The translations under genes and the position numbers were made by a program. From Sphingomonas arenae (GTDB lineage: Bacteria; Pseudomonadota; Alphaproteobacteria; Sphingomonadales; Sphingomonadaceae), in the NCBI RefSeq assembly GCF_016924655.1, contig NZ_JAFFJU010000001.1, forward strand, positions 1-64,000: a stretch of DNA of 64,000 nucleotides. Direction: 5' to 3'. Position 1 is the stretch's first letter. Each line of letters starts with the position of its first letter. Positions 1 to 64,000 of the stretch are shown here, piece by piece. The notes beneath the pieces were generated by a model, which saw only the letters and a program-made list of their open reading frames with translations, had not been told where the DNA came from and did not search any database.

Positions 1-129
1 AACCTGGGCGCGACCGAAGCGATGCGCCAGGACCCGCACCTCGCCAACGGCCTCAACGTGTCGGACGGCAAGATCCGCCACCAGGCCGTCGCCGAAGCCC
101 TCGACCTGCCGTTCGAAGCGGCGGCGTGA
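1..129 (+). CDS. ald: Alanine dehydrogenase, C-terminal fragment
   Basis: The window opens inside a + strand reading frame; the last 42 residues and the TGA stop are visible. The run [20 protein letters not shown] followed by AEALDL matches the conserved C-terminal end of NAD-dependent L-alanine dehydrogenase, which interconverts alanine and pyruvate plus ammonia in the cytoplasm. The nucleotide-binding and catalytic parts lie upstream of the window and cannot be checked. Placed ahead of an aminobutyraldehyde dehydrogenase and a putrescine aminotransferase, it would suit amine-nitrogen recycling through alanine, because many putrescine aminotransferases use pyruvate as amino acceptor. The family call rests only on this tail. 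Confidence 0.72.
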
Positions 130-235
130 GCCATCGGCTGGACCGATAGGTCGCAGCTTTCATTATGCGTTTCCGACTTCTTTCCCGTCCTGTGTACCGT
201 CCAAGCCACAGCCAAACCTGGAGCAATCAGGCGCC

Positions 236-1666
236 ATGACCGACATCGCAGGCCTCTTCATCAACGGTCAGTCCGCCAGCGGCGACGGCGATGCGGAGAC
301 CGTCAACGACCCCAGCAACGGCCAGCTGATCGCCCAGCTTCCGGGCGCAAGCCGGCAGCAGGTGGACGCCGCGGTCCAGGCGGCCCACCGCGCCTTTCCG
401 CTCTGGTCCGCCATGACCCCGAAAGAGCGCTCCTGGCGCATGCTCAAGATCGCCGACCGCATCGAGAGCATGACCGACGAACTCGCCGAGCTGGAAATGC
501 GCAACTGCGGCAAGCCGCTCGGCACCGCCAAGGCCGTGGACGTCGGCAACACGGTTGACGTGTTCCGCTTCTTCGCCGGCGCCCTGCGCACGATGGGCGG
601 AATTCCCGCCGGCGAGTACAAGCCGAACCATACCAGCATGCTCCGCCGCGATCCCTTGGGCGTGGTCGCGGGCATCGCGCCCTGGAACTACCCCCTGATG
701 ATGGCCGCCTGGAAGGTCGCGCCCGCCATCGCCGCCGGCAACACGGTCGTCCTCAAACCTTCCGAGCACACCCCGCTCACCGCGCTGAAGCTCGCGGAGA
801 TCTGCGCCGAATACCTTCCCGAAGGCGTGTTCAACCTCGTCACGGGCAACGGCTCGGAGGTGGGCGCGACCCTCGTCTCCCACCGCCTCGTCCGCATGGT
901 CTCGCTCACCGGAGACATTGCGACCGGCCGCAAGGTGATGGAGGCCTGCGCCCCCACCATCAAGCGCACCCATTTCGAACTCGGCGGCAAGGCCCCGGTC
1001 ATCGTCCTCGACGACGCCGACGTGGACGCCGCGGCCGAGGCGATCGTGGATGCCGGCTATTACAACGCCGGCCAGGATTGCACCGCCGCCTCGCGCGTCT
1101 ATGCCCAGGCCGGCATAGAGGAACCGCTGGTCAACGCCATTGCCGAGCGCCTGCAGCGCCTCCGCATGGGCGACCCACGCGACGCGGACACTGCGCTCGG
1201 GCCCCTCATCACCGCCCGCCAGCGCGACCGTGTCGAAGGCTTCGTCCGCCGCGCCGTGACGGACTCCCGCGCGCAGCTCGTGACCGGCGGCAAGGCGGGC
1301 GACGGGCCCGGCTTCTTCTTCCAGCCGACCCTCATTGCCGGGGCCCAGCAGACCGACGAGATCGTCCAGCGCGAAGTCTTCGGACCGGTCGTCTCCGTCA
1401 CCCGCTTCGACGAGGTCCCGCAGGTGATCGACTGGGCCAACGACAGCGAATATGGCCTCGCCTCGTCCATCTGGACCCGCGACATCGGCAAGGCCGGCCG
1501 CATCGCTTCCAGGCTCCAGTATGGCGTCACCTGGATCAACACGCACAGCGTCAACGCCACCGAGATGCCGCACGGCGGGGTGAAGTCCTCGGGCTACGGC
1601 TCGGACCTGTCCATCTACTGCCTGGAACATTACACCACTCCCCGCCACGTCATGTTCAAGCACTGA
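236..1666 (+). CDS. Gamma-aminobutyraldehyde dehydrogenase (ALDH superfamily)
   Basis: A 476-residue NAD(P)+-dependent aldehyde dehydrogenase of full family length. The cofactor-site motif APWNYP is near residue 149, the general base Glu248 lies in FELGGKAP, and the catalytic Cys282 in NAGQDCTA. The sequence style, including MRNCGKPL and the glycine-rich [11 protein letters not shown], fits the gamma-aminobutyraldehyde/betaine-aldehyde subgroup (PatD/YdcW, PuuC). Likely reaction: 4-aminobutanal or its gamma-glutamyl form to the acid, in the cytoplasm. It lies upstream of a PuuD-like hydrolase (gap 7 bases) and a putrescine aminotransferase, which supports a role in putrescine breakdown. The ATG at 236 is preceded by GGAGCAATCAGGC. 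Exact substrate is inferred. Confidence 0.85.
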
Positions 1667-1673
1667 GAGGTCC

Positions 1674-2429
1674 ATGGCCCGTCCCGTCCTCGGCATCATC
1701 TGCTGCAACCGCCATGTCGGCGTTGAGCCGGCCCAGGTGGTGATGGAGCGCTATGTCCGCTCCGCCATGACCCATGCCGACGTGGCCGCGCTGCTGGTCC
1801 CCTCGCTGCCCGACCTGATGAGCGCGGCCGAAGTAGCCCCCCGCCTCGACGGCATCCTGCTGACCGGCAGTCCCTCTAACGTGGAAAGCCACCGCTATGG
1901 CGACGGCGAGGGCAGCGGCCCCTACGACCCCGGCCGCGACGAGATCGCGCTGTCCCTCGTCGAAGCCATGGCGGAACGCCGCAAGCCGGTGTTCGGCATT
2001 TGCCGCGGCTTCCAGGAGATCAATGTCGCATTGGGCGGCACACTGCGCCGCGACACCAGCGAGAATGACGAGCTGATCCGCCATCATGCACCCGCCGGGG
2101 CTGACTTCGACGCCATGTTCGACCACAAGCACCGGGTCTTCCTGAAGGGCGGTGGGATGCTCGCAGCGGCGTTCCGCAAGCCCGAGCTTCACGTGAACAG
2201 CGTTCACTACCAGGGCATCGGCCAGCTCGCGCCCGGCCTGCGCGTCGAGGCCACCGCGCCCGACGGCCTGGTCGAAGCCTATTCCGCCGATCTCCAGGGC
2301 GCCCCTCTGCTCGCCGTCCAGTGGCACCCCGAATGGGACGCCTCCGACCCCGACAGCCAGACCTTCTTCCACCTGCTTGGCCGCGCGCTCCGCGGCGAGC
2401 CCCTCACCGCAAAGGAACACGCCGCATGA
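1674..2429 (+). CDS. puuD: Gamma-glutamyl-GABA hydrolase, PuuD-like (class I amidotransferase fold)
   Basis: A 251-residue peptidase C26/class I glutamine-amidotransferase-like protein. The nucleophile is Cys110 in GICRGFQEINVALGG, and the partner residues are His218 and Glu220 in VQWHPEW; NSVHYQGI before them is also typical of PuuD. In the Puu pathway this enzyme releases GABA from gamma-glutamyl-GABA. It starts 7 bases after the aldehyde dehydrogenase, with GAGAGG as ribosome-binding site, and its stop overlaps the next start (ATGA). No gamma-glutamylputrescine synthetase (PuuA) or oxidase (PuuB) is in the window, so the gamma-glutamylated route would need genes elsewhere. Confidence 0.88.
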   Translation: MARPVLGIICCNRHVGVEPAQVVMERYVRSAMTHADVAALLVPSLPDLMSAAEVAPRLDGILLTGSPSNVESHRYGDGEGSGPYDPGRDEIALSLVEAMAERRKPVFGICRGFQEINVALGGTLRRDTSENDELIRHHAPAGADFDAMFDHKHRVFLKGGGMLAAAFRKPELHVNSVHYQGIGQLAPGLRVEATAPDGLVEAYSADLQGAPLLAVQWHPEWDASDPDSQTFFHLLGRALRGEPLTAKEHAA

Positions 2430-3853
2430 CCGCGCCGCGCCGCAACTACGACATCGCCGAGCTTCGCCGCCTGGACGTGGCTCACCACCTTCCCGCCCAG
2501 CAGGATTACCAGCTGATCGAGGACCTGGGCGGCAGCCGGATCATCACGGCCGCGCTCGATCGCTGCACGATCCAGGACGGCGACGGCAACCAGTTGCTCG
2601 ACGGGATGGCGGGCCTGTGGTGCGTCAACGTCGGCTACGGCCGCGACGAGCTGGCCGACGTCGCTGCAAGCCAGATGCGCGAGCTCCCCTATTACAACAC
2701 CTTCTTCAAGACGGTGACCCCGCCCGCCGTGCTGCTGGCGACCAAGATCGCGGAGCTGACCGAGAACCGCCTGCCGCACGTCTTCTTCAACACCTCGGGA
2801 TCGGAGGCGAACGACACCATCCTGCGCATGGTCCGCCATTATTGGGCGGTGAAGGGCCAGCCCGAGCGCAAGGTCATGATCAGCCGCCACAATGCCTATC
2901 ACGGCTCGACCGTGGCGGGCGTCAGCCTCGGCGGCATGAAGGCGATGCACGCGCAGGGCGACCTGCCCATCCCCGACATCCACCACGTCCGTCAGCCCTA
3001 CTGGTTCGGCGAAGGCCGCGAGCATGATCCGGAGGAGTTCGGCCTGCTCTGCGCCCGCGCCATCGAAGAGGAAATCGAGCGCATCGGGCCCGAGCGCGTC
3101 GCCGCCTTCATCGGGGAACCGATCCAGGGCGCCGGGGGCGTCATCATCCCGCCCGCCAGCTACTGGCCCGAGGTCGAGCGCATCTGCCGCAAGCACGGCA
3201 TCCTGCTCATCTGCGACGAAGTGATCTGCGGCTTCGGCCGCACCGGCAACTGGTGGGGTCACCAGACCGTTGGCGTGAAGCCCGACATGATCGCGATGGC
3301 GAAGGGCCTGTCGAGCGGATACCTGCCGATCAGCGCCGTCGCCGTCTCGGAGGAGATCGTCTCCGTCCTCAAGACCGGCGGCGACTTCGTCCATGGCTTC
3401 ACTTACTCCGGTCACCCCGTCGCCGCCGCCGTGGCGCTCAAGAACATCGAGATCATCGAGCGCGAGGGCCTGGTCGAGCGCACCCGCACCGACACCGGCC
3501 CCTACCTCGCCCAGGCGCTGCAGCGGCTGAAGGGCCATCCGCTGGTCGGCGAAGTGCGCAGCTGCGGCCTGCTCGGCGCTGTCGAGATCGTCTCCAACAA
3601 GCAGACGGGCGCCCGGTTCGGCGGCAAGGAAGGCACCGCCGGGCCGATGGTGCGCGATGCGTGCATCGCCAACGGCCTCATGGTCCGTGGCATTCGGGAC
3701 ACTATTGTCATGTGCCCGCCGCTGGTCATCACGCACGAGCAGATCGATCGCATGATCGACATCATCCAGTGCTCGCTGGACGAGGCCGAACCGCTTCTGC
3801 GCGCGGGTGAGGAGCCTGCCGTGCACGAGGAAGCGGACCTGCCGCTCAGCTGA
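2426..3853 (+). CDS. Putrescine aminotransferase, class III PLP-dependent (SpuC-like)
   Basis: A 475-residue class III aminotransferase. The PLP-binding lysine is Lys293 in AKGLSSGYLP; the preceding DEVICGFGRTG and the N-terminal NTSGSEANDTILRM are standard for the fold. Overall style matches putrescine:pyruvate or related omega-amino-acid aminotransferases. The ATG at 2426 overlaps the puuD stop (ATGA), implying translational coupling; the frame is open further upstream but that part runs through puuD and is not needed. Likely action: putrescine to 4-aminobutanal, feeding the upstream dehydrogenase, with pyruvate to alanine consistent with the neighbouring alanine dehydrogenase. Beta-alanine or taurine as amino donor cannot be excluded. 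Confidence 0.85.
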   Translation: MTAPRRNYDIAELRRLDVAHHLPAQQDYQLIEDLGGSRIITAALDRCTIQDGDGNQLLDGMAGLWCVNVGYGRDELADVAASQMRELPYYNTFFKTVTPPAVLLATKIAELTENRLPHVFFNTSGSEANDTILRMVRHYWAVKGQPERKVMISRHNAYHGSTVAGVSLGGMKAMHAQGDLPIPDIHHVRQPYWFGEGREHDPEEFGLLCARAIEEEIERIGPERVAAFIGEPIQGAGGVIIPPASYWPEVERICRKHGILLICDEVICGFGRTGNWWGHQTVGVKPDMIAMAKGLSSGYLPISAVAVSEEIVSVLKTGGDFVHGFTYSGHPVAAAVALKNIEIIEREGLVERTRTDTGPYLAQALQRLKGHPLVGEVRSCGLLGAVEIVSNKQTGARFGGKEGTAGPMVRDACIANGLMVRGIRDTIVMCPPLVITHEQIDRMIDIIQCSLDEAEPLLRAGEEPAVHEEADLPLS

Positions 3854-3892
3854 GGCTTGTTGCCGGTCGGCCGCGCGGCAATAACGAAGGCG

Positions 3893-5029
3893 ATGAAGCT
3901 TTCGCTCGCCGCGTCGGTCGACGACTATCGTGAACTGGCCCGGCGCCGCCTGCCGCGCCTCCTGTTCGATTATGTCGATGGTGGCTCCTATGCGGAGGAG
4001 ACCCTGCGCCGCAATGTCGCCGACATGCGGGCGGTCACGCTGCGCCAGCGCGTCCTGCGTGACATGTCGCACGTCGACACGGGCACGCACCTGCTCGGCC
4101 ATGACCTCAGCATGCCCTTGCTCCTCGGTCCGGTGGGCTTTGCCGGTATGCTCGCCCGCCGCGGAGAGGTTCAGGCCGCCCGCGCCGCACGCTCCGCAGG
4201 ACTCCCGTTCGTCCTCTCCACCGTCGGCGTCTGCAGCGCGACCGAAGTCACGCGTGATGCCGGCGGGCCGCCCTGGTTCCAGCTCTACATGATCCGCGAC
4301 CGTGGCTTCATGCGCGACCTCCTGCTGAAAGTCGGAGCGCTCGGCTGCCCGGTGCTGGTGCTCACCGTCGACCTCCCCGTGCCCGGCACCCGCTACCGCG
4401 ACATCCGCTCCGGTCTCAACGAACGGCCCGGCGTTGCCAGCAACCTCCGCCGCGTCTGGCAGGGCCTCACTCACCCGGGCTGGCTCCGCGACGTTCAGAT
4501 GGGCGGCAAGCCCCTGCTGTTCGGCAACCTCGAAGGCGCCTGCGAAGGCGCGGACTCGATCCCCGGCATGTGGACCTGGATCCAGCAGAACTTCGATCCG
4601 TCCGTCACGTGGGCGGACCTCGCCTTCATCCGCCAGCACTGGCGCGGACCCATCGTGATCAAGGGCATCCTCGATCCCGACGACGCCCGCACCGCAGTCG
4701 CCGAAGGCGCCGACGCCATCGTCATCTCCAACCACGGCGGCCGCCAGCTCGACTCCGCCGCTTCCAGCATCGCCGCACTCCCGGCCATCGCCGCCGCCGT
4801 GGATCGGCGCATTCCCGTGCTCATGGATGGCGGCGTGCGCTCGGGCCTCGATGTGCTCAAGGCACTCACCCGCGGGGCCGACGCCTGCCTGATCGGCCGC
4901 GCCTGGGCTTACGCATTGGCCGCAGGTGGGGAGGAAGGCGTCAACCGCCTCCTCGCCACCTTCCGCGACGAACTGCGCACCGCCATGATCCTGACCGGGG
5001 TCAATCGCATCGCGGAGGTCCGAGGCTAG
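3893..5029 (+). CDS. lldD: FMN-dependent L-lactate dehydrogenase / alpha-hydroxy acid dehydrogenase
   Basis: A 378-residue TIM-barrel flavoenzyme close to the 381 residues of LldD. The N-terminal motif FDYVDGGSYAEETLRRN, the substrate/FMN segment WFQLYMIRDR, and catalytic His281 in ISNHGGRQLDSAASS are all present; the phosphate-binding MDGGVRSGLDVLKAL follows. It oxidises L-lactate (or another L-2-hydroxy acid) to the oxo acid and passes electrons to the quinone pool at the inner membrane. ATG 3893 is chosen over the in-frame TTG at 3857 because it gives the standard MKLSLAASVDDYRELAR-type start. It lies 39 bases after the aminotransferase and may be co-transcribed. Lactate specificity is inferred. 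Confidence 0.86.
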   Translation: MKLSLAASVDDYRELARRRLPRLLFDYVDGGSYAEETLRRNVADMRAVTLRQRVLRDMSHVDTGTHLLGHDLSMPLLLGPVGFAGMLARRGEVQAARAARSAGLPFVLSTVGVCSATEVTRDAGGPPWFQLYMIRDRGFMRDLLLKVGALGCPVLVLTVDLPVPGTRYRDIRSGLNERPGVASNLRRVWQGLTHPGWLRDVQMGGKPLLFGNLEGACEGADSIPGMWTWIQQNFDPSVTWADLAFIRQHWRGPIVIKGILDPDDARTAVAEGADAIVISNHGGRQLDSAASSIAALPAIAAAVDRRIPVLMDGGVRSGLDVLKALTRGADACLIGRAWAYALAAGGEEGVNRLLATFRDELRTAMILTGVNRIAEVRG

Positions 5030-5083
5030 GCACTCGGCCCGCCCTTCTCTATCTCACCACCGACCCAGTTTCATGAGGTGACC

Positions 5084-6258
<1,175 letters not shown>

Positions 6259-6262
<4 letters not shown>

Positions 6263-7416
6263 GGCACTTCGACGTCCTGATCGTCGGCACCGGTCACGCT
6301 GGCGCAACCACGGCGATCCACCTCCGACAGCTCGGCAATACCGGCAGCATCGGCCTGCTCGGCGAGGAGGAAGAGCTGCCCTACGAGCGCCCGCCGCTCA
6401 GCAAAGACTATCTCGCCGGCAAGAAGAGCGCCGCCGACATCCTCTTCCGCCCGTGCAACTTCAGGGCGGAGCGCGACGTCACTCTCATACCCGGCGAGCG
6501 CGTCGTTTCCATCGACCCTGGAGCACGCACGATCGGCTGCGCCTCCGGTGCCACAATCTCCTACGGGAACCTGGTCTGGACCGCCGGCGGCCGCCCGAAG
6601 CGCGTCGCCGGCGCCCACGTCATCCGCAGCCTCGCCGACGTTGATACCCTACGGGCCGAACTCCCCTCCGCCACCCGCATCCTCATCATCGGCGGCGGCT
6701 ACATCGGCCTTGAAGCGGCGGCGGTCCTGACTAGCCTCGGCAAGCAGGTCACCCTCGCCGAAGCCGCCGACCGCGTCCTCGCTCGCTGCGCCGCCGAGCC
6801 CCTATCGCGCTTTCTAGAGGCGGAGCACCGGGCCCATGGCGTCGACATTCACCTGAACACCTCCTCGATTGACCACAACCAGCATGACCTGGTCATCGCG
6901 GGCATCGGCATCCTCCCCAATGTCGACCCGTTGCTCCAAGCCGGTGCGGAAGGCGCGGACGGCGTCCTGGTCGATGAGCATTGCCGCACTACCTTGCCCC
7001 ACGTCTGGGCGGCCGGCGACTGCGCGCTCCACCACAATCCCTTCGGCCCCGCCCGCCCCATCCGCATCGAATCCGTGCAGAACGCGAGCGACATGGCCAC
7101 CACCATTGCCCGAGCCCTCACCGGCCAGCCCCAGCCGTACCGCGCCGTCCCCTGGTTCTGGTCGAACCAATACGACCTCCGCCTGCAGACCGTCGGCCTC
7201 AGCAACGACCATGACGAGGTCCTCGTCCGCGGCGATCCGGCCACGCGCAAGTTCGCCGTCATCTACCGCCGCGCCGGCCGCGTGATCGCGCTCGACTGCA
7301 TCAACAATGTCCGCGATTATGTGCAAGGCCGCGGCCTGATCGAGAGCGGTGTCGAGGTGGACGCCGCGCTCCTCGCCGACCCGGACCGACCCTTGAAGAG
7401 CCTGCTGGAGAGCTGA
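6259..7416 (+). CDS. FAD-dependent ferredoxin reductase, probable CTG start
   Basis: About 385 residues. It has an N-terminal FAD Rossmann motif (VLIVGTGHAGATTA), the EEELPYERPPLSKDYL block typical of putidaredoxin/rhodocoxin reductases, a central NAD(P)H Rossmann motif (ILIIGGGYIGLEAA) and the FAD motif VWAAGDCA. It would pass electrons from NADH to the adjacent ferredoxin. The start is unusual: no in-frame ATG, GTG or TTG lies at the natural N-terminus. A CTG at 6259 overlaps the thiolase stop (CTGA), with GAGG at 6248-6251 seven bases upstream. A GTG at 6211 would add an arginine-rich 16-residue leader read out of frame from thiolase. The segment after HGVDIHLNTS is also about 15-20 residues shorter than in relatives (estimate from memory). 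Confidence 0.84.
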
Positions 7417-7733
7417 TGCCGATCGTCACCGTCACCACCCGCGATGGCCGCACGAAGGACCTCACCGCTCAGAACGGCCGCTCGCTCATGGAGAACCTGC
7501 GTGCCGGCGGCATCGAGGAGATCCTGGCGCTCTGCGGCGGTTGCTGCAGCTGTGCGACCTGCCACGTCTACGTGGACGAGGATTGGCTTCCCGCCCTGCC
7601 GCCGATTAGCGCCGACGAAGACGATCTGCTCGACAGTTCCGGAGCGCGCCGGCCGAACAGCCGTCTGTCATGCCAGATCAAGGTCTCGGACGCGCTAGAC
7701 GGGATCGCCGTTACGGTCGCGCCCGAGGACTAG
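7416..7733 (+). CDS. [2Fe-2S] ferredoxin, adrenodoxin/putidaredoxin type
   Basis: A 105-residue ferredoxin. The cluster ligands are Cys40, Cys46 and Cys49 (C-X5-C-X2-C in CGGCCSCATCH) and Cys86 in RLSCQI, the pattern of adrenodoxin-like proteins that serve cytochrome P450s and Rieske oxygenases. Two extra cysteines, 43 and 44, lie inside the binding loop. It overlaps its reductase by one base (TGATG), so the two are surely made together. No P450 or oxygenase lies within the window, so the final acceptor is unknown. Its TAG stop shares the CTAG at 7730-7733 with the convergent TonB receptor gene. Confidence 0.9.
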   Translation: MPIVTVTTRDGRTKDLTAQNGRSLMENLRAGGIEEILALCGGCCSCATCHVYVDEDWLPALPPISADEDDLLDSSGARRPNSRLSCQIKVSDALDGIAVTVAPED

Positions 7734-9766
7734 GGCCTCAGAACCAGCCCGAGCCATAGCGTCCGTGGCGTTGCCCGTTCCACCACGCCGCTCCCGCTGA
7801 TGGTCGCAGCGACCTCCTTGTCGAGCAAGTTCTCCGCGCGGAAGGTCAGGCCAAGCCGACGGGTCAGCGGGAGCCCCGCCGACGCGTCGAAGGTCAGCGC
7901 GGCCGGAAGCCGCACGCTGCCAAGATCATCCTCATATTGCTGGCCGACATAGCGGGCCTGCAACGTCGCCCAGCGCTCCTGTTCCTGCCAGCCGAGGCTC
8001 GCTGTTGTGGTCCACCGGGGCGCCTGCGCGGGGCGCAGTCCATCTAGCGGCGCAGCAACTCCACTGGCCGACACCTCCATATCGGCCAAGCTGGCGCTCA
8101 CGCGACCGGTCCACGGCCCCCGCCGAACCTCGCCTTCGGCCTCGATGCCTTGGCTCCGGATCGCATCCAGGTTCTGCCGCTGCCGGTAAGCGCCCCCTGC
8201 AGGCACGAAGCCCACCCCGGGAAACACGCCCGGACCCTCCCCCAGGGTCACATTCGCGATCGCGTCCCGCAGCCGATTGCGGAACAGCGTGAGTTCCAGC
8301 CGTGCGCCGCTCCCTTCCCAGCGCAGCCCTGCTTCGATCCCCGACAGCCGCTCGGAGTCCAGAAAGGCATTCGCAGCCGTCGCATCGCTTCCGGCGCGGA
8401 ACGGACGGAACAGCTCGTTCAGCGTCGGCAGGCGCCAGCCGAGATACCCGGCAGAACGCACGCTCCACCCCTGTCCCAGCGTCAGACCCGCCGCGGCGCG
8501 CGCGGTCGGTCGCCAACCGAACCGATCCGGGAACTGCTGGTCCGCAACGGTCGCTCCCGTCGTCAGCAGCTGCTCGAGGTAGTTTCCGTCAGCAATCCGC
8601 CAGCGGTCCACCCGCCCCGCCCCGCTCAGGGTCAGCGCTCCCTGAGTCACCGTGGCTTCGGCAAACAGGCCGGCGTTGAAGGTTCGACCACCGGACTTGC
8701 GGTCGCGGGTCGCAACCGTCGCGACATAGCTCCCAAGCTCCTCGGACCGCCCGGTCGCCCGTCGTCCGTCCAACCCGACCCGCCACTCTAAACCGGCAGG
8801 AGCTGGCGGGCGCAGTTCGGCGCTCCATCCGACCGCCCGTCCAGGCACGTCGTACTGCAGGGCCGTGCGGCGCGCCTCGGTGCGGTCCGCGTCCGTCCCC
8901 GCGAAGCCGCTCTCGAAGTCACGCAACTGGCCATAGCCGAGCACAGACCAGCCCCAGCGCCCGCGTCCCACAAGGCGGACGGAGGCGTCCAGGCCCTCGG
9001 TCCGGCTCGCCGTGAATGAAAGCCCACGCTCCCGTTCGTCGCGGAAGCCGCTAAAGTTCACCTGCAACTCGGTAGCGGGACCAACAGGACCGCTCCATCG
9101 CAGCCGCCCCGACGCGTTGCGGTAGGGTGCCCGGCGGTCGGCTGGGCCCCGATCCTCCTTGACGATGGGGATGAACCCGTCCCCGCGCGCTGCGGAAGCG
9201 GAGAGGGACAACAGGCCACCCCCGGCCAGTCCCCTCCACGCCGCCCGGGCATCCACCGCCGCGCGGCTGCCGACGTCCAGCGCTCCCGCAATCCCCGGGT
9301 CCGCGGCACTGGTCAGCTCGATCGTTCCGGCAAGCGCCCCAGGTCCCTGAGCAACACTGCCGCCGCCGCGCGTGACCCGCACCTGCGCCAGGGACAGCGG
9401 GTCCAGCGCCGTCCAGGCAATCCAGCCGCCGAACGGGTCCGCTTGCGGGACGCCGTCCAGCAGCACCAGCACTCGGCTAGCGCCATTCCCGGCCAGTCCG
9501 CGCAAAGTCACTCCCTGGCTGGTCGGGTGAGAGGATCGTGCGTCCGACCGCCGAAACAGGTGCACGCCGCCGACCGTCCGGACGATCTCGTCCAGCTGCC
9601 GCGAGGGTGCGTGGGCCAGCTCCTCCTCGGTGACGGTGACCACGCTCAGCAGGCGGTCGGCAGCGGGCTCCGGCAGGGCGCGACCCGTGATGACGATCGG
9701 TTCGGAGGGCGCGTCCAGCATCGCGGCGGCGTTCGGGGCGGCACGCGCCTTTGTCAACGCAGGCAA
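7730..9766 (-). CDS. TonB-dependent outer-membrane receptor, lacking a visible signal peptide
   Basis: A 678-residue TonB-dependent receptor. A TonB-box/plug start (EPIVITGRALPEP) is followed by a plug domain to about residue 160 (VTLRGLAGNGASRVLVLLDG and DPLSLAQVRVTRGGGSVAQG) and a beta-barrel to the end, with TLWLGLVLRP as last strand. The family takes up chelated metals, cobalamin or sugars through the outer membrane. The only start possible is TTG 9766, because TGA lies immediately before it in frame, or an internal ATG at residue 16. Neither gives an export signal, so the gene may be 5'-truncated. It is divergent, 19 bases away, from a YbaN/PCuAC/SCO set, so copper or heme uptake is conceivable. 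The ligand is unknown. Confidence 0.82.
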   Translation of the reverse strand: MPALTKARAAPNAAAMLDAPSEPIVITGRALPEPAADRLLSVVTVTEEELAHAPSRQLDEIVRTVGGVHLFRRSDARSSHPTSQGVTLRGLAGNGASRVLVLLDGVPQADPFGGWIAWTALDPLSLAQVRVTRGGGSVAQGPGALAGTIELTSAADPGIAGALDVGSRAAVDARAAWRGLAGGGLLSLSASAARGDGFIPIVKEDRGPADRRAPYRNASGRLRWSGPVGPATELQVNFSGFRDERERGLSFTASRTEGLDASVRLVGRGRWGWSVLGYGQLRDFESGFAGTDADRTEARRTALQYDVPGRAVGWSAELRPPAPAGLEWRVGLDGRRATGRSEELGSYVATVATRDRKSGGRTFNAGLFAEATVTQGALTLSGAGRVDRWRIADGNYLEQLLTTGATVADQQFPDRFGWRPTARAAAGLTLGQGWSVRSAGYLGWRLPTLNELFRPFRAGSDATAANAFLDSERLSGIEAGLRWEGSGARLELTLFRNRLRDAIANVTLGEGPGVFPGVGFVPAGGAYRQRQNLDAIRSQGIEAEGEVRRGPWTGRVSASLADMEVSASGVAAPLDGLRPAQAPRWTTTASLGWQEQERWATLQARYVGQQYEDDLGSVRLPAALTFDASAGLPLTRRLGLTFRAENLLDKEVAATISGSGVVERATPRTLWLGLVLRP

Positions 9767-9785
9767 TCACCTGTAGCGAGGCCGC

Positions 9786-10136
9786 ATGCGCCGCCCGCTC
9801 TATCTCCTCGGTGGCTGGCTGGCGTTTGGCATCGGCGCTGTCGGCATCGTCCTGCCCCTGCTGCCCACCGTGCCGTTCTGGATCCTTGCGGCCTTCTGCT
9901 TCTCCCGCAGCAGCCCCCGGCTGGAACGGTGGCTGGTCGAGCATCCGCGGCTCGGCCCTCACGTTCGGGGATGGCGGGAGCGAGGGGCGATCAGCCGCAC
10001 CGGCAAGCGCGCGGCGGCGGTAGCGCTGATCTTCAGCAGCATCTTGGGCTTCGTCGCGCTCAGCCTGCCCTGGTCATTGATCCCCGCCGCCTGCTGCGCC
10101 GGGGCGGCCGCCTTCGTCCTCTCGCGCCCGGGTTGA
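9786..10136 (+). CDS. DUF454 (YbaN-like) inner-membrane protein
   Basis: A 116-residue membrane protein. The N-terminal hydrophobic stretch LYLLGGWLAFGIGAVGIVLP, the conserved LPLLPTVPFWILAAFCFSRS and the cytoplasmic ERWLVEHPRLGPHVRGW are diagnostic of the DUF454/YbaN family; two more hydrophobic stretches follow (about residues 75-112). The function of this family is not established; members are often near heme- or metal-handling genes. Here it heads a run with PCuAC and SCO copper chaperones (gap 38 bases), suggesting a supporting role in copper or cytochrome oxidase handling, which is inference only. Confidence 0.85.
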   Translation: MRRPLYLLGGWLAFGIGAVGIVLPLLPTVPFWILAAFCFSRSSPRLERWLVEHPRLGPHVRGWRERGAISRTGKRAAAVALIFSSILGFVALSLPWSLIPAACCAGAAAFVLSRPG

Positions 10137-10174
10137 CCCTTGGCAGGCGCGCCGGACGGCTTAGATAGCGCGAC

Positions 10175-10630
10175 ATGAGGAACCTCCCACTCGTGCTGGC
10201 CGCCGTGCTGATCGGGACACCGGCCGTTGCGAAGGCGCCCACGATCCGTGTGTCGGGCTGGGCGAGGCCCACGGTGGCTCCGCAGAAATCCGCAGCGGTC
10301 TACCTGTCGCTCCACAATGGTGGCCCGGGCAGCGACCGCCTCCTGGCCATCAGCACTCCGGTTGCCGGCAGCGCCAGCGTCCATTCTACGACCATGGCCG
10401 GCGGCGTCATGCGCATGCGAGGCGTCGCAAGCCTTCCGATCGCGGCGAGCCAGCGCATCACCATGAAGCCGGGCGGGCTGCACGTCATGCTCACGGGGCT
10501 CCGGGCTCCGCTCCGCGCGGGGCAGAAGCTGCCCCTGACCCTGCGGTTCGAGCGCGCGGGCCTGGTCCGGACGAGTGTTCCCATCCAAATGACTGCCGCA
10601 TCGGAGGACCATGGACACCACGGACACTGA
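10175..10630 (+). CDS. Periplasmic copper chaperone PCu(A)C
   Basis: A 151-residue secreted protein. The N-terminus (MRNLPLVLAAVLIGTPAVAKA) is a signal peptide with a cleavage site near residue 19-20. The Cu(I) site matches the family pattern H-X10-M-X21-H-X-M exactly: His70, Met81, His103 and Met105. The tail HGHHGH could bind additional copper. PCu(A)C proteins deliver Cu(I) to the CuA centre of cytochrome c oxidase, working with SCO. The next gene, an SCO protein, overlaps it by 20 bases, so the pair is translationally linked. Confidence 0.93.
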   Translation: MRNLPLVLAAVLIGTPAVAKAPTIRVSGWARPTVAPQKSAAVYLSLHNGGPGSDRLLAISTPVAGSASVHSTTMAGGVMRMRGVASLPIAASQRITMKPGGLHVMLTGLRAPLRAGQKLPLTLRFERAGLVRTSVPIQMTAASEDHGHHGH

Positions 10631-11252
10631 GGCAACTCGCAGCCCCTTGAAAACGGTCCGGCTGATCGTCTGGGCCCTCGTCGGGGTCGCGGCCGTGGTG
10701 CTCGCCTTCCTGCTGCTGCGGCCCGCCACGGACCCCAGCGCTAGAGTGGAGCCCGGCTTGCCGGGGTTCACGCTGGGCGGGCCCTTCACGCTGACCGGGG
10801 CCGACGGGAAACCGTTCTCGAGCACGCAGCTAGCCGGCAAGCCCTACGCCATGTTCTTCGGCTTCACGAATTGCCCTGACGTCTGCCCGAACACGCTGGC
10901 GCGGCTGGCCCAGCTCCGGCAGCAACTCGGCAAGGGCAACGACAGCTTTCGCATCGTGTTCGTCTCGGTCGATCCGGGCCGCGACACTCCCGAAGCGGTG
11001 GGCGCCTACACCAAGCTGTTCGACACCCCGATCATCGGCCTAACCGGCACCCCGAAACAGGTGGCGCAGGTCGCGAAGCAGCATGCCATCTACCACGCCA
11101 AGGTGCCGCAACCGGATCAGCCGGACGGCTACACGGTCGACCACGGCGCCGCGGTGTTGCTTTTCGACCGCAACGGCAAGTTCACCTCCACCATCGCGCA
11201 GGAAGAGCAGGACGCGCCCGTCCTGGACAAGCTCCGGCGGGTCACAGCCTGA
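10611..11252 (+). CDS. SCO family copper chaperone / thioredoxin-fold protein
   Basis: A 213-residue membrane-anchored protein. One transmembrane segment (about residues 17-36) is followed by a periplasmic thioredoxin fold. The copper ligands are Cys88 and Cys92 in NCPDVCP and His178 in YTVDHGAAV, as in Sco1/SenC. SCO proteins reduce or load copper into CuA of cytochrome c oxidase subunit II. The gene starts inside the 3' end of the PCuAC gene; the ATG at 10611 is the only start that keeps the membrane anchor. Oxidase genes themselves are not in the window. Confidence 0.93.
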   Translation: MDTTDTEATRSPLKTVRLIVWALVGVAAVVLAFLLLRPATDPSARVEPGLPGFTLGGPFTLTGADGKPFSSTQLAGKPYAMFFGFTNCPDVCPNTLARLAQLRQQLGKGNDSFRIVFVSVDPGRDTPEAVGAYTKLFDTPIIGLTGTPKQVAQVAKQHAIYHAKVPQPDQPDGYTVDHGAAVLLFDRNGKFTSTIAQEEQDAPVLDKLRRVTA

Positions 11253-11253
11253 T

Positions 11254-11273
11254 CTGTTGCTGCACTGCAACAG
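11254..11273 (+). terminator. Hairpin just after the SCO gene
   Basis: CTGTTGC (11254-11260) and GCAACAG (11267-11273) form a perfect 7-bp stem with a 6-base loop, two bases after the SCO stop. No T-run follows, so it is a weak terminator candidate or an mRNA 3'-end stabiliser. Confidence 0.4.
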
Positions 11274-11395
11274 CATGGCTTTGTAGCACCGTTGCGGATG
11301 CGAAATCCTTTGCTGCCCCGCTGATCTTGGACTAGCGGCCCCGCCTCCGGCAGCTCTTGCCGGAAGATAAACAGAACAGAAATGGAACTTCGTAC

Positions 11396-11890
11396 ATGCG
11401 TATGATCATGGTCGCGGCCGCTGCCGCGCTCGTCGCCGCGACTCCGGCCGCAGCCCAGGACACCACCGCCGAAACCGGCACCACTTTCACCGGCCCGCGC
11501 GTCGGCGTGAACCTGGGCTTTGCCGACGATGACGTCTTCGGCACCGAGACCTTCACCTACGGCGTGGAAGCGGGCTACGACGCTGACCTCGGCGGCGCAG
11601 TCGTCGGCGGCTCGGTCGAGCTGCAGGACAGCAAGGACACCGACCGGGAGATCGCTCTGACTGCGCGCGTCGGTGCGAAGCCGAGCCCGAACTTCCTGGT
11701 GTATGGCCTCGCCGGCTACACCAACCTGAAGGTCTTCGACGGCCTGAAGCTCGACGGCTACCGCGTCGGTGCAGGCATCGAGTTCGGTTTCAACCGGAAC
11801 GGCTTCGCCAAGGTCGAGCAGCGCTACTCGAACTACGAGCTGGGCGTTGACGGCTTTCAGACCGTGGTGGGTGTCGGCGTCCGCTTCTAA
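11396..11890 (+). CDS. Outer-membrane beta-barrel protein (opacity/OmpA-barrel type)
   Basis: A 164-residue secreted protein. The signal peptide MRMIMVAAAAALVAATPAAA is followed by a series of alternating amphipathic strands (GPRVGVNLGFADDD, YGVEAGYDADLG, GAVVGGSVELQDS, and so on) and ends in phenylalanine (VVGVGVRF), the usual outer-membrane insertion signal. That is the layout of small 8-stranded porin-like barrels. The ATG at 11396 is chosen because it begins the signal peptide; the in-frame extension to 11357 would bury it. The gene stands alone, with 143 bases upstream and an intrinsic terminator 26 bases downstream. Specific role unknown; probably structural or adhesion-related. Confidence 0.8.
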   Translation: MRMIMVAAAAALVAATPAAAQDTTAETGTTFTGPRVGVNLGFADDDVFGTETFTYGVEAGYDADLGGAVVGGSVELQDSKDTDREIALTARVGAKPSPNFLVYGLAGYTNLKVFDGLKLDGYRVGAGIEFGFNRNGFAKVEQRYSNYELGVDGFQTVVGVGVRF

Positions 11891-11915
11891 GCGGCGGCTT
11901 CACCACAACGACTGT

Positions 11916-11943
11916 AAGGGGCGGCTTCGGTCGCCCCTTTTTT
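11916..11943 (+). terminator. Intrinsic terminator after the barrel-protein gene
   Basis: AAGGGGCG (11916-11923) pairs with CGCCCCTT (11932-11939) around a GCTTCGGT loop, followed by a T-run to 11943. It ends exactly at the stop codon of the convergent hydrolase gene, so the T-run reaches the last base of that reading frame. Confidence 0.9.
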
Positions 11944-12815
11944 CATGCCTCCCGCTGGCGCACCCGGGCCAGCAGCCGGTCGATCGCCGCCACAGCCTCC
12001 GGTTCGTCCAGCGTCGGCGCGTGTCCCACGCCTGGAACCGTCACCAGCTCGGCCTGATCGCCCAACGTGCGCACAGTCCGCTCTGCGACATCCTGCGCGA
12101 GCAGGTCGCTCAACTCGCCCCGCAGCAGCGTCACCGGCTTGCCCTTCAGCCCGTCGAGCAGCGGCCACAAGTCTGGCTGGGTGCCCTCGTTCGCTTCCGA
12201 GAAGGGCAGCGCAATCGCCATGTCGTAGTCGAGCACGATCGAGCCGTCCGCCTCCTGCCGGCACGTCCGCCGCAGGAAGGTCTGGAGATCGCCCTCTCCC
12301 CAGTTCGGGTAAACCTCGCGCAGCCGGTCCCCCATCGCGGCCTCCGCCTCTGCCCAGCTGCGCCAGTTCACCGGCTTGCCGACATAGGTCCGGATTCGCT
12401 CGATCCCTGCCGGATCGACCTCCGGCCCCACGTCGTTGATCAGCGCGCCCGCAATCCGCTCTTCGTCCGTATAGGCGAGCAACATGGTGACCAGCCCACC
12501 CAGCGACGTCCCGAAGAACACCGCCGTCGCGATGCCCAGCTGGTCGAGCAGCTTCAGCACATCGGCCGCATAGGTCTTGGGCATGTAGCGCTTCGGGTCC
12601 GGATCCTTCTCGCTGAGGCCCCGACCGCGGAACTCCAGGCACAGCACCCGCCATTCCCCCGCCAGCCGCGCCGCCACATCCTCGAAGTCGCGCGCGTTGC
12701 GGGTGAGGCCCGGCAGGCACAGGATCGGCGGCTGGTCGGTCGGGCCCGCATAATCGCGGTAATGGAGCCTCAGGCCGTCAACACTGTTGTAGAAACGGTC
12801 TTCGTACTGGGCCAC
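11943..12815 (-). CDS. Alpha/beta hydrolase
   Basis: A 290-residue alpha/beta-hydrolase fold enzyme. The oxyanion motif ILCLPGLTRNARDF is near residue 31, nucleophilic Ser104 lies in FGTSLGGLV and catalytic His265 in GVGHAPTLDEP; the acidic residue is probably in the segment before it. No signal peptide, so cytoplasmic. The start is GTG 12815, giving MAQYEDRFYNSVDGLRLHY, the usual first strands. Its 5' end faces the SelO gene 40 bases away, so both share a short divergent promoter region. Substrate unknown: esterase, lactonase and C-C hydrolase activities all occur in this fold. Confidence 0.85.
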   Translation of the reverse strand: MAQYEDRFYNSVDGLRLHYRDYAGPTDQPPILCLPGLTRNARDFEDVAARLAGEWRVLCLEFRGRGLSEKDPDPKRYMPKTYAADVLKLLDQLGIATAVFFGTSLGGLVTMLLAYTDEERIAGALINDVGPEVDPAGIERIRTYVGKPVNWRSWAEAEAAMGDRLREVYPNWGEGDLQTFLRRTCRQEADGSIVLDYDMAIALPFSEANEGTQPDLWPLLDGLKGKPVTLLRGELSDLLAQDVAERTVRTLGDQAELVTVPGVGHAPTLDEPEAVAAIDRLLARVRQREA

Positions 12816-12855
12816 GCGCTCTTCCCCTGCTTCCCACCCCTCCTATCTGGACCCC

Positions 12856-14229
12856 ATGGCAACAAAGCAAGCCTATCGGCCCGATCCGCGGATCCTCGAA
12901 CTGGGGGACGCCTTCTACGACCCGGTCGAGCCCGCGCGTTTCCCGCGCGCCGTGCCGCGCTTCCTCAACCAGCGCTGGGCCGACCGCATCGGCCTGTCCG
13001 ACACCGACTGGGAAGCCCACTTCCACCGGTTCGAGGCGCTGCCGGACAACCTCCCGCGGCCGCTCGCACTGCGCTACCACGGCCACCAGTTCCGCTCGTA
13101 CAATCCGGAGATCGGCGACGGCCGCGGCTTCCTCTTCGCGCAGCTGCGGGACGAGTCCAACCGCCTGCTCGACCTTGCGACCAAGGGCTCGGGGCAGACC
13201 CCCTACAGCCGCTTCGGCGACGGCCGCCTGACCCTCAAGGGCGCGGTCCGCGAGGTCCTGGCGACCGAGATGCTGGAGGCGCTTGGCGTCAACACCTCCA
13301 AGACCTTCGCCGTGTTCGAGACAGGCGAAGCCCTCACCCGCGGCGACGAGCCCTCCCCGACCCGCTCGGCGGTGCTCACCCGGCTCGGCTACGGACACAT
13401 CCGCATCGGCACCTTTCAGCGCCTCGCCTACTTCGACGAAGCGGGGAACATCGCGAAGCTCAACCGCTATTGCCTGCAGCATCTCTATGGCGAAGAGCCA
13501 ACGGACAGCGACGCGGAGAATGCCGAGCGCCTGTTCGACCAAGTCGCGAGCGCCACCGCCCGCCTCGCTGCCTCCTACATGGCCGCCGGCTTCGTGCACG
13601 GCGTGCTCAACAGCGACAATATCGCCATCTCGGGCGAGAGCTTCGACTATGGCCCATGGCGCTTCTCGCCGGAGTGGGACCCCGCCTTCACCGCCGCCTA
13701 CTTCGACCAGACCGGCCTCTACGCCTTCGGCCGCCAGCCCGAGGCGATCCAGTGGGATCTCGCGCAACTCGGCGGCTGCCTGACCTTCCTGTGCGAAGCC
13801 GCTCCGCTGTCCGCCATCCTCGAGGACTGGGGCAAGAGGTTCGAAGCCGCCCTCATCGAAGCCTTTGTCCGCCGCCTCGGCATTGAGACCCTCGGCACGG
13901 AGGACGACCGCTTGCTCGGAGGAGCCATCCTCTCGGCGCTCCAGTCCCGCGCTGTCGGGATCGACCGCCTGTTCTTCGACTGGCGTGGCGGGCGGGCTCC
14001 GGAGGGCGAACCCTACACCAGCGAGGCGTTCGACAAGCTGCGGCAAGCGCTGGCCGGCAGAGCCCGAGTGCCTACCCACCCCTATTGGTCCGACCCGGAG
14101 CCATGCTCCATGCATATCGAAGAGGTTGAGGCCATCTGGGCTCCCATTGCCGAGCAGGACGACTGGAGCCGCTTCGAAGACAAGATCACCGCCATTCGCC
14201 GGATGGGCGAGGCGATGCGTGAGGCCTGA
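12856..14229 (+). CDS. selO: Protein adenylyltransferase SelO (YdiU family)
   Basis: A 457-residue member of the SelO/UPF0061 pseudokinase family, which transfers AMP from ATP to Ser/Thr/Tyr of proteins, linked to redox stress. Diagnostic blocks: RYHGHQF near residue 75, EIGDGRGFLFAQL, DLATKGSGQTPYSRFGDGRL (the ATP-binding part), RLGYGHIRIGTFQRLAY, and the metal/catalytic HGVLNSDNIAISGESFDYGP near residue 250. It is slightly shorter than the E. coli protein of about 480 residues. The ATG at 12856 is preceded by a short leader shared with the divergent hydrolase. Targets in this organism are unknown. Confidence 0.93.
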   Translation: MATKQAYRPDPRILELGDAFYDPVEPARFPRAVPRFLNQRWADRIGLSDTDWEAHFHRFEALPDNLPRPLALRYHGHQFRSYNPEIGDGRGFLFAQLRDESNRLLDLATKGSGQTPYSRFGDGRLTLKGAVREVLATEMLEALGVNTSKTFAVFETGEALTRGDEPSPTRSAVLTRLGYGHIRIGTFQRLAYFDEAGNIAKLNRYCLQHLYGEEPTDSDAENAERLFDQVASATARLAASYMAAGFVHGVLNSDNIAISGESFDYGPWRFSPEWDPAFTAAYFDQTGLYAFGRQPEAIQWDLAQLGGCLTFLCEAAPLSAILEDWGKRFEAALIEAFVRRLGIETLGTEDDRLLGGAILSALQSRAVGIDRLFFDWRGGRAPEGEPYTSEAFDKLRQALAGRARVPTHPYWSDPEPCSMHIEEVEAIWAPIAEQDDWSRFEDKITAIRRMGEAMREA

Positions 14230-14298
14230 CGCCCCTCGGCCCACCTTGACCCTCTATCAGAACCATGGTGACAGGCGCGCACCCAAGCGGGAGGATAC

Positions 14299-15726
14299 AT
14301 GACGAACAGGCTGATTTCGACCGAGCCGGCGACCGGCGCGGAACTCTGGTCGGGTGAGATCGGGGACGCCGCGTTCGAGGTCGCAGCTGCCCGGGCAGCC
14401 TGGCCGGAGTGGGCGAGCCAATCCACGTCCTACCGCATGGAAACACTCCGCCGCTTCGCCAACGTCGTGCGCGGCCGGGAGGCGGAGTTCGCCGACCTGA
14501 TCGCCCGCGAAACGGGCAAGCCCTTGTGGGAAGCGCGGACGGAAGTCGGCGCGGTGATCAACAAGGTGGAGATCTCCGTCACCGCTTATTCGGAGCGGAC
14601 TCCCCAGCGGAAAATGGAGGCTGCGCTCGGCAGCAAGATCGCGGTCCGGCACAAGCCTCACGGCGTCCTCGCAGTGCTCGGCCCGTACAACTTCCCGGCC
14701 CATCTGCCGAACGGGCACATTGTGCCTGCCCTGATTGCGGGCAACGCGGTCGTGTTCAAGCCATCGGAGAAGACGCCCGCCACCGGCGCACTGCTGGTCG
14801 ATTGCTATCGCGAAGCCGGCGTTCCCGAGGGAGTGGTCCGCCTCCTCATCGGCGGCCCGAATGAAGGCCGCGCACTGGCAGGACAGGATGGCATCGACGG
14901 CCTGCTGTTCACCGGCTCCGCGCGCGCCGGCCAGGCCTTGCATCGCCAGTTCGCCGACATGCCGCACAAGATCCTCGCGCTGGAGCTGGGCGGCAACAAC
15001 CCGCTCGTCATCTGGAACGCCAAGGATATCCCCGCGGCAGCGACCATTGCCCTGCAATCCGCTTTCCTTTCGGCTGGCCAGCGTTGCACGGCTGCCCGGC
15101 GCCTCATCGTCCAGGACGGGCAAGCGGATGACGTGGTCGCGGCCATCCTCAAGATGATCGACCGGATCATCGTCGGCGCGCCGCATGACACCCCGGCACC
15201 CTTCATGGGACCCGTCATCGACAATGGCGCGGCCGATCACCTGCAGGAACAATTCCTGGGGCTCATGATGAAGGGCGGGAAGGTCATCCGCCGCCTGGAC
15301 CGGCCGGACGAGCGCAAGCCCTTCGTGACGCCGGCGGTGATAGACGTGACCGGCATCGACGGGCTGCCCGACGAAGAACTGTTCGGCCCGGTGCTTCAGC
15401 TCATCCGGGTGCCCGACTTCGAGACTGCCATCGCAGAGGCGAACAACACCCGCTTCGGCCTCGCCGCCAGCCTGGTGGGTGGCAGCCCCGAACAGTACGA
15501 GCGCTTCTGGTCACAGGTCCGGGCGGGCGTGATCAACTGGAACAAGCCGACGAACGGCGCCCCCAGCAACGCGCCCTTCGGCGGAGTGGGTCTGTCGGGC
15601 AACCATCGCCCGAGTGCATTTTATGCGGCGGATTATTGCGCCTATCCGGTCACAAGCAGCGAGGCGGAACTGGCAAGGGCCAGCATCGGCGAAGGGCTGC
15701 GCGACCCTAACATGCTCGAAGACTAG
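14299..15726 (+). CDS. astD: N-succinylglutamate 5-semialdehyde dehydrogenase
   Basis: A 475-residue aldehyde dehydrogenase. GPYNFPAHLPNGHIVPALIA, Glu229 in LALELGGNNPLV and catalytic Cys263 in SAGQRCTAARR are the signature of AstD, the fourth enzyme of the arginine succinyltransferase pathway, which oxidises succinylglutamate semialdehyde to succinylglutamate with NAD+. GCGGGAGGATAC gives a good ribosome-binding site. No astA, astB, astC or astE neighbours it, so it is an orphan here; the rest may be elsewhere, or it may serve another aldehyde. An intrinsic terminator of the opposing gene follows. Confidence 0.88.
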   Translation: MTNRLISTEPATGAELWSGEIGDAAFEVAAARAAWPEWASQSTSYRMETLRRFANVVRGREAEFADLIARETGKPLWEARTEVGAVINKVEISVTAYSERTPQRKMEAALGSKIAVRHKPHGVLAVLGPYNFPAHLPNGHIVPALIAGNAVVFKPSEKTPATGALLVDCYREAGVPEGVVRLLIGGPNEGRALAGQDGIDGLLFTGSARAGQALHRQFADMPHKILALELGGNNPLVIWNAKDIPAAATIALQSAFLSAGQRCTAARRLIVQDGQADDVVAAILKMIDRIIVGAPHDTPAPFMGPVIDNGAADHLQEQFLGLMMKGGKVIRRLDRPDERKPFVTPAVIDVTGIDGLPDEELFGPVLQLIRVPDFETAIAEANNTRFGLAASLVGGSPEQYERFWSQVRAGVINWNKPTNGAPSNAPFGGVGLSGNHRPSAFYAADYCAYPVTSSEAELARASIGEGLRDPNMLED

Positions 15727-15731
15727 GCGGA

Positions 15732-15756
15732 AAAGTGCTCCCGGCAGGTCGGGAGC
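15732..15756 (-). terminator. Intrinsic terminator of the UrcA-family gene (minus strand)
   Basis: Read on the minus strand, GCTCCCG (15756-15750) pairs with CGGGAGC (15743-15737) around a 6-base loop, followed by AC and TTTT (15734-15731). It lies 14 bases past the urcA-like stop and just after the astD stop. Confidence 0.75.
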
Positions 15757-15770
15757 AGAAGGGAACGCGG

Positions 15771-16172
15771 TCAGTTCTTGACGGCGACGAGCACGGCGCC
15801 GGCGATCACGGGCGACTCTCCACGGGCCGCCATTGCGCGCGCCCGGTCGAGGGCCGTTGCAATCTGCGGGCGTGCGGATTCCCAGGACATCCCGCGACAC
15901 GTCCACAGGTCCGTGTAGGGAGCGCCGGGGTTGGCCTTGTTGCAGACCTGACCGACCGCCCGTCCGACCCGCCGGTAGAGAAGCTTCTCACCGTCGCGGG
16001 AAGCAAGGTTCAGGTCGCCGTAGGTGACCCGCTGGACGATCGCGCCTTCCGGCGGAGATCCTTCAATGACCACCGGCCGATCCGCGGCGGCGCTTGGCGA
16101 TGCGATCAGGAACACACCCGAGGCAGTGATCGCGACTGCTGCGCACAGGGGTGCAAGCTTGATGGTAGCCAT
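15771..16172 (-). CDS. UrcA family secreted protein
   Basis: A 133-residue protein with a signal peptide (MATIKLAPLCAAVAITASGVFLIASPSAAA) and a mature domain containing RVTYGDLNLASRDGEKLLYR, a conserved cysteine pair (QVCNKAN and WTCRGM) and ARPQIATALDRARAMA. This is the pattern of the UrcA family, common in sphingomonads and caulobacters; its function is unknown. An ATG at 16181 is in frame, but GGAGG lies directly against it and nine bases before the ATG at 16172, so 16172 is preferred. It is monocistronic with its own terminator. The 233 bases upstream, to the dnaB stop, hold no gene I can support. Confidence 0.8.
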   Translation of the reverse strand: MATIKLAPLCAAVAITASGVFLIASPSAAADRPVVIEGSPPEGAIVQRVTYGDLNLASRDGEKLLYRRVGRAVGQVCNKANPGAPYTDLWTCRGMSWESARPQIATALDRARAMAARGESPVIAGAVLVAVKN

Positions 16173-16405
16173 GGTGTTCATCCTCCACTCGCTTGCATGC
16201 GAGCCAGGACGAGATGCCCTTGTCGGATTGCGTTGGCACTCACGGTTCGACGGCCCGATATGGTCTTCGGGGATGAAGTGCGGGGTGCTTCGACGAAGCG
16301 CTTCGTGCGTCGGCGAATGGATGAACGACGGCAGCGACTCCGCCGCAAGGCGGGCCGGCGGAGGGCGGATGCCTCGGCCGGCCCGCTGCCCCGCCCCGGG
16401 TCGGA

Positions 16406-17920
16406 CTAGCCGTGCATCTCCGGCAGGTAGTTCTCGTCGGCCAGGTCGCTGAACTTGGTCACGCGCGCATCGAACTTCAGCCTGACCTTCCCGGTCGCGC
16501 CGTGGCGCTGCTTGGCGACAATCAGCTCCGCAAGTCCGTAGACGCGCTCCACGTCGCGCTGCCACATCTCGTGCGCTTCCCAGACCTTGGTGTCGTCGCC
16601 TTCAACCGGGCGCTTGGGCTCCTTGGCCATGACGTAATAATCTTCGCGGAAGACGAACCAGACCATGTCGGCGTCCTGCTCGATCGAGCCCGATTCGCGC
16701 AGGTCGCTGAGCTGTGGACGCTTGTCCTCCCTTTGCTCGACGGCGCGGCTGAGCTGGGACAGCGCAAGCACCGGGCAGTCCAGCTCCTTGGCCAGCTGCT
16801 TGAGGCCGCGGCTGATCTCGGAAATCTCCTGCACGCGATTGTCGTTGCTGCCCTTGCCGCTGCCCTGCAGCAGCTGCAGGTAGTCGATGACGATGAAGCC
16901 GATGCCCTTCTGCCGCTTCAAACGCCGCGCGCGGGCCCGAAGGCCGGCGATGGTTAGGCCGGGCGTATCGTCGATATAGAGCGGCAACGCCTGCAGCTCG
17001 GCCGCGGCCCGCGCCAGGTTGCGGAACTCCTGCTGGCTGATCTTGCCCATGCGCAGGTTCTCGGAACTGATCCCCGACTGTTCCGCCAGCACACGGGTGG
17101 CCAGCTGGTCGGCGCTCATTTCCAGGCTGAAGAAGGCCGTCGCCGCGCCGGCCGACTTCGCCGGCTCGATCCCGTCCTCGATGTCGCGCAGGTAGCGCTG
17201 GGCGGCCGAGAAGGCGATGTTGGTCGCAAGCGAGGTCTTGCCCATGCCCGGACGGCCGGCGAGTATCATCAGGTCGGACTTGTGCATGCCGCCGATCTTG
17301 GCGTTCACGCTGTCGAGGCCCGTCGTGATGCCGCTGAGGTGGCCGCCGGAGTTCAGCGCCTTCTCCGCCGTTTCCAGCGCCAGCCGCGTCGCCTCGGCGA
17401 ACGCCTTCACCTTGCCCTCGCCGCCGCCCTGCTCGGCGACCTTGTACAGCTCGGTCTCGGCCCGCTCGATCTGCTCCAGCGGAAGCACGTCCTCGGACGT
17501 GTCGAGCGCGCTTTCGACCATCTCCCGGCCCACGCTGACCAGCGACCGCAGCAGCGCCAGGTCATAGATCTGCTGGGCGAAGTCGCGCGCACCGATGATC
17601 GCGGCGCCGGAGCCCGTCAGCTGCGCGAGGTAAGACGGGCCGCCCACCTCCTTCATGGCCTCATCCGCGTCGAACAGCGGGCGGAGAGTCACCGGGTTCG
17701 CGACCATGTTGCGGTCGGTCATCCGCAGGATGGCGTCGTAAATTCGTCCGTGCAGCGGCTCGAAGAAGTGATCCGACCGGAGCTTGAGCTGCACGTCCTC
17801 GACCAGCCGGTTGTCGAGCATCAGCGCGCCCAGCAGGGCCGCTTCCGCCTCGATGTTCTGCGGGAGAGTCGGGCTCTCCGGCGCTTCGGCGGCGCCCGGA
17901 TGTCGGAGGATTTCAGCCAT
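16406..17920 (-). CDS. dnaB: Replicative DNA helicase DnaB
   Basis: A 504-residue hexameric helicase that unwinds DNA ahead of the replisome. The N-terminal helical domain (QNIEAEAALLGALMLDNR) covers about residues 20-130. The RecA-like ATPase domain follows, with Walker A GRPGMGKT at 222-229, FFSLEMSADQLATR, IVIDYLQLL and the C-terminal DLRESGSIEQDADMVWFVFR. No intein interrupts it. ATG 17920 gives the usual short leader. It is divergent from dcd across 188 bases that contain two DnaA-box-like sites. Confidence 0.97.
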   Translation of the reverse strand: MAEILRHPGAAEAPESPTLPQNIEAEAALLGALMLDNRLVEDVQLKLRSDHFFEPLHGRIYDAILRMTDRNMVANPVTLRPLFDADEAMKEVGGPSYLAQLTGSGAAIIGARDFAQQIYDLALLRSLVSVGREMVESALDTSEDVLPLEQIERAETELYKVAEQGGGEGKVKAFAEATRLALETAEKALNSGGHLSGITTGLDSVNAKIGGMHKSDLMILAGRPGMGKTSLATNIAFSAAQRYLRDIEDGIEPAKSAGAATAFFSLEMSADQLATRVLAEQSGISSENLRMGKISQQEFRNLARAAAELQALPLYIDDTPGLTIAGLRARARRLKRQKGIGFIVIDYLQLLQGSGKGSNDNRVQEISEISRGLKQLAKELDCPVLALSQLSRAVEQREDKRPQLSDLRESGSIEQDADMVWFVFREDYYVMAKEPKRPVEGDDTKVWEAHEMWQRDVERVYGLAELIVAKQRHGATGKVRLKFDARVTKFSDLADENYLPEMHG

Positions 17921-18108
17921 GAAGAAGCGTCTACGCTCAAGCCTCGCCGCTTACCATGTGTTACATCCGCCACGGCTGTGGACAACTATGTGGGCGGATG
18001 GCGTAGCCCGCCCGCAGCAATCGTCCTTTTTCCGGCTCCGTCATCATCCACAGAAAAGATCGCCAGGCCTTTGCTCGACAGCCGTTCGTCAGGCTACGCC
18101 AGCCAGCC
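17921..18108. promoter_or_regulatory. dnaB-dcd divergent promoter region with two DnaA-box-like 9-mers
   Basis: This 188-base gap separates the divergent dnaB and dcd starts. TGTGGACAA (17977-17985, minus-strand reading TTGTCCACA) and TCATCCACA (18044-18052) each differ by one base from the DnaA box TTATCCACA. Their placement upstream of the helicase gene suggests DnaA-linked control, which is inference. I see no clear -35/-10 pair. Confidence 0.35.
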
Positions 18109-18663
18109 ATGAGTATCCTCTCCGACCGCTGGATTCGTGAACACGCGCTCAACCACGGCATGATCGAACCGTTCGTGGAGGCGCAGCGCCGGGATGGGTG
18201 CATCAGCTACGGGCTGTCGAGCTACGGCTACGACGCGCGGGTATCGGACGAATTCAAGATCTTCACCAACGTCGACTCTGCGACCGTGGACCCCAAGGAC
18301 TTCGCATCCAACAGTTTCGTTGATCGCAAAGTTGACACCTGCATCATCCCCCCCAACAGCTTCGCCCTCGCCCGCACCGTCGAATATTTCCGCATTCCTC
18401 GCGACGTTCTTGTCATTTGCCTCGGCAAGTCCACCTACGCGCGCTGCGGAATCATCGTGAACGTCACCCCGCTCGAGCCCGGGTGGGAGGGTCACGTCAC
18501 GCTGGAGTTCTCGAACACCACGCCGCTCCCGGCGAAGATCTACGCCAACGAAGGTGCCTGCCAGTTCCTGTTCCTGCAAGGGAACGAGCCGTGCGAGATC
18601 AGCTACGCCGACCGCGCGGGCAAATATATGGGTCAGCGCGGCGTCACTCTGCCGCGGCTCTAG
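18109..18663 (+). CDS. dcd: dCTP deaminase
   Basis: A 184-residue trimeric enzyme that deaminates dCTP to dUTP, the main route to dTTP in Gram-negative bacteria. Conserved elements are [16 protein letters not shown] near the N-terminus, [20 protein letters not shown] in the middle, and the catalytic-Glu segment [20 protein letters not shown]; the C-terminal [13 protein letters not shown] closes over the substrate. Length matches the family. It ends on a CTAG (18660-18663) shared with the convergent FMN reductase gene. Confidence 0.97.
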
Positions 18664-19262
18664 CGGCCGCTTCCGCTGGGGTCGGGTGCAAGCGCCGCCC
18701 GCCCTGCACGGATAAGGTCCACCCAGCCCGCAAACGCCTGCCCGAGGCTGACGAGCAGCTTCGACAATCCCTCGTCGCTAACCGAGCCGTCCTCCTTGAA
18801 CTTCTCGTCGGAAACGTGGCCCAGATAAGCCTCGGGCTGCTGCATGGTGGGCATGTCGAGAAACACGCAACACTGCCGCAGATGGTGGTTGCACCCGAAC
18901 CCGCCGAGTGCACCCGGCGAAGCGGTCACGATTGCCGCCGGCTTTTTGGCGAACACGCTCTGACCGTACGGTCGCGAGCCCACATCGATGGCGTTCTTGA
19001 GGGCACCAGGGATCGACCGGTTGTATTCGGGGGTCACGAACAGAACCCCGTCCGCATCCGCGATCTCGCGACGGAATCGCACCCACGGCTCCGGCTGCGG
19101 GTCGTTGTCGAGGTCGGGGTCGTAAAGCGGCAGGTCGGCAATCTCGACGATGTGGCAGCTCAAGCTCTCCGGGACCGATCCGCAGATGGCCCGCGCGACT
19201 TTCCGGTTCAGCGATCCCTCACGGATGGAGCCCACGATGATCGCGATGCGGTTCCTCGACAT
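18660..19262 (-). CDS. NAD(P)H-dependent FMN reductase (chromate/quinone reductase type)
   Basis: A 200-residue flavodoxin-like reductase. The FMN-phosphate loop [16 protein letters not shown] is at the N-terminus, the central [20 protein letters not shown] is the family signature, and the [16 protein letters not shown] segment shapes the flavin site. Relatives (ChrR, YieF, azoreductases) reduce quinones, chromate or azo dyes using NAD(P)H; protection from oxidative stress is the usual role. ATG 19262 has AGAGGAGAAGCG upstream. It lies 14 bases after RNase R on the same strand and is probably co-transcribed with it. Confidence 0.9.
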
Positions 19263-19276
19263 GCTCGCTTCTCCTC

Positions 19277-21547
19277 TCAGCGCCGCCGGCCTTGGTGGCG
19301 GATGTTGGCGGGTCGGCCACGCTTTCCAGTGGGCGGCCGCCGCATCCGGTCGCGTCGCGGCGGCGTCGCGTAGCTGCCCTCTGGCAACTCGAACCGAAGC
19401 CCTCCGCTGACCGGGTTTGCCTCGGCGAGGCGGAGCTTCAGGCGCTGACCGACCCGGTAGGTCTCCTCCGTATCCTCTCCGACGAGCGATCGTGAAGCTT
19501 CGTCGTAGCGGAAATATTCGTTGCCAAGCTCCTTCGCTAGAACCAGTCCGTCGCCGCCAAGACTCTCGACCGTCGCGAAGAAGCCGAACGGCTGGACGCC
19601 CGTGATCCGGCAGTCGACCAGCTCGCCGACATGGTCCGCCAGATAGGCCGCCACGTAGCGGTCGATGGTTTCCCGCTCCGCCTCCATCGCCCGCCGTTCG
19701 AGCATGGAGATGCCTTCGCCGATCTCGGTGAAGCGCTCCGCATCCTCGGGTGGTAGCCCACCATCGCCCAACCGATAGCTGCTCACCAACGCACGGTGGA
19801 CGAGCAGGTCGGCATAGCGGCGGATCGGCGACGTGAAGTGCGCATAGCTGCCGAGCGCCAGACCGAAGTGTCCGAGGGGTTCGGGCGAGTAGCGCGCCTG
19901 CGTCTGCGTCCGAAGCAGCTGCTCCATGATTTCGGGGCGCGCATCGCTGTCCCCCACCCGGTCGATGATCCGGTTGAACGTGGCCGGCTTGATCACCTGC
20001 CCGAGTGCGAACTCCATATCGAAGGTCGCAAGATAATCCTTGAGCGCTACCAGCTTCTCCCGGCCCGGCGCCTCGTGGACGCGATACATGACAGGCGCTT
20101 TCTTGTGCTCGAGCGCTTTCGCCGCCGCCACGTTGGCCGCGATCATGAAGTCTTCGACGAGGCGGTGCGCGTCGAGCCGCTCGCGGAGAGCCACCGAGGC
20201 GATGCGGCCCTTTTCGTCGAGAACGACCTGGCGCTCTGGGAGATCGAGCTCCAGCGGCTCGCGGCGATTGCGGGCAGCCAGCAGCGCCGACCAGCAAGCC
20301 CATAGGGGCTTGAGAGCGGTGGTCACCAACTCCTGGGAGACAGCTCCTTCGATCTCCGGCATGGAACAGGGCGAGGAGGCAACTTCCGTCCGGTCCTCCT
20401 TGCTGGCGTCGATGGCCGCCTGGGCGTCCTCATAGGCGATGTTCGCCGCAACCCGAATCACGGCCCGGCTGAATCGCCAGCTCTTCAGCGACCCATCCGG
20501 CGCCACCTGCAGATGGCATGCCAGGGCAGCGCGGTCCTCCCCTTCCTTGAGCGAGCAGATGTCGGACGACAGCTCGTGCGGCAGCATCGGCACGACCCTG
20601 TCCGGGAAGTAGACGCTGTTCCCTCGCCGACGGGCCTCCCGGTCGAGCTTGCTCCCGGGCCGAACGTAGAAGCTGACGTCCGCGATCGCGACGATGGCGT
20701 TCCAGCCGCCGTCCTCCCTTGGCTCGGCCCAGATGGCGTCATCGTGGTCCCGCGCGTCGGCTGGATCGATCGCGACAATCGGCAGGTGGCGCAGGTCCTC
20801 CCGGTCCTCGCCGAGCTTCTGGTTTGAGACCCGACCCGCTTCCTCGATCGTCTCCTGGCCGAATTCGTGCGGAAGTCCGTGCTTGTGGATTGCGATCAGG
20901 CTGAAGCTGCGAGGAGCGAACGGGTCGCCGAGGATCGCGTCCACCCGGGCCGACACCCGCGGGGGCCGGCCGGACGGATCGCAAAGAACGAGGTCGCCGA
21001 CCTGCGCGTCACCGAGCTCACTGATCGGCAGTTCCCGCCGCTCCTTCTTGTCCACCGGGCGGAGCCAGTAGCGCCCCCCCTCGCCTTCCTGGTGCACAAC
21101 CCCCAGGATGAGGTCGGCCGAGCGCTGCAGCTTTTTCATGAGGTGCGCGACAAGGCCCTGGCCGCGCTCTTCGGTGCGAGCGAGGATCCGGTCGTTCAGC
21201 CCCAGCGCGGAGCGGCGGCCCTTCTCGATGACCCGCAGCTTGGGCGGCGGGCCTTCCCCCTGCCAGTTGTCGGGCACTGCGACAGGTCCGTCCTCGACTG
21301 CGACTACCCGCAGCACCGTGACCTTAGGCACCCCACCCGCCTTGTGGAAGGCGCGGCCGGGCGACGAGTCGATCAGCCCCTCGTCGGCCATGTCCTTGAG
21401 CAGCGCCTTAAGGAGAATCTTCTCGTGGCCGGACAATCCGAATGCCCGCGCGATCTCGCGCTTGCCGGCGGGCTGGCCCGAGTTCTGGATGAACTCGAGG
21501 ATTTGCTGGCGGGTGGGCAGTCCGGGAGTGACAACCTTCTTCGGCAT
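19277..21547 (-). CDS. rnr: Ribonuclease R
   Basis: A 756-residue 3'-5' exoribonuclease of the RNB family that degrades structured RNA. Order of domains: N-terminal winged helix (RQQILEFIQNSGQPAGKREI), cold-shock domains, the RNB catalytic domain with the acidic cluster DPADARDHDDAIW near residue 260-275 and later HFTSPIRRYADLLVHRAL, then the S1 domain (GELVDCRITGVQPFGFFATV) and a basic tail (RRDRMRRPPTGKRGRP). The basic tail is typical of RNase R and helps RNA binding. All four catalytic aspartate positions appear intact. It precedes the FMN reductase gene on the same strand. Confidence 0.96.
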   Translation of the reverse strand: MPKKVVTPGLPTRQQILEFIQNSGQPAGKREIARAFGLSGHEKILLKALLKDMADEGLIDSSPGRAFHKAGGVPKVTVLRVVAVEDGPVAVPDNWQGEGPPPKLRVIEKGRRSALGLNDRILARTEERGQGLVAHLMKKLQRSADLILGVVHQEGEGGRYWLRPVDKKERRELPISELGDAQVGDLVLCDPSGRPPRVSARVDAILGDPFAPRSFSLIAIHKHGLPHEFGQETIEEAGRVSNQKLGEDREDLRHLPIVAIDPADARDHDDAIWAEPREDGGWNAIVAIADVSFYVRPGSKLDREARRRGNSVYFPDRVVPMLPHELSSDICSLKEGEDRAALACHLQVAPDGSLKSWRFSRAVIRVAANIAYEDAQAAIDASKEDRTEVASSPCSMPEIEGAVSQELVTTALKPLWACWSALLAARNRREPLELDLPERQVVLDEKGRIASVALRERLDAHRLVEDFMIAANVAAAKALEHKKAPVMYRVHEAPGREKLVALKDYLATFDMEFALGQVIKPATFNRIIDRVGDSDARPEIMEQLLRTQTQARYSPEPLGHFGLALGSYAHFTSPIRRYADLLVHRALVSSYRLGDGGLPPEDAERFTEIGEGISMLERRAMEAERETIDRYVAAYLADHVGELVDCRITGVQPFGFFATVESLGGDGLVLAKELGNEYFRYDEASRSLVGEDTEETYRVGQRLKLRLAEANPVSGGLRFELPEGSYATPPRRDRMRRPPTGKRGRPANIRHQGRRR

Positions 21548-21560
21548 CTCGTTCCTTAGC

Positions 21561-21640
21561 GCTCACCCTGAGTAGCCGCGAAGCGGCATATCGAAAGGTG
21601 CTTCGACACGGGGCTTGCAGCCCCTACTCAGCTTGAGCGG
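21561..21640. repeat. Palindromic repeat between rnr and the DMT exporter
   Basis: GCTCACCCTGAGTAG (21561-21575) and CTACTCAGCTTGAGCGG (21624-21640) are imperfect inverted arms about 80 bases apart, with GAAGCGG and CTTCGACA sub-motifs between. The right arm contains the stop and last codons of the exporter gene, so the repeat has become coding sequence. Confidence 0.6.
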
Positions 21641-22550
21641 CTTTGTTCAAATTTCTGGCCAGACGATGCTCCCGCCAAACGATGACCAGCCCGCTAAGAA
21701 TAATCACGGGCGCCCCGATCCACACCCATGGCGTCGGCCATTCCGCAAACAGCCACAGACCGAGCAGGGTGGCCCACAGCAGGCTAGTGTAATCCATCGG
21801 CATGACAAGTGCGACCGGCGCCAGGCGTAGCGCGCCCGTCAGCGTCAGCTGTGCCAGGCCGCCAGCCAGCGCCATGCCGGCGAGGACCGCCCACGTGCCG
21901 GCATCGTGCGCCTGGCCGAAGTGAACCATGAGCAGGCCGAGCGGCACCAGCGAACTGACCGCGAACCAGAAGACCGTGGTGGACGCACGCTCCGTCGCAC
22001 CGAGACGGCGGATGACGATCGTTACCGACGCGGTCAGGAGGGCGGCCACGATCGCGACCGCCGCGCCCACCAGAGGCACTTCGCCCGAGCCTGGCTGTAC
22101 AATGAGCAGCACGCCGACGAACCCGGCCGCAACGGCGCCCCATCTCCACTTGCCCGTCGGCTCACCCAGCACGAGCGCGGCCAGCACCGTGGAGAAGATC
22201 GGGACCGTGAAACCAATCGCCGTCGCCTCAGCCAGCGGAAGGAGGGCCACGGCCACGAAGTTTAGCCCCATGGCGGTGACGCCCAGGGCCATCCGCCCGA
22301 CATGCGCCCCCACGCGCCGCGTGCGCAACGAGGGGAAGCCGGGGCCCACGGCAACCAGCCCGAGCGCGCAGAGCGCCGAGCCGATCTGTCGGTAGAACAA
22401 GCTTTCGATCACATGCACGCCCTGCTCGGCAGCAAGCTTCACACCCGCAAACATCAGGGCAAGCAGGACGGCCGTGAGCAGGCGCAGGCCGATGGCGAGC
22501 CGCGGGCGTTGCTCGGCCGGGCGGTCGGTGTCGTGGCTCCTTGCTTTCAC
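21624..22550 (-). CDS. DMT-superfamily (EamA) transporter
   Basis: A 308-residue membrane protein with about ten hydrophobic segments arranged as two EamA repeats. GLNFVAVALLPLAEATAIGF and LVLGEPTGKWRWGAVAAGFVGVLL are typical of the first repeat; LLWATLLGLWLFAEWPTPWVWIGA closes the second. Such proteins export metabolites such as amino acids or purines, driven by the proton gradient. The substrate cannot be predicted. The last few codons, encoding KAAQAE, and the stop fall in a palindromic repeat arm. Confidence 0.87.
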   Translation of the reverse strand: MKARSHDTDRPAEQRPRLAIGLRLLTAVLLALMFAGVKLAAEQGVHVIESLFYRQIGSALCALGLVAVGPGFPSLRTRRVGAHVGRMALGVTAMGLNFVAVALLPLAEATAIGFTVPIFSTVLAALVLGEPTGKWRWGAVAAGFVGVLLIVQPGSGEVPLVGAAVAIVAALLTASVTIVIRRLGATERASTTVFWFAVSSLVPLGLLMVHFGQAHDAGTWAVLAGMALAGGLAQLTLTGALRLAPVALVMPMDYTSLLWATLLGLWLFAEWPTPWVWIGAPVIILSGLVIVWREHRLARNLNKAAQAE

Positions 22551-22553
22551 TTC

Positions 22554-22634
22554 GTCATGCCGGGCTTGACCCGGCGTCCGCCTTTCCTTGCATCATCGTT
22601 GAAGAAGGCAGGCCCCGCTCAAGGCCGGGGTGAC
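22554..22634. repeat. Palindromic intergenic repeat (GCCGGGCTTGACCCGG family)
   Basis: GTCATGCCGGGCTTGACCCGG (22554-22574) and the reverse complement of 22613-22634 match at most positions, forming an 81-base imperfect palindrome between the exporter and peptidase genes. A second member of the type lies at 30342-30423. Confidence 0.7.
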
Positions 22635-22636
22635 GC

Positions 22637-24025
22637 TTATCGCTGAGCCGGCGCAGGCGGTGGCGCGATGTAAGGCTTGAACGCACCGCCAGGCACGGCC
22701 GAGGCGACGGGGCTCTCGAAGCCGTTCGCGCTAACTGAAGAGACGCCGAACACCCAGTCATCGACGCGGATACCGCGCAGGCTTACGAAGCCGCGGCAGA
22801 TTCCGTCATTGCCTCTCGTGCATCCGCCTTCACCAGACATCGCGTGCTGCCACTGGTTGCTATCGGTTCGTCGCCACCGAACCACCACGGTTTTGGCACC
22901 CTCCGCCGGAAGCCAGCTAACCATAGTATTCGTACTCACCGCTCCCTCAACCGTCGGCTCTGGCGGCGGTGGAGCGCTCGCCAGGGCGGCCAGGGCGGAG
23001 ACGTTCAGCTTCACGACCTTGGTCAGGTAGGGAAAGTCCATCTTGTCTATGGTGTCGCCGTACTCGACTCCGTTCTCGGTCCGAAGATCCTGGTGCTGGT
23101 GGTTGTAATTTTCCACAGCGACCGAGAAGCGGACCGCCGGGTAGCCGGCGTTGAGGAACTCTGTGTGATCACCGCCACGTCCGAAGCGGTCATTGCGCCA
23201 CACCTGCATGACGTCGAGCCCAATCGCGGGCAGCCGTTCGGCAAGAGAGTCGAGAAACCGCGACAGGTTGCGGGAGGGCGCATCGTTCTCGCCGCCAAGA
23301 CTGCGCTGCTGCGCCGCCAGTTCCTCTCGCCCTTGCCAGCGCGGCCCTTCGGAAAAGACGCGCACTTGCCTGTCGTTGCACACCCCGTCCGATCCGCAGC
23401 TGTTTCCAATGATGTCGTTGTTGAGGTTGGCGACGACGTTCCAGCCCTGCGCCTTGGCATAGTCCGCCAGGATCTTCCCGCCGAGCAGCCCCTGCTCCTC
23501 CCCGCTCAGCGCTGCGTAGACGATGGTCCCGGGGAACTTGCGCTTGCTCAGCACCCGCGCCGCCTCCAGCACCGCCGCCGTGCCGGATCCATCGTCGTTC
23601 GCTCCCGGTGCGTCCTTGGTGAAATCCATGACGTCCGTCACGCGTGAGTCGATGTGCCCGGTGATGATCACCACATCGTTCAACCGCTCCGTCCCGCGCT
23701 GAATCGCCACCGCATTGCAGACCTTGGTCGGAGTAGGGACTCGCCGACCCGTCACGGTATCGCAGATCTGAAGGGTCGTGAGGCCAAGCCTTTTCATCTC
23801 CGCGTCGGCCCAGCGCACCGAGGCCCCGATACCCCGCTTGGGATCAGTCTGCGACGACAAAGTATGGCGGGTGCCGAAGCTGACCAGCTTTTCGATATCA
23901 CGATGGATTCGCTGCTGGCTGACTTCGGAAACAACCTGGTTCAGCAGGACCTCCGGCTTTGGCGATTGCTGGGCCGCCGCAGTGGTCGGGAGGAGCATGG
24001 CGGAGGCAAGAAGGAGGTGACGCAT
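22637..24025 (-). CDS. Secreted M28 family zinc aminopeptidase
   Basis: A 462-residue exported metallopeptidase. Signal peptide: MRHLLLASAMLLPTTAAAQQ. The two-zinc site is visible: His124 in ITGHIDSR, bridging Asp144 in GANDDGSG, general base Glu176 plus ligand Glu177 in LSGEEQGL, Asp204 in LNNDIIG, and His287 in GGDHTEF. A C-terminal domain from about residue 360 looks like a fibronectin-type or prepeptidase-like module with proline-rich end (YIAPPPAPAQR). It probably removes N-terminal amino acids from peptides in the periplasm or outside. ATG 24025 is chosen for the signal peptide, with CGGAG upstream. Confidence 0.92.
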   Translation of the reverse strand: MRHLLLASAMLLPTTAAAQQSPKPEVLLNQVVSEVSQQRIHRDIEKLVSFGTRHTLSSQTDPKRGIGASVRWADAEMKRLGLTTLQICDTVTGRRVPTPTKVCNAVAIQRGTERLNDVVIITGHIDSRVTDVMDFTKDAPGANDDGSGTAAVLEAARVLSKRKFPGTIVYAALSGEEQGLLGGKILADYAKAQGWNVVANLNNDIIGNSCGSDGVCNDRQVRVFSEGPRWQGREELAAQQRSLGGENDAPSRNLSRFLDSLAERLPAIGLDVMQVWRNDRFGRGGDHTEFLNAGYPAVRFSVAVENYNHQHQDLRTENGVEYGDTIDKMDFPYLTKVVKLNVSALAALASAPPPPEPTVEGAVSTNTMVSWLPAEGAKTVVVRWRRTDSNQWQHAMSGEGGCTRGNDGICRGFVSLRGIRVDDWVFGVSSVSANGFESPVASAVPGGAFKPYIAPPPAPAQR

Positions 24026-24045
24026 GGTTACTCCGAGCTGTTTGA

Positions 24046-24076
24046 GAGCACCCTTCGACAAGCTCCGGGTGAGCGC
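24046..24076. repeat. Half-element of the CTTCGACAAGCTC repeat family
   Basis: CCCTTCGACAAGCTCCGGGTGAGCG (within 24051-24075) resembles one arm of the palindrome at 29449-29521 (TTCGACAAGCTC). The matching arm is not obvious here, so it may be a decayed copy upstream of the peptidase start. Confidence 0.4.
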
Positions 24077-24207
24077 AAGTAGTTACCGCGATGAAAAGCG
24101 CTTACGTTGCCCTGTCGAAACATGTTCTTGACGAGGCCCGATCAACTGGCATTCCCAGCCTTCGCTGGCTAGAGCGCTCCGCGACAGACTCAAGCGGGAC
24201 CATCACC

Positions 24208-25707
24208 ATGCGTCAGATCGACCATTTCATCGGCGGCAGCAGCTTTGCGAGCGGAGAGCGGCAGGGCGACATCTTCAATCCGAGCGAAGGACAGGTGCAG
24301 GCCACCGTCTGCCTCGGCACCTCTGCCGACCTCCAGCGCGCGGTTGACGCCGCCAAGGCCGCACAGCCCGCCTGGGCCGCCACCAATCCGCAGCGCCGGG
24401 CGAGGGTCATGTTCCGCTTCAAGGAATTGATCGAGCAGAACATGGACGACCTTGCGCGGACCCTGTCGAGCGAACACGGCAAGGTCATCGCGGACGCCAA
24501 AGGCGACATCCAGCGCGGCCTAGAGGTCATTGAATATACCTGCGGCATTCCGCAAGCGCTGAAGGGCGAGTACACACAGGGCGCCGGTCCGGGTATCGAC
24601 GTCTATTCCATGCGCCAGCCGCTCGGCATCGGCGCGGGCATCACGCCGTTCAACTTCCCCGCGATGATCCCGATGTGGATGTTCGGCATGGCCATCGCCT
24701 GCGGCAACGCCTTCATCCTCAAGCCGTCCGAGCGCGATCCAACCGTTCCGGTGCGGCTGGCCGAACTGATGCAGGAAGCCGGTCTGCCCGACGGCATCCT
24801 CAACGTCGTGCATGGCGACAAGGAAATGGTCGACGCCATCCTCGACCACCGCGACATCGCCGCCATCAGCTTCGTGGGCTCGTCCGACATCGCCCAGTAC
24901 ATTTACTCGCGCGGCACCGCGAACGGGAAGCGCGTGCAGGCGTTCGGCGGGGCCAAGAACCACGGCATCGTCATGCCCGACGCCGACCTCGACCAGGTCG
25001 TCACCGACTTGACCGGAGCCGCCTTCGGCTCGGCCGGCGAGCGTTGCATGGCGCTGCCGGTCGTTGTGCCGGTTGGCGACGAAACCGCGGATCGACTGCG
25101 CGAGAAGCTCATCCCTGCCATCGAGGCACTCCGCGTCGGCGTGTCGACCGACCCCGACGCTCATTATGGCCCGGTGGTCACCAAGGCCCACAAGGAGCGG
25201 GTCGAGGGCTACATCCAGATGTGCGTCGACGAAGGCGGCGAGTTGGTGGTGGATGGCCGCGGCTTCACGCTGCAGGGCAATGAGGAAGGCTTCTTTATCG
25301 GCCCGACCTTCTTTGATCACGTGAAGCCGACGTTCCGCTCTTACCAGGAGGAAATCTTCGGCCCGGTGCTGCAGATGGTCCGCGCCCGCGAATTTGAGGA
25401 AGCGGTCCGCCTGCCCAGCGATCACGATTATGGAAACGGTGTCGCCATCTTCACCCGCAACGGACACGCCGCGCGCGAGTTCGTCAGCCGCGTCAATGTC
25501 GGGATGGTAGGCGTCAACGTGCCGATCCCCGTGCCGGTCAGCTACCACAGCTTCGGCGGCTGGAAGCGCTCCGGTTTCGGCGACATCGGTCAGTATGGGC
25601 AGGAGGGGCTGAGGTTCTGGACCAAGACCAAGGTCGTGACCCAGCGCTGGCCGGATGGCGGCGTGGGAGACGCAGCTAACGCCTTCATCATCCCAACGAT
25701 GGGTTGA
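24208..25707 (+). CDS. mmsA: Methylmalonate-semialdehyde dehydrogenase (CoA-acylating)
   Basis: A 499-residue CoA-dependent aldehyde dehydrogenase. Diagnostic blocks are ITPFNFPAMIPMWMFGMAIA, VQAFGGAKNHGIVMPDADL and catalytic Cys280 in GSAGERCMALPVVVPVG. MmsA has no general-base Glu of ordinary ALDHs: the Glu of ELGGK is replaced by FGGAKN, as seen here. It converts methylmalonate semialdehyde to propionyl-CoA, the last step of valine degradation. ATG 24208 gives the expected MRQIDHFIGG start; the frame is open to 24091 but that part is unlike the family. It starts the valine cluster. Confidence 0.95.
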   Translation: MRQIDHFIGGSSFASGERQGDIFNPSEGQVQATVCLGTSADLQRAVDAAKAAQPAWAATNPQRRARVMFRFKELIEQNMDDLARTLSSEHGKVIADAKGDIQRGLEVIEYTCGIPQALKGEYTQGAGPGIDVYSMRQPLGIGAGITPFNFPAMIPMWMFGMAIACGNAFILKPSERDPTVPVRLAELMQEAGLPDGILNVVHGDKEMVDAILDHRDIAAISFVGSSDIAQYIYSRGTANGKRVQAFGGAKNHGIVMPDADLDQVVTDLTGAAFGSAGERCMALPVVVPVGDETADRLREKLIPAIEALRVGVSTDPDAHYGPVVTKAHKERVEGYIQMCVDEGGELVVDGRGFTLQGNEEGFFIGPTFFDHVKPTFRSYQEEIFGPVLQMVRAREFEEAVRLPSDHDYGNGVAIFTRNGHAAREFVSRVNVGMVGVNVPIPVPVSYHSFGGWKRSGFGDIGQYGQEGLRFWTKTKVVTQRWPDGGVGDAANAFIIPTMG

Positions 25708-25726
25708 TGCGGTTAGGGAGTTCGAG

Positions 25727-26116
25727 GTGAATAAGCAGCGAACCTCTGGCTCCTCTCCGTATGAGACACTCTACGGCTTCTCGCGTGCTGTCCGCGTCGG
25801 CGATCGCATCATCGTGTCGGGCACGGCGCCGGTCGAGGATGATGGCTCTTCCACGCCCGGCGACGCGGCCGTGCAGGCACGGCGATGCTTCGACATCATC
25901 CTGCGAGCCGTCGAGGATCTCGGCGGCTCGGCCGAGCACGTGGTGCGCACCCGCATGTTCATCACCGACCCGCGGGACGCGAATGCCATCGGCGCGGTTC
26001 ACGGGGAGGTTTTTCGCGTGGTTCGTCCGGCTGCCACCATGGTAGTCGTGAACGCGCTCCTTCGCGACGAATGGCGGGTCGAGATCGAGGCAGAAGCGTT
26101 GGTGCATCATGAATAA
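25727..26116 (+). CDS. RidA family (YjgF/YER057c/UK114) protein
   Basis: A 129-residue protein of the RidA/YjgF superfamily, with GFSRAVRVGDRIIVSGTAPV, AVQARRCFDIILRAVEDLGG and VVRTRMFITD. RidA enzymes hydrolyse reactive enamine/imine intermediates formed by PLP enzymes. The arginine in VVRTRMFITD and the glutamate near the end (EIEAEALV) correspond to positions often used by active members, so imine deaminase activity is possible. Start GTG 25727 with GGGAGTTCGAG upstream; it lies 19 bases after mmsA and overlaps the lipoprotein gene by 8 bases. Confidence 0.83.
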   Translation: MNKQRTSGSSPYETLYGFSRAVRVGDRIIVSGTAPVEDDGSSTPGDAAVQARRCFDIILRAVEDLGGSAEHVVRTRMFITDPRDANAIGAVHGEVFRVVRPAATMVVVNALLRDEWRVEIEAEALVHHE

Positions 26117-26702
26117 AGCTTTCGCAGCCCTGTGCGCAGTGGGTCTCCTCGTGGTCGCTGGCTGCCGTCCAACGACCGATCGCACCGAAGCGCGTGAAGC
26201 CGGCGCCGAGGCGGCTCCCGGCGGCACTGCACGCACATCGCAGCAAGCCGGTAATCCGGTCCAGCCCGGGGCCGAACAGATCACGCCCGAGACGCTGCCG
26301 GCAGAAATCGCCGTCGGCAACACGGTCGAAACGTTACCCGGGAATGCCGTGGCGCCGCCTCCCGCGGTCGCGGACCTGGCCATTCCGCGAACGTACCAGG
26401 GTCGCTGGGGCTTGGTCGCGGCGGACTGTACCTCGACTCGCGGCGACGCCAAGGGACTGCTGGTCATCGACGGGCGAACCCTTCGCTTCTATGAATCCGT
26501 CGGCACCTTGCGTGAACGGCAGCCCTCGTCCGCGAACGGCTTCACGGGGGTATTCGATTTCACCGGCGAGGGCATGAGCTGGCAGCGGACGATCACGCTG
26601 CAAAGGAGCGGCGAACAGCTTCGCCGGACGGAATCGGCAAGTGAGCAGGGTCCGGTCGACCTCACCTACACGCGCTGTCCCGTCTCTCGCTCGAGCGCAT
26701 GA
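26109..26702 (+). CDS. Hypothetical lipoprotein
   Basis: A 197-residue protein I do not recognise. The N-terminus has a lipoprotein signal with lipobox VVAGC, Cys19 being the predicted lipidated residue. Residues 20-90 are low-complexity and rich in Ala, Pro, Thr and Glu, probably a linker. The folded part (about 93-197) contains RWGLVAADCTSTRGDAKGLLVIDGRTLRFYES and a second cysteine pair candidate (Cys in VAADC and YTRCPV). The start overlaps the RidA stop by 8 bases. The 3' end overlaps the convergent next gene by 37 bases. Function unknown. Confidence 0.65.
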   Translation: MNKAFAALCAVGLLVVAGCRPTTDRTEAREAGAEAAPGGTARTSQQAGNPVQPGAEQITPETLPAEIAVGNTVETLPGNAVAPPPAVADLAIPRTYQGRWGLVAADCTSTRGDAKGLLVIDGRTLRFYESVGTLRERQPSSANGFTGVFDFTGEGMSWQRTITLQRSGEQLRRTESASEQGPVDLTYTRCPVSRSSA

Positions 26703-27073
26703 TCCAGCATCAGGATCAGGTCCCTGACCTCCTGCTTGCGGCTCATCTGTTCAGGGCCGACGAGCACGCGCGGCGCCTCCGCAGGTCGCTTGAGCAGGAT
26801 TGCAGGCAGCGCATTGGATACATCCGGGAACTGCTCTCGAAACTCGTCCCGATGCAGGAACTCCGGTCGGTAAGGCAGCCGACGGATATAGACCTTCCAC
26901 TCGGCCCGCATGGACACGGCGCCGTGGGTGATCGCGCATAAGGAGCACTCATAGGTCTCCGGCGAGACGAGCTTGTGCAAGGCGTCGAGCGCGGCTCTCA
27001 TCATCCCGCTGTCGGCGTTGTAGACGAAGATCAGCCGAGCTTTATCGTCCTGAGCTGTTCCGCGTGTCGCCAT
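26666..27073 (-). CDS. Conserved hypothetical protein with a CxxC pair
   Basis: A 135-residue cytoplasmic protein without a known function. It begins with a beta-strand motif ARLIFVYNADSGMMRAALDALHK and has Cys43-x-x-Cys46 in YECSLCAITHG, then MRAEWKVYIRRLPYRPEFLHRDEF. The fold may be thioredoxin-like, since a CxxC follows a predicted helix, but no diagnostic motif confirms it. It faces the acyl-CoA dehydrogenase across 58 bases and overlaps the lipoprotein gene 3' end. The antiparallel overlap and composition like its neighbours suggest a real gene. Confidence 0.65.
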   Translation of the reverse strand: MATRGTAQDDKARLIFVYNADSGMMRAALDALHKLVSPETYECSLCAITHGAVSMRAEWKVYIRRLPYRPEFLHRDEFREQFPDVSNALPAILLKRPAEAPRVLVGPEQMSRKQEVRDLILMLDHALERETGQRV

Positions 27074-27131
27074 TGCGCCTCCCCTATCATAGTCACTGGA
27101 AACCCGGACGCAGTCTCGCTAACGCGCGCTC

Positions 27132-28274
27132 ATGCATCAATTCGAGCTTACCGACGACCAACTCCAGATTCAGGAGATGGCGCGGCAGTTTACCGCTGCC
27201 GAAATCACGCCCAACGCGGGCGAGTGGGACGAGAAGCACATCTTCCCCAAGGACACGATCCGCAAAGCGGCGGAGCTCGGCTTTGGCGCCATCTACGTGT
27301 CGGAGGAAAGCGGCGGCATTGGGCTCGGCCGGCTCGAGGCCGCACTGATCATGGAAGCCATGGCCTACGGCTGCCCCTCCACCAGCGCGTTCATCTCGAT
27401 CCACAACATGGCGGCGTGGATGATTGACCGGTTCGGGTCGGACTCCGTCAAGCAGAAGTATCTTCCGTCTATGATCCCGATGGAGCGAATGGGCAGCTAT
27501 TGCCTCACCGAACCGTCGAGCGGATCAGACGCCGCAGCTCTCAAGACCAAGGCGGTTCTGGACGGCGACCATTATGTAGTCAGCGGCTCCAAGGCGTTCA
27601 TCTCCGGCGGCGGCGAGAACGACATCTATGTCACGATGGTCCGCACCGGTGCCGAGGGCCCAAAAGGCATCACCGCGCTGGTGATCGAGAAAGACATGCC
27701 CGGCGTCAGCTTTGGCGCGCAGGAGAAGAAGCTGGGCTGGCATTCGCAACCTACGGCCCAGGTCAACTTCGACGAGGTCCGCGTGCCCGTGGCAAACCGC
27801 GTCGGCGCGGAGGGCGAAGGCTTCCGCATCGCGATGATGGGCCTGGATGGCGGCCGCCTCAACATCGGCGCCTGCTCGCTCGGCGGTGCGCAGCGCTGCT
27901 TGGACGAGGCGATCGGCTACACCAAAACACGCAGCCAGTTCGGGCAGCAGCTCGCCGACTTCCAGAACACGCAATTCACTCTCGCCGATATGGAGACGGA
28001 ACTGCAGGCCGCCCGCTGGCTGCTCTACGTCGCCGCTGCCAAAGTCACCGCCAACGCGCCCGACAAGACCAAGTTCGCGGCCATGGCCAAGCGCCTCGCA
28101 ACGGATACTGGCTCCTCGGTGGTCGACCGCGCGCTGCAGCTGCACGGAGGCTACGGCTACCTGCAAGACTATCCGATCGAGCGTTTCTGGCGCGACCTCC
28201 GCGTCCACTCGATCCTGGAAGGCACCAACCAGATCATGCGCGTCATCACCGCTCGCGAGATGCTGAGGCAATGA
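27132..28274 (+). CDS. Acyl-CoA dehydrogenase, isobutyryl-CoA type
   Basis: A 380-residue FAD acyl-CoA dehydrogenase. MGSYCLTEPSSGSDAAALKTKA and AFISGGGENDIYVTMVRTG form the flavin/substrate cleft; catalytic Glu363 lies in LEGTNQIMR at the C-terminus, the position used by short-chain enzymes. SEESGGIGLGRLEAALIMEA and the location among valine-degradation genes point to isobutyryl-CoA dehydrogenase (ACAD8-like), which makes methacrylyl-CoA and hands electrons to ETF. Substrate is inferred from context. The ATG at 27132 follows a short divergent region. Confidence 0.9.
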   Translation: MHQFELTDDQLQIQEMARQFTAAEITPNAGEWDEKHIFPKDTIRKAAELGFGAIYVSEESGGIGLGRLEAALIMEAMAYGCPSTSAFISIHNMAAWMIDRFGSDSVKQKYLPSMIPMERMGSYCLTEPSSGSDAAALKTKAVLDGDHYVVSGSKAFISGGGENDIYVTMVRTGAEGPKGITALVIEKDMPGVSFGAQEKKLGWHSQPTAQVNFDEVRVPVANRVGAEGEGFRIAMMGLDGGRLNIGACSLGGAQRCLDEAIGYTKTRSQFGQQLADFQNTQFTLADMETELQAARWLLYVAAAKVTANAPDKTKFAAMAKRLATDTGSSVVDRALQLHGGYGYLQDYPIERFWRDLRVHSILEGTNQIMRVITAREMLRQ

Positions 28275-28285
28275 TCCACTTTCGC

Positions 28286-28376
28286 CGTCATTCCCGCAAA
28301 GGCGGGGATCCATCTCCCAACCTGATGATCTCGCAAGGCGGTTCGGAGTTGCCCCCCCACCTGCGCGGGAGTGATG
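28286..28376. repeat. Palindromic repeat (CGTCATTCCCGC family)
   Basis: CGTCATTCCCGCAAAGGCGGG (from 28286) and the reverse complement of CCCACCTGCGCGGGAGTGATG (to 28376) match closely, forming a 91-base imperfect palindrome in the acyl-CoA dehydrogenase to hydrolase gap. Confidence 0.7.
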
Positions 28377-28383
28377 TGGCTTG

Positions 28384-29442
28384 ATGACCTCCGACGTCCT
28401 CATCACCCGCGACGGCGGGCTCGGCCGGATCCGGCTGAATCGGCCCAAGGCGATCCATGCGCTCACCCGCGAGATGTGCGAGGCAATGAGCGAAGCGCTG
28501 CTCGCCTGGCGCACGGACGAGGCCATCCAGGCCGTGGTCATCGATCATGCCGAGGGCCGCGGCTTCTGCGCCGGCGGTGATGTGGTGATGCTCGCCCGCA
28601 GCGGAGCGGCCGATGGTGCCGACGCGCGTGCCTTCTTCCATGCGGAATACCGCCTCAATCACCTACTATTCACTTACGACAAGCCGACCGTCGCCATCAT
28701 GGACGGCATCACGATGGGCGGCGGGGTCGGTATCTCCCTGCCCTGCCAGGTCCGGGTCGCGACGGAAAACACTCGACTGGCCATGCCGGAGACAGGCATC
28801 GGCCTATTCCCCGACGTCGGTGGGGGCTGGTACCTCTCGCGCCTGCCCGGCCGCGTGGGCCAATTCATGGCGCTGACCGGTGCGCGCCTGGACGGGGCCG
28901 AGTGCAAGTATCTCGGCCTTGCGACCCACTATGTCGAACAGGCGAGCCTGCCCGACTTGCTGGACCGGCTCGCCAAGACGCCGGGCCGCGCCGCGGGTGC
29001 GGTCGGCGCCTTCGGAGGCACCACGCCAGAAGCCCGGATCGAGAAGAACCTTCCTGCCATCGCCAAGCTGTTCGCGTCCGACCAACTCGAGGACGTGGTC
29101 GCGGCTCTCGAAGCTGAAGAAACGGACTGGGCGCAGACGGAGCTTGCCACGCTCAAATCCAAGAGCCCCTTGTCCTGCAAGGTCTCGCTGCGCCTGCTCG
29201 CCGAAGGGGCGGCGCGCGCGTCCTTCGAGGACGAGATGCGCGCCGAATATGCGCTCGCCAGCCACGTCGTGCAGACCCACGACTTCATCGAGGGTGTTCG
29301 CGCGCTGCTGATCGACAAGGACAACGCGCCCCGCTGGATGCCGGCCGTGCCGGAAGCGGTGCTCGATGAGACGCTCGACCAGCTTTTCGCGCCCCTACCG
29401 CCCGGCGAGGAGTGGACGGCGTTTCCGGACGTTTCCCGTTGA
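28384..29442 (+). CDS. 3-hydroxyisobutyryl-CoA hydrolase (enoyl-CoA hydratase/isomerase fold)
   Basis: A 352-residue crotonase-fold enzyme, longer than enoyl-CoA hydratases, as HIBCH proteins are. [49 protein letters not shown] and [20 protein letters not shown] are the family blocks; the extended C-terminal part (from about residue 220) contains [15 protein letters not shown]. It removes CoA from 3-hydroxyisobutyryl-CoA, making free 3-hydroxyisobutyrate for MmsB. ATG 28384 is used; the preceding TTG 28381 is in frame but weaker. A 109-base gap containing a palindromic repeat separates it from the acyl-CoA dehydrogenase. Confidence 0.92.
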
Positions 29443-29448
29443 GCATTC

Positions 29449-29521
29449 TTCGACAAGCTCCTTCAAAGCAACTCAGGACGGGCGTGAGCGCGCCATCTGC
29501 GCTCACGTTGAGCCTGTCGAA
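29449..29521. repeat. Palindromic repeat with strong inner hairpin
   Basis: TTCGACAAGCTC (29449-29460) and GAGCCTGTCGAA (29510-29521) form outer arms; CGTGAGCGC (29483-29491) and GCGCTCACG (29499-29507) form a perfect 9-bp inner stem. It lies in the 115-base gap before the enoyl-CoA hydratase. Confidence 0.72.
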
Positions 29522-29557
29522 CCGTGCGCTAGAGCTGACCTCCCTGCTGGAGACACA

Positions 29558-30334
29558 ATGACCACCTTCAACACCATCCTCGTCGAACAGCGCGAGGCCG
29601 TCACGCTCGTGACGCTCGACCGCCCGCAGGCGCTGAACGCCCTCAACAGCGAAGTTCTACGCGAGCTCATCGCTGCCTTTGCCGCCTATGACGCGGACGT
29701 CTCTCAGCGCTGCCTGGTCCTGACCGGCTCCGAGAAGGCCTTTGCCGCGGGCGCCGACATCAAGGAGATGTCGAGCCAGAACTTCGCCGACATGTACGCC
29801 AGCGACTTCTTCGCCGGCTGGGAGAAAGTCACCGCCACCCGCAAACCCTGGATCGCGGCCGTGAGCGGCTTCGCGCTCGGCGGCGGGTGCGAGGTGGCGA
29901 TGATGGCCGACTTCATCATCGCGGCGGACACGGCCAGGTTCGGACAGCCCGAGATCAAGCTTGGCGTCACTCCCGGCATGGGCGGCTCACAGCGGCTGAC
30001 CCTTGCGATCGGCAAGGCGAAGGCGATGGAGATGTGCCTGACCGGCCGGATGATGGGTGCCGAGGAGGCCGAAAAGACCGGTCTGGTGGCCCGCATCGTG
30101 CCCGCCGCGAGCCTGCTCAACGAAGCGCTCAAGACCGCGGCCGATATCGCTGCAATGCCCCCGCTCGCCGCCATCGCTGTCAAGGAAATGGTGAATGGCG
30201 CCTTCGAACAGAGCCTGGCCCAAGGCATCCGCTTCGAACGCCGCCTGTTCCACGGGCTGTTCGGAACCGAGGACCAGAAGGAAGGCATGGCTGCATTCGT
30301 CGACAAGCGGCCTGGGCAGTGGAAGGGCAGATAG
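29558..30334 (+). CDS. Enoyl-CoA hydratase
   Basis: A 258-residue crotonase. Both catalytic glutamates are present: Glu112 in [13 protein letters not shown] and Glu132 in [15 protein letters not shown], so hydratase activity is expected. In this cluster it would hydrate methacrylyl-CoA to 3-hydroxyisobutyryl-CoA, between the acyl-CoA dehydrogenase and the hydrolase; it may also serve fatty-acid oxidation. ATG 29558 is chosen because CTGGAGACACA gives a good ribosome-binding site and the protein then begins in family style; upstream in-frame sequence runs through the previous gene and the repeat. Confidence 0.93.
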
Positions 30335-30341
30335 AACATCC

Positions 30342-30423
30342 GGCACCCCGGGCTTGACCCGGGGTCAGCCTTCCTTCTTTCACTTCGGCAGAAAAGGAAG
30401 ATGCCGGACCAGGTCCAGCATCA
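30342..30423. repeat. Palindromic intergenic repeat (GGGCTTGACCC family)
   Basis: CACCCCGGGCTTGACCCGGGG (from about 30344) and GATGCCGGACCAGGTCCAGC (30400-30419) are imperfect inverted arms, 82 bases in all, between the hydratase stop and the ribosome-binding site of mmsB. Same family as 22554-22634. Confidence 0.65.
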
Positions 30424-30433
30424 CGGAGGTACT

Positions 30434-31330
30434 ATGCCACGCGTAGCGTTCATCGGACTCGGAAACATGGGCGGCGGGATGGCCGCGAACCTGGCGAAGG
30501 CTGGGAATGAGGTCCGCGCCTTCGATCTTTCAGAAACCGCCCTCACCAAGGCCGAGGAACGTGGCTGCTCTCGCGCTGAGGACGCCGCTGCTGCGGTGCA
30601 GGACGCCGACGCCGTCATCGCCATGCTCCCGGCGGGCAAGCATGTCGCTGAGGTCTTCCGCTCCTCCGTCTTCGGCAAGGCCCCAGCCAGTGCGATCCTG
30701 ATCGACTGCTCGACCATCGACGTCGACACCGCTCGCAAGATCGAGGCGGAGGCCCAGCAGCAGGGCTACACCATGGTCGACGCGCCCGTCTCCGGCGGCA
30801 TTGCGGCGGCGGAAGCGGGCACCCTCACCTTCATGGTCGGCGGAAACACGGACGGCTTCGAACGTGCTCGCTCCTATCTCGAGCAGATGGGCAAGGCGGT
30901 CATCCATGCCGGGGACAGCGGCGCGGGCCAGGCGGCCAAGATCGTCAACAACATGCTGCTCGGCGTCACCATGGCAGGCACATGCGAGGCGTTTGTCCTC
31001 GCCCAGAAGCTAGGGCTCGACCCGCAGGTCTTCTTCGACATTTCTTCCAAGGCATCGGGCCAGAGCTGGTCCATGACCTCCTACTGCCCCTTGCCAGGGG
31101 TCGGTCCGGAGACACCGGCAGACCGCAACTACGACGGCGGCTTCGCGGCCGCACTAATGTTGAAGGACTTGAAGCTGGCAATGGAGGCCGCCCAATCGGT
31201 CGGCGCCTACACGCCCATGGGGGGCGAGGCGGAGGAGCTCTACCAGCGCTTCGTCGAGCGTGGCGGCGCTGCCAAGGACTTTTCCGCGCTCATCAAGATG
31301 ATCGACGATAGCTGGACGCCGCCGGCCTGA
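30434..31330 (+). CDS. mmsB: 3-hydroxyisobutyrate dehydrogenase
   Basis: A 298-residue beta-hydroxyacid dehydrogenase. The NAD-binding motif AFIGLGNMGGGMAANLAKAG opens the protein, the substrate motif TMVDAPVSGGIAAAEAGTL lies near residue 115-135, and the catalytic lysine is in GAGQAAKIVNNML near residue 170. DGGFAAALMLKDLKLAM is the family's C-terminal block. It oxidises 3-hydroxyisobutyrate to methylmalonate semialdehyde, the substrate of MmsA upstream. ATG 30434 has GGAGGT upstream; an in-frame GTG-like start in the repeat at 30401 is rejected. Completes the cluster. Confidence 0.95.
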   Translation: MPRVAFIGLGNMGGGMAANLAKAGNEVRAFDLSETALTKAEERGCSRAEDAAAAVQDADAVIAMLPAGKHVAEVFRSSVFGKAPASAILIDCSTIDVDTARKIEAEAQQQGYTMVDAPVSGGIAAAEAGTLTFMVGGNTDGFERARSYLEQMGKAVIHAGDSGAGQAAKIVNNMLLGVTMAGTCEAFVLAQKLGLDPQVFFDISSKASGQSWSMTSYCPLPGVGPETPADRNYDGGFAAALMLKDLKLAMEAAQSVGAYTPMGGEAEELYQRFVERGGAAKDFSALIKMIDDSWTPPA

Positions 31331-31385
31331 CTTGGCAACCTAGGCGAGTCCGGATGGTTCACACCGTCCTCAATCAGGAGCCACC

Positions 31386-31928
31386 ATGAAGAAGCTGTTG
31401 CTCGTTGCCGCCATGACCGCCCTTGCTGCCTGCAGTCAGGAAGGGGACTCCAACCAGGCGTTGGCGGACGCGAACAGCAGTGGAAACGAGGCGACCGCCG
31501 CAGTCGAGAATGCGATCAAGCAGTCGAACGCGACACCGCTCCAGAAGGAGCAGGCCCTCGCGTTGATGAAGGAGCGACACGACAATTACGAGCGGATCGG
31601 CAAGGCGATGCGCCAGGCCAAGCAGGGGCTGGACACGAACAACCTCCAGGCTGTTCGAGAGGCTGCCGCCACCATCGATGAGCTCGCTCCAAAGGCCGAA
31701 AGCTGGTTCCCGGCCGGCACGGGTCCGGATGTAGGCAAGACCGAGGCTCGCGCCGAGATCTGGCAGCAGCCGCGGGAATTTGCCGCTGGCATGGCCGAGT
31801 TCCGCCGCGCGGCGGCGCAGTTCAACCAGGTTGCAGCAGGCAGCGACGTGAACGCCATCAAGGCCGCTCACGCGAATCTCGGCAAGACTTGCAAGAGCTG
31901 CCATGACCGATTCCGCCTCGAAGACTGA
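31386..31928 (+). CDS. Lipoprotein cytochrome c' (class II, c556-like)
   Basis: A 180-residue periplasmic heme protein. The N-terminus carries a lipoprotein-type signal with ALAAC (Cys16). The body is helical (ATPLQKEQALALMKERHDNYERI and following), and the heme is bound by Cys169, Cys172 and His173 in the C-terminal CKSCHDRFR, the class II cytochrome c layout. Such proteins bind NO or carry electrons. The stop overlaps the start of a cytochrome b gene by 26 bases, so the two probably form one electron-transfer unit. AGGAG precedes the ATG. Confidence 0.9.
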   Translation: MKKLLLVAAMTALAACSQEGDSNQALADANSSGNEATAAVENAIKQSNATPLQKEQALALMKERHDNYERIGKAMRQAKQGLDTNNLQAVREAAATIDELAPKAESWFPAGTGPDVGKTEARAEIWQQPREFAAGMAEFRRAAAQFNQVAAGSDVNAIKAAHANLGKTCKSCHDRFRLED

Positions 31929-32604
31929 GGTACAGGTTGCGGATACTGCGCTGGCGGTGCCCGTCTGGGACTGGCCGGTACGGTTGGTGCACTGGAGCCT
32001 GGTCGTCCTGATCGTTTTCAGCTGGTGGTCGGCAGAGAATGACGCCATCGCCTGGCACCTGTGGTCCGGCTACGCCGTGCTGTTTCTCCTGCTGTTCCGC
32101 ATTACATGGGGGTTCCTCGGCAGTTCCACCGCGCGCTTCTCTTCCTTCGTCCGCGGTCCGGGCACGTTGCTGCACTACTTGCGCGAGCCCGGCAGCTGGC
32201 GGGCTGTTGGCCATACGCCGCTGGGTGCGCTGAGCGTCATCGCGCTCCTGTCTCTGGTGCTGGTCCAGGTCGGCCTCGGGCTCCTCCTGTCCGATGAGGA
32301 CGGCATCATCTCTGCGCCGCTTAATCGGTTTGTCAGCTTCGATACGGCGGAGGCCGCCCACGACCTGCACGAGGCGCTGTTCAACGTGCTGCTCGCCCTC
32401 GTCGCGCTGCATGTCGCTGCCATCATCTTCTATCGGCTCCGCGGAAAGCGCCTGGTTGGTGCCATGATCCGGGGCACGGCCGCGCTGCCCGCAGGAACGG
32501 AGGGCATGGTACCAGCCGATGCAGGCCGGCTGGTCATCAGCGTGGCGATTGCGGGAGCCCTCACCTTATGGATCGTCGCAGGCCTGCCGCCGCTCAGCCC
32601 TTGA
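31903..32604 (+). CDS. Cytochrome b561-family membrane protein
   Basis: A 233-residue di-heme cytochrome b with four main hydrophobic segments. VWDWPVRLVHWSLVVLIVFS opens it, with a heme-ligand histidine; AWHLWSGYAVLFLLLFRITW, AAHDLHEALFNVLLALVALH and the following HVAAIIFYRL supply others. The family (YodB/COG3658) transfers electrons across the inner membrane. Overlap with the cytochrome c' gene suggests that it exchanges electrons with that lipoprotein. A final hydrophobic segment (VISVAIAGALTLWIVAGL) ends the protein. Confidence 0.9.
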   Translation: MTDSASKTEVQVADTALAVPVWDWPVRLVHWSLVVLIVFSWWSAENDAIAWHLWSGYAVLFLLLFRITWGFLGSSTARFSSFVRGPGTLLHYLREPGSWRAVGHTPLGALSVIALLSLVLVQVGLGLLLSDEDGIISAPLNRFVSFDTAEAAHDLHEALFNVLLALVALHVAAIIFYRLRGKRLVGAMIRGTAALPAGTEGMVPADAGRLVISVAIAGALTLWIVAGLPPLSP

Positions 32605-32626
32605 GTCTTCGCTGCGGCGGCGCCAC

Positions 32627-33208
32627 ATGCCGCGCATGCTGATCGAAGTCGAACCGACCCCAAACCCGTCCACCCGCAAGTTCCTGCCGGGCACCACCGT
32701 CATGGAAGCGGGCAGCCGCGACTTCCCGTCGGCGGAGACCGCCACCGCCTCCCCGCTCGCCGAAGCGCTGTTCGCCACGGGCGAGGTCGAAGGAGTTTTC
32801 TTCGGGCGTGACTTCATCAGCGTGACCGCTCAGCCGAACGTCGACTGGCGTGGCCTGGAGGTCGACGTTCTTCAAATCCTGCTCGACCATTTCTCCAGCG
32901 GAGCACCGCTGTTCCGCGCCGGCACCGCCGAGGGCATTCACATCGCCGACGCACCGGCGTTCGCGGAGGATCCCGAGGATGCTGACATCATCGACCAGAT
33001 CAAGGAACTGATCGAAACCCGCGTAAGGCCGGCCGTCGCCCAAGATGGCGGCGACATCATCTATCGTGGCTACAAGGACCGCACGCTTTACCTGCAGATG
33101 CAGGGGGCCTGCTCGGGTTGCCCCTCCTCCACGATTACCCTGAAGCGCGGCATCGAAGGCCTGATCCGTCACTACGTGCCCGAGGTGGAATCGGTCGAGG
33201 CCATCTAG
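32627..33208 (+). CDS. NifU/Nfu-type iron-sulfur cluster scaffold
   Basis: A 193-residue Nfu protein. The N-terminal domain (IEVEPTPNPSTRKFLPGTTV) is the alphaproteobacterial/mitochondrial Nfu_N domain; the C-terminal NifU domain holds Cys162 and Cys165 in GACSGCPSSTITLKRGIE, which bind a bridging [4Fe-4S] cluster, and RPAVAQDGGDIIYRG. It delivers clusters to targets such as lipoyl synthase and aconitase. ATG 32627 or 32636 are both possible; neither has a strong ribosome-binding site. The 3' side leads to tsaB, 81 bases away. Confidence 0.93.
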   Translation: MPRMLIEVEPTPNPSTRKFLPGTTVMEAGSRDFPSAETATASPLAEALFATGEVEGVFFGRDFISVTAQPNVDWRGLEVDVLQILLDHFSSGAPLFRAGTAEGIHIADAPAFAEDPEDADIIDQIKELIETRVRPAVAQDGGDIIYRGYKDRTLYLQMQGACSGCPSSTITLKRGIEGLIRHYVPEVESVEAI

Positions 33209-33289
33209 GCCGCCGCCACAAGTGAACGCGGGCCTTGCCCCGGCCTTCAACCTGTGCACCACTATCGACTTCGTCCGCTGGGAGAGCCG

Positions 33290-33901
33290 ATGATCCTCGC
33301 GCTGGACACGTCCACCGCCGCCTGCACGGCCGCCCTGTTCGACGCAGGGGGCGCGCTCGTCGACTCACGCGACGAGGTGATTGGGCGCGGGCACGCGGAA
33401 CGCCTTGTCCCGATGATCGAGGACCTGCTCCAGGGGCGCACGGCCGAGGTCATCCTTGTCGGTTGTGGTCCCGGCAGCTTCACGGGCCTTCGGGTCGGGA
33501 TTGCCGCTGCCCAGGGGCTGGCGATCGGGTGGAGCGCCGAGTTGCACGGCATGTCGTCACTGGCCCTGCTCGCTGCCGCTGCGCCGGGCACCGGTCCGGT
33601 CGCAACCGCGGTCAACGGAGGTCATGGAGAGCTGTTCGTACAGGAGTTCAATCGTGATCCGTCAGGCGTCTCAGGGCCCTTGATGAACTTGCCTCCGCAG
33701 CGCGCTGCAACAGCCATCCAGACACACCTCGTGGTCGGGTCGGGTGCCAGGGCGCTGGTCGAAGCACGCGGCTATGGCGAGGCCATCGATCTCCTGCCCA
33801 GTGCATCCGTGGCAATGGCCGTGCCGGATCACCTCCGGTCGCTCCGCCCTCAGCCGGCCTATGCTCGCGCCCCCGATGCGCGACCCAGAGCCGCCGCATG
33901 A
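33290..33901 (+). CDS. tsaB: tRNA threonylcarbamoyladenosine biosynthesis protein TsaB
   Basis: A 203-residue protein of the ASKHA fold that partners TsaD in making t6A37 of ANN-decoding tRNAs. MILALDTSTAACTAALFD is the conserved first strand, with GRGHAERLVPMIEDLL and VGCGPGSFTGLRVGIAAAQG the family signatures. ATG 33290 gives the canonical start; upstream in-frame sequence is not conserved-looking. Its stop overlaps the rimI start (ATGA), the usual tsaB-rimI pairing. The C-terminal part (from about residue 110) is less recognisable but spans normal length. Confidence 0.95.
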   Translation: MILALDTSTAACTAALFDAGGALVDSRDEVIGRGHAERLVPMIEDLLQGRTAEVILVGCGPGSFTGLRVGIAAAQGLAIGWSAELHGMSSLALLAAAAPGTGPVATAVNGGHGELFVQEFNRDPSGVSGPLMNLPPQRAATAIQTHLVVGSGARALVEARGYGEAIDLLPSASVAMAVPDHLRSLRPQPAYARAPDARPRAAA

Positions 33902-34395
33902 GGACGGTAGAGTCCTCCATATCGATCGGGCTGACGAGAGCCAGCGGCGAGGACCTCGACGACGTCATGCAGGTCATGGCGGCCGCTTTCGAGCCGTCCT
34001 TTGGCGAAGCCTGGACGCGAGCCCAATGCGCTGGGATCCTTCCGATGAGCGGGGTTGAACTCACGCTCGCGAAACACGAGGGAAAGGCCGTCGGCTTCGC
34101 GTTGACCCGCCAGGTTGCAGCTGAAGCAGAGCTGCTGCTGCTTGCCGTCCATCCGGATGGGCGCGGACGCGGCGTGGGCAGCGCCTTGTTGACGCAGTTC
34201 ATCCGTCAAGGCCGGGAAGCGGGACTGCACCGTCTCCATCTTGAGGTCCGTGAAAGCAATCCCGCAGTGTCCCTTTATTCCCGTCATCTTTTCATCGTCG
34301 AAGGACGCCGCCCGAAATATTATCGGGGGGCCGACGGCCAATTTCATGATGCGTTGACCATGGCACGCTCCATTGTGTCGAATACGGCCGGCTGA
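33898..34395 (+). CDS. rimI: Ribosomal-protein-alanine N-acetyltransferase-like GNAT protein
   Basis: A 165-residue GNAT acetyltransferase. The acetyl-CoA loop is in LAVHPDGRGRGVGSALLTQF, and LHLEVRESNPAVSLYSRHLF followed by GRRPKYYRG is characteristic of RimI, which acetylates the N-terminus of ribosomal protein S18. Coupled translation with tsaB (4-base overlap) supports the name. Length fits the family. It is slightly divergent at the N-terminus, so another small acetyltransferase role remains possible. Confidence 0.88.
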   Translation: MRTVESSISIGLTRASGEDLDDVMQVMAAAFEPSFGEAWTRAQCAGILPMSGVELTLAKHEGKAVGFALTRQVAAEAELLLLAVHPDGRGRGVGSALLTQFIRQGREAGLHRLHLEVRESNPAVSLYSRHLFIVEGRRPKYYRGADGQFHDALTMARSIVSNTAG

Positions 34396-34490
34396 CCGCT
34401 GGAGCTTGCACCGGCACTGTTGCAGTTCTAGAGCGAAGTGGTGGGGGAGTTGTGTCACCAACCCCGCTACTTTTGCTCGGGACAACTTCA

Positions 34491-34922
34491 ATGAATGACA
34501 ACGAAAATTCTCAGGAAACCCTGATTACGCTGACGGCCGACATCGTTGCCGCTCACGTCAGCAACAATAGCGTAGCGGTCAACGACCTTCCCCAACTGAT
34601 CCAGAATGTGCATTCCGCACTGTCTGGTCTTGGTGCTCAACCTGCTGCACCCGAAGCCAAGCCGGAGCCCAAGGTTCCGATCCGCTCGTCGGTGAAGCCG
34701 GATTATATCGTCTGCCTGGAAGACGGGAAAAAGCTGAAGATGCTGAAGCGGCATCTCATGACCCACTACAACATGACGCCGGATCAATACCGGCAGAAAT
34801 GGGGTCTATCGGCCGATTACCCGATGGTTGCTCCGAACTATGCGGAGCAGCGCCGCACGCTGGCCAAGTCGATTGGCCTCGGAACAAAGCGGAAGCGCAC
34901 GGGCGGCCGGGCCCGCTCGTAG
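34491..34922 (+). CDS. MucR/Ros family zinc-finger transcriptional regulator
   Basis: A 143-residue regulator. LTADIVAAHVSNNSVAVNDL is the MucR oligomerisation/N-terminal motif; the C-terminal domain has Cys75, Asp78, His88 and His92 in CLEDGKKLKMLKRHLMTHY, so zinc is held by Cys-Asp-His-His rather than two cysteines, as in several MucR relatives. NMTPDQYRQKWGLSADYPMV and VAPNYAEQRRTLAKSIGLG follow. MucR proteins bind AT-rich sites and control surface polysaccharide, motility and cell-cycle genes. A stand-alone gene; 95 upstream bases hold its promoter, which I cannot delimit. Confidence 0.93.
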   Translation: MNDNENSQETLITLTADIVAAHVSNNSVAVNDLPQLIQNVHSALSGLGAQPAAPEAKPEPKVPIRSSVKPDYIVCLEDGKKLKMLKRHLMTHYNMTPDQYRQKWGLSADYPMVAPNYAEQRRTLAKSIGLGTKRKRTGGRARS

Positions 34923-34936
34923 AAGCATTGCAAATC

Positions 34937-34994
34937 CCGGGCTCGGCACGTCGGCTCTCCCGATCGGGAAGATGGCTGACAGCTCCGAGCCCGG
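34937..34994. repeat. 10-bp perfect inverted repeat between mucR and fur
   Basis: CCGGGCTCGG (34937-34946) and CCGAGCCCGG (34985-34994) are perfect inverted repeats 38 bases apart, with the palindrome CCCGATCGGG between them. It lies 15 bases past the mucR stop. No T-run follows, so it may be an mRNA 3'-end structure or a protein site. Confidence 0.6.
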
Positions 34995-35057
34995 AAGCGC
35001 CTCCGCGCCGCATCTTCCTCTTTGACCTCGGCTGAACAGCGCCCTACCTTCGTGCCC

Positions 35058-35480
35058 ATGCATCGCACCATCGACATCGAAGCCCTCTGCGCCGAGAAAG
35101 GGCTGCGGATCACCGAGCAGCGCAAGACCATTGCGCGCATCATCTCGGAAGCCGAAGATCATCCCGATGTCGAGACACTGCATGAGCGGGCCTCGGCCGT
35201 GGACCCCAAGATCTCCATTGCAACGGTTTATCGGACGGTTCGCCTGTTCGAGGAAGCCGGCATCCTCGAGCGGCACGAGTTCGGGGACGGCCGATCCCGC
35301 TACGAAGCGGTGACGGACGATCATCATGATCATCTTATCGACGTCGAAACCGGACAGGTCATCGAATTCCATGACGAAGAGCTCGAGAACCTGAAGAAGA
35401 AGGTCGCCGAGCGCCTCGGCTTCCGCCTGGTCGACCATCGCATGGAGCTTTACGGCGTCGCTCTCGACCGCAGCCGCTAG
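35058..35480 (+). CDS. fur: Fur family transcriptional regulator
   Basis: A 140-residue metal-responsive repressor. The winged-helix N-terminal domain has LRITEQRKTIARIISEAEDH and ISIATVYRTVRLFEEAGIL; the metal site HHDH (residues 89-92) and EFHDEELENLKKKVAERLGF form the dimerisation domain. The CxxC pair of E. coli Fur is absent, as is usual in alphaproteobacterial Fur/Mur proteins. It senses Fe(II) or Mn(II). ATG 35058 is preferred over the in-frame TTG 35022. Whether it is Fur or Mur in function cannot be decided from sequence. Confidence 0.92.
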   Translation: MHRTIDIEALCAEKGLRITEQRKTIARIISEAEDHPDVETLHERASAVDPKISIATVYRTVRLFEEAGILERHEFGDGRSRYEAVTDDHHDHLIDVETGQVIEFHDEELENLKKKVAERLGFRLVDHRMELYGVALDRSR

Positions 35481-35523
35481 GCCACATTCTCCCCTGCTCG
35501 CTTTCTTCCGGCTGCAGGCCATC

Positions 35524-36222
35524 GTGCTGTGGCTTGCCTTGTGCGTTCCTCTTCACCTCGTGAGCCGCCTTGGCGGCTCGTCTCACTGGCCACGCCGGTT
35601 CCTCGCAGGAGTTGCCTGGCTTTCCGGTATCCGGGTGCGCCAATCGGGAGAGCCGATCGCCCCGCACACCTTGATCGTTGCCAACCATGTCAGCTGGCTG
35701 GACATCCCGATCCTTGCCGCCGCCAGCGGCTGTGCCTTCGTCGCCAAGGACGATTTGCGCGGCCATCCCGTAATGCACTGGCTCTGCGAGCAGAACCGCA
35801 CGGTCTTCGTGAACCGGGACCACAAGCGCGGGATCGCGGAGCAGACTGCCGCCATGTTGCGCGCTCTCGAGGGCCCGATGCCATTGGCCCTCTTTCCCGA
35901 GGGCACCGTCAGCGACGGCAGGCAGTTACTGACCTTCCGCCCGCCCCTGCTCTCGGCCTTCGCCCCGCCTCCCCCCCACGTTGCGATCCGGCCTGTTGCA
36001 ATCGATTACGGCCCGGCGGCGCGCGAGTTCGGGTGGCCGCCCGGCGAGAGTGGCAAGGCCAACTTCCTCCGGCTGCTCGGTCGACGCGGCACCGCAACCG
36101 TCACGCTCCACCTGTTGCCGACCGTCCCGCAACTCACGGATCGCAAGCAACTTGCCCGCTTGACCCATGATGCCATTGCGGACGCGCTCGCGCCTAGCGG
36201 CGTCGCCCCGGCTGCCGTATAG
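35524..36222 (+). CDS. plsC: 1-acyl-sn-glycerol-3-phosphate acyltransferase
   Basis: A 232-residue membrane-associated acyltransferase that makes phosphatidic acid from lysophosphatidic acid. The HX4D motif is His55 to Asp60 in VANHVSWLD and the glycerol-phosphate motif FPEGT is at 124-128. A hydrophobic N-terminus (LWLALCVPLHLV) anchors it. GTG 35524 is the first usual start; in-frame hydrophobic codons extend upstream to near the fur stop (LLAFFRLQAIV) without an ATG/GTG/TTG, so the true N-terminus may be a few residues longer. The next gene, miaB, begins 10 bases downstream. Confidence 0.88.
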   Translation: MLWLALCVPLHLVSRLGGSSHWPRRFLAGVAWLSGIRVRQSGEPIAPHTLIVANHVSWLDIPILAAASGCAFVAKDDLRGHPVMHWLCEQNRTVFVNRDHKRGIAEQTAAMLRALEGPMPLALFPEGTVSDGRQLLTFRPPLLSAFAPPPPHVAIRPVAIDYGPAAREFGWPPGESGKANFLRLLGRRGTATVTLHLLPTVPQLTDRKQLARLTHDAIADALAPSGVAPAAV

Positions 36223-36232
36223 GGCCGTGCCA

Positions 36233-37549
36233 ATGACCTCCCCCCAGACTTTCCGAATCAAGTCGTTCGGCTGCCAGATGAATGTCTATGACGGCGAGCG
36301 CATGGCCGAGCTGCTTGCCGCGCAGGGCATGCGCGCCGTGGGCGACAAGGACGACGCCGACCTCGTAGTGCTCAATACCTGTCATATCCGTGAGAAAGCC
36401 GTCGAGAAGGCCTACTCCGACGTCGGTCGCCTCCGCCGGGATGACGGGAGCAAGCCGCTGGTCGCGCTCGCCGGGTGCGTCGCTCAGGCCGAGGGCGAGG
36501 AAGCCCGCTCCCGTTCGAAGATGATCGACATGGTCGTGGGCCCGCAGGCCTACCATCGGCTCCCGCAGATGATCCGGCAGGCCGCGGCAGGGCGACCCGC
36601 CGTGGACACGGACATGCCGGCGATCAGCAAGTTCGATGCCCTGCCGCGGCGCCGCCGTACCGGCGTTTCGGCCTTCCTGTCCGTCCAGGAAGGCTGCGAC
36701 AAATTCTGTACCTATTGCGTGGTCCCCTACACCCGCGGCGCTGAGATCAGCCGGCCTGCCAGGGACATCCTGGCCGAGGCGCAGCAGCTTGTGGAGGGCG
36801 GCGCGCGAGAGATCACGCTGCTCGGCCAGAACGTCAACGGCTGGACCGATGCCAGCTTCGGTGGCCTCGCCACCCTCATCCGCAGCCTTGCCCGCATCGA
36901 TGGGGTGGAGCGCATCCGCTACACGACCAGCCACCCCATCAACATGGACGAGGACCTGATCACCGCACATGCGGAGGTCGAGGAACTCATGCCCTACCTG
37001 CACCTGCCCGTGCAATCCGGGTCCGACGCCATCCTCAAGTCCATGAACCGCCACCATACGGTGGAGAGTTATCTTCGCACAATCGAACGCGTCCGCGCCG
37101 TTCGCCCGGATATTGCCATCTCCGGCGATTTCATCGTGGGCTTTCCCGGCGAAACCGACGCGGACTTCGAGGCCACGCTGCAAATCGTCGACCATGTGCG
37201 TTACGCGTCGGCCTTCAGCTTCAAATATTCGCCGCGGCCGGGAACGCCCGCGGCAACGATGGAGAACCAAATTCCCGCACCTGTCATGGATGAGCGCCTG
37301 CAGCGGCTCCAGGCCCGCATTGCCGAGCACAGCAGTGCCTTCAATTGCGCAACCGTTGGCAAGACCATTCGCATCCTCATCGATCGGGTCGGCCGCAAGT
37401 CCGGCCAGATGATCGGCAAGTCACCATGGCTGCAGTCGGTGGTGGTCGAAACGGACGCCCCAATCGGCAGCCTGCTGGATGTGGCGATCACGGGCTCCGG
37501 GCCGAACAGCCTGTTTGGCGACCTGCTCGTCCGGGCGGAGGCCGCCTGA
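36233..37549 (+). CDS. miaB: tRNA-2-methylthio-N6-dimethylallyladenosine synthase
   Basis: A 438-residue radical SAM methylthiotransferase. The UPF0004 domain cluster is bound by Cys14 (SFGCQMNVYDG), Cys50 (NTCHIREKA) and Cys82 (ALAGCVAQAEG); the radical SAM cluster by Cys155, Cys159 and Cys162 in CDKFCTYC. The C-terminal TRAM domain follows (TIRILIDRVGRKSGQMIGKS). It adds a methylthio group to i6A37 of tRNAs. ATG 36233 gives the family N-terminus. It leads a tight operon with phoH, ybeY and corC, overlapping phoH by one base. Confidence 0.97.
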   Translation: MTSPQTFRIKSFGCQMNVYDGERMAELLAAQGMRAVGDKDDADLVVLNTCHIREKAVEKAYSDVGRLRRDDGSKPLVALAGCVAQAEGEEARSRSKMIDMVVGPQAYHRLPQMIRQAAAGRPAVDTDMPAISKFDALPRRRRTGVSAFLSVQEGCDKFCTYCVVPYTRGAEISRPARDILAEAQQLVEGGAREITLLGQNVNGWTDASFGGLATLIRSLARIDGVERIRYTTSHPINMDEDLITAHAEVEELMPYLHLPVQSGSDAILKSMNRHHTVESYLRTIERVRAVRPDIAISGDFIVGFPGETDADFEATLQIVDHVRYASAFSFKYSPRPGTPAATMENQIPAPVMDERLQRLQARIAEHSSAFNCATVGKTIRILIDRVGRKSGQMIGKSPWLQSVVVETDAPIGSLLDVAITGSGPNSLFGDLLVRAEAA

Positions 37550-38541
37550 TGCCGAAGCGCGACCTCGCCGCCCTACCCGACCGCGCCCGCCTGGAGATCG
37601 AGTTCGAGCAGCCATACCTGCTTGGACCGCTGTTCGGCGAATATGACCGTCACCTAGTGGCGATCGAGGACCGGCTCGGTGTCAACATCGCCGCGCGCGG
37701 AAATCGCGTCCAGATCGAGGGCGAGCCGGACAGTGCAGCCCGCGCCCGCGACGTGCTGGTCGGCCTCTACAATCGCTTGGACCAGGGCCACGACGTGGAC
37801 ATGGCCGCCGTCGAGAGCGTCATCGGCATGGCCGCGCAGCGCCGCTTCGACGACATCATCACGGACGAGGTCTCCGCCCCGCCGAGGGTCATGATCCGCA
37901 CGCGCAAGAAGACCATCGTTCCGCGCTCCACGGTGCAGACGACCTACATGGAAGCGCTGGCGTCCGAGGACATGATCTTCGCGCTCGGCCCGGCCGGCAC
38001 CGGCAAGACCTATCTCGCGGTCGCTCAAGCTGTCGCCATGCTGATCGGCGGCCAGGTCGATCGCCTGATCCTCTCGCGGCCGGCGGTCGAGGCTGGCGAG
38101 CGGCTCGGCTTCCTCCCCGGCGACATGAAGGAGAAGGTCGACCCTTACCTTCGCCCTCTCTATGATGCGCTCTACGACATGCTCCCCACCGAACAGGTCG
38201 AGCGGCGCATCGCCAGCGGTGAGATCGAGATCGCGCCCATCGCGTTCATGCGTGGACGCACCTTGAACGACGCCTTCATTATCCTGGACGAGGCGCAGAA
38301 CACCACGCCGCAGCAGATGAAGATGTTCCTCACCCGCTTCGGCATGCGCGCGCGCATGGTCATCTGCGGTGATCCCAACCAGACCGATCTCCCGCGCGGT
38401 GTCGAGAGCGGTCTCGCCGATGCCGTCGGCAAGCTTGAGGGCATTCCCCGTATCGCGACGGTCCGATTCGGCGCAGCCGACGTTGTTCGCCATCCCCTGG
38501 TTGGCAAGATCGTCGAGGCTTACGAGGGTCCCGGCTCATGA
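37549..38541 (+). CDS. ybeZ: PhoH-like ATPase (YbeZ)
   Basis: A 330-residue P-loop ATPase. An N-terminal KH-like domain (LGVNIAARGNRVQIEGEP) precedes Walker A GPAGTGKT at 147-154 and Walker B in AFIILDEAQNTT. YbeZ associates with YbeY in ribosome quality control and rRNA processing. The operon order miaB-ybeZ-ybeY-corC-lnt is widely conserved. Start ATG 37549 (TGATG with miaB); stop overlaps ybeY by 4 bases. Confidence 0.95.
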   Translation: MPKRDLAALPDRARLEIEFEQPYLLGPLFGEYDRHLVAIEDRLGVNIAARGNRVQIEGEPDSAARARDVLVGLYNRLDQGHDVDMAAVESVIGMAAQRRFDDIITDEVSAPPRVMIRTRKKTIVPRSTVQTTYMEALASEDMIFALGPAGTGKTYLAVAQAVAMLIGGQVDRLILSRPAVEAGERLGFLPGDMKEKVDPYLRPLYDALYDMLPTEQVERRIASGEIEIAPIAFMRGRTLNDAFIILDEAQNTTPQQMKMFLTRFGMRARMVICGDPNQTDLPRGVESGLADAVGKLEGIPRIATVRFGAADVVRHPLVGKIVEAYEGPGS

Positions 38542-39044
38542 TGCTGGAGATTGCCCTCGAGGCCGACGAGGATTGGGATAGTAGCACCAACTGGGAGGCG
38601 CTTGCCGAAGCCGCCGCCCAGGCCGCAATCGCCGAAAGCTGCTTCCCCGAACTGATCGACACGGCGCGCATGGTCGAATTGTCCGTTCGCCTTACCAGCG
38701 ATGCGGAGGTGCGGGCGCTTAACTCTCAATGGCGGGGCAAGGACAAGCCGACGAATGTTCTCTCCTTCCCGCTCGCCGAAAGCGAGGAGTTGGAGGAGGC
38801 GGATGCGGAAGGCCCCGAGCTGATGCTCGGCGACATCGTCCTCGCGCGCGGCGTTTGCGCCCGCGAGGCCGAGGAGAAAGCCCTCCCGCTCGAGCATCAT
38901 GCCGCGCACCTGATGGTTCACGGCACCCTCCACCTGCTCGGCTACGACCACCACGACGACGATGCAGCGACCGACATGGAAGCGCGCGAAACCCGTGCGC
39001 TCGCCCGGATCGGCATCGCCAATCCTTACGAGGATGCCGCCTGA
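38538..39044 (+). CDS. ybeY: Endoribonuclease YbeY
   Basis: A 168-residue metal-dependent endoribonuclease for 16S rRNA 3'-end maturation and ribosome quality control. The zinc motif HGTLHLLGYDH has His128, His132 and His138. LNSQWRGKDKPTNVLSFPL is the other hallmark. It overlaps phoH (ATGA) and corC (TGATG), so translation is coupled. An insertion of acidic residues (ESEELEEADAEGPEL) lies near residue 81-95, common in alphaproteobacteria. Confidence 0.97.
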   Translation: MMLEIALEADEDWDSSTNWEALAEAAAQAAIAESCFPELIDTARMVELSVRLTSDAEVRALNSQWRGKDKPTNVLSFPLAESEELEEADAEGPELMLGDIVLARGVCAREAEEKALPLEHHAAHLMVHGTLHLLGYDHHDDDAATDMEARETRALARIGIANPYEDAA

Positions 39045-39919
39045 TGGCGACCCAACCCGAAAACGGCTCCCGATTGTGGCGGGGCATGCGGCACCTGCTA
39101 TTCGGAGACGACGGCGAGCAGACGCTTCGCGACCAGATCGAGGAAGCCATCGACGAAGCGGAGGGTAGCGCCGTTGCGCAGGGCGACCTCACCACCCACG
39201 AGCGGCAGATGCTCCGCAACCTGCTGCACTTCGGTGACCAGACCGCCGGCGACATCTGCGTTCCCCGGGGCGAGATCATCTCTGTCGCGCACACGATCAC
39301 CTTCGATGGCCTGGTCCACGCCTTTGCCGATGCAGGCCACAGCCGGCTCCCAGTGACCGGCGAGAGCCTCGACGAGGTGATCGGCATGGTCCACATCAAG
39401 GACGTCTTCATGGCCCTGACGGACGAGAGCCGGAGCCGGACCATCGACGACCTGCTGCGGACCCCCTTGTTCGTGCCGGAGTCCATGGGCGTTCTCGACC
39501 TGCTCGCCCGCATGCGCGCGGCCCGCGTTCACCTGGCTATCGTCGTCGATGAGTTCGGCGGCACCGAAGGCCTGGTCACGATCGAGGATGTCGTCGAGGA
39601 GATCGTCGGCGAGATCGAGGACGAGCATGATGAAGAAGAGGAGCAGATGCTCGTGCCTCTGGAGGATGGCATCTGGGAGGCCGATGCCCGGGTGGAGCTG
39701 GAGGACGTCGCCAAGACCGTCGACGGCAGCCTGATCGCCGAAGACGACGATGTGGACACGCTTGGCGGGCTAGCTTTCGTGCTGGCTGGACGCATCCTAC
39801 AGCCTGGAGAATCGATTGCCCATCCCAGTGGTTGGCGTCTGGAATGCGTGGACGCCGACGCCCGGCGCATGACGCGGCTGCGCCTTCATGCGCCGGACGG
39901 CTCGGAGCCTGTCGAGTGA
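39044..39919 (+). CDS. corC: CorC/HlyC family protein with paired CBS domains
   Basis: A 291-residue cytoplasmic protein without membrane segments. Two CBS domains (about residues 75-200: VPRGEIISVAHTITFDGLV and LFVPESMGVLDLLARMRAA) are followed by the transporter-associated CorC_HlyC domain (DARVELEDVAKTVDGSLI and DTLGGLAFVLAGRI). Family members bind adenosine nucleotides and modulate Mg/Co efflux. FGGTEGLVTIEDVVEEIVG is the signature link. The ATG 39044 overlaps the ybeY stop by one base. It stands ahead of lnt as in many proteobacteria. Confidence 0.95.
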   Translation: MATQPENGSRLWRGMRHLLFGDDGEQTLRDQIEEAIDEAEGSAVAQGDLTTHERQMLRNLLHFGDQTAGDICVPRGEIISVAHTITFDGLVHAFADAGHSRLPVTGESLDEVIGMVHIKDVFMALTDESRSRTIDDLLRTPLFVPESMGVLDLLARMRAARVHLAIVVDEFGGTEGLVTIEDVVEEIVGEIEDEHDEEEEQMLVPLEDGIWEADARVELEDVAKTVDGSLIAEDDDVDTLGGLAFVLAGRILQPGESIAHPSGWRLECVDADARRMTRLRLHAPDGSEPVE

Positions 39920-39970
39920 GCGGGATGAAACGACTGTCCTACACGGCCCCCTTAGGCGCATAGGAACACG

Positions 39971-41644
39971 GTGCAGCGCAGCGACCTTAGCCATCCTGAG
40001 CCCTTGACGCGCGCTGCCAACGGGCCTGCGCCAGAGGGGACGCACGCGCACGAGCGTGAACATTGGGAACATTCGCGCGGGTCTCGCGGCCGCCTGAATG
40101 CCGCTCTCGCGCTTCTGCTCGGCCTGATCTCGGCGTTCGCCTTCCAGCCCGTAGGCATGTGGCCGCTGATGCCGCTCGCCTTCGCTGCGCTCGCGGAACT
40201 GATCGGCCGCACCCGCTCCCTGAAGGCTGCCCTGTTCGTCGGCTGGAGTTTCGGCGTCGGCCAATTCGTGCTTGGTCTTAACTGGATTGCGACAGCCTTC
40301 ACCTACCAGGCTGCCATGCCCGCCTGGCTGGGCTGGATCGCCGTGGTGCTGCTGAGCCTGTACCTTGCCATATATCCGGCCATGGCGACGGGGTTGGCCT
40401 GGCGTTTCGGCCAGCGCAGTCGCATGGCTCTCGTGCTTTCGCTGGCGGGCGGCTGGGCCGTAACCGAATATCTGCGGGCCTTGGTTTTCACGGGATTTGC
40501 CTGGAACCCGGTGGGCGTGGTTCTGGTCGAAACGGCTTGGCTGAATAGCGCCCGCTTCGCTGGAACCTACGCCTTGTCGGCTCTTGTGGTGCTTCTCGGT
40601 GGCGGCCTCTTCCTGCTCGCCCACCGGCGCTGGAGGCGCGGTGCCGCCCTGCTGATCCCTGCCCTGCTGCTGCTCATCCTTCCGCCGGCCGAGGAGTCGG
40701 GGTACCTCACGAACTTCGGGCCGCCGAACGGGCGGGCTGAGGGTGCCGCAATCCGCATCATTCAACCGAACATTGGACAGCAGGACAAGTATCGGCCCGG
40801 AGCGAGCGAGGAAGCGGCGCGGCGCCTTGCCGGACTATCCTCCCGCGCAGGCGGCGAGCGCCCACGCCTGATTTTCTGGCCCGAGGCGGCAATTACCGAA
40901 CCATTGGAAGACGCCCGCACTGGCGAGCACCAGGCGTTCGCGCGATTCGAGCGCACCCGGGCCGCCAGCGTCATCGGTCCGGGCGAATATCTGCTGACAG
41001 GGGGCATCGCGGTCCATTCGCCGGACGGCCGCCGGGTCACCGGTGCGGCGAACAGCGTGTTCGCCCTGGACGGTGCGGGGACCGTGCGTGGCCGATACGA
41101 CAAGTCCCACCTCGTTCCGTACGGCGAGTACCTGCCGATGCGCCCGCTCCTGTCGGCCATCGGCCTGTCGCGCTTGGTGCCCGGCGACGTCGACTTCAAC
41201 CCCGGCCCCGGCCCGCGGAGCTTCGATCTGCCCGGCTGGGGCAAGGTTGGCTTGCAGGTCTGCTACGAGATCATCTTCTCTGGCCAGGTTGTCGACCCGC
41301 GCGAGCGGCCCCGATTCATCTTCAACCCGTCGAACGACGCGTGGTTTGGCGCCTGGGGCCCACCGCAACATCTGGCCCAGGCGCGCCTCCGCGCGGCCGA
41401 GGAAGGGCTGCCGGTCGTCCGTTCGACGCCGACGGGGATCAGCGCTCTCATCGACGCCCGCGGCAAGCTGCTGGCGTCCCTTCCGCTGGGCACCGCCGGG
41501 GTGATCGACGCGCGCCTGCCGCCCTCGGCCGAGGCAACTCCGTTCGCGCGCCTCGGCAACTGGCTGCCGATGCTGCTGGCGTTCGGCCTCCTCATCACGG
41601 CCATTGTTCTGGACGCTCGGCGGCGCTACAGGGCCGAGATATAA
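39971..41644 (+). CDS. lnt: Apolipoprotein N-acyltransferase
   Basis: A 557-residue inner-membrane enzyme that adds the third acyl chain to lipoproteins. Six or more N-terminal membrane segments (residues about 43-230) precede a nitrilase-like domain whose catalytic triad is Glu305 (FWPEAAITEP), Lys378 (YDKSHLVPYGEYLP) and Cys431 (LQVCYEIIFSG). A last membrane segment (LPMLLAFGLLITAIVL) ends it. GTG 39971 start. The 40-residue N-terminal extension (HAHEREHWEHSRGSRG) is unusual and His/Arg-rich; an internal start is possible. The stop codon is inside a palindrome before metK. Confidence 0.94.
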   Translation: MQRSDLSHPEPLTRAANGPAPEGTHAHEREHWEHSRGSRGRLNAALALLLGLISAFAFQPVGMWPLMPLAFAALAELIGRTRSLKAALFVGWSFGVGQFVLGLNWIATAFTYQAAMPAWLGWIAVVLLSLYLAIYPAMATGLAWRFGQRSRMALVLSLAGGWAVTEYLRALVFTGFAWNPVGVVLVETAWLNSARFAGTYALSALVVLLGGGLFLLAHRRWRRGAALLIPALLLLILPPAEESGYLTNFGPPNGRAEGAAIRIIQPNIGQQDKYRPGASEEAARRLAGLSSRAGGERPRLIFWPEAAITEPLEDARTGEHQAFARFERTRAASVIGPGEYLLTGGIAVHSPDGRRVTGAANSVFALDGAGTVRGRYDKSHLVPYGEYLPMRPLLSAIGLSRLVPGDVDFNPGPGPRSFDLPGWGKVGLQVCYEIIFSGQVVDPRERPRFIFNPSNDAWFGAWGPPQHLAQARLRAAEEGLPVVRSTPTGISALIDARGKLLASLPLGTAGVIDARLPPSAEATPFARLGNWLPMLLAFGLLITAIVLDARRRYRAEI

Positions 41645-41658
41645 AGATTTCCTTATAT
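41639..41658. promoter_or_regulatory. 9-2-9 palindrome upstream of metK (possible SahR-like operator)
   Basis: ATATAAAGA (41639-41647) and TCCTTATAT (41650-41658) form a near-perfect palindrome that is AT-rich in GC-rich surroundings, 41 bases before the metK start and spanning the lnt stop. A third half-like TCCTTATGT follows. Comparable palindromes before methionine-cycle genes of alphaproteobacteria have been ascribed to the ArsR-type regulator SahR; I recall this from memory and it is not verified. Confidence 0.5.
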
Positions 41659-41698
41659 CCTTATGTCCGATTGTTGGACACAAAATCAGGAACTTAGC

Positions 41699-42928
41699 GT
41701 GCGCAGCTCTTACCTCTTCACCTCCGAGTCAGTTTCCGAAGGCCACCCGGACAAGGTCGCGGACCAGATCAGCGATGCGATCGTCGATCTCTTCCTGTCC
41801 AAGGACCCGGAAGCACGTGTCGCCTGCGAGACCCTCGTGACGACCCAGCGCATCGTTATCGGTGGTGAAATCCGGTGCAAGGGAACCTACGACGAAGCAC
41901 AGTTTCCCGACACGCACGGCTGGGCACCGGGCACGCGCGACGAGATCGAGCAGGCTGTCCGCCACGTCGTTCAGCGCATCGGCTATGAGCAGGAGGGCTT
42001 CCACTGGCAAACCGCCAGCTTTGAGAACCATCTGCACGGCCAGTCCGCCCACATCGCGCAGGGCGTGGACGCAAGCGGCAACAAGGATGAAGGCGCCGGG
42101 GATCAAGGCATCATGTTCGGCTACGCGACGGACGAAACGCCCGACTACCTTCCCGCGACCCTCTACTACAGCCACAAGATCCTGGAGCGGCTTTCGGCCG
42201 ACCGACATTCCGGCAAGGCTCCGTTTCTGGAGCCTGACGCCAAGAGCCAAGTCACGCTGCGCTACGAAAATGGCGTTCCGGTCGCTGCGACGGCCATCGT
42301 GGTTTCGACCCAGCATGCCAAGGGCTACGACCAGGGCGACAAGGAAGCTGAACTCAAGTCCTACGTGAAATCCGTGGTGGCGGACGTGCTTCCGGCCAAC
42401 CTGCTTTCCGATGCCACGGTCTACCACATCAACCCGACCGGCGCGTTCGAGATTGGCGGGCCCGACGGTGACGCGGGCCTGACCGGGCGGAAGATCATCG
42501 TCGACACTTACGGCGGGGCAGCCCCGCACGGCGGCGGTGCCTTCAGTGGCAAGGACCCGACCAAGGTCGATCGCTCGGCTGCCTACGCCGCGCGCTACCT
42601 CGCCAAGAACATCGTCGCGGCCGGTCTTGCCAAGCGCTGCACCATTCAGCTGAGCTATGCCATCGGCGTTCCCCAGCCGCTCTCGCTCTATGTCGACACC
42701 CATGGCACGGGCACGGTTGCAGATGACCAGCTGGAAGCAGCGATCGGCAAGATCGGGAAGCTGGGTGGGCTGACCCCGCGCGGCATCCGGACGCATCTTG
42801 GGCTTAACAAGCCGATCTACGGCCCGACTGCGGCTTATGGTCACTTCGGCCGCAAGGCGGAGGGTGACCTCTTCCCCTGGGAGAAGACGGACCTCGTCTC
42901 AGAGCTGAAGGACGCTTTGGCCGCCTGA
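41699..42928 (+). CDS. metK: S-adenosylmethionine synthetase
   Basis: A 409-residue enzyme making SAM from ATP and methionine. [28 protein letters not shown], the ATP-binding [15 protein letters not shown] and [20 protein letters not shown] are the family signatures. The start is GTG 41699, with AGGA nine bases upstream; an ATG at 41663 would add 12 residues ([12 protein letters not shown]) not seen in the family. It lies 54 bases after lnt, behind an AT-rich palindrome, and a stable hairpin follows its stop. Confidence 0.96.
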
Positions 42929-42930
42929 TT

Positions 42931-43098
42931 ATGCTAAGGCACCTTCGATCTCTGATCGGAGGTGCCAATGCTCTCCTCGGCGGCTGGCCTGACATCAGCC
43001 TTGGGGGTCCGGGCTTCTGCTTCCCCGTCGTTCGCTGGAACGGGGAGAGCTACGCCCGTCACCGCTTTGCTTACAAAAGCAAGCCCTGCCGTCGCTGA
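42931..43098 (+). other. Possible 55-codon ORF after metK; probably non-coding gap
   Basis: Between metK and the DUF2231 gene there are 170 bases. An ATG two bases after the metK stop opens 55 codons (MLRHLRSLIGGANALLGGWP and on, ending KSKPCRR). Its third-position GC looks lower than neighbouring genes and its start is buried in the hairpin above, so I doubt that it is translated. Nothing else is apparent in the gap. Confidence 0.15.
42938..42966 (+). terminator. Strong hairpin after metK (no T-run)
   Basis: GGCACCT (42938-42944) pairs with AGGTGCC (42960-42966), continued by CGATC/GATCG inside, leaving a 3-base loop. It begins nine bases after the metK stop. Without a T-run it may be a rho-assisted terminator or mRNA-stabilising stem. 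Confidence 0.55.
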
Positions 43099-43632
43099 CT
43101 AGCGCTCTTCCCGCGCGGGGCCGCGAGCAATGTGTCCGCCGGCTTCTGGGTGACCATCATCGTAGCCGCTGAAGTCGTCCCGCGTCTCCTGAACGCCGAC
43201 GCGGTGGCGATAGACCAGCTCCCCGCCGAGCCAGCCCGAGTACAGCAGGATCAAGGTCGCAGCGCCCGACAGCCACACGCCGAGGCTCCCGATGAAACCC
43301 TCGTCCCCGCTGAGCCTCAGCACCAGGTTGATGATCTCGATCACCACCACTGCCACGTTCGCGATCATGTGCTGTAGCGCCGCTCCAAGGCGCCGGATCC
43401 GATCGTCTCCCATATAGTCGGTCAGTCCGGTGATCGCCGCCAGCACCGCCGTCCCGAGCCCGATCCCCAACAGCCAGTTGGCGGCCGTCGCCCAGCCGCC
43501 CTCACCGGTCCACAGGAACATGAGGTCAGCGACGAACGCTCCGACGAAACTGACGATGGGGAATGGGATCAGCATGGGGTGCAGCGGATGACCGCCAATC
43601 TGTGCGGTGCTGCGAGGATTCCTGCCGTACAT
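43099..43632 (-). CDS. DUF2231 membrane protein
   Basis: A 177-residue protein with four hydrophobic segments. GGHPLHPMLIPFPIVSFVGAF is the hallmark of DUF2231 (COG4244), a predicted membrane protein of unknown function; DYMGDDRIRRLGAALQHMIANVAVVV and GWLGGELVYRHRVGV match its later part. ATG 43632 gives the expected start; in-frame codons upstream to 43770 would overlap the trmB start. It is divergent from trmB over 100 bases. Confidence 0.87.
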   Translation of the reverse strand: MYGRNPRSTAQIGGHPLHPMLIPFPIVSFVGAFVADLMFLWTGEGGWATAANWLLGIGLGTAVLAAITGLTDYMGDDRIRRLGAALQHMIANVAVVVIEIINLVLRLSGDEGFIGSLGVWLSGAATLILLYSGWLGGELVYRHRVGVQETRDDFSGYDDGHPEAGGHIARGPAREER

Positions 43633-43732
43633 GGACACGCTTCTCCCTGTCTTCTCAGGCAAGGAAACGCGAGGATCGTCAAAGTGTGCCGCGGGTTGCT
43701 GAACACTGACCCAAAGCCTAGGGCGCCCCGTC

Positions 43733-44431
43733 ATGACCGCGTTCAAGTCCGGCGACCCTCTCACGCTCAACCGTCTTTACGGCCGATCCAGTGGGCACAA
43801 GCTGCGCAAGGGGCAGCAAGAGCTGCTCGACACGCTCCTTCCCCAGATCGCGGTTCCGGATGAGGGCGAGATCACGTCTCGATCCCTGTTCGGCGACGCT
43901 CGACCGTTGCACTTCGAGATCGGCTTCGGTTCAGGCGAGCACCTTGCGTATCGCGCCGACTTGCTGCCGGACCATGGCTTCGTGGGAGCAGAGCCGTTCC
44001 TGAACGGCGTCGCGACCGCGTTGGGGCATGTCCGGGAACGGGCGCTGCGAAACGTCCGCCTGCACATGGGCGATGCGCTGGAGGTGCTGCGCCGGGTGCC
44101 GGACGCAAGCTTGTTAATGCTCTACCTGCTCCATCCCGACCCGTGGCCCAAGGCCCGGCATGCCAAGCGCCGGATGGCCAATGACCGACCGCTCGACCTG
44201 TTCGCAAGCAAAGTCCGGCCCGGCGGCGAAATGCGGATCGCCACCGACCACCCTGTCTACCTGGAGTGGACGCTGATGGTCATGCAACGCCACCAGCACC
44301 AGTTCGAGTGGCTTGCCGAGAAGCCCAGGGACTTTCTGGAACCCGTCGGCGGGTGGATCGAAACCCGCTATGGGGCCAAGAGCCGCCGTGAAGGACGACG
44401 GCCCTACTACCTCCGCTATCGCCGCGTCTGA
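43733..44431 (+). CDS. trmB: tRNA (guanine-N7-)-methyltransferase
   Basis: A 232-residue SAM-dependent methyltransferase making m7G46 in tRNA. FEIGFGSGEHLAYRA is the SAM-binding motif I, HMGDALEVLRRVPDASLLMLYLL and HPDPWPKARHAKRR form the active site, and RIATDHPVYLEW follows. KLRKGQQELLDTLLPQI is the N-terminal helix. It follows metK closely, a common arrangement. The 3' end overlaps the convergent sugar-dehydrogenase gene by 16 bases. Confidence 0.95.
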   Translation: MTAFKSGDPLTLNRLYGRSSGHKLRKGQQELLDTLLPQIAVPDEGEITSRSLFGDARPLHFEIGFGSGEHLAYRADLLPDHGFVGAEPFLNGVATALGHVRERALRNVRLHMGDALEVLRRVPDASLLMLYLLHPDPWPKARHAKRRMANDRPLDLFASKVRPGGEMRIATDHPVYLEWTLMVMQRHQHQFEWLAEKPRDFLEPVGGWIETRYGAKSRREGRRPYYLRYRRV

Positions 44432-45585
44432 GCGCCCGGCGTAAGCCGGAGCAGCCGGCCCTGGCTTCCGTCGCGCTCGTCTTCGAGCACGTAGAGCTCG
44501 CCGTCGGGCCCCTGCTCCACCTCACGGATGCGTGCGCTCATGGGAAGGCGTTCCACTTCGCGCGCCGTGTTGCCGTCGATTGCGACCCGCACGATCCCTT
44601 GGGCCGACAGCCCCCCAATCAGCGCGTTGCCACGCCAGGCCGGGAAATCGTCACCGGAATAAAAGATCATGCTGGAAGGAGAGATCACCGGCGTCCAGAC
44701 GATCTCCGGTCCGTTGAACTCCGGCCGGGTTGAGTGGTCCGGGATCACGCGCCCGTCGTAATGATCGCCGTCCGAGACGATCGGGTACCCGTAGTTGGAT
44801 CCCCGCTCGAGATGGTTGAGCTCGTCGCCCCCCGCCGGCCCCATTTCCGCGCCCCAGAGCCGTCCATCGGGGCCGAAAGCAAGGCCGAGCACATTGCGGT
44901 TGCCCATCGTCCAGGCCTGCGCACCCACACCGCCGCGAGACGACCACGGATTGTCGCCAGGAACCGTGCCATCTGCGTTCAGCCGCACGATGCGGCCGAG
45001 GTTCGCATTCGGATCCTGCGCAGGGTCAAACTTCTGCCGCTCGCCCGAGCTGATGTAGAGCTTCCCGTCCGGTCCAAAGGCGATCCGGTGGGAAAAGTGA
45101 CCTCCGCCAGTCACCTTCGGCTGCTGCCGCCAGATGACCCGGAAGTCTTCGAGCCGCGGCGCCTCTTGCCCGAGGATCAGCCTCCCAGTGCCGACTACCG
45201 CTCCGCTGAGTTCGCCTTCCGGCTCGACATAGCTCAGGTAGACCCTCTGGCTCCCGGCGAAGTCAGGCGCTACGACTACGTCCCCGAGACCGCCCTGCCC
45301 CTCGACGCGGATGTTGGTCGGAACTCCCATCACTTCCTGTCGCTGACCGCTTGCGACGTCCACCAGCCAGAGCTTGCCAGCCTTCTCCGTCACCAGCGCC
45401 TGGCTGGTCAGCGGGCGACCGCTACCCGGCAGAAAGGTCATTGCCCAGGGCGCCTCGAAGTCTGCTACAACCTCGCTCCTGAAGGGCTGGTTCGCAACGG
45501 CCGCGGGAGCGTTCCCCGGAGCCGCGCTGCACGCGCTGTTTGCAAGCAGGAGTGTGGCGAGTCCGGTTAGTCCTTGAATTCGCAT
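44416..45585 (-). CDS. PQQ-dependent sugar dehydrogenase-like lipoprotein (YliI/Asd type)
   Basis: A 389-residue secreted six-bladed beta-propeller of the soluble glucose/sorbosone dehydrogenase family. The lipobox is NSAC near residue 19. Conserved: APWAMTFLPG, GGLGDVVVAPDFAG, GGGHFSHRIAFGPDGKLYIS with the active-site His, WTMGNRNVLGLAFGPDGRLW, GDELNHLERGSNYGYP and the final blade VEQGPDGELYVLEDE. It would oxidise an aldose at the periplasm with PQQ; PQQ genes are not present here. The start is placed at 45585, overlapping the possible extended 5' end of the polyketide synthase frame. Confidence 0.88.
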   Translation of the reverse strand: MRIQGLTGLATLLLANSACSAAPGNAPAAVANQPFRSEVVADFEAPWAMTFLPGSGRPLTSQALVTEKAGKLWLVDVASGQRQEVMGVPTNIRVEGQGGLGDVVVAPDFAGSQRVYLSYVEPEGELSGAVVGTGRLILGQEAPRLEDFRVIWRQQPKVTGGGHFSHRIAFGPDGKLYISSGERQKFDPAQDPNANLGRIVRLNADGTVPGDNPWSSRGGVGAQAWTMGNRNVLGLAFGPDGRLWGAEMGPAGGDELNHLERGSNYGYPIVSDGDHYDGRVIPDHSTRPEFNGPEIVWTPVISPSSMIFYSGDDFPAWRGNALIGGLSAQGIVRVAIDGNTAREVERLPMSARIREVEQGPDGELYVLEDERDGSQGRLLRLTPGAQTRR

Positions 45586-45645
45586 GGTTCGCTATTCACC
45601 TTCTGCAATAGAGCGTGGGGGCGCCGCCCGTTTGAAAGATTTTCC

Positions 45646-46692
45646 TTGCGTCCTGTTCCACTTTTGAGCCTCGCAACCGCAATACCGCCTTATGCCGTTA
45701 CTCAAGCGGACGCCAAGGCCACGGCCCGCCAGTTCTTCCGCCGCAAGCCGTTATTCGACCGGCTGGCGGGTGTGTTCGACAACGCGGGCATCGATCGCCG
45801 GGCCATTGTCGCTCCGGTGGAATGGTACGCGGAGGACCATGGATGGGAGTCCCGCAACCAGCTGTATCTGCAAGCTTCCGAGGCCTTGTTCATCGAAGTC
45901 GCCGAGAAGGCGATTGCCGCCGCCGGCTGCGACCCCGCGGAGATTGACGGCGTGGTTTCGGTCTCGACGACCGGCATCGCGACGCCAAGCCTGGAGGCGC
46001 GGTGCAGTGGCAAGCTCGGCTTGAGGGACGATGTCCAGCGGGTTCCCCTGTTCGGACTGGGATGCGCGGGTGGCGTGACGGGACTCGCAACGGCGGCCCG
46101 CCTCGCGGGGTCCGAACCCGGAAGCCGGTGGCTGTTCGTCTGCGTGGAGACCTGCTCCATCTCCATCCGGCTCGACAGCGACGATCCAGCCGCCCTTGTG
46201 GCTACCGCGCTGTTCGGAGACGGAGCCGCATCGGCTGTGGTCGGAGGGGACGGTGAGGGCATTGGCACCATCGTCGATGCGGCCGAGAAACTCTGGCCAG
46301 ACACGCTGGGCATCATGGGCTGGCGCGTCGAGGATCCAGGCTTTGCGGTGGTATTCGATCGAGCCATCCCGCCCTTCGTCACGGAACAACTCGCAAGCGC
46401 GCTTGACGGGATGCTGGAGAGCTATGGGATCCGACGTTCAGACATTGGCCGTTTGTGCTCGCATCCAGGCGGTGCGAAGGTCGTCGAGGCTATCGAAACC
46501 GCAATGGACCTGGGATCAGGTAGCCTCGATCTTGAGCGCGAGGTGTTGCGCGACTTCGGCAACATGAGCGCTCCGACCGTGCTGTTCGTGCTGGAGCGGC
46601 TGCTTGCACGAGGGGCGCCGGAGCGCACGCTGATGACGGCTTTCGGGCCGGGGTTCACCTGCGCGACCCTGCTGCTGGAGCGCTCCGCATGA
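45646..46692 (+). CDS. Type III polyketide synthase
   Basis: A 348-residue chalcone-synthase-fold enzyme. All catalytic residues are visible: Cys140 in GLGCAGGVTGLAT, His273 in CSHPGGAKV and Asn306 in FGNMSAPTVLFVL. GVVSVSTTGIATPSLEARC and TAFGPGFTCATLLLE are typical of bacterial members. Such enzymes extend acyl-CoA with malonyl-CoA to alkylpyrones or alkylresorcinols. No ATG is available; TTG 45646 (MRPVPLLSLATAIPPYAV) is the most natural, with TTG 45664 as alternative and the frame open to 45574. It is coupled (ATGA) to a membrane methyltransferase. The chain length of the product is unknown. Confidence 0.92.
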   Translation: MRPVPLLSLATAIPPYAVTQADAKATARQFFRRKPLFDRLAGVFDNAGIDRRAIVAPVEWYAEDHGWESRNQLYLQASEALFIEVAEKAIAAAGCDPAEIDGVVSVSTTGIATPSLEARCSGKLGLRDDVQRVPLFGLGCAGGVTGLATAARLAGSEPGSRWLFVCVETCSISIRLDSDDPAALVATALFGDGAASAVVGGDGEGIGTIVDAAEKLWPDTLGIMGWRVEDPGFAVVFDRAIPPFVTEQLASALDGMLESYGIRRSDIGRLCSHPGGAKVVEAIETAMDLGSGSLDLEREVLRDFGNMSAPTVLFVLERLLARGAPERTLMTAFGPGFTCATLLLERSA

Positions 46693-47183
46693 TGTGGCCA
46701 CCGATTGCCATTCTCGCCTTTGTCACGCTGCAACGCTTGTCCGAGCTCGTGCTCGCTCGGCAGAACACGCGCCGGCTTCTGTCACTGGGAGCCCGGGAGC
46801 ATGCGCCTGGGCACTATCCCTTGATTGTCGCAGTGCATGCAATGTGGTTGGGAACTCTGTTCTGGCTGGCGCCCGGTCGTCCGATCCACTGGGCCTTCCT
46901 GCTCCTATTCATCTTGCTGCAGCTCGGGCGCGTCTGGGTGCTGAGAACTCTTGGGCCGCGCTGGACGACGCGGATCATCGTGCTGCCCGGCGCGCCGCTG
47001 GTGAAGGGCGGGCCATTCCGCTTCGTAAGCCACCCCAATTACCTTGTGGTGATCGGAGAGATCGCCGTGCTGCCGCTCGTCTTCGGGCTGTGGCAGGTGG
47101 CGCTCGTCTTCAGTCTGCTGAATGCGGTCGTGCTATTCATCCGCATTCGCGCCGAGAACGAGGCTTTGCGCGCGGTTGCGTGA
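46689..47183 (+). CDS. Isoprenylcysteine carboxyl methyltransferase family protein
   Basis: A 164-residue membrane methyltransferase with about four hydrophobic segments. GPFRFVSHPNYLVVIGEIAVLP (His115, Pro116, Asn117, Tyr118) and the C-terminal IRIRAENEAL are the SAM-binding core of the ICMT/phospholipid-methyltransferase fold. Bacterial proteins of this type next to type III PKS genes (BpsB beside BpsA in Bacillus subtilis) methylate alkylpyrones; the same is inferred here. The start overlaps the PKS stop by 4 bases. Followed by 111 bases before rimP. Confidence 0.9.
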   Translation: MMWPPIAILAFVTLQRLSELVLARQNTRRLLSLGAREHAPGHYPLIVAVHAMWLGTLFWLAPGRPIHWAFLLLFILLQLGRVWVLRTLGPRWTTRIIVLPGAPLVKGGPFRFVSHPNYLVVIGEIAVLPLVFGLWQVALVFSLLNAVVLFIRIRAENEALRAVA

Positions 47184-47294
47184 TGCTGGCCACTGGCCTA
47201 TATGCACGGTTCCTCCTCACATCGCTGATGCTGGCGAGGCTGCTTCGGACTTCCGGGCGGCACGAGGGGGCTTGGACGTTTCGAATGAGGGCCC

Positions 47295-47831
47295 ATGGAC
47301 CTGACCGCGCTCACACAGATGATCGAGACCGAGGCAAAGGCCCTCGGCTACGATCTCGTGCGCGTGGCGATGATCGGCGGCAAGTCGGACCCGACGCTGC
47401 AGGTCATGGCCGAACGGCCGGACACGCGCCAACTAGACCTCACCGATTGTGAAGCCCTGTCCCGTCGCTTGTCCGACTTGCTCGATCGGCTGGAGTCAGA
47501 GGGCGAGGATCCGATCCAGGGCGGCTATCGGCTGGAAGTCTCTTCGCCCGGCATCGACCGGCCTCTGACGAGGCGACAGGATTATGCCGACTGGACCGGC
47601 CACGAGGCGCGTCTCAAGCTCGCTCACGAGGTTGAGGGCGCCAAGCAGGTGTCCGGCACCATCGCCGGCATAGAGGGCGATACCGTGCGCATCGCCTCGC
47701 CGAAGGGCGTCCGTGAGATCCCCTATTCCGCAATCCAGTCGGCCAAGCTCCTGTTGACCGACAAGCTCATCCACGCCACCGCGCCGATCAGCACCGAAGG
47801 CGCCGATTCCATCCTGACTGTAGAGGACTGA
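47295..47831 (+). CDS. rimP: Ribosome maturation factor RimP
   Basis: A 178-residue factor for 30S subunit assembly. IETEAKALGYDLVRVAMIGG, DCEALSRRLSDLLD and YRLEVSSPGIDRPLTRRQDY are the signature blocks; the SH3-like C-terminal domain follows (EVEGAKQVSGTIAGIEGDTV). It heads the rimP-nusA-ylxR-infB-rbfA cluster, the standard order. nusA begins 5 bases after its stop. Confidence 0.96.
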   Translation: MDLTALTQMIETEAKALGYDLVRVAMIGGKSDPTLQVMAERPDTRQLDLTDCEALSRRLSDLLDRLESEGEDPIQGGYRLEVSSPGIDRPLTRRQDYADWTGHEARLKLAHEVEGAKQVSGTIAGIEGDTVRIASPKGVREIPYSAIQSAKLLLTDKLIHATAPISTEGADSILTVED

Positions 47832-47836
47832 CTGAA

Positions 47837-49462
47837 ATGGCCACTGCCGCGCCCGCAGCACCGACCGCCAACAAGGCCGAGCTGCTCGCCATTGCCGACA
47901 GCGTTGCCCGCGAGAAGCTGATCGATCGGGGCATCGTAATTGAGGCGATGGAGGACGCCATCCAGCGCGCCGCCCGCGCCCGCTATGGTGCCGAGAACGA
48001 CATCCGCGCCAAGCTCGACGGAACCACCGGCGACCTCCGGCTGTGGCGCGTGCTCGAGGTGGTCGAAGAGGTTGAGGACTATTTCAAGCAGGTCGACGTA
48101 AAGGGCGCGCAGAAGCTGCAGCCCGGCGCCTCGGTCGGTGACTTCATCGTCGACCCCCTGCCCCCGATCGAATTCGGCCGCATCGCGGCACAGGCTGCCA
48201 AGCAGGTCATCTTTCAGAAGGTCCGCGATGCCGAGCGCGAGCGGCAGTACGAGGAATTCAAGGACCGCGTCGGAGAGGTCATCACCGGTGTCGTCAAGCG
48301 CGTCGAGTTTGGGCACGTGGTGGTCGACCTGGGCCGGGCCGAGGGAGTCATCCGCCGCGACCAGCAGATTCCGCGCGAGATGGTCCGCGTCGGCGACCGT
48401 GTCCGGTCGCTCATCCTGCGGGTTGCTCGCGAGACCCGCGGGCCGCAGATCTTCCTGTCGCGCGCTGCCCCTGATTTCATGAAGAAGCTGTTCGCGCAGG
48501 AAGTGCCGGAAATCTACGACGGCATCATCGAGATCAAGGCCGCCGCCCGCGACCCGGGCAGCCGCGCGAAGATCGGCGTGATCAGTCGCGACAGCTCGAT
48601 CGACCCGGTCGGCGCCTGCGTCGGCATGAAGGGCAGCCGCGTGCAGGCAGTCGTGCAGGAACTGCAGGGCGAGAAGATCGACATCATTCCCTGGAGCGAG
48701 GACACGGCGACCTTCGTGGTCAACGCGCTTCAGCCGGCGACGGTCAGCCGCGTGGTGATTGACGAGGAAGAGAGCCGGATCGAGGTGGTGGTTCCCGATG
48801 ACCAGCTGTCGCTCGCGATCGGCCGTCGCGGCCAGAACGTGCGCCTCGCCTCGCAGCTCACCAACTCGCAGATCGACATCCTGACCGAGGCTGACGCCAG
48901 CGAGAAACGGCAGCGCGAGTTCATCGAGCGGTCCGAGATGTTCCAGAACGAGCTGGACGTGGACGAGACGCTGGCGCAGCTGCTGGTCGCCGAGGGCTTC
49001 ACCAGCCTGGAGGAAGTTGCTTACGTCGATGCGGACGAGATTGCCTCGATCGAGGGGCTCGATGAGGACATTGCCTCCGAGCTGCAGAGCCGCGCTGGCG
49101 AAGCACTGGAGCGGCGCGAGGCCGCCTCGCGCGAGGAGCGCCGGGCGCTGGGTGTCGATGATGCGCTGGCCGAGCTGCCGCACCTGACCGAAGCGATGCT
49201 GGTCACGCTCGGCAAGGCCGGCGTCCGCACGTTGGACGACCTTGCGGACCTCGCCACCGACGAGCTCATCCAGAAGAAGCGGCCCGAGCCGCGCCGTCGG
49301 GCAGAGAATGCGCCGCAGCGGACCGAGGACAAGGGCGGCATCCTTGCCGAATACGGCCTCACCGAAGAGCAGGGCAACGAGATCATCATGGCCGCGCGTG
49401 CCCATTGGTTCGAGGACGAGCCCCAGACCGAGGAGGCCGCCGATGCGGAATCCTCGCAATGA
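47837..49462 (+). CDS. nusA: Transcription termination/antitermination factor NusA
   Basis: A 541-residue RNA polymerase-binding factor. The N-terminal domain ([20 protein letters not shown]) is followed by S1 ([22 protein letters not shown] near residue 150), KH1 and KH2 ([20 protein letters not shown] and [19 protein letters not shown]) and two helix-hairpin-helix repeats (ATLDDLADL-like and [16 protein letters not shown]). The C-terminal end overlaps the ylxR start by 20 bases. It controls pausing, termination and rRNA antitermination. Confidence 0.97.
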
Positions 49463-50279
49463 TCCGTCGGTAAGGCCACCCAAGGCCGTTCGGTCCGAGC
49501 GCAGTCGAGGACCACAGCCGAATGAAGCCGAGGCACATGTCTCGGCTCCGGTCTTTGACGCATCTCGATTGCGCTCTACGCGATCGGGTGGTGGAAATGC
49601 CCAGACACCTGAGCGCACCTGCGTCCTGTCGCGACGGACGGGCTCCCGTGATGAGCTCATCCGCCTCGCACTGGGTCCGGACGGCCAGGTGCTCCCCGAC
49701 GTGCGTGCCAAGGCGCCCGGCCGCGGAGCCTGGATCGGCGTTCCCCGGCCGGAGCTCGACTCCGCCATCGTCAAGGGCAAGCTCAAAGGCGCGCTCTCGC
49801 GGGCGTTCAAGACCGGGGAACTGACCGTCCCTTCCGACCTCGGCGAGAAGATCGAAGCCGCTCTTCGGCAGGCAGTCCTTGATCGGCTCGGCATGGAAGC
49901 CCGCTCCGGCAACCTGATCAACGGGGCTGACCGGGTTGAACAGGCTGCACGCATGGGCAAGGTGCGCCTGCTGCTTCACGCCGCCGATGCGGGTTTGGAC
50001 GGTCGCAGGAGGCTGGACCAGGCTTGGCGAGTGGGCGGCGCGGAAGAGCGTGGCCTCTCGCGCGGGCTGGAAATTCCGGTCGAACGCACCATCTTGTCCA
50101 TGGCACTCGGGCGCGAGAATGTGGTACATGTCGCGCTGATCGACCCAGCCGCCGCAGCGCGTGTCTTGCACGCGCTGTCACGGTGGCGCGCTTTCATTGG
50201 AGTGGGACGTGGGCTAGAGGGCGGCGACGCTGCCCTGGCCACCGGCTCGGCTGACTTGACGAACGAAGGAACAGAATGA
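49443..50279 (+). CDS. ylxR: YlxR/DUF448 RNA-binding protein with in-frame repeat insertion
   Basis: A 278-residue protein. The YlxR domain (ERTCVLSRRTGSRDELIRLA, LGPDGQVLPDVRAKAPGRGA) is followed by an L7Ae-like domain (DRVEQAARMGKVRLLLHAAD). It is a nucleic-acid-binding protein of the nusA-infB operon. Residues about 10-55 between the start and the conserved ERTCVL are unusual: they are encoded by a palindromic repeat at 49486-49588. ATG 49443 overlaps the end of nusA with GAGGAGG upstream; a start after the repeat is not available as ATG. The stop overlaps infB (ATGA). Confidence 0.88.
   Translation: MRNPRNDPSVRPPKAVRSERSRGPQPNEAEAHVSAPVFDASRLRSTRSGGGNAQTPERTCVLSRRTGSRDELIRLALGPDGQVLPDVRAKAPGRGAWIGVPRPELDSAIVKGKLKGALSRAFKTGELTVPSDLGEKIEAALRQAVLDRLGMEARSGNLINGADRVEQAARMGKVRLLLHAADAGLDGRRRLDQAWRVGGAEERGLSRGLEIPVERTILSMALGRENVVHVALIDPAAAARVLHALSRWRAFIGVGRGLEGGDAALATGSADLTNEGTE
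49486..49588. repeat. About 100-bp palindromic repeat inside ylxR
   Basis: Its left arm (from CCGTTCGGTCCGAGCGCAGT at 49486) closely matches the left arm of the truB repeat. GAGCGCAGTCGAG (49497-49509) pairs with CTCGATTGCGCTC (49564-49576), and GCCGAG (49527-49532) with CTCGGC (49541-49546). The reading frame continues through it. Confidence 0.75.
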
Positions 50280-52819
50280 GCGACCAGACCGACAAGCCGA
50301 AGCTGGGCACCCGGCCACCGCTGGGCATCAAGCGCACGGTCGAGACCGGCAAGGTCAAGCAGAGCTTCAGCCATGGGCGCTCGAACACGGTCGTGGTCGA
50401 GGTCAAGAAGCGCCGCATCCTCGGCAAGCCTGGCGAGGCGCCGGCCCAAGCCGAGGCGGCAGCTCCCGCGGCTGCAGCGCCCACGCCCGCACCGGCTGCC
50501 GCTCCCGCACGTCCGGCGGCGGCTCCCGCGCGCCGTCCGGTGGACGACATCACCGCTCGCAAGGAGATGCAGGCTCGACTGCTGCGCGAGGCTGAGGAAG
50601 CGCGCATGGCTTCGCTCGAGGAAGCGCGCCGCCGCGAGGAGCAGGCCAAGCAGAACCAGTCGGAGGAAGAGCGCCGCCGCGCGGAGGACAATCGCCGCGC
50701 CGAAGAAGAGGCCGCACGGAGGGCCGAGGAAGAGGCTCGTCAGCGCGCTGCCGAGGAAGCGGCGGTAGATGCTCGTCCGACCGAACAACCGGCTGAACCC
50801 GCGCCCGCCGCTGCGCCCACGTCCGCGCGACCCTCGGGGCAGCAGTTCACGCCCGTGCGTCGACCGGAGCCCGCCGCTCCGCCGCGCAGGCCCGAACCGG
50901 CCCGTCCGGCCCGTGGACGCGGGGACGACCGCCGTCACTCCGGCAAGCTCACCGTCACTCGCGCTCTATCGGATGACGAGGGCAGCCGCGCCCGTTCCCT
51001 CGCCGCGCTGAAGCGCGCCCGCGAGAAGGAGAAGCGCGCTCACCAGATGAGCGGCCCGCGTGAGAAGCAGGTGCGCGACGTGGTGGTGCCAGAGAGCATT
51101 ACGGTGGGTGAGCTCGCCAACCGCATGGCGGAGAAGGCTGCCGATCTCGTCAAGGCGCTCTTCAAGATGGGCGTCATGGTCACGGTCAACCAGACGATCG
51201 ACCAGGACACCGCCGAGCTGCTGGTCACCGAATTCGGCCACAACATCAAGCGCGTGAGCGAGAGCGATGTCGATATAGACACGACCATCGACGTGGATGC
51301 GCCTGAGAGCTTGAAGCCCCGTCCTCCCGTCGTGACCATCATGGGTCACGTCGACCATGGCAAGACGTCGCTGCTCGACGCGATCCGCGGTGCGAATGTG
51401 GTTTCGGGTGAGGCCGGTGGCATCACCCAGCACATCGGCGCCTACCAGGTGAAGGTGCCATCGGGCGACAGAGTCACGTTCCTCGACACACCAGGCCACG
51501 AAGCTTTCACCGAAATGCGCGCTCGCGGCGCAAATGTTACCGATATTGTCGTTCTTGTGGTCGCTGCGGACGACGGATTGCGCCCGCAGACGATCGAGGC
51601 GATCAATCACACCAAGGCTGCGGGCGTGCCGATGATCGTTGCGATCAACAAGATCGACAAGCCCGAGGCCAAGCCGCAGCGGGTTCGCGAGGAATTGCTG
51701 CAACACGAGATCGTGGTCGAGCAACTCGGCGGCGACGTGCAGGACGTTGAAGTGTCGGCGCTGAAGGGAACCAACCTCGACGGATTGCTGGACGCCATTG
51801 CCCTGCAGGCCGAGATCCTGGAACTCAAGGCCAATCCGGAACGTGCGGCAGAGGGTACGGTGATCGAGGCCAAGCTCGACAAGGGCCGCGGTCCGCTCGC
51901 AACCGTGCTCGTGCAGCGCGGAACGCTGCGGGTCGGGGACGTGTTCGTGGTCGGCGCCGCGAGTGGCAAGGTCCGGGCGATGATCGACGATCATGGCCGC
52001 CAGGTGAAGGAGGCCGGTCCGTCGATGCCGGTCGAGGTTCTTGGCCTCGCGTCCGTACCGTCAGCCGGCGATCAGCTCAGCGTTGTCGAAAACGAAGCCC
52101 GTGCGCGCGAGGTCGCGGCCTATCGCCAGGGCGTACTGGACCGGAAGCGCACGACGGCCGCGCCGCTCAGCCTCGAGAACATGTTCGCCAACCGCGCCTC
52201 GACAACCATCGAGTTCCCGCTTGTGGTCAAGGCCGACGTGCAGGGTTCGACCGAGGCGATCGTCAACGCGTTGAATCGGCTGTCCACCGACGAGATCAAG
52301 GTTCGCATCCTTCACTCGGGCGTGGGCGCGATCACGGAGAGCGATGTCACGCTGGCCAGCTCCACGGGCGCGCCGATCATCGGCTTCAACGTCCGTCCGA
52401 ACGCCAAGGCCCGCGAGGTGGCGGAGCGCAACAAGGTCGAGCTGCGCTACTATGACGTCATCTATCACCTGACCGACTGGGCCAAGGGCGCCATGGCTGG
52501 AGAGCTGGGTCCGGAGATCATCGAGACTGTCGTTGGCCGCGCCGAGGTTCGCGAGGTGTTCCCCGCCGGGAAGAAGGACAAGGCCGCGGGTCTGCTGGTG
52601 CTGGAGGGCGTCATCCGTAAGGGCCTCAATGCCCGCCTCACTCGTCAGGATGTCATCGTGTCCAAGACGACGATTGCCTCCCTTCGTCGTTTCAAGGACG
52701 ACGTTGCGCAGGTCGTGGCAGGTCTGGAATGCGGCGTGCTGCTGGCCGACACCAACGACATCAAGCCGGGCGACAGCCTCGAGGTGTTCGAGGTGGAGGA
52801 ACGCGCCCGCACGCTGTGA
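50276..52819 (+). CDS. infB: Translation initiation factor IF-2
   Basis: An 847-residue GTPase that places initiator tRNA on the 30S subunit. The N-terminal 300 residues are Ala/Pro/Glu/Arg-rich with a long charged coiled coil ([20 protein letters not shown] and on). The G domain has G1 GHVDHGKT at residues 357-364, DTPGHEAF (G3) and NKIDKPEA (G4). Domains II, C1 and C2 complete it, ending [13 protein letters not shown]. Length and order fit the alphaproteobacterial form. It overlaps ylxR by 4 bases and is followed by 131 bases before rbfA. Confidence 0.98.
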
Positions 52820-52825
52820 ATCGAG

Positions 52826-52917
52826 CGTAAGCTGAACGGAGCACAGCGAGTGCGGCTTACGCGCGTCACAGGTGGCAGCGAACGGCCCGCGCGGAGCGAC
52901 AGTAACGAATGCGCGGG
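52826..52917. repeat. Two hairpins in the infB-rbfA gap
   Basis: CGTAAGC (52826-52832) pairs with GCTTACG (52855-52861), and CCCGCGC (52886-52892) with GCGCGGG (52911-52917). Neither has a T-run. They may be processing or stability elements of the superoperon mRNA, or a decayed palindromic repeat. Confidence 0.5.
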
Positions 52918-52950
52918 ATCCACTCCCGCGCCGCTGGCGCGGAGAGCGAG

Positions 52951-53343
52951 ATGAGGAAACAGGAAAGTCAGGAAGGCCGCTCCGTCCGCCTGCTGCGGGT
53001 GGGCGAGCAGGTGCGCCACGTGCTGAGCGAGATCCTGCAGCGCGGAGACGTGCATGATGAGACGCTGCAGAGCCACCTCGTCAGCGTCACCGAAGTACGT
53101 ATGTCCCCCGACCTGCGCCACGCTACCGTGTTCGTGAAGCCGCTACTCGGGCAGGACGAAGAGGTCGTGCTCAAGGCTCTGCGGACCAATACCGCCTACC
53201 TCCAGCGGGAAGTCGCAACTCGGGTTCGCATGAAGTACGCGGCCAGGCTGAAGTTCATCGCGGACGAAAGCTTTGACGAGGGAACGCACATCGACTCCAT
53301 CCTGCGCAGCCCTAAGGTCGCGCAGGACCTCGGCGAGGAATGA
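52951..53343 (+). CDS. rbfA: Ribosome-binding factor A
   Basis: A 130-residue KH-fold protein that assists 30S maturation. [42 protein letters not shown] and the C-terminal [17 protein letters not shown] are its conserved blocks. ATG 52951 with GGAGAGCGAG upstream; in-frame codons before it are unlike the family. The stop overlaps the following GNAT gene (ATGA), an atypical neighbour, since truB usually comes next. Confidence 0.95.
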
Positions 53344-53873
53344 CGGCGCTCTGCGATGCGATGACAGGTGACGGCTGCCGGGCTGTCCCCTTCACGGAAG
53401 AGCATCGGGCCGGTCTCAAGGCCGCGTGCGCCGAGGATGGCGAGATCTGGGCGATCTACTCGACACCCTTCGACCCGGACCATTTCGACACGAGCATCGA
53501 CAAGCTTGCAGCCGGCCCCGCGAACTGCGTGTTCGTGCTGTTCGAGGGTGAGGAACTAGCGGGTATGTCCAGTTTCTTAGGCATAGACGAAGCCCGGGGA
53601 GTGCTGGAAATCGGCGGTACCTATTACCGCCCAAGCTTGCGCGGCAGCGGTTTCAATCGCCGGGCCAAGGATATGATGTTGGCGCGGGCATTCGAAGCGG
53701 GATTCCGGCGGGTGGAGTTCCGCGTGGACAAGCGCAACCTTCGTTCGCAAGCCGCAATGAAGAAGCTTGGTGCCGTGCGTGAAGGCGTCATGCGCGCGGA
53801 CCGGATCACGTGGACCGGTCATGTCCGGGATACGGTACTGTTCGCAATCCTCAAGGACGAATGGCCGGTCTGA
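53340..53873 (+). CDS. GNAT N-acetyltransferase (RimJ/RimL-like)
   Basis: A 177-residue acetyltransferase. [29 protein letters not shown] holds the acetyl-CoA-binding loop and [23 protein letters not shown] matches the RimJ/RimL group, which acetylates protein N-termini or small molecules. It overlaps the rbfA stop by 4 bases and so may be expressed with the superoperon. Substrate unknown. The icd gene converges on it after 7 bases. Confidence 0.88.
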
Positions 53874-53880
53874 TCCGAGG

Positions 53881-55365
53881 CTACTGCCCCTGCCCCAGGC
53901 TGAATCCCGGTTCGCCGTCGAAGGTATACAGCCCCTCCGTCTTGACGAAGTCGACCCCCGCATAGTGCAGGTGCCGAAGTAGCTCGAGCATCATCACACG
54001 ATTGAAGCACGCGCCCTCCCTGCAGATGAAGCGGCAGCGCCAGTGGTCCGTGCAAGAGGTTTCCGGCAAGCCGTTCGGCCAGACCTTGACCCCCCGATTG
54101 GTGATCATCTGCAAGCGCAGCAGCGGATTGCCAGCAGCCGCTTCCACTCGCTGCACAAGCGCGTCGGTCGTTCCATCGAAGTGGACGAAGACATCGACGC
54201 CCACCATCTGCTTGTCCGCCTTTGGCGCAGGCTTGGGCGCATACACCGGAACGACTGCGCTAGACGCTCGGACCGGCTTGAAGCGGCGGGGTTCCTCACC
54301 GAGGCGAGCAATGACCGCGTCGGCAAAGGCGCGGGTGCCCACCGCAGGGCCCACGCTCGCCTCCCCGTGAACATCCGCGGTGTGAACGCCGTCCTCCAGC
54401 GTCCGCAACCAGGCATTGCGAACCCGGGCGGCAACGTCGCCCTGCCCGACGTGGTCCAGCATCATGGCGCCAGCGATGAGCAGACCCGTCGGGTTGGCCT
54501 TGTCCTGTCCCGCAAGTGTTGGTGCGGAGCCGTGGATCGCCTCGAACATGGCGCCATGCGCGCCGATGTTGCTGCTTGCACCGAGCCCGACGGATCCGGT
54601 GAGTTCAAGCGCAACGTCGGACAGGATGTCGCCGTAGAGGTTAGGCATGACCACAACGTCGAACTGCTCGGGAACGGTCGCGAGACGCGCCGCACCGATG
54701 TCGACAATCCAGTGGTCGCTTTCGATCTCCGGATACTCGGTCCGGACCTCATCGAAGACGCGATGGAACAGGCCATCCGTCAGCTTCATGATGTTGTCCT
54801 TGGTGAAGCAGCTGACCTTCCGGCGGCCGTGCGCGCGGGCGTAGTCGAAGGCGTATCGAACGATCTTCTCGCAGCCGGGTCGGGTGATCAGTTTGAGGCA
54901 TTGATAGACATCGTCAGTCTGGCGATGCTCGATACCGGCGTAGAGGTCCTCTTCATTCTCCCGGATGATCACGAGATCCATGTCGGGATGCTTGGTCGCA
55001 ATCGCAGGAGCCAGGCCGCGGCAGGGCCGGACGTTGGCGAACAGTCCCAGGCTCTTGCGAACCGTGACGTTGAGACTCTTGAACCCGCCCCCCTGCGGGG
55101 TCGTGATCGGTGCCTTGTAGAAGACCTTGGTGCGCCTCAGGCTGTCCCAGCTTTCCGGCGGGATCCCGGCGCCGTGCCCCGCGAGGTAGACCTGCTCGCC
55201 CAGCGAGACCTCCTCGATGTCGAGGCGGGCACCCGCCGCCGCCAGGACTCGCAGGCTTGCCTCCATGATTTCCGGACCGATCCCATCGCCGTAGGCCACA
55301 CTGACCGGCACGGCGGTGAGCTGTTGGGTGGATTGGCGGGTGAACGACAGATTCTCGAGGGTCAT
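53881..55365 (-). CDS. icd: Isocitrate dehydrogenase, alphaproteobacterial/Thermus-type
   Basis: A 494-residue decarboxylating dehydrogenase. PVSVAYGDGIGPEIMEAS opens the fold; VRPCRGLAPAIATKHPDMDLVIIRENEEDLYAGIEH forms the substrate site (split here by position around residue 110-145); VVVMPNLYGDILSDVALELTG carries the metal aspartates; NIGAHGAMFEAIHGSAPTLAG the cofactor loop. The C-terminal 140-residue extension (DVFVHFDGTTDALVQRVEAA) is the mark of the rickettsial/Thermus ICDH subgroup. It turns isocitrate to 2-oxoglutarate. ATG 55365 has AGGAGCG upstream. A LysR gene is divergent, 97 bases away. Confidence 0.88.
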   Translation of the reverse strand: MTLENLSFTRQSTQQLTAVPVSVAYGDGIGPEIMEASLRVLAAAGARLDIEEVSLGEQVYLAGHGAGIPPESWDSLRRTKVFYKAPITTPQGGGFKSLNVTVRKSLGLFANVRPCRGLAPAIATKHPDMDLVIIRENEEDLYAGIEHRQTDDVYQCLKLITRPGCEKIVRYAFDYARAHGRRKVSCFTKDNIMKLTDGLFHRVFDEVRTEYPEIESDHWIVDIGAARLATVPEQFDVVVMPNLYGDILSDVALELTGSVGLGASSNIGAHGAMFEAIHGSAPTLAGQDKANPTGLLIAGAMMLDHVGQGDVAARVRNAWLRTLEDGVHTADVHGEASVGPAVGTRAFADAVIARLGEEPRRFKPVRASSAVVPVYAPKPAPKADKQMVGVDVFVHFDGTTDALVQRVEAAAGNPLLRLQMITNRGVKVWPNGLPETSCTDHWRCRFICREGACFNRVMMLELLRHLHYAGVDFVKTEGLYTFDGEPGFSLGQGQ

Positions 55366-55417
55366 GTGGTCGCTCCTGATCTCAACTTCAGAGGCCTTAT
55401 GGAGCATCGACGTGCAT

Positions 55418-55433
55418 ACTAGAATTTGATAGT
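55418..55433. promoter_or_regulatory. ACTA-N8-TAGT dyad between icd and the LysR gene
   Basis: The 97-base gap between divergent icd and LysR-type genes contains ACTA (55418-55421) and TAGT (55430-55433), an inverted repeat in an AT-richer stretch. LysR regulators often bind such interrupted dyads near their own promoter. Assignment is tentative. Confidence 0.3.
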
Positions 55434-55462
55434 TTTGATGCCAGTCATTGCGGAGCGCAATA

Positions 55463-56332
55463 ATGCCTGGCACCCCGACGATCGATTCCGAGCTGCTTCG
55501 CGCGTTTGTGACGGTTGTTGATACGGGCGGCTTCTCGGCCGCAGCGCAGCGGCTGCTGCGTGGGCAATCCGCGATATCGCTGCAGGTGAAGCGTCTCGAA
55601 GAGCGGCTGGGTGCGCGCCTGCTGGACCGTGGTCCCCGTCACCTCAGCCTGACCGGAGAAGGCGAGGCTATCCTGGAGAGCGCCCGCCGCATCCTGGCGC
55701 TGAACGAGGAGCTCGCCGCGCGGGCACGCGAGCCGGAAATGGCCGGGATGGTCCGGCTCGGCGCTCCGGAGGATTTCGCAACCACCCGGCTGCCAGCGAT
55801 CCTTGCCAGCTTCACGCGCACCTTCCCCCGGGTCGCGCTGGAGGTCACCTGCGAGCTGACCCTCGAGCTGCTCGACCGGTTTCACGGGGGCGGCTTGGAT
55901 CTGGCGCTGATCAAGCGTGAACCGTCCGGCCCCGACCAGGGCACGCGCGTCTGGCGCGAGCCATTGGTATGGGTCGCGGCCCACCATGACGCGGCGGTGG
56001 GCGACGAGCCGCTTCCCCTCATCTGCTCGCCGCGTCCGTGCCTGCACCGCAAGCGTGCGACCTCCGCGCTCGATGCGATCGGGCGGCCGTGGCGTATCGC
56101 TTATTCCTGCCAGTCGCTCTCCGGGAACCATGCGGCGCTCCGGGCGGGTCTCGGCATTGCCGTACTCCCGCTCGACATGGTTCCCCACGATCTCGTCATC
56201 CTGAACGAGGGGGATAACGGCCTGCCAAACCTTGCCGACACCGAGATGGCCTTGATTGCGGCAGCCACCCTTTCCGCGCCCGCTCAGCGCCTGCGCGAGT
56301 ACATCGTGCGGGACCTGGAGCACGGCCGGTGA
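55463..56332 (+). CDS. LysR family transcriptional regulator
   Basis: A 289-residue regulator. The winged helix-turn-helix (ELLRAFVTVVDTGGFSAAAQ and GQSAISLQVKRLEERLGARLL) is followed by a LysR substrate domain (MVRLGAPEDFATTRLPAILA to the end). ATG 55463 has CGGAGCGC upstream. Divergent transcription from icd suggests that it regulates icd, its own gene, or both; the effector may be a TCA-cycle acid, which is speculation. Tdk follows on the same strand after 48 bases. Confidence 0.9.
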   Translation: MPGTPTIDSELLRAFVTVVDTGGFSAAAQRLLRGQSAISLQVKRLEERLGARLLDRGPRHLSLTGEGEAILESARRILALNEELAARAREPEMAGMVRLGAPEDFATTRLPAILASFTRTFPRVALEVTCELTLELLDRFHGGGLDLALIKREPSGPDQGTRVWREPLVWVAAHHDAAVGDEPLPLICSPRPCLHRKRATSALDAIGRPWRIAYSCQSLSGNHAALRAGLGIAVLPLDMVPHDLVILNEGDNGLPNLADTEMALIAAATLSAPAQRLREYIVRDLEHGR

Positions 56333-56380
56333 TTGCTCGGTAACGCACCCGCCGTCTAAGACAGCGCTTCGGGGGACGCG

Positions 56381-57034
56381 TTGGCCAAGCTCTACTTCTA
56401 CTACGCCGCGATGAACGCGGGAAAATCGACCACGCTGCTGCAGGCGGACTTCAACTATCGGGAGCGCGGCATGCAGACCATGCTGTGGACCGCCGCTCAT
56501 GACGAGCGGTCGGGCTACGGCCGGATCGCGTCCCGGCTCGAGATCGGCGCCAATGCGCATGCCTACCATGCGGACACCAACCTGCTCAGCGCTGTGGGCG
56601 AAGAAGCGGCCAAGCGCGACCTGCATTGCGTGCTAGTCGACGAGGCGCAGTTCCTGACCCGCGAGCAAGTCCTGCAGCTATGCCGCCTGTGCGACGATGG
56701 AGACCTGCCGGTGCTCTGCTACGGCCTGCGGACCGACTTCCAGGGGGAGCTGTTCCCCGGAAGTGCCGCATTGCTGGCGCTCGCCGACGTGCTGGTGGAA
56801 CTGAAGGCGGTCTGCGAATGCGGTCGCAAGGCGACGATGAACCTACGGGTCGATGAAGAAGGACACGCCGTCACTTCCGGCGAGCAGACGGAGATCGGCG
56901 GCAACGATCGCTACATCGCCTTGTGCCGTCGCCACTTCTTCGCCCGGCTACGAGAGAGCGAGGCCCGGCAGCTCAGTCTCGACCTGCCCTACTCGTCGTC
57001 ATCGTCCTCTTCGCCGACCGACGACCGCGCATAG
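56381..57034 (+). CDS. tdk: Thymidine kinase
   Basis: A 217-residue type II thymidine kinase for dTMP salvage. The P-loop is AMNAGKST (10-17), Walker B-like VDEAQFL lies near residue 86, and CECGRKATMNLRV plus RYIALCRRHF are the zinc-lasso cysteines. Start TTG 56381 with GGGGGA upstream. The C-terminal end carries an unusual run of eight serines (YSSSSSSSSPTDD-like), which is encoded in the 46 bases overlapping the convergent membrane-protein gene. Confidence 0.95.
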   Translation: MAKLYFYYAAMNAGKSTTLLQADFNYRERGMQTMLWTAAHDERSGYGRIASRLEIGANAHAYHADTNLLSAVGEEAAKRDLHCVLVDEAQFLTREQVLQLCRLCDDGDLPVLCYGLRTDFQGELFPGSAALLALADVLVELKAVCECGRKATMNLRVDEEGHAVTSGEQTEIGGNDRYIALCRRHFFARLRESEARQLSLDLPYSSSSSSSPTDDRA

Positions 57035-57954
57035 TTCCACCACAGGAGGGCACTGCCCGCCGACGCGCCGATCCGAGCCAGGGCTGCCGCGCCGAGAAGT
57101 GCGGCGGGTTCGGTGGTGACCAGCAAAAGCATCACAGCGCCAACCACCGTGCCGAGCGCGAGCAGGGCCATGCTGCCACGATGGCGGGGCACGAAGCGCG
57201 CGATCCTCCGGTCCAGGTGGGCCCCTCTTCCGGTTCGCGCGATGATGTTGCCGAAGGGACCGAACATCGCGACCAGCGCGCTCTTGCCGATGCGATATGT
57301 CAACCGCCGCCGGCTGCTCGCTTCGGTCCGGCTCGCGAAGTCGGCGAAGGTAAGCGGCTCCTCTGGCAGTGGATCTCGCGGGGTGCGGCGGGGCGCGAAC
57401 AGCGCTGTTGCCGCCAGGCCGCCCCACTCGCGTGCAGCAAGCGCCAGGGCGGCTCCGACGATCCCTCCTCCCAACAGATAGACCAGGGCAGCAGCGGCCA
57501 GGCCGGTGATGGCGGCACCCATCTTCCACGCGACGGTCCGATCCTTCCAGGCGATCAGCAGGGAGCCGGGGTGGCGGGCCGGCAGCCCGATGCTGACCAG
57601 CCCGACCATCAGCGCGGCCGCCGCCATGTCTCGCCACCAGAGGAAGGCGGCGAGCAGAGCAAGGAGGGCCGCGGTGCCGGCAAGGGACGTCAGGTCGATC
57701 CGCCATGCCAGTCGCTTGGATGCGCGCCGAACCGCCTTCGGGCTGCCAGTATGCCCGGCGAGCACCTGCATCGCTTCCATGGTTGCGATCGAGCGCGCGG
57801 CGGTGAGGAACGCGTTGGCCGCGAGCAGCCGAACCGCGTCGGCATGACCCAGGTGCAATCCGAGCAGCGCCCAGGTCGCGAGCCACAGCGCCAGCGGAAT
57901 ATACTCTCGCGTGGTGAGCCGCAGGAGCAGCGGAGGAACCGTGACGCGGATCAG
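56989..57954 (-). CDS. Multi-pass membrane protein, probable CTG start
   Basis: About 321 residues with eight or so hydrophobic segments; family not recognised. The first segment (PLALWLATWALLGLHLGHAD) is already open before the first usual start, TTG 57858, and the frame runs back to a CTG at 57954 preceded by GGGAGG (57968-57963) at eight bases; no ATG, GTG or TTG lies between there and the upstream stop. From TTG 57858 the protein would be 289 residues. Later parts: FLWWRDMAAAALMVGLVSIG, AALVYLLGGGIVGAALALAA. The C-terminus is acidic (EEDDDDE). It overlaps tdk by 46 bases at the 3' end. Confidence 0.72.
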   Translation of the reverse strand: MIRVTVPPLLLRLTTREYIPLALWLATWALLGLHLGHADAVRLLAANAFLTAARSIATMEAMQVLAGHTGSPKAVRRASKRLAWRIDLTSLAGTAALLALLAAFLWWRDMAAAALMVGLVSIGLPARHPGSLLIAWKDRTVAWKMGAAITGLAAAALVYLLGGGIVGAALALAAREWGGLAATALFAPRRTPRDPLPEEPLTFADFASRTEASSRRRLTYRIGKSALVAMFGPFGNIIARTGRGAHLDRRIARFVPRHRGSMALLALGTVVGAVMLLLVTTEPAALLGAAALARIGASAGSALLWWNYARSSVGEEDDDDE

Positions 57955-58037
57955 GACGGCGCCCTCCCAGCAAGGTCCACGATGTTCAGCAACGCTTTTC
58001 CTTTGCCAGCCGGCTTAGCGGTCCTATCGGCGCGCTT

Positions 58038-59042
58038 ATGACTTCCGGATCCCCGCTCGTCCATGGCTCGCTACCGCTGAGCGGCTGGATCATCCTGGAC
58101 AAGCCGGTCGGCCTCGGGTCCACGCAGGCGGTCGGCGCCGTCAAGCGGGCCGTGAGGGAAGCGGGCCTATCCAAGACCAAGGTCGGACATGGCGGGACCC
58201 TTGATCCGCTGGCAAGCGGAGTCCTTCCCATTGCCCTTGGCGAGGCAACCAAACTGTGCGGACGGATGCTGGACGCCACCAAAGCCTACGACTTCACCAT
58301 TCGCTTCGGCGAGGAAACCAGCACGCTGGACGCTGAGAGTGAGGTCATCGCGCGCAGCGACGTGCGGCCTTCGATGGAGCAGGTCCTGGGCGTGTTGCCG
58401 CAGTTCACGGGTGAGATCGAACAGATGCCGCCCGCCTATTCTGCGCTGAAGGTGGATGGGCGAAGGGCATACGACCTCGCTCGGGCAGGCGAGGACGTGG
58501 CGCTGAAGAGCCGCAGGATCGTCGTGCATTCCCTTTCCGTTCAGTCCGGGCGAAGTCGCGGACCCAATTCGAGCGAGGGCGAGGAAGGCCTCGGCTCCGC
58601 TCCGCAAGGCCTCTCGACTTCGCTCGAGGCGAACGGCCTTAGTGATGTGACCCTCTCAGCGACCGTCAGCAAAGGCACATACATCCGGTCTCTTGCGCGA
58701 GACATTGCCTGGGTCCTCGGCACGGTCGGCCACGTCACCATGCTGCGGCGCACCAAGGCCGGACCATTCACCCTCGAACAAGCGATTTCGCTGGACTTTC
58801 TGAACGAAGCCGCTAAGTCGCGGCGGCTTGATGGGGCGGTACTCCCGCTCATCGCGGGGCTGGACGACATCCCGGCCCTCCCCATCGATCCCGAACAGTG
58901 CCGGAGGCTCCAACACGGCCAGGTCCTGTTCGGCTTACCCGTAAGCCCGGGTCCCTACCTTGCCACCGACGCTGGTCGTCCCGTGGCTCTGGTGGAGGTC
59001 TCGGAAGGCGTCTGCAAGGTCGTCCGCGGGTTCAACATCTAG
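58038..59042 (+). CDS. truB: tRNA pseudouridine(55) synthase, with in-frame repeat insertion
   Basis: A 334-residue enzyme that makes pseudouridine 55 in the T-loop of tRNAs. [18 protein letters not shown] and the catalytic Asp56 in [11 protein letters not shown] are intact; [18 protein letters not shown] and [15 protein letters not shown] follow. Between them, about residues 167-200 ([20 protein letters not shown]) are foreign to the family: they are encoded by a palindromic repeat at 58537-58636. The frame is kept and the rest is normal. It lies upstream of rpsO by 17 bases. Confidence 0.94.
58537..58636. repeat. About 100-bp palindromic repeat inside truB
   Basis: CCGTTCAGTCCGGGCGAAGT (from 58537, arm to 58561) and the reverse complement of 58612-58636 match at about 19 of 25 positions; an inner AAGGCCT/AGGCCT stem lies between. 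The left arm is close to that of the ylxR repeat at 49486. Confidence 0.8.
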
Positions 59043-59059
59043 AAACAAGGAGTGGAACG

Positions 59060-59329
59060 ATGTCGATTACTGCAGAGCGCAAGCAGGCGCTCATCCAGGA
59101 GCATGCCCGTGACGCCAAGGACACCGGTTCGCCCGAGGTCCAGATCGCGATCCTCACCGACCGCATCAACACGCTGACCGAGCACTTCAAGACCCACGCG
59201 AAGGACAACCATTCCCGCCGTGGTCTGCTGATGATGGTGAACAAGCGGCGCTCGCTGCTGGACTATCTGAAGCGCAAGGACACCCCGGCCTACACCGCGC
59301 TCATCGCGAAGCTGGGTCTCCGCAAGTAA
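59060..59329 (+). CDS. rpsO: 30S ribosomal protein S15
   Basis: An 89-residue ribosomal protein that binds 16S rRNA in the platform. [40 protein letters not shown] and [20 protein letters not shown] are canonical. AAGGAGTGGAACG is a strong ribosome-binding site. rpsO-pnp order is universal in proteobacteria. Confidence 0.98.
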
Positions 59330-59334
59330 CACCG

Positions 59335-59358
59335 AAGGGCGCCCTCGCGGCGCCCTTT
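59335..59358 (+). terminator. Hairpin between rpsO and pnp
   Basis: AAGGGCGCC (59335-59343) pairs with GGCGCCCTT (59349-59357) around a CTCGC loop, followed by only a short T stretch. Position suggests an attenuator or RNase processing site separating rpsO and pnp messages. Confidence 0.7.
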
Positions 59359-59489
59359 GACTATCCGGGCATCCCGCAATCCGGCGAGGTGCTCATGGGG
59401 CCAGACCAAGTGCCCCGACCGCCCGCGAGCCGGACAGCCCGCGAACTAGCTGCCCCGCCGGGATCCGCCCGCCGGGTGAAGGAACAAGT

Positions 59490-61856
59490 ATGTTTGACAT
59501 CAAGACTGTAGAAATCGATCTCGGCGGCAAGACGCTGAAGCTCGAAACCGGGCGCATCGCCCGTCAGGCGGACGGAGCCGTCCTTGCCACCCTCGGCGAA
59601 ACCGTCGTGCTCTGCGCCGTGACCGCCGCCAAGAACGTGAAGCCGGGCCAGGATTTCTTCCCGCTCACCGTCCACTACCAGGAAAAGTTCTCGGCCGCCG
59701 GCCGTATTCCGGGTGGCTTCTTCAAGCGTGAGCGTGGCGCGACCGAGAAGGAGACGCTGGTCTCCCGCCTGATCGACCGCCCGATCCGCCCGCTGTTCCC
59801 GGAGGGCTTCTACAACGAGGTCCTCGTGATCGCGCACGTCATGTCCTACGACGGCGAGAACGAGCCGGACATCGTGGCGATGATCGCTGCTTCGGCCGCC
59901 CTCACCATCTCGGGCGTTCCCTTCATGGGTCCGATCGGCGCAGCCCGAGTCGGCTTCATCGACGGTGAGTATGTGCTCAACCCGTCGCCGGAGCAGATCA
60001 AGGAGAGCGCGCTCGACCTGGTTGTCGCCGGCACTCCGAACGCCGTGATGATGGTGGAATCCGAGGCGAAGGAACTGACGGAAGAGCAGATGCTCGGCGC
60101 CGTCATGTTCGCGCACCGGGCCAGCCAGAAGGTCTGCGACGCGATCATCCAGCTCGCCGAGCAGGCCGCCAAGGAGCCCTGGGAGCTGAACCTGATCGAC
60201 GACAAGTCGGCCACTCTCGCGAAGCTCCGCGACGTCATCGGCGCGGATCTGGAAGCCGCCTACAAGCTGACCAGCAAGCAGGAGCGCCAGACTGCGATCA
60301 ACGAGGCCCGGGCCAAGGCCCGCGAAGCCTTCAAGGATCTCGAGGAGTCCGATCCGGCCCAGTATCTCGCCACGCTGAAGCTGGTGAAGAAGCTGGAAGC
60401 GGACGTCGTCCGTGGTGCGATCCTGAAGGAAGGCCGCCGCATCGACGGCCGCGACACCAAGACGGTGCGCCCGATCGAATCCATGGTAGGCTTCCTGCCG
60501 CGCACCCATGGCTCCGCGCTGTTCACCCGTGGCGAGACGCAGGCGATCGTGACCACGACGCTCGGCACCAAGGACGCCGAGCAGATGATCGACGGCCTGG
60601 AAGGGCTCTCCTACCAGCGCTTCATGCTGCACTATAACTTCCCGCCTTACTCGGTCGGTGAAGTGGGCCGTTTCGGCGCGCCGGGCCGCCGCGAGGTTGG
60701 ACACGGCAAGCTGGCATGGCGTGCGCTGCACCCGATGCTGCCGAGCGTGGAGGAATTCCCCTACACGATCCGCGTCCTGTCCGACATCACGGAGAGCAAC
60801 GGCTCCTCGTCGATGGCGACCGTATGCGGCGGCTCGCTGGCCATGATGGATGCCGGCGTTCCGCTGAAGGCTCCGGTAGCGGGCATCGCCATGGGCCTGA
60901 TCCTGGAAGGCAATGACTTCGCGGTCATCAGCGACATCCTTGGCGACGAGGATCACCTCGGCGACATGGACTTCAAGGTCGCCGGCACCGAGAATGGCGT
61001 CACTGCGCTGCAGATGGACATCAAGGTCGCGGGCATCACCGAGGAGATCATGAAGGTCGCCCTCGCTCAGGCGAAGGACGGCCGCGCGCACATCCTCGGC
61101 GAAATGGCGAAGGCCCTTTCCTCGACGCGTGGTGAGCTTTCGGCTCACGCGCCTCGCATCGAGACCATGTCGATCCCCAAGGACAAGATCCGCGAAGTGA
61201 TCGGCACGGGTGGCAAGGTCATCCGCGAGATCGTCGCGACGACCGGCGCCAAGGTCGACATCGACGACGAGGGCGTGATCAAGATCAGCTCGTCGGACCT
61301 GTCGCAGATCGAGGCTGCCCGCAACTGGATCCGCGGCATCGTCGCGGAGCCGGAAGTCGGCACAATTTACACCGGCAAGGTCGCCAGCATCGTCGACTTC
61401 GGCGCGTTCGTCACCTTCATGCCCGGCAAGGACGGGCTGGTGCACGTGTCCGAAATCAAGAACGAGCGGGTCGAGAACGTCCGGGACGTCCTGTCCGAAG
61501 GCCAGGAGGTCAAGGTCAAGCTTCTCGAAGTCGACCAGCGCGGCAAGGTCCGCCTGTCGATGCGCGTCGTCGATCAGGAAACCGGCGCCGAGCTGGAGGA
61601 CACCCGTCCTCCCCGCGAGGATCGGGGTCCGCGCGGTGATCGCGGAGACCGCGGAGACCGCGGCGGCCGGGACGGCGATCGTCGTCGGGGCGGCGGAGAC
61701 CGCGACCGCGGTCCCCGTCGTGACGGTGGTGATCGTGGACCCCGCGGTGATCGCGGTGATCGCGGTCCGCGCCGCGAGCGCAGCGATCGTGACGACAACG
61801 GCCCTGCGCCCGAGTTCGCACCCGCGTTCCTGACCGGCGGCAACAACGACGACTAA
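59490..61856 (+). CDS. pnp: Polyribonucleotide nucleotidyltransferase (PNPase)
   Basis: A 788-residue phosphorolytic 3'-5' exoribonuclease of the degradosome. Two RNase PH domains ([18 protein letters not shown]-like start; [20 protein letters not shown] near residue 335; [20 protein letters not shown] near 490), a KH domain ([20 protein letters not shown] near 570) and an S1 domain ([20 protein letters not shown] near 625). The tail after about residue 705 is a Arg-Gly-Asp-rich low-complexity run ([16 protein letters not shown]), then [24 protein letters not shown] precedes ATG 59490. Confidence 0.98.
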
Positions 61857-61879
61857 GTCGCTGCTTTGCATCAAGAGCC

Positions 61880-61916
61880 AGAAGGCCCTGCAGGAGACTG
61901 CGGGGCCTTCTTTTTT
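61880..61916 (+). terminator. Intrinsic terminator of the pnp operon
   Basis: AGAAGGCCC (61880-61888) pairs with GGGCCTTCT (61903-61911), followed by a run of T to 61916. It lies 24 bases past the pnp stop. Confidence 0.92.
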
Positions 61917-61995
61917 GGATTGCAGCCGATAAGGCCCGGGAACTCCTGACGCTCTTCGTCCTGGCTGGTAAGAGTGTCCCGCCGGAGGTGATTGC

Positions 61996-63009
61996 ATGCG
62001 TGTCGCTGTGTTCAGTGCGAAGCGTTATGATCGAGAGTTCCTCGAGGCGGCAAACACGAGCGGCCATCAATTCATTTATCTCGAGCCTGCCCTGGACACC
62101 GGCACCGCCGTCCTCGCCGCAGGCTCGGACGCCATCTGCCTATTCGTGAATGACCGAGCCGACGCGGCGGCCATCGAGATCCTGGCAGGTCTGGGAGTGC
62201 GGCTGATCGCCTTGCGTTGCTCCGGATTCAACAACGTGGACTTGGCGGCTGCTCGAGCCGCTGGCATCGAGGTTGCGCGAGTCCCCTCCTACTCGCCTGC
62301 GGCCGTGGCGGAACATGGCTTCGCGCTGCTGCTCGCCCTCAATCGAAAGATCCACCGCGCCTACAATCGCGTTCGTGAGTGCAATTTTTCCTTGGAAGGG
62401 CTCATGGGCTTCAACCTCCAGGGCAAGACGCTCGGCGTTGTAGGTCTCGGGGAAATCGGAACCGCAACGGCCCGCATCGGGCATGGCTTCGGAATGGCCG
62501 TGCTTGGCTCGGATCCCGACCCGTCCGCCGAAGCGATCGCGCTCGGAGTGCCCATGGTTGCGCTGCCAGACTTACTCGCCCGGTCCGACGTGGTGACGCT
62601 GCACTGTCCACTAACGCCGACTACTCGCCATATGATCGATGATCGGGCCATCGAACGAATGAAGCCAGGAGCAATCCTGATCAACACGAGCCGGGGTGCA
62701 GTGCTGGACACGCGGGCCGTCATCGCCGCCTTGAAACAGGAAAAGCTCGGCGGTCTCGGTATCGACGTCTATGAGGAAGAGGCCAGCCTGTTCTTCGAGG
62801 ATCGCTCGGACCAGACACTCGCCGACGACCTGTTCGCCCGGCTGCTGACCTTCCCGAACGTGCTCATCACCGGACACCAGGGCTTCTTCACGCACGAGGC
62901 CATGACCCGCATCGCCGAAGTGACCATCGCGAACCTAGATCAATTCGCCGCGACCGGGCGGGCCCTATACTCCGCGCTGCCATATCCAGCTTCGGAGATT
63001 GAAGCATGA
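61996..63009 (+). CDS. D-lactate dehydrogenase (2-hydroxyacid dehydrogenase)
   Basis: A 337-residue NAD-dependent D-2-hydroxyacid dehydrogenase. LIALRCSGFNNVDLAAARAA, the NAD motif TLGVVGLGEIGTATARIGHG, catalytic Arg in ILINTSRGAVLDT and His294 in ITGHQGFFTHEA are those of fermentative D-LDH (LdhA). It reduces pyruvate to D-lactate to recycle NADH under oxygen limitation. Coupled (ATGA) to a universal stress protein, which suggests low-oxygen or stress expression. The 139 bases before it hold the pnp terminator and presumably the promoter. Confidence 0.9.
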   Translation: MRVAVFSAKRYDREFLEAANTSGHQFIYLEPALDTGTAVLAAGSDAICLFVNDRADAAAIEILAGLGVRLIALRCSGFNNVDLAAARAAGIEVARVPSYSPAAVAEHGFALLLALNRKIHRAYNRVRECNFSLEGLMGFNLQGKTLGVVGLGEIGTATARIGHGFGMAVLGSDPDPSAEAIALGVPMVALPDLLARSDVVTLHCPLTPTTRHMIDDRAIERMKPGAILINTSRGAVLDTRAVIAALKQEKLGGLGIDVYEEEASLFFEDRSDQTLADDLFARLLTFPNVLITGHQGFFTHEAMTRIAEVTIANLDQFAATGRALYSALPYPASEIEA

Positions 63010-63827
63010 AGACCATTCTCCTTCACGTGCAGGAGGAATCCAGCCTCAAAGCCCCTCTCCAGGCGGCCCTTTCGATTGCCCGCTGCTGCAACGCCCACCT
63101 CTCCTGCCTGCAGGTCACGCCGATCGAAGCCTATGTGGCGTTCGACAGCTTCGGCGGAGTCTTCGTGATGTCCGACGTCCTCGGCGCGATCGCCCAGCGA
63201 GAGAATGAGCTGAGGCAATTGTTCGAGACTGCGCTGTCGCATGAGGACGTGAGCTGGGATTATGCTCATGTGACCGGCCATGTGGCCAATTCGGTGATCA
63301 GCCATGCGGCACTGACGGACATCATCGTGACGGGACGGAGCTCCTCGGACCACCGCCACTATCAGGCGGGACTCGCGCTCCTCGGCGATCTCCTGCACCG
63401 CTCGCGAACGCCGCTTCTGATCCCCGGCGACGGGACGGTGCCCTATGACCCGTGCGGACCCGTGCTGATCGCCTGGGACGGCAGTTACGAAGCGGCCAAT
63501 GCCGTGCGTGCGTCCCTGAGCCTTCTGGCCAAGGCTTCGGACGTGCGGGTGATCACGGTTGATGAGCAGGCGGAGAAGCCGGACAGCTTCCCGAGCACGA
63601 GGCTGGTCGAGTTCCTCAGCCGGCACGGGATCCATGCAGAGCTTCGCTGCACCGCCATGCAGCAGGACATGGTTGCAACCGCACTTCTAGGCGAGGTGCA
63701 CGAGTTCGGCGCATCCACGCTCGTGCTCGGAAGCTACAGCCACAGCCGCATCGGTGAGTATCTCTTCGGCGGCGTGACTCGGACGTTGCTGTCGTCATCG
63801 CCCGTGGCGCTGCTCACGACGCACTAG
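63006..63827 (+). CDS. Universal stress protein (tandem UspA domains)
   Basis: A 273-residue protein with two UspA-like halves. TILLHVQEESSLKAPLQAAL begins the first; ADLTDIIVTGRSS-like strands lead to the second, which starts at PVLIAWDGSYEAANAVRASL and ends with the ATP-loop-like LVLGSYSHSRIGEYLFGGVTRTLL. Such proteins help survival under starvation or low oxygen. The overlap with the D-LDH gene indicates one operon. Its stop lies in a CTAG (63824-63827) shared with the convergent gene. Confidence 0.9.
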   Translation: MKTILLHVQEESSLKAPLQAALSIARCCNAHLSCLQVTPIEAYVAFDSFGGVFVMSDVLGAIAQRENELRQLFETALSHEDVSWDYAHVTGHVANSVISHAALTDIIVTGRSSSDHRHYQAGLALLGDLLHRSRTPLLIPGDGTVPYDPCGPVLIAWDGSYEAANAVRASLSLLAKASDVRVITVDEQAEKPDSFPSTRLVEFLSRHGIHAELRCTAMQQDMVATALLGEVHEFGASTLVLGSYSHSRIGEYLFGGVTRTLLSSSPVALLTTH

Positions 63828-64000
63828 CTACGCGTGACGAGCGCTCCGACTGCTGCAATACGCTCCACACCCGCGTCCGCGTAGGCGGGCTTTTCCAGCT
63901 CTTCCCCGAAGATATCCGGATCGATCTCTTCGTAGCGGAGCGTGCAGTCGAACTCGTCTGCGTCTGCGGACAAGGTCTGCAACAGCAAGTCGTCGCCTCC
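63824..64000 (-). CDS. Unknown protein, C-terminal fragment
   Basis: The last 58 codons of a minus-strand reading frame run out of the window. The visible protein is acidic and helical-looking: QTLSADADEFDCTLRYEEID, then PDIFGEELEKPAYADAGVER and IAAVGALVTRS. I do not recognise the family. Its TAG stop (63826-63824) overlaps the uspA-like stop through CTAG. Codon usage fits the surroundings, so it is probably a real gene. Confidence 0.55.
   Translation of the reverse strand, partial: GGDDLLLQTLSADADEFDCTLRYEEIDPDIFGEELEKPAYADAGVERIAAVGALVTRS

Follow-up and report, generated by a model that had tools for sequence, protein, structure and literature searches.

Known palindromic repeats in bacterial genes

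The closest described systems are the elements RPE-1 to RPE-7 of Rickettsia. According to PMC3767692 and PMC2229807, these are palindromes of ∼100–150 bases which fall into several classes, lie in frame in conserved genes at solvent-exposed places and occur between genes as well. A guanylate kinase bearing an RPE was active, with a changed substrate affinity (PMC2229807). PMC3767692 describes 18 Rickettsia genes in which all orthologs carry an insert at the site; one origin is favoured there for RPE-4, RPE-6 and RPE-7, and insertion hotspots are called ‘still not negligible’.

For the most part, the CGTC-tagged REPs are palindromic dimers arranged head to head, each unit being defined by a stem of 8–9 bp, a loop of 4–5 bases and a CCA-like tail. 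They are common in alphaproteobacteria, sphingomonads among them, have no transposase partners and are sometimes found in genes (PMC3733652, published in 2013). That paper names three species with REPs in truB, namely S. maltophilia, E. litoralis (spelt lithoralis) and S. alaskensis, and gives truB of R. conorii as a carrier of RPE-1. REPs in genes of one category are said there to be at different sites, recB excepted, and loops and linkers are suggested to make REP insertions neutral. Finally, REPtrons, or RAYT-linked REPs, are short, often paired, non-autonomous palindromes.

Here we consider a palindrome in truB of Sphingomonas arenae. As the original prediction had it, the repeat behaves like the RPEs in being carried in frame by protein-coding sequence. 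The genes concerned are truB, ylxR and hrpB, and its sequence is a different one. It starts with CCGTTC and ends with GAACGG, unlike both the CGTC-tagged REPs (no CGTC, TGTC or CCTC tag) and the RAYT-linked ones (no GTAG tag). We hold it highly probable that a dispersed REP/RPE-like repeat has placed one of its copies, the insert, in the β-hairpin turn of TruB, and that across Sphingomonadaceae this turn is a recurrent landing site of unrelated palindrome families.

The palindrome in truB

The window, i.e. the whole stretch of 64 000 nt that was analysed, belongs to a genome of 2.76 Mb. Its truB gene (58038–59042, + strand) encodes a tRNA pseudouridine(55) synthase of 334 aa, with matches to TIGR00431 (217 bits, cut-off 151) and to Pfam TruB_N and TruB_C_2; the best named relatives of the gene are labelled Sphingomonas and Sphingomicrobium. 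An imperfect palindrome of ∼100 bases had been predicted from the sequence at 58537–58636 (+), and these limits turned out to be exact to the base: RNA folding, alignment and the covariance model all identify the 100-base repeat. In the minimum-energy structure, the arms of the outer stem (58537–58564 and 58608–58636, +) enclose an inner hairpin (58571–58602, +), and the right arm contains the common core CTCGACTTCGCTC at 58613–58625, located by the core search. RNA of the coding strand folds at −58.1 kcal/mol (z = −2.9), with none of 200 shuffles equally good; for the opposite (−) strand z is −1.7, with 11 of 200 shuffles equally good. Thus, the window copy is among the weaker palindromes. 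The genes rpsO and pnp lie downstream of it. Since bases flanking the repeat pair too, codon phase was not taken from the outermost predicted pair.

The reading frame of truB is open across the whole palindrome, which bears out the claim of an in-frame insertion. Codons 170–202 (58545–58643, +) form a loop of 33 residues in place of the turn of 4–15 residues seen in bare members of the family sample, in keeping with the ∼30 extra residues, unlike the family, that had been noted. The catalytic block was likewise correctly described as kept: codons 52–59 (GGTLDPLA; 58191–58214, +) are intact in the alignment of TruBs, and G53-T54-L55-D56-P57 is unchanged across 49 aligned proteins. D56 is taken to be the catalytic aspartate of the family.

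An AlphaFold2 model of the window protein (49 sequences, mean pLDDT 89) pairs strands 159–173 and 201–210 as a β-hairpin and places the insert as a low-confidence loop at its tip, confidence being low from residue ∼174 to 200. The three blocks within residues 171–200 have pLDDT of 66, 49 and 57; the other blocks are at 78–97, except for the N-terminal ten residues (53). Among solved structures, the closest to the model is that of E. coli TruB bound to RNA (1k8w), where the corresponding turn lies between residues ∼171 and 181. The model suggests a disordered loop, and TruB with the insert presumably works normally.

We also considered whether the insert is a T-loop mimic bound by TruB, and rejected this: TTCRA occurs in 7 of 40 inserts with 8.9 expected, and a T-loop-like pattern in 4 with 3.0 expected. 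Separately, the 3′ part of pnp (61603–61803) has a run of 9-base repeats encoding a tail rich in D, R and G.

Copies in the genome and the genus

The element was expected to be repeated elsewhere in the genome, and further copies were indeed found both in genes and between genes. When up to one mismatch is allowed, the 13-base core GAGCGAAGTCGAG gives 32 matches genome-wide, against seven for the reversed control. The covariance model gives four strong full-length copies: in truB, in ylxR (49486–49587), at C1:88238–88351 and at C2:158209–158309; their E-values are circular, because the model was built from these same four copies. In a DNA search with the whole element from truB, the copy in ylxR is matched at an E-value of only 0.02. 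The repeat family is small in this genome.

The window's second copy, 102 bases long by alignment and covariance model (+ strand), lies in frame near the N-terminus of a YlxR domain protein (ylxR, 49443–50279, +), which scores below the PRK09190 cut-off (161 versus 184 bits). Its left arm had been called nearly the same as that of the truB repeat; counted by eye on the alignment, 24 of 28 positions agree. The copy at C1:88238 is inside hrpB (TIGR01970, 854 bits), in a stretch where nine aligned relatives have fewer residues, and the one at C2:158209 is intergenic by open-frame reading. All three in-gene copies are on one strand by model score and at codon offset 1, starting 499 (truB), 43 (ylxR) and 1453 (hrpB) bases into the frame (modulo 3 = 1).

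Weaker relatives were detected by the covariance model at C2:388031 (E-value 5e-6), 729556 (4e-4), 840647 (0.001) and 708605 (0.03), as well as at C4:109270, whose E-value of 0.3 is by itself not significant. These five are intergenic by open frames, the one at 729556 overlapping the final 13 bases of a 165-codon frame, and they represent a sister kind of palindrome (CCGCTCGTCCCGAGCG..). One of them is directly upstream of a gene that we take to be purN. The window also holds two copies, 84% alike, of another REP-like sequence of the CGTCATGCCGGGCTTGACCCGGC type (22553–22584 and 30341–30372).

When the covariance model was run on the genus, 30 of 71 genomes had matches at E-value ≤0.001, most of the matches listed being 55–80 bases long. 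One genome (G623) has a full-length copy at E-value 2e-15, a value independent of model building; this copy lies between genes that are presumably rph and hrcA.

A RAYT as mover of the repeats was rejected. A profile search for Y1_Tnp (PF01797), covering the Y1 class only, gave no match in the window genome, and the domain is present in 3 of the 71 genus genomes; the same model detects it in 5 of 14 control genomes. Membership in RPE1 was rejected as well, as TIGR01045 matches nothing in the window genome and is not among the NCBIfam matches of TruB, YlxR and HrpB; in the class, 4 of 385 genomes match this model, two of them above the cut-off. Six TruBs of Rickettsiaceae (nine genomes searched) have short turns of ∼6–15 residues by eye. 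A Rickettsiaceae TruB (L381, genome G590) has, at another place, an in-frame direct duplication with PTSPDEGTCLQ appearing twice.

The TruB turn in Sphingomonas and Sphingomonadaceae

In the genus, truB was found in 67 of 71 genomes. Twenty of these genes encode at least 16 residues at the turn, and 17 of the 20 inserts are palindromic under the rule used throughout (z ≤ −2 on both strands), the exceptions being L063, L068 and L401; among the other 47 turns, 32 were read as short and 15 were taken as short from match spacing. The inserts belong to several families described below (F1, F2, F3, F4b and others). F4b, the kind present in the window, was not found in any other genus genome whose turn was read, so that it is not an ordinary variable loop shared by all relatives, as a comparison of truB among them could have revealed. 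The 43-residue turn insert of L401 (genome G617) is non-palindromic and unlike REP peptides; its genome is among the three of the genus with a Y1 transposase.

The set of named relatives was ordered by similarity to the query and has genomes in common with the even family and genus samples; therefore, the main counts were taken from the even family sample, in which 149 genomes were drawn evenly, 148 of them (90 genera) had truB, and all 148 turns were read. Sixty-five rows are bare, with 4–15 residues (this number includes L309, cut by the contig end within an apparent insert), and 31 of the 65 have exactly 5 residues. In another 34 rows the turn holds nothing but a short lead and an inherited extension of ∼23 residues (..GRPDPYDPxAPLELAD); L228, L271 and L276 were assigned to this extension by hand. 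Loops with the extension only did not pass the palindrome rule in any of 8 cases in the named set. The extension distinguishes a large group within the family, for which it is a possible signature insert; nothing on it was found in a literature search.

The remaining 49 rows have at least 16 residues at the turn beyond the inherited extension. Forty of these long loops are palindromic on both strands, with mean z of −6.9 and −7.3; for 136 control segments of the same truB genes, tested on one strand, mean z is −0.3 and nine are at ≤ −2. The nine long loops failing the rule are L225, L235, L258, L260, L284, L286, L291, L316 and L332. In six rows a palindrome stands next to the inherited extension. 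No other place between conserved TruB columns accommodates such lengths: 79 of 145 rows (without the contig-cut L309, the short frame L348 and L278) have at least 16 extra residues at the turn, and the next internal site has at most 9. In 27 further TruBs the turn has 5 to 10 residues; four of these proteins are of the genus, and 23 represent different families within the order.

The inserts fall into about seven families, assigned by eye, not blind, from peptide motifs: F1 (HPREGGDP), F2 (GPPPRAGE), F3 (HAELVSAS..LKQVQGDE), F4a (EPVEG), F4b (VERSRG), F5 (SPEGEG) and F7 (LPAGE), plus one other. Searching with blastn, we found elements related to that of the window at the same turn in the distant family members L119 (E-value 8e-8), L235 (3e-6) and, weakly, L111 (0.006); for L225, which is labelled F4b, blastn gives no support (E-value 0.25). 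F2 is present at the turn in two reading frames (..ILPGTGRG.. and ..SSPARGGG..).

Two rows deserve mention for their own sake. The 89-residue turn loop of L333 (genome G124) reads as a row of adjoining REP units (HPEFISGS..LKQVQYDD, LNQVQHDD and RPELVEG). In L278 (genome G170), an F5-like insert is followed by about a dozen residues unlike relatives and then by family sequence, either a pair of frameshifts or an assembly error.

The truB cores of L126 and L140, both labelled Sphingomonas sanguinis, are 91% identical, and yet the turn has 9 residues in the former and 44 in the latter. A search for filled and empty pairs close enough to show the exact target site or duplications gave none closer than ∼91% identity.

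Copies of the inserts outside truB and inserts in neighbouring genes

Copies of the inserts were sought with blastn (E-value ≤0.001) in 1.48 Mb of loci with truB masked. For the first set of 60 truB inserts, 41 have copies there, against 4 of 60 for the control; some of the 19 inserts with no copy in those loci are the inherited extension. The arm pattern of F2 has 3 to 183 forward matches in ten genomes with F2 in truB, the truB copy counted, and 0 to 2 matches for the control. The lowest number, three, belongs to G149, where the two matches beyond truB have two mismatches. The same arm is also present 1 to 16 times on the forward strand in four genomes without F2 in truB.

In the named loci, inserts of at least 16 residues number 50 in truB (78 rows), 37 of them palindromic on both strands. 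As many as 72 such inserts were seen in infB (56 rows), with one palindromic, and six in pnp (71 rows), with none palindromic; nusA (44 rows) and rbfA (67 rows) have no insert of this size. The fact that long inserts in infB and the other genes are rarely palindromic indicates that palindromes do not follow simply from a gene's tolerance of long inserts. All these control genes are near truB, and the contrast is thus one between truB and its neighbours. One of the 50 truB inserts at first fell in a different column; on realignment there were 49 long inserts, every one of them at the turn. Outside truB, 72 REP-like places were seen, one of them inside the 476 kb of rimP, nusA, ylxR, infB, rbfA, rpsO and pnp, a screen that is insensitive, as it missed the window's own copy in ylxR. 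At the GC content of this DNA, the position of such places relative to open frames carries no information.

Changes on the truB tree

Changes of state were counted by parsimony on a single-gene FastTree tree of 146 truB rows (L309 and L348 left out) with the loop columns removed. Between the palindromic and non-palindromic states there are 28 changes. Nearly each member of an insert family is a separate change: five changes for five rows in F1, 12 for 12 in F2, six for eight in F3, six for six in F4a, five for five in F5 and three for three in F7, with eight long loops without a palindrome excluded from these counts. The inherited extension needs nine changes for 42 rows. Parsimony does not separate gain from loss; we infer that most of the changes are gains.

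Possible explanations

In the mechanism that we favour, a copy of a dispersed REP/RPE-like palindrome would have landed in the codons of the β-hairpin turn of TruB. Two features would let it persist: the frame in which it is read contains no stop codon, and a floppy loop at the turn does no harm to the fold; an open frame and a tolerant turn would together act as a filter on inserts. Unrelated families of palindromes would arrive at the turn and decay or be lost there, separately in many lineages. The inserts themselves are probably near neutral.

One may go further and suppose that arrival at truB is favoured beyond mere tolerance, as the comparison with the neighbouring genes seems to suggest. 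In the strongest form of this idea, mobile palindromes would either target the turn by preference or be kept there by selection, through a RAYT-independent process acting across Sphingomonadaceae on several unrelated families, perhaps owing to a property of the truB locus such as transcription, replication or a benefit at the RNA level in the truB-rpsO-pnp region. We put this forward as a tentative proposal that could well turn out to be wrong.

A related thought is that the hairpin is kept for the sake of RNA, strong hairpins of any sequence in the truB message tuning the expression of truB, rpsO and pnp. It would fit with unrelated families giving a strong hairpin at one place, which in the window is upstream of rpsO and pnp, and REPs have been discussed as RNA elements (PMC3733652). 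Still, 65 of the 148 rows (one of them contig-cut) are bare and 34 have the extension only, and the two S. sanguinis genes, so similar in their cores, differ in having a 9- or a 44-residue turn, and the T-loop patterns counted above are not enriched in the inserts; we find this explanation improbable.

The turn could also be an ordinary variable loop whose palindromic look is due to chance or GC content. The rows with the inherited extension alone and the non-palindromic insert of L401 imply that the turn tolerates any sequence, and for single rows a variable loop is a possible account. As a general explanation it is very improbable, given that 40 of the 49 other long loops fold much more stably than shuffled sequences whichever strand is taken, that two-thirds of the inserts (41 of 60) match DNA elsewhere against 4 of 60 control segments, and that a gene rich in long inserts, infB, has a single palindromic one among 72.

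Equally hard to believe is one old palindrome that was in the turn already when the family split and has since diverged past recognition, the type of origin favoured for RPE-4, RPE-6 and RPE-7 in PMC3767692: the site is the same everywhere and L068 and L258 look decayed by eye, yet for several families separate sets of copies are scattered elsewhere, F2 sits at the site in two reading frames, nearly half of the bare rows (31 of 65) have turns of 5 residues, six rows combine a palindrome with the inherited extension, and the 27 further TruBs of the genus and order have short turns.

Implications for TruB and for palindromic repeats

Returning to recurrent landing of dispersed palindromes as the preferred reading, we note that REPs in truB as such were already in print in 2013 (PMC3733652); what this analysis adds is that the inserts share a single site, belong to several families and turn over. 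In the literature searched, which covered few subscription journals, we found no description of truB as a hotspot where several families use one site. While CGTC-tagged REPs in a category of genes are, according to that 2013 paper, spread over different sites (recB excepted), one site takes all in the TruBs read here; and unlike the Rickettsia genes, many of these truB orthologs have a bare turn and in others it is filled by families unrelated to one another.

Whether a shared palindrome site reflects a hotspot or one old insertion has been debated for Rickettsia, where all orthologs are filled (PMC3767692). The sphingomonad truB offers a free-living case, in which a single genus contains both filled and empty relatives and a single turn houses unrelated families, and therefore makes the hotspot question directly testable. 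It also accounts for lineage-specific segments of TruB as translated repeats. One loop of this protein would seem to be a place where mobile DNA lands.
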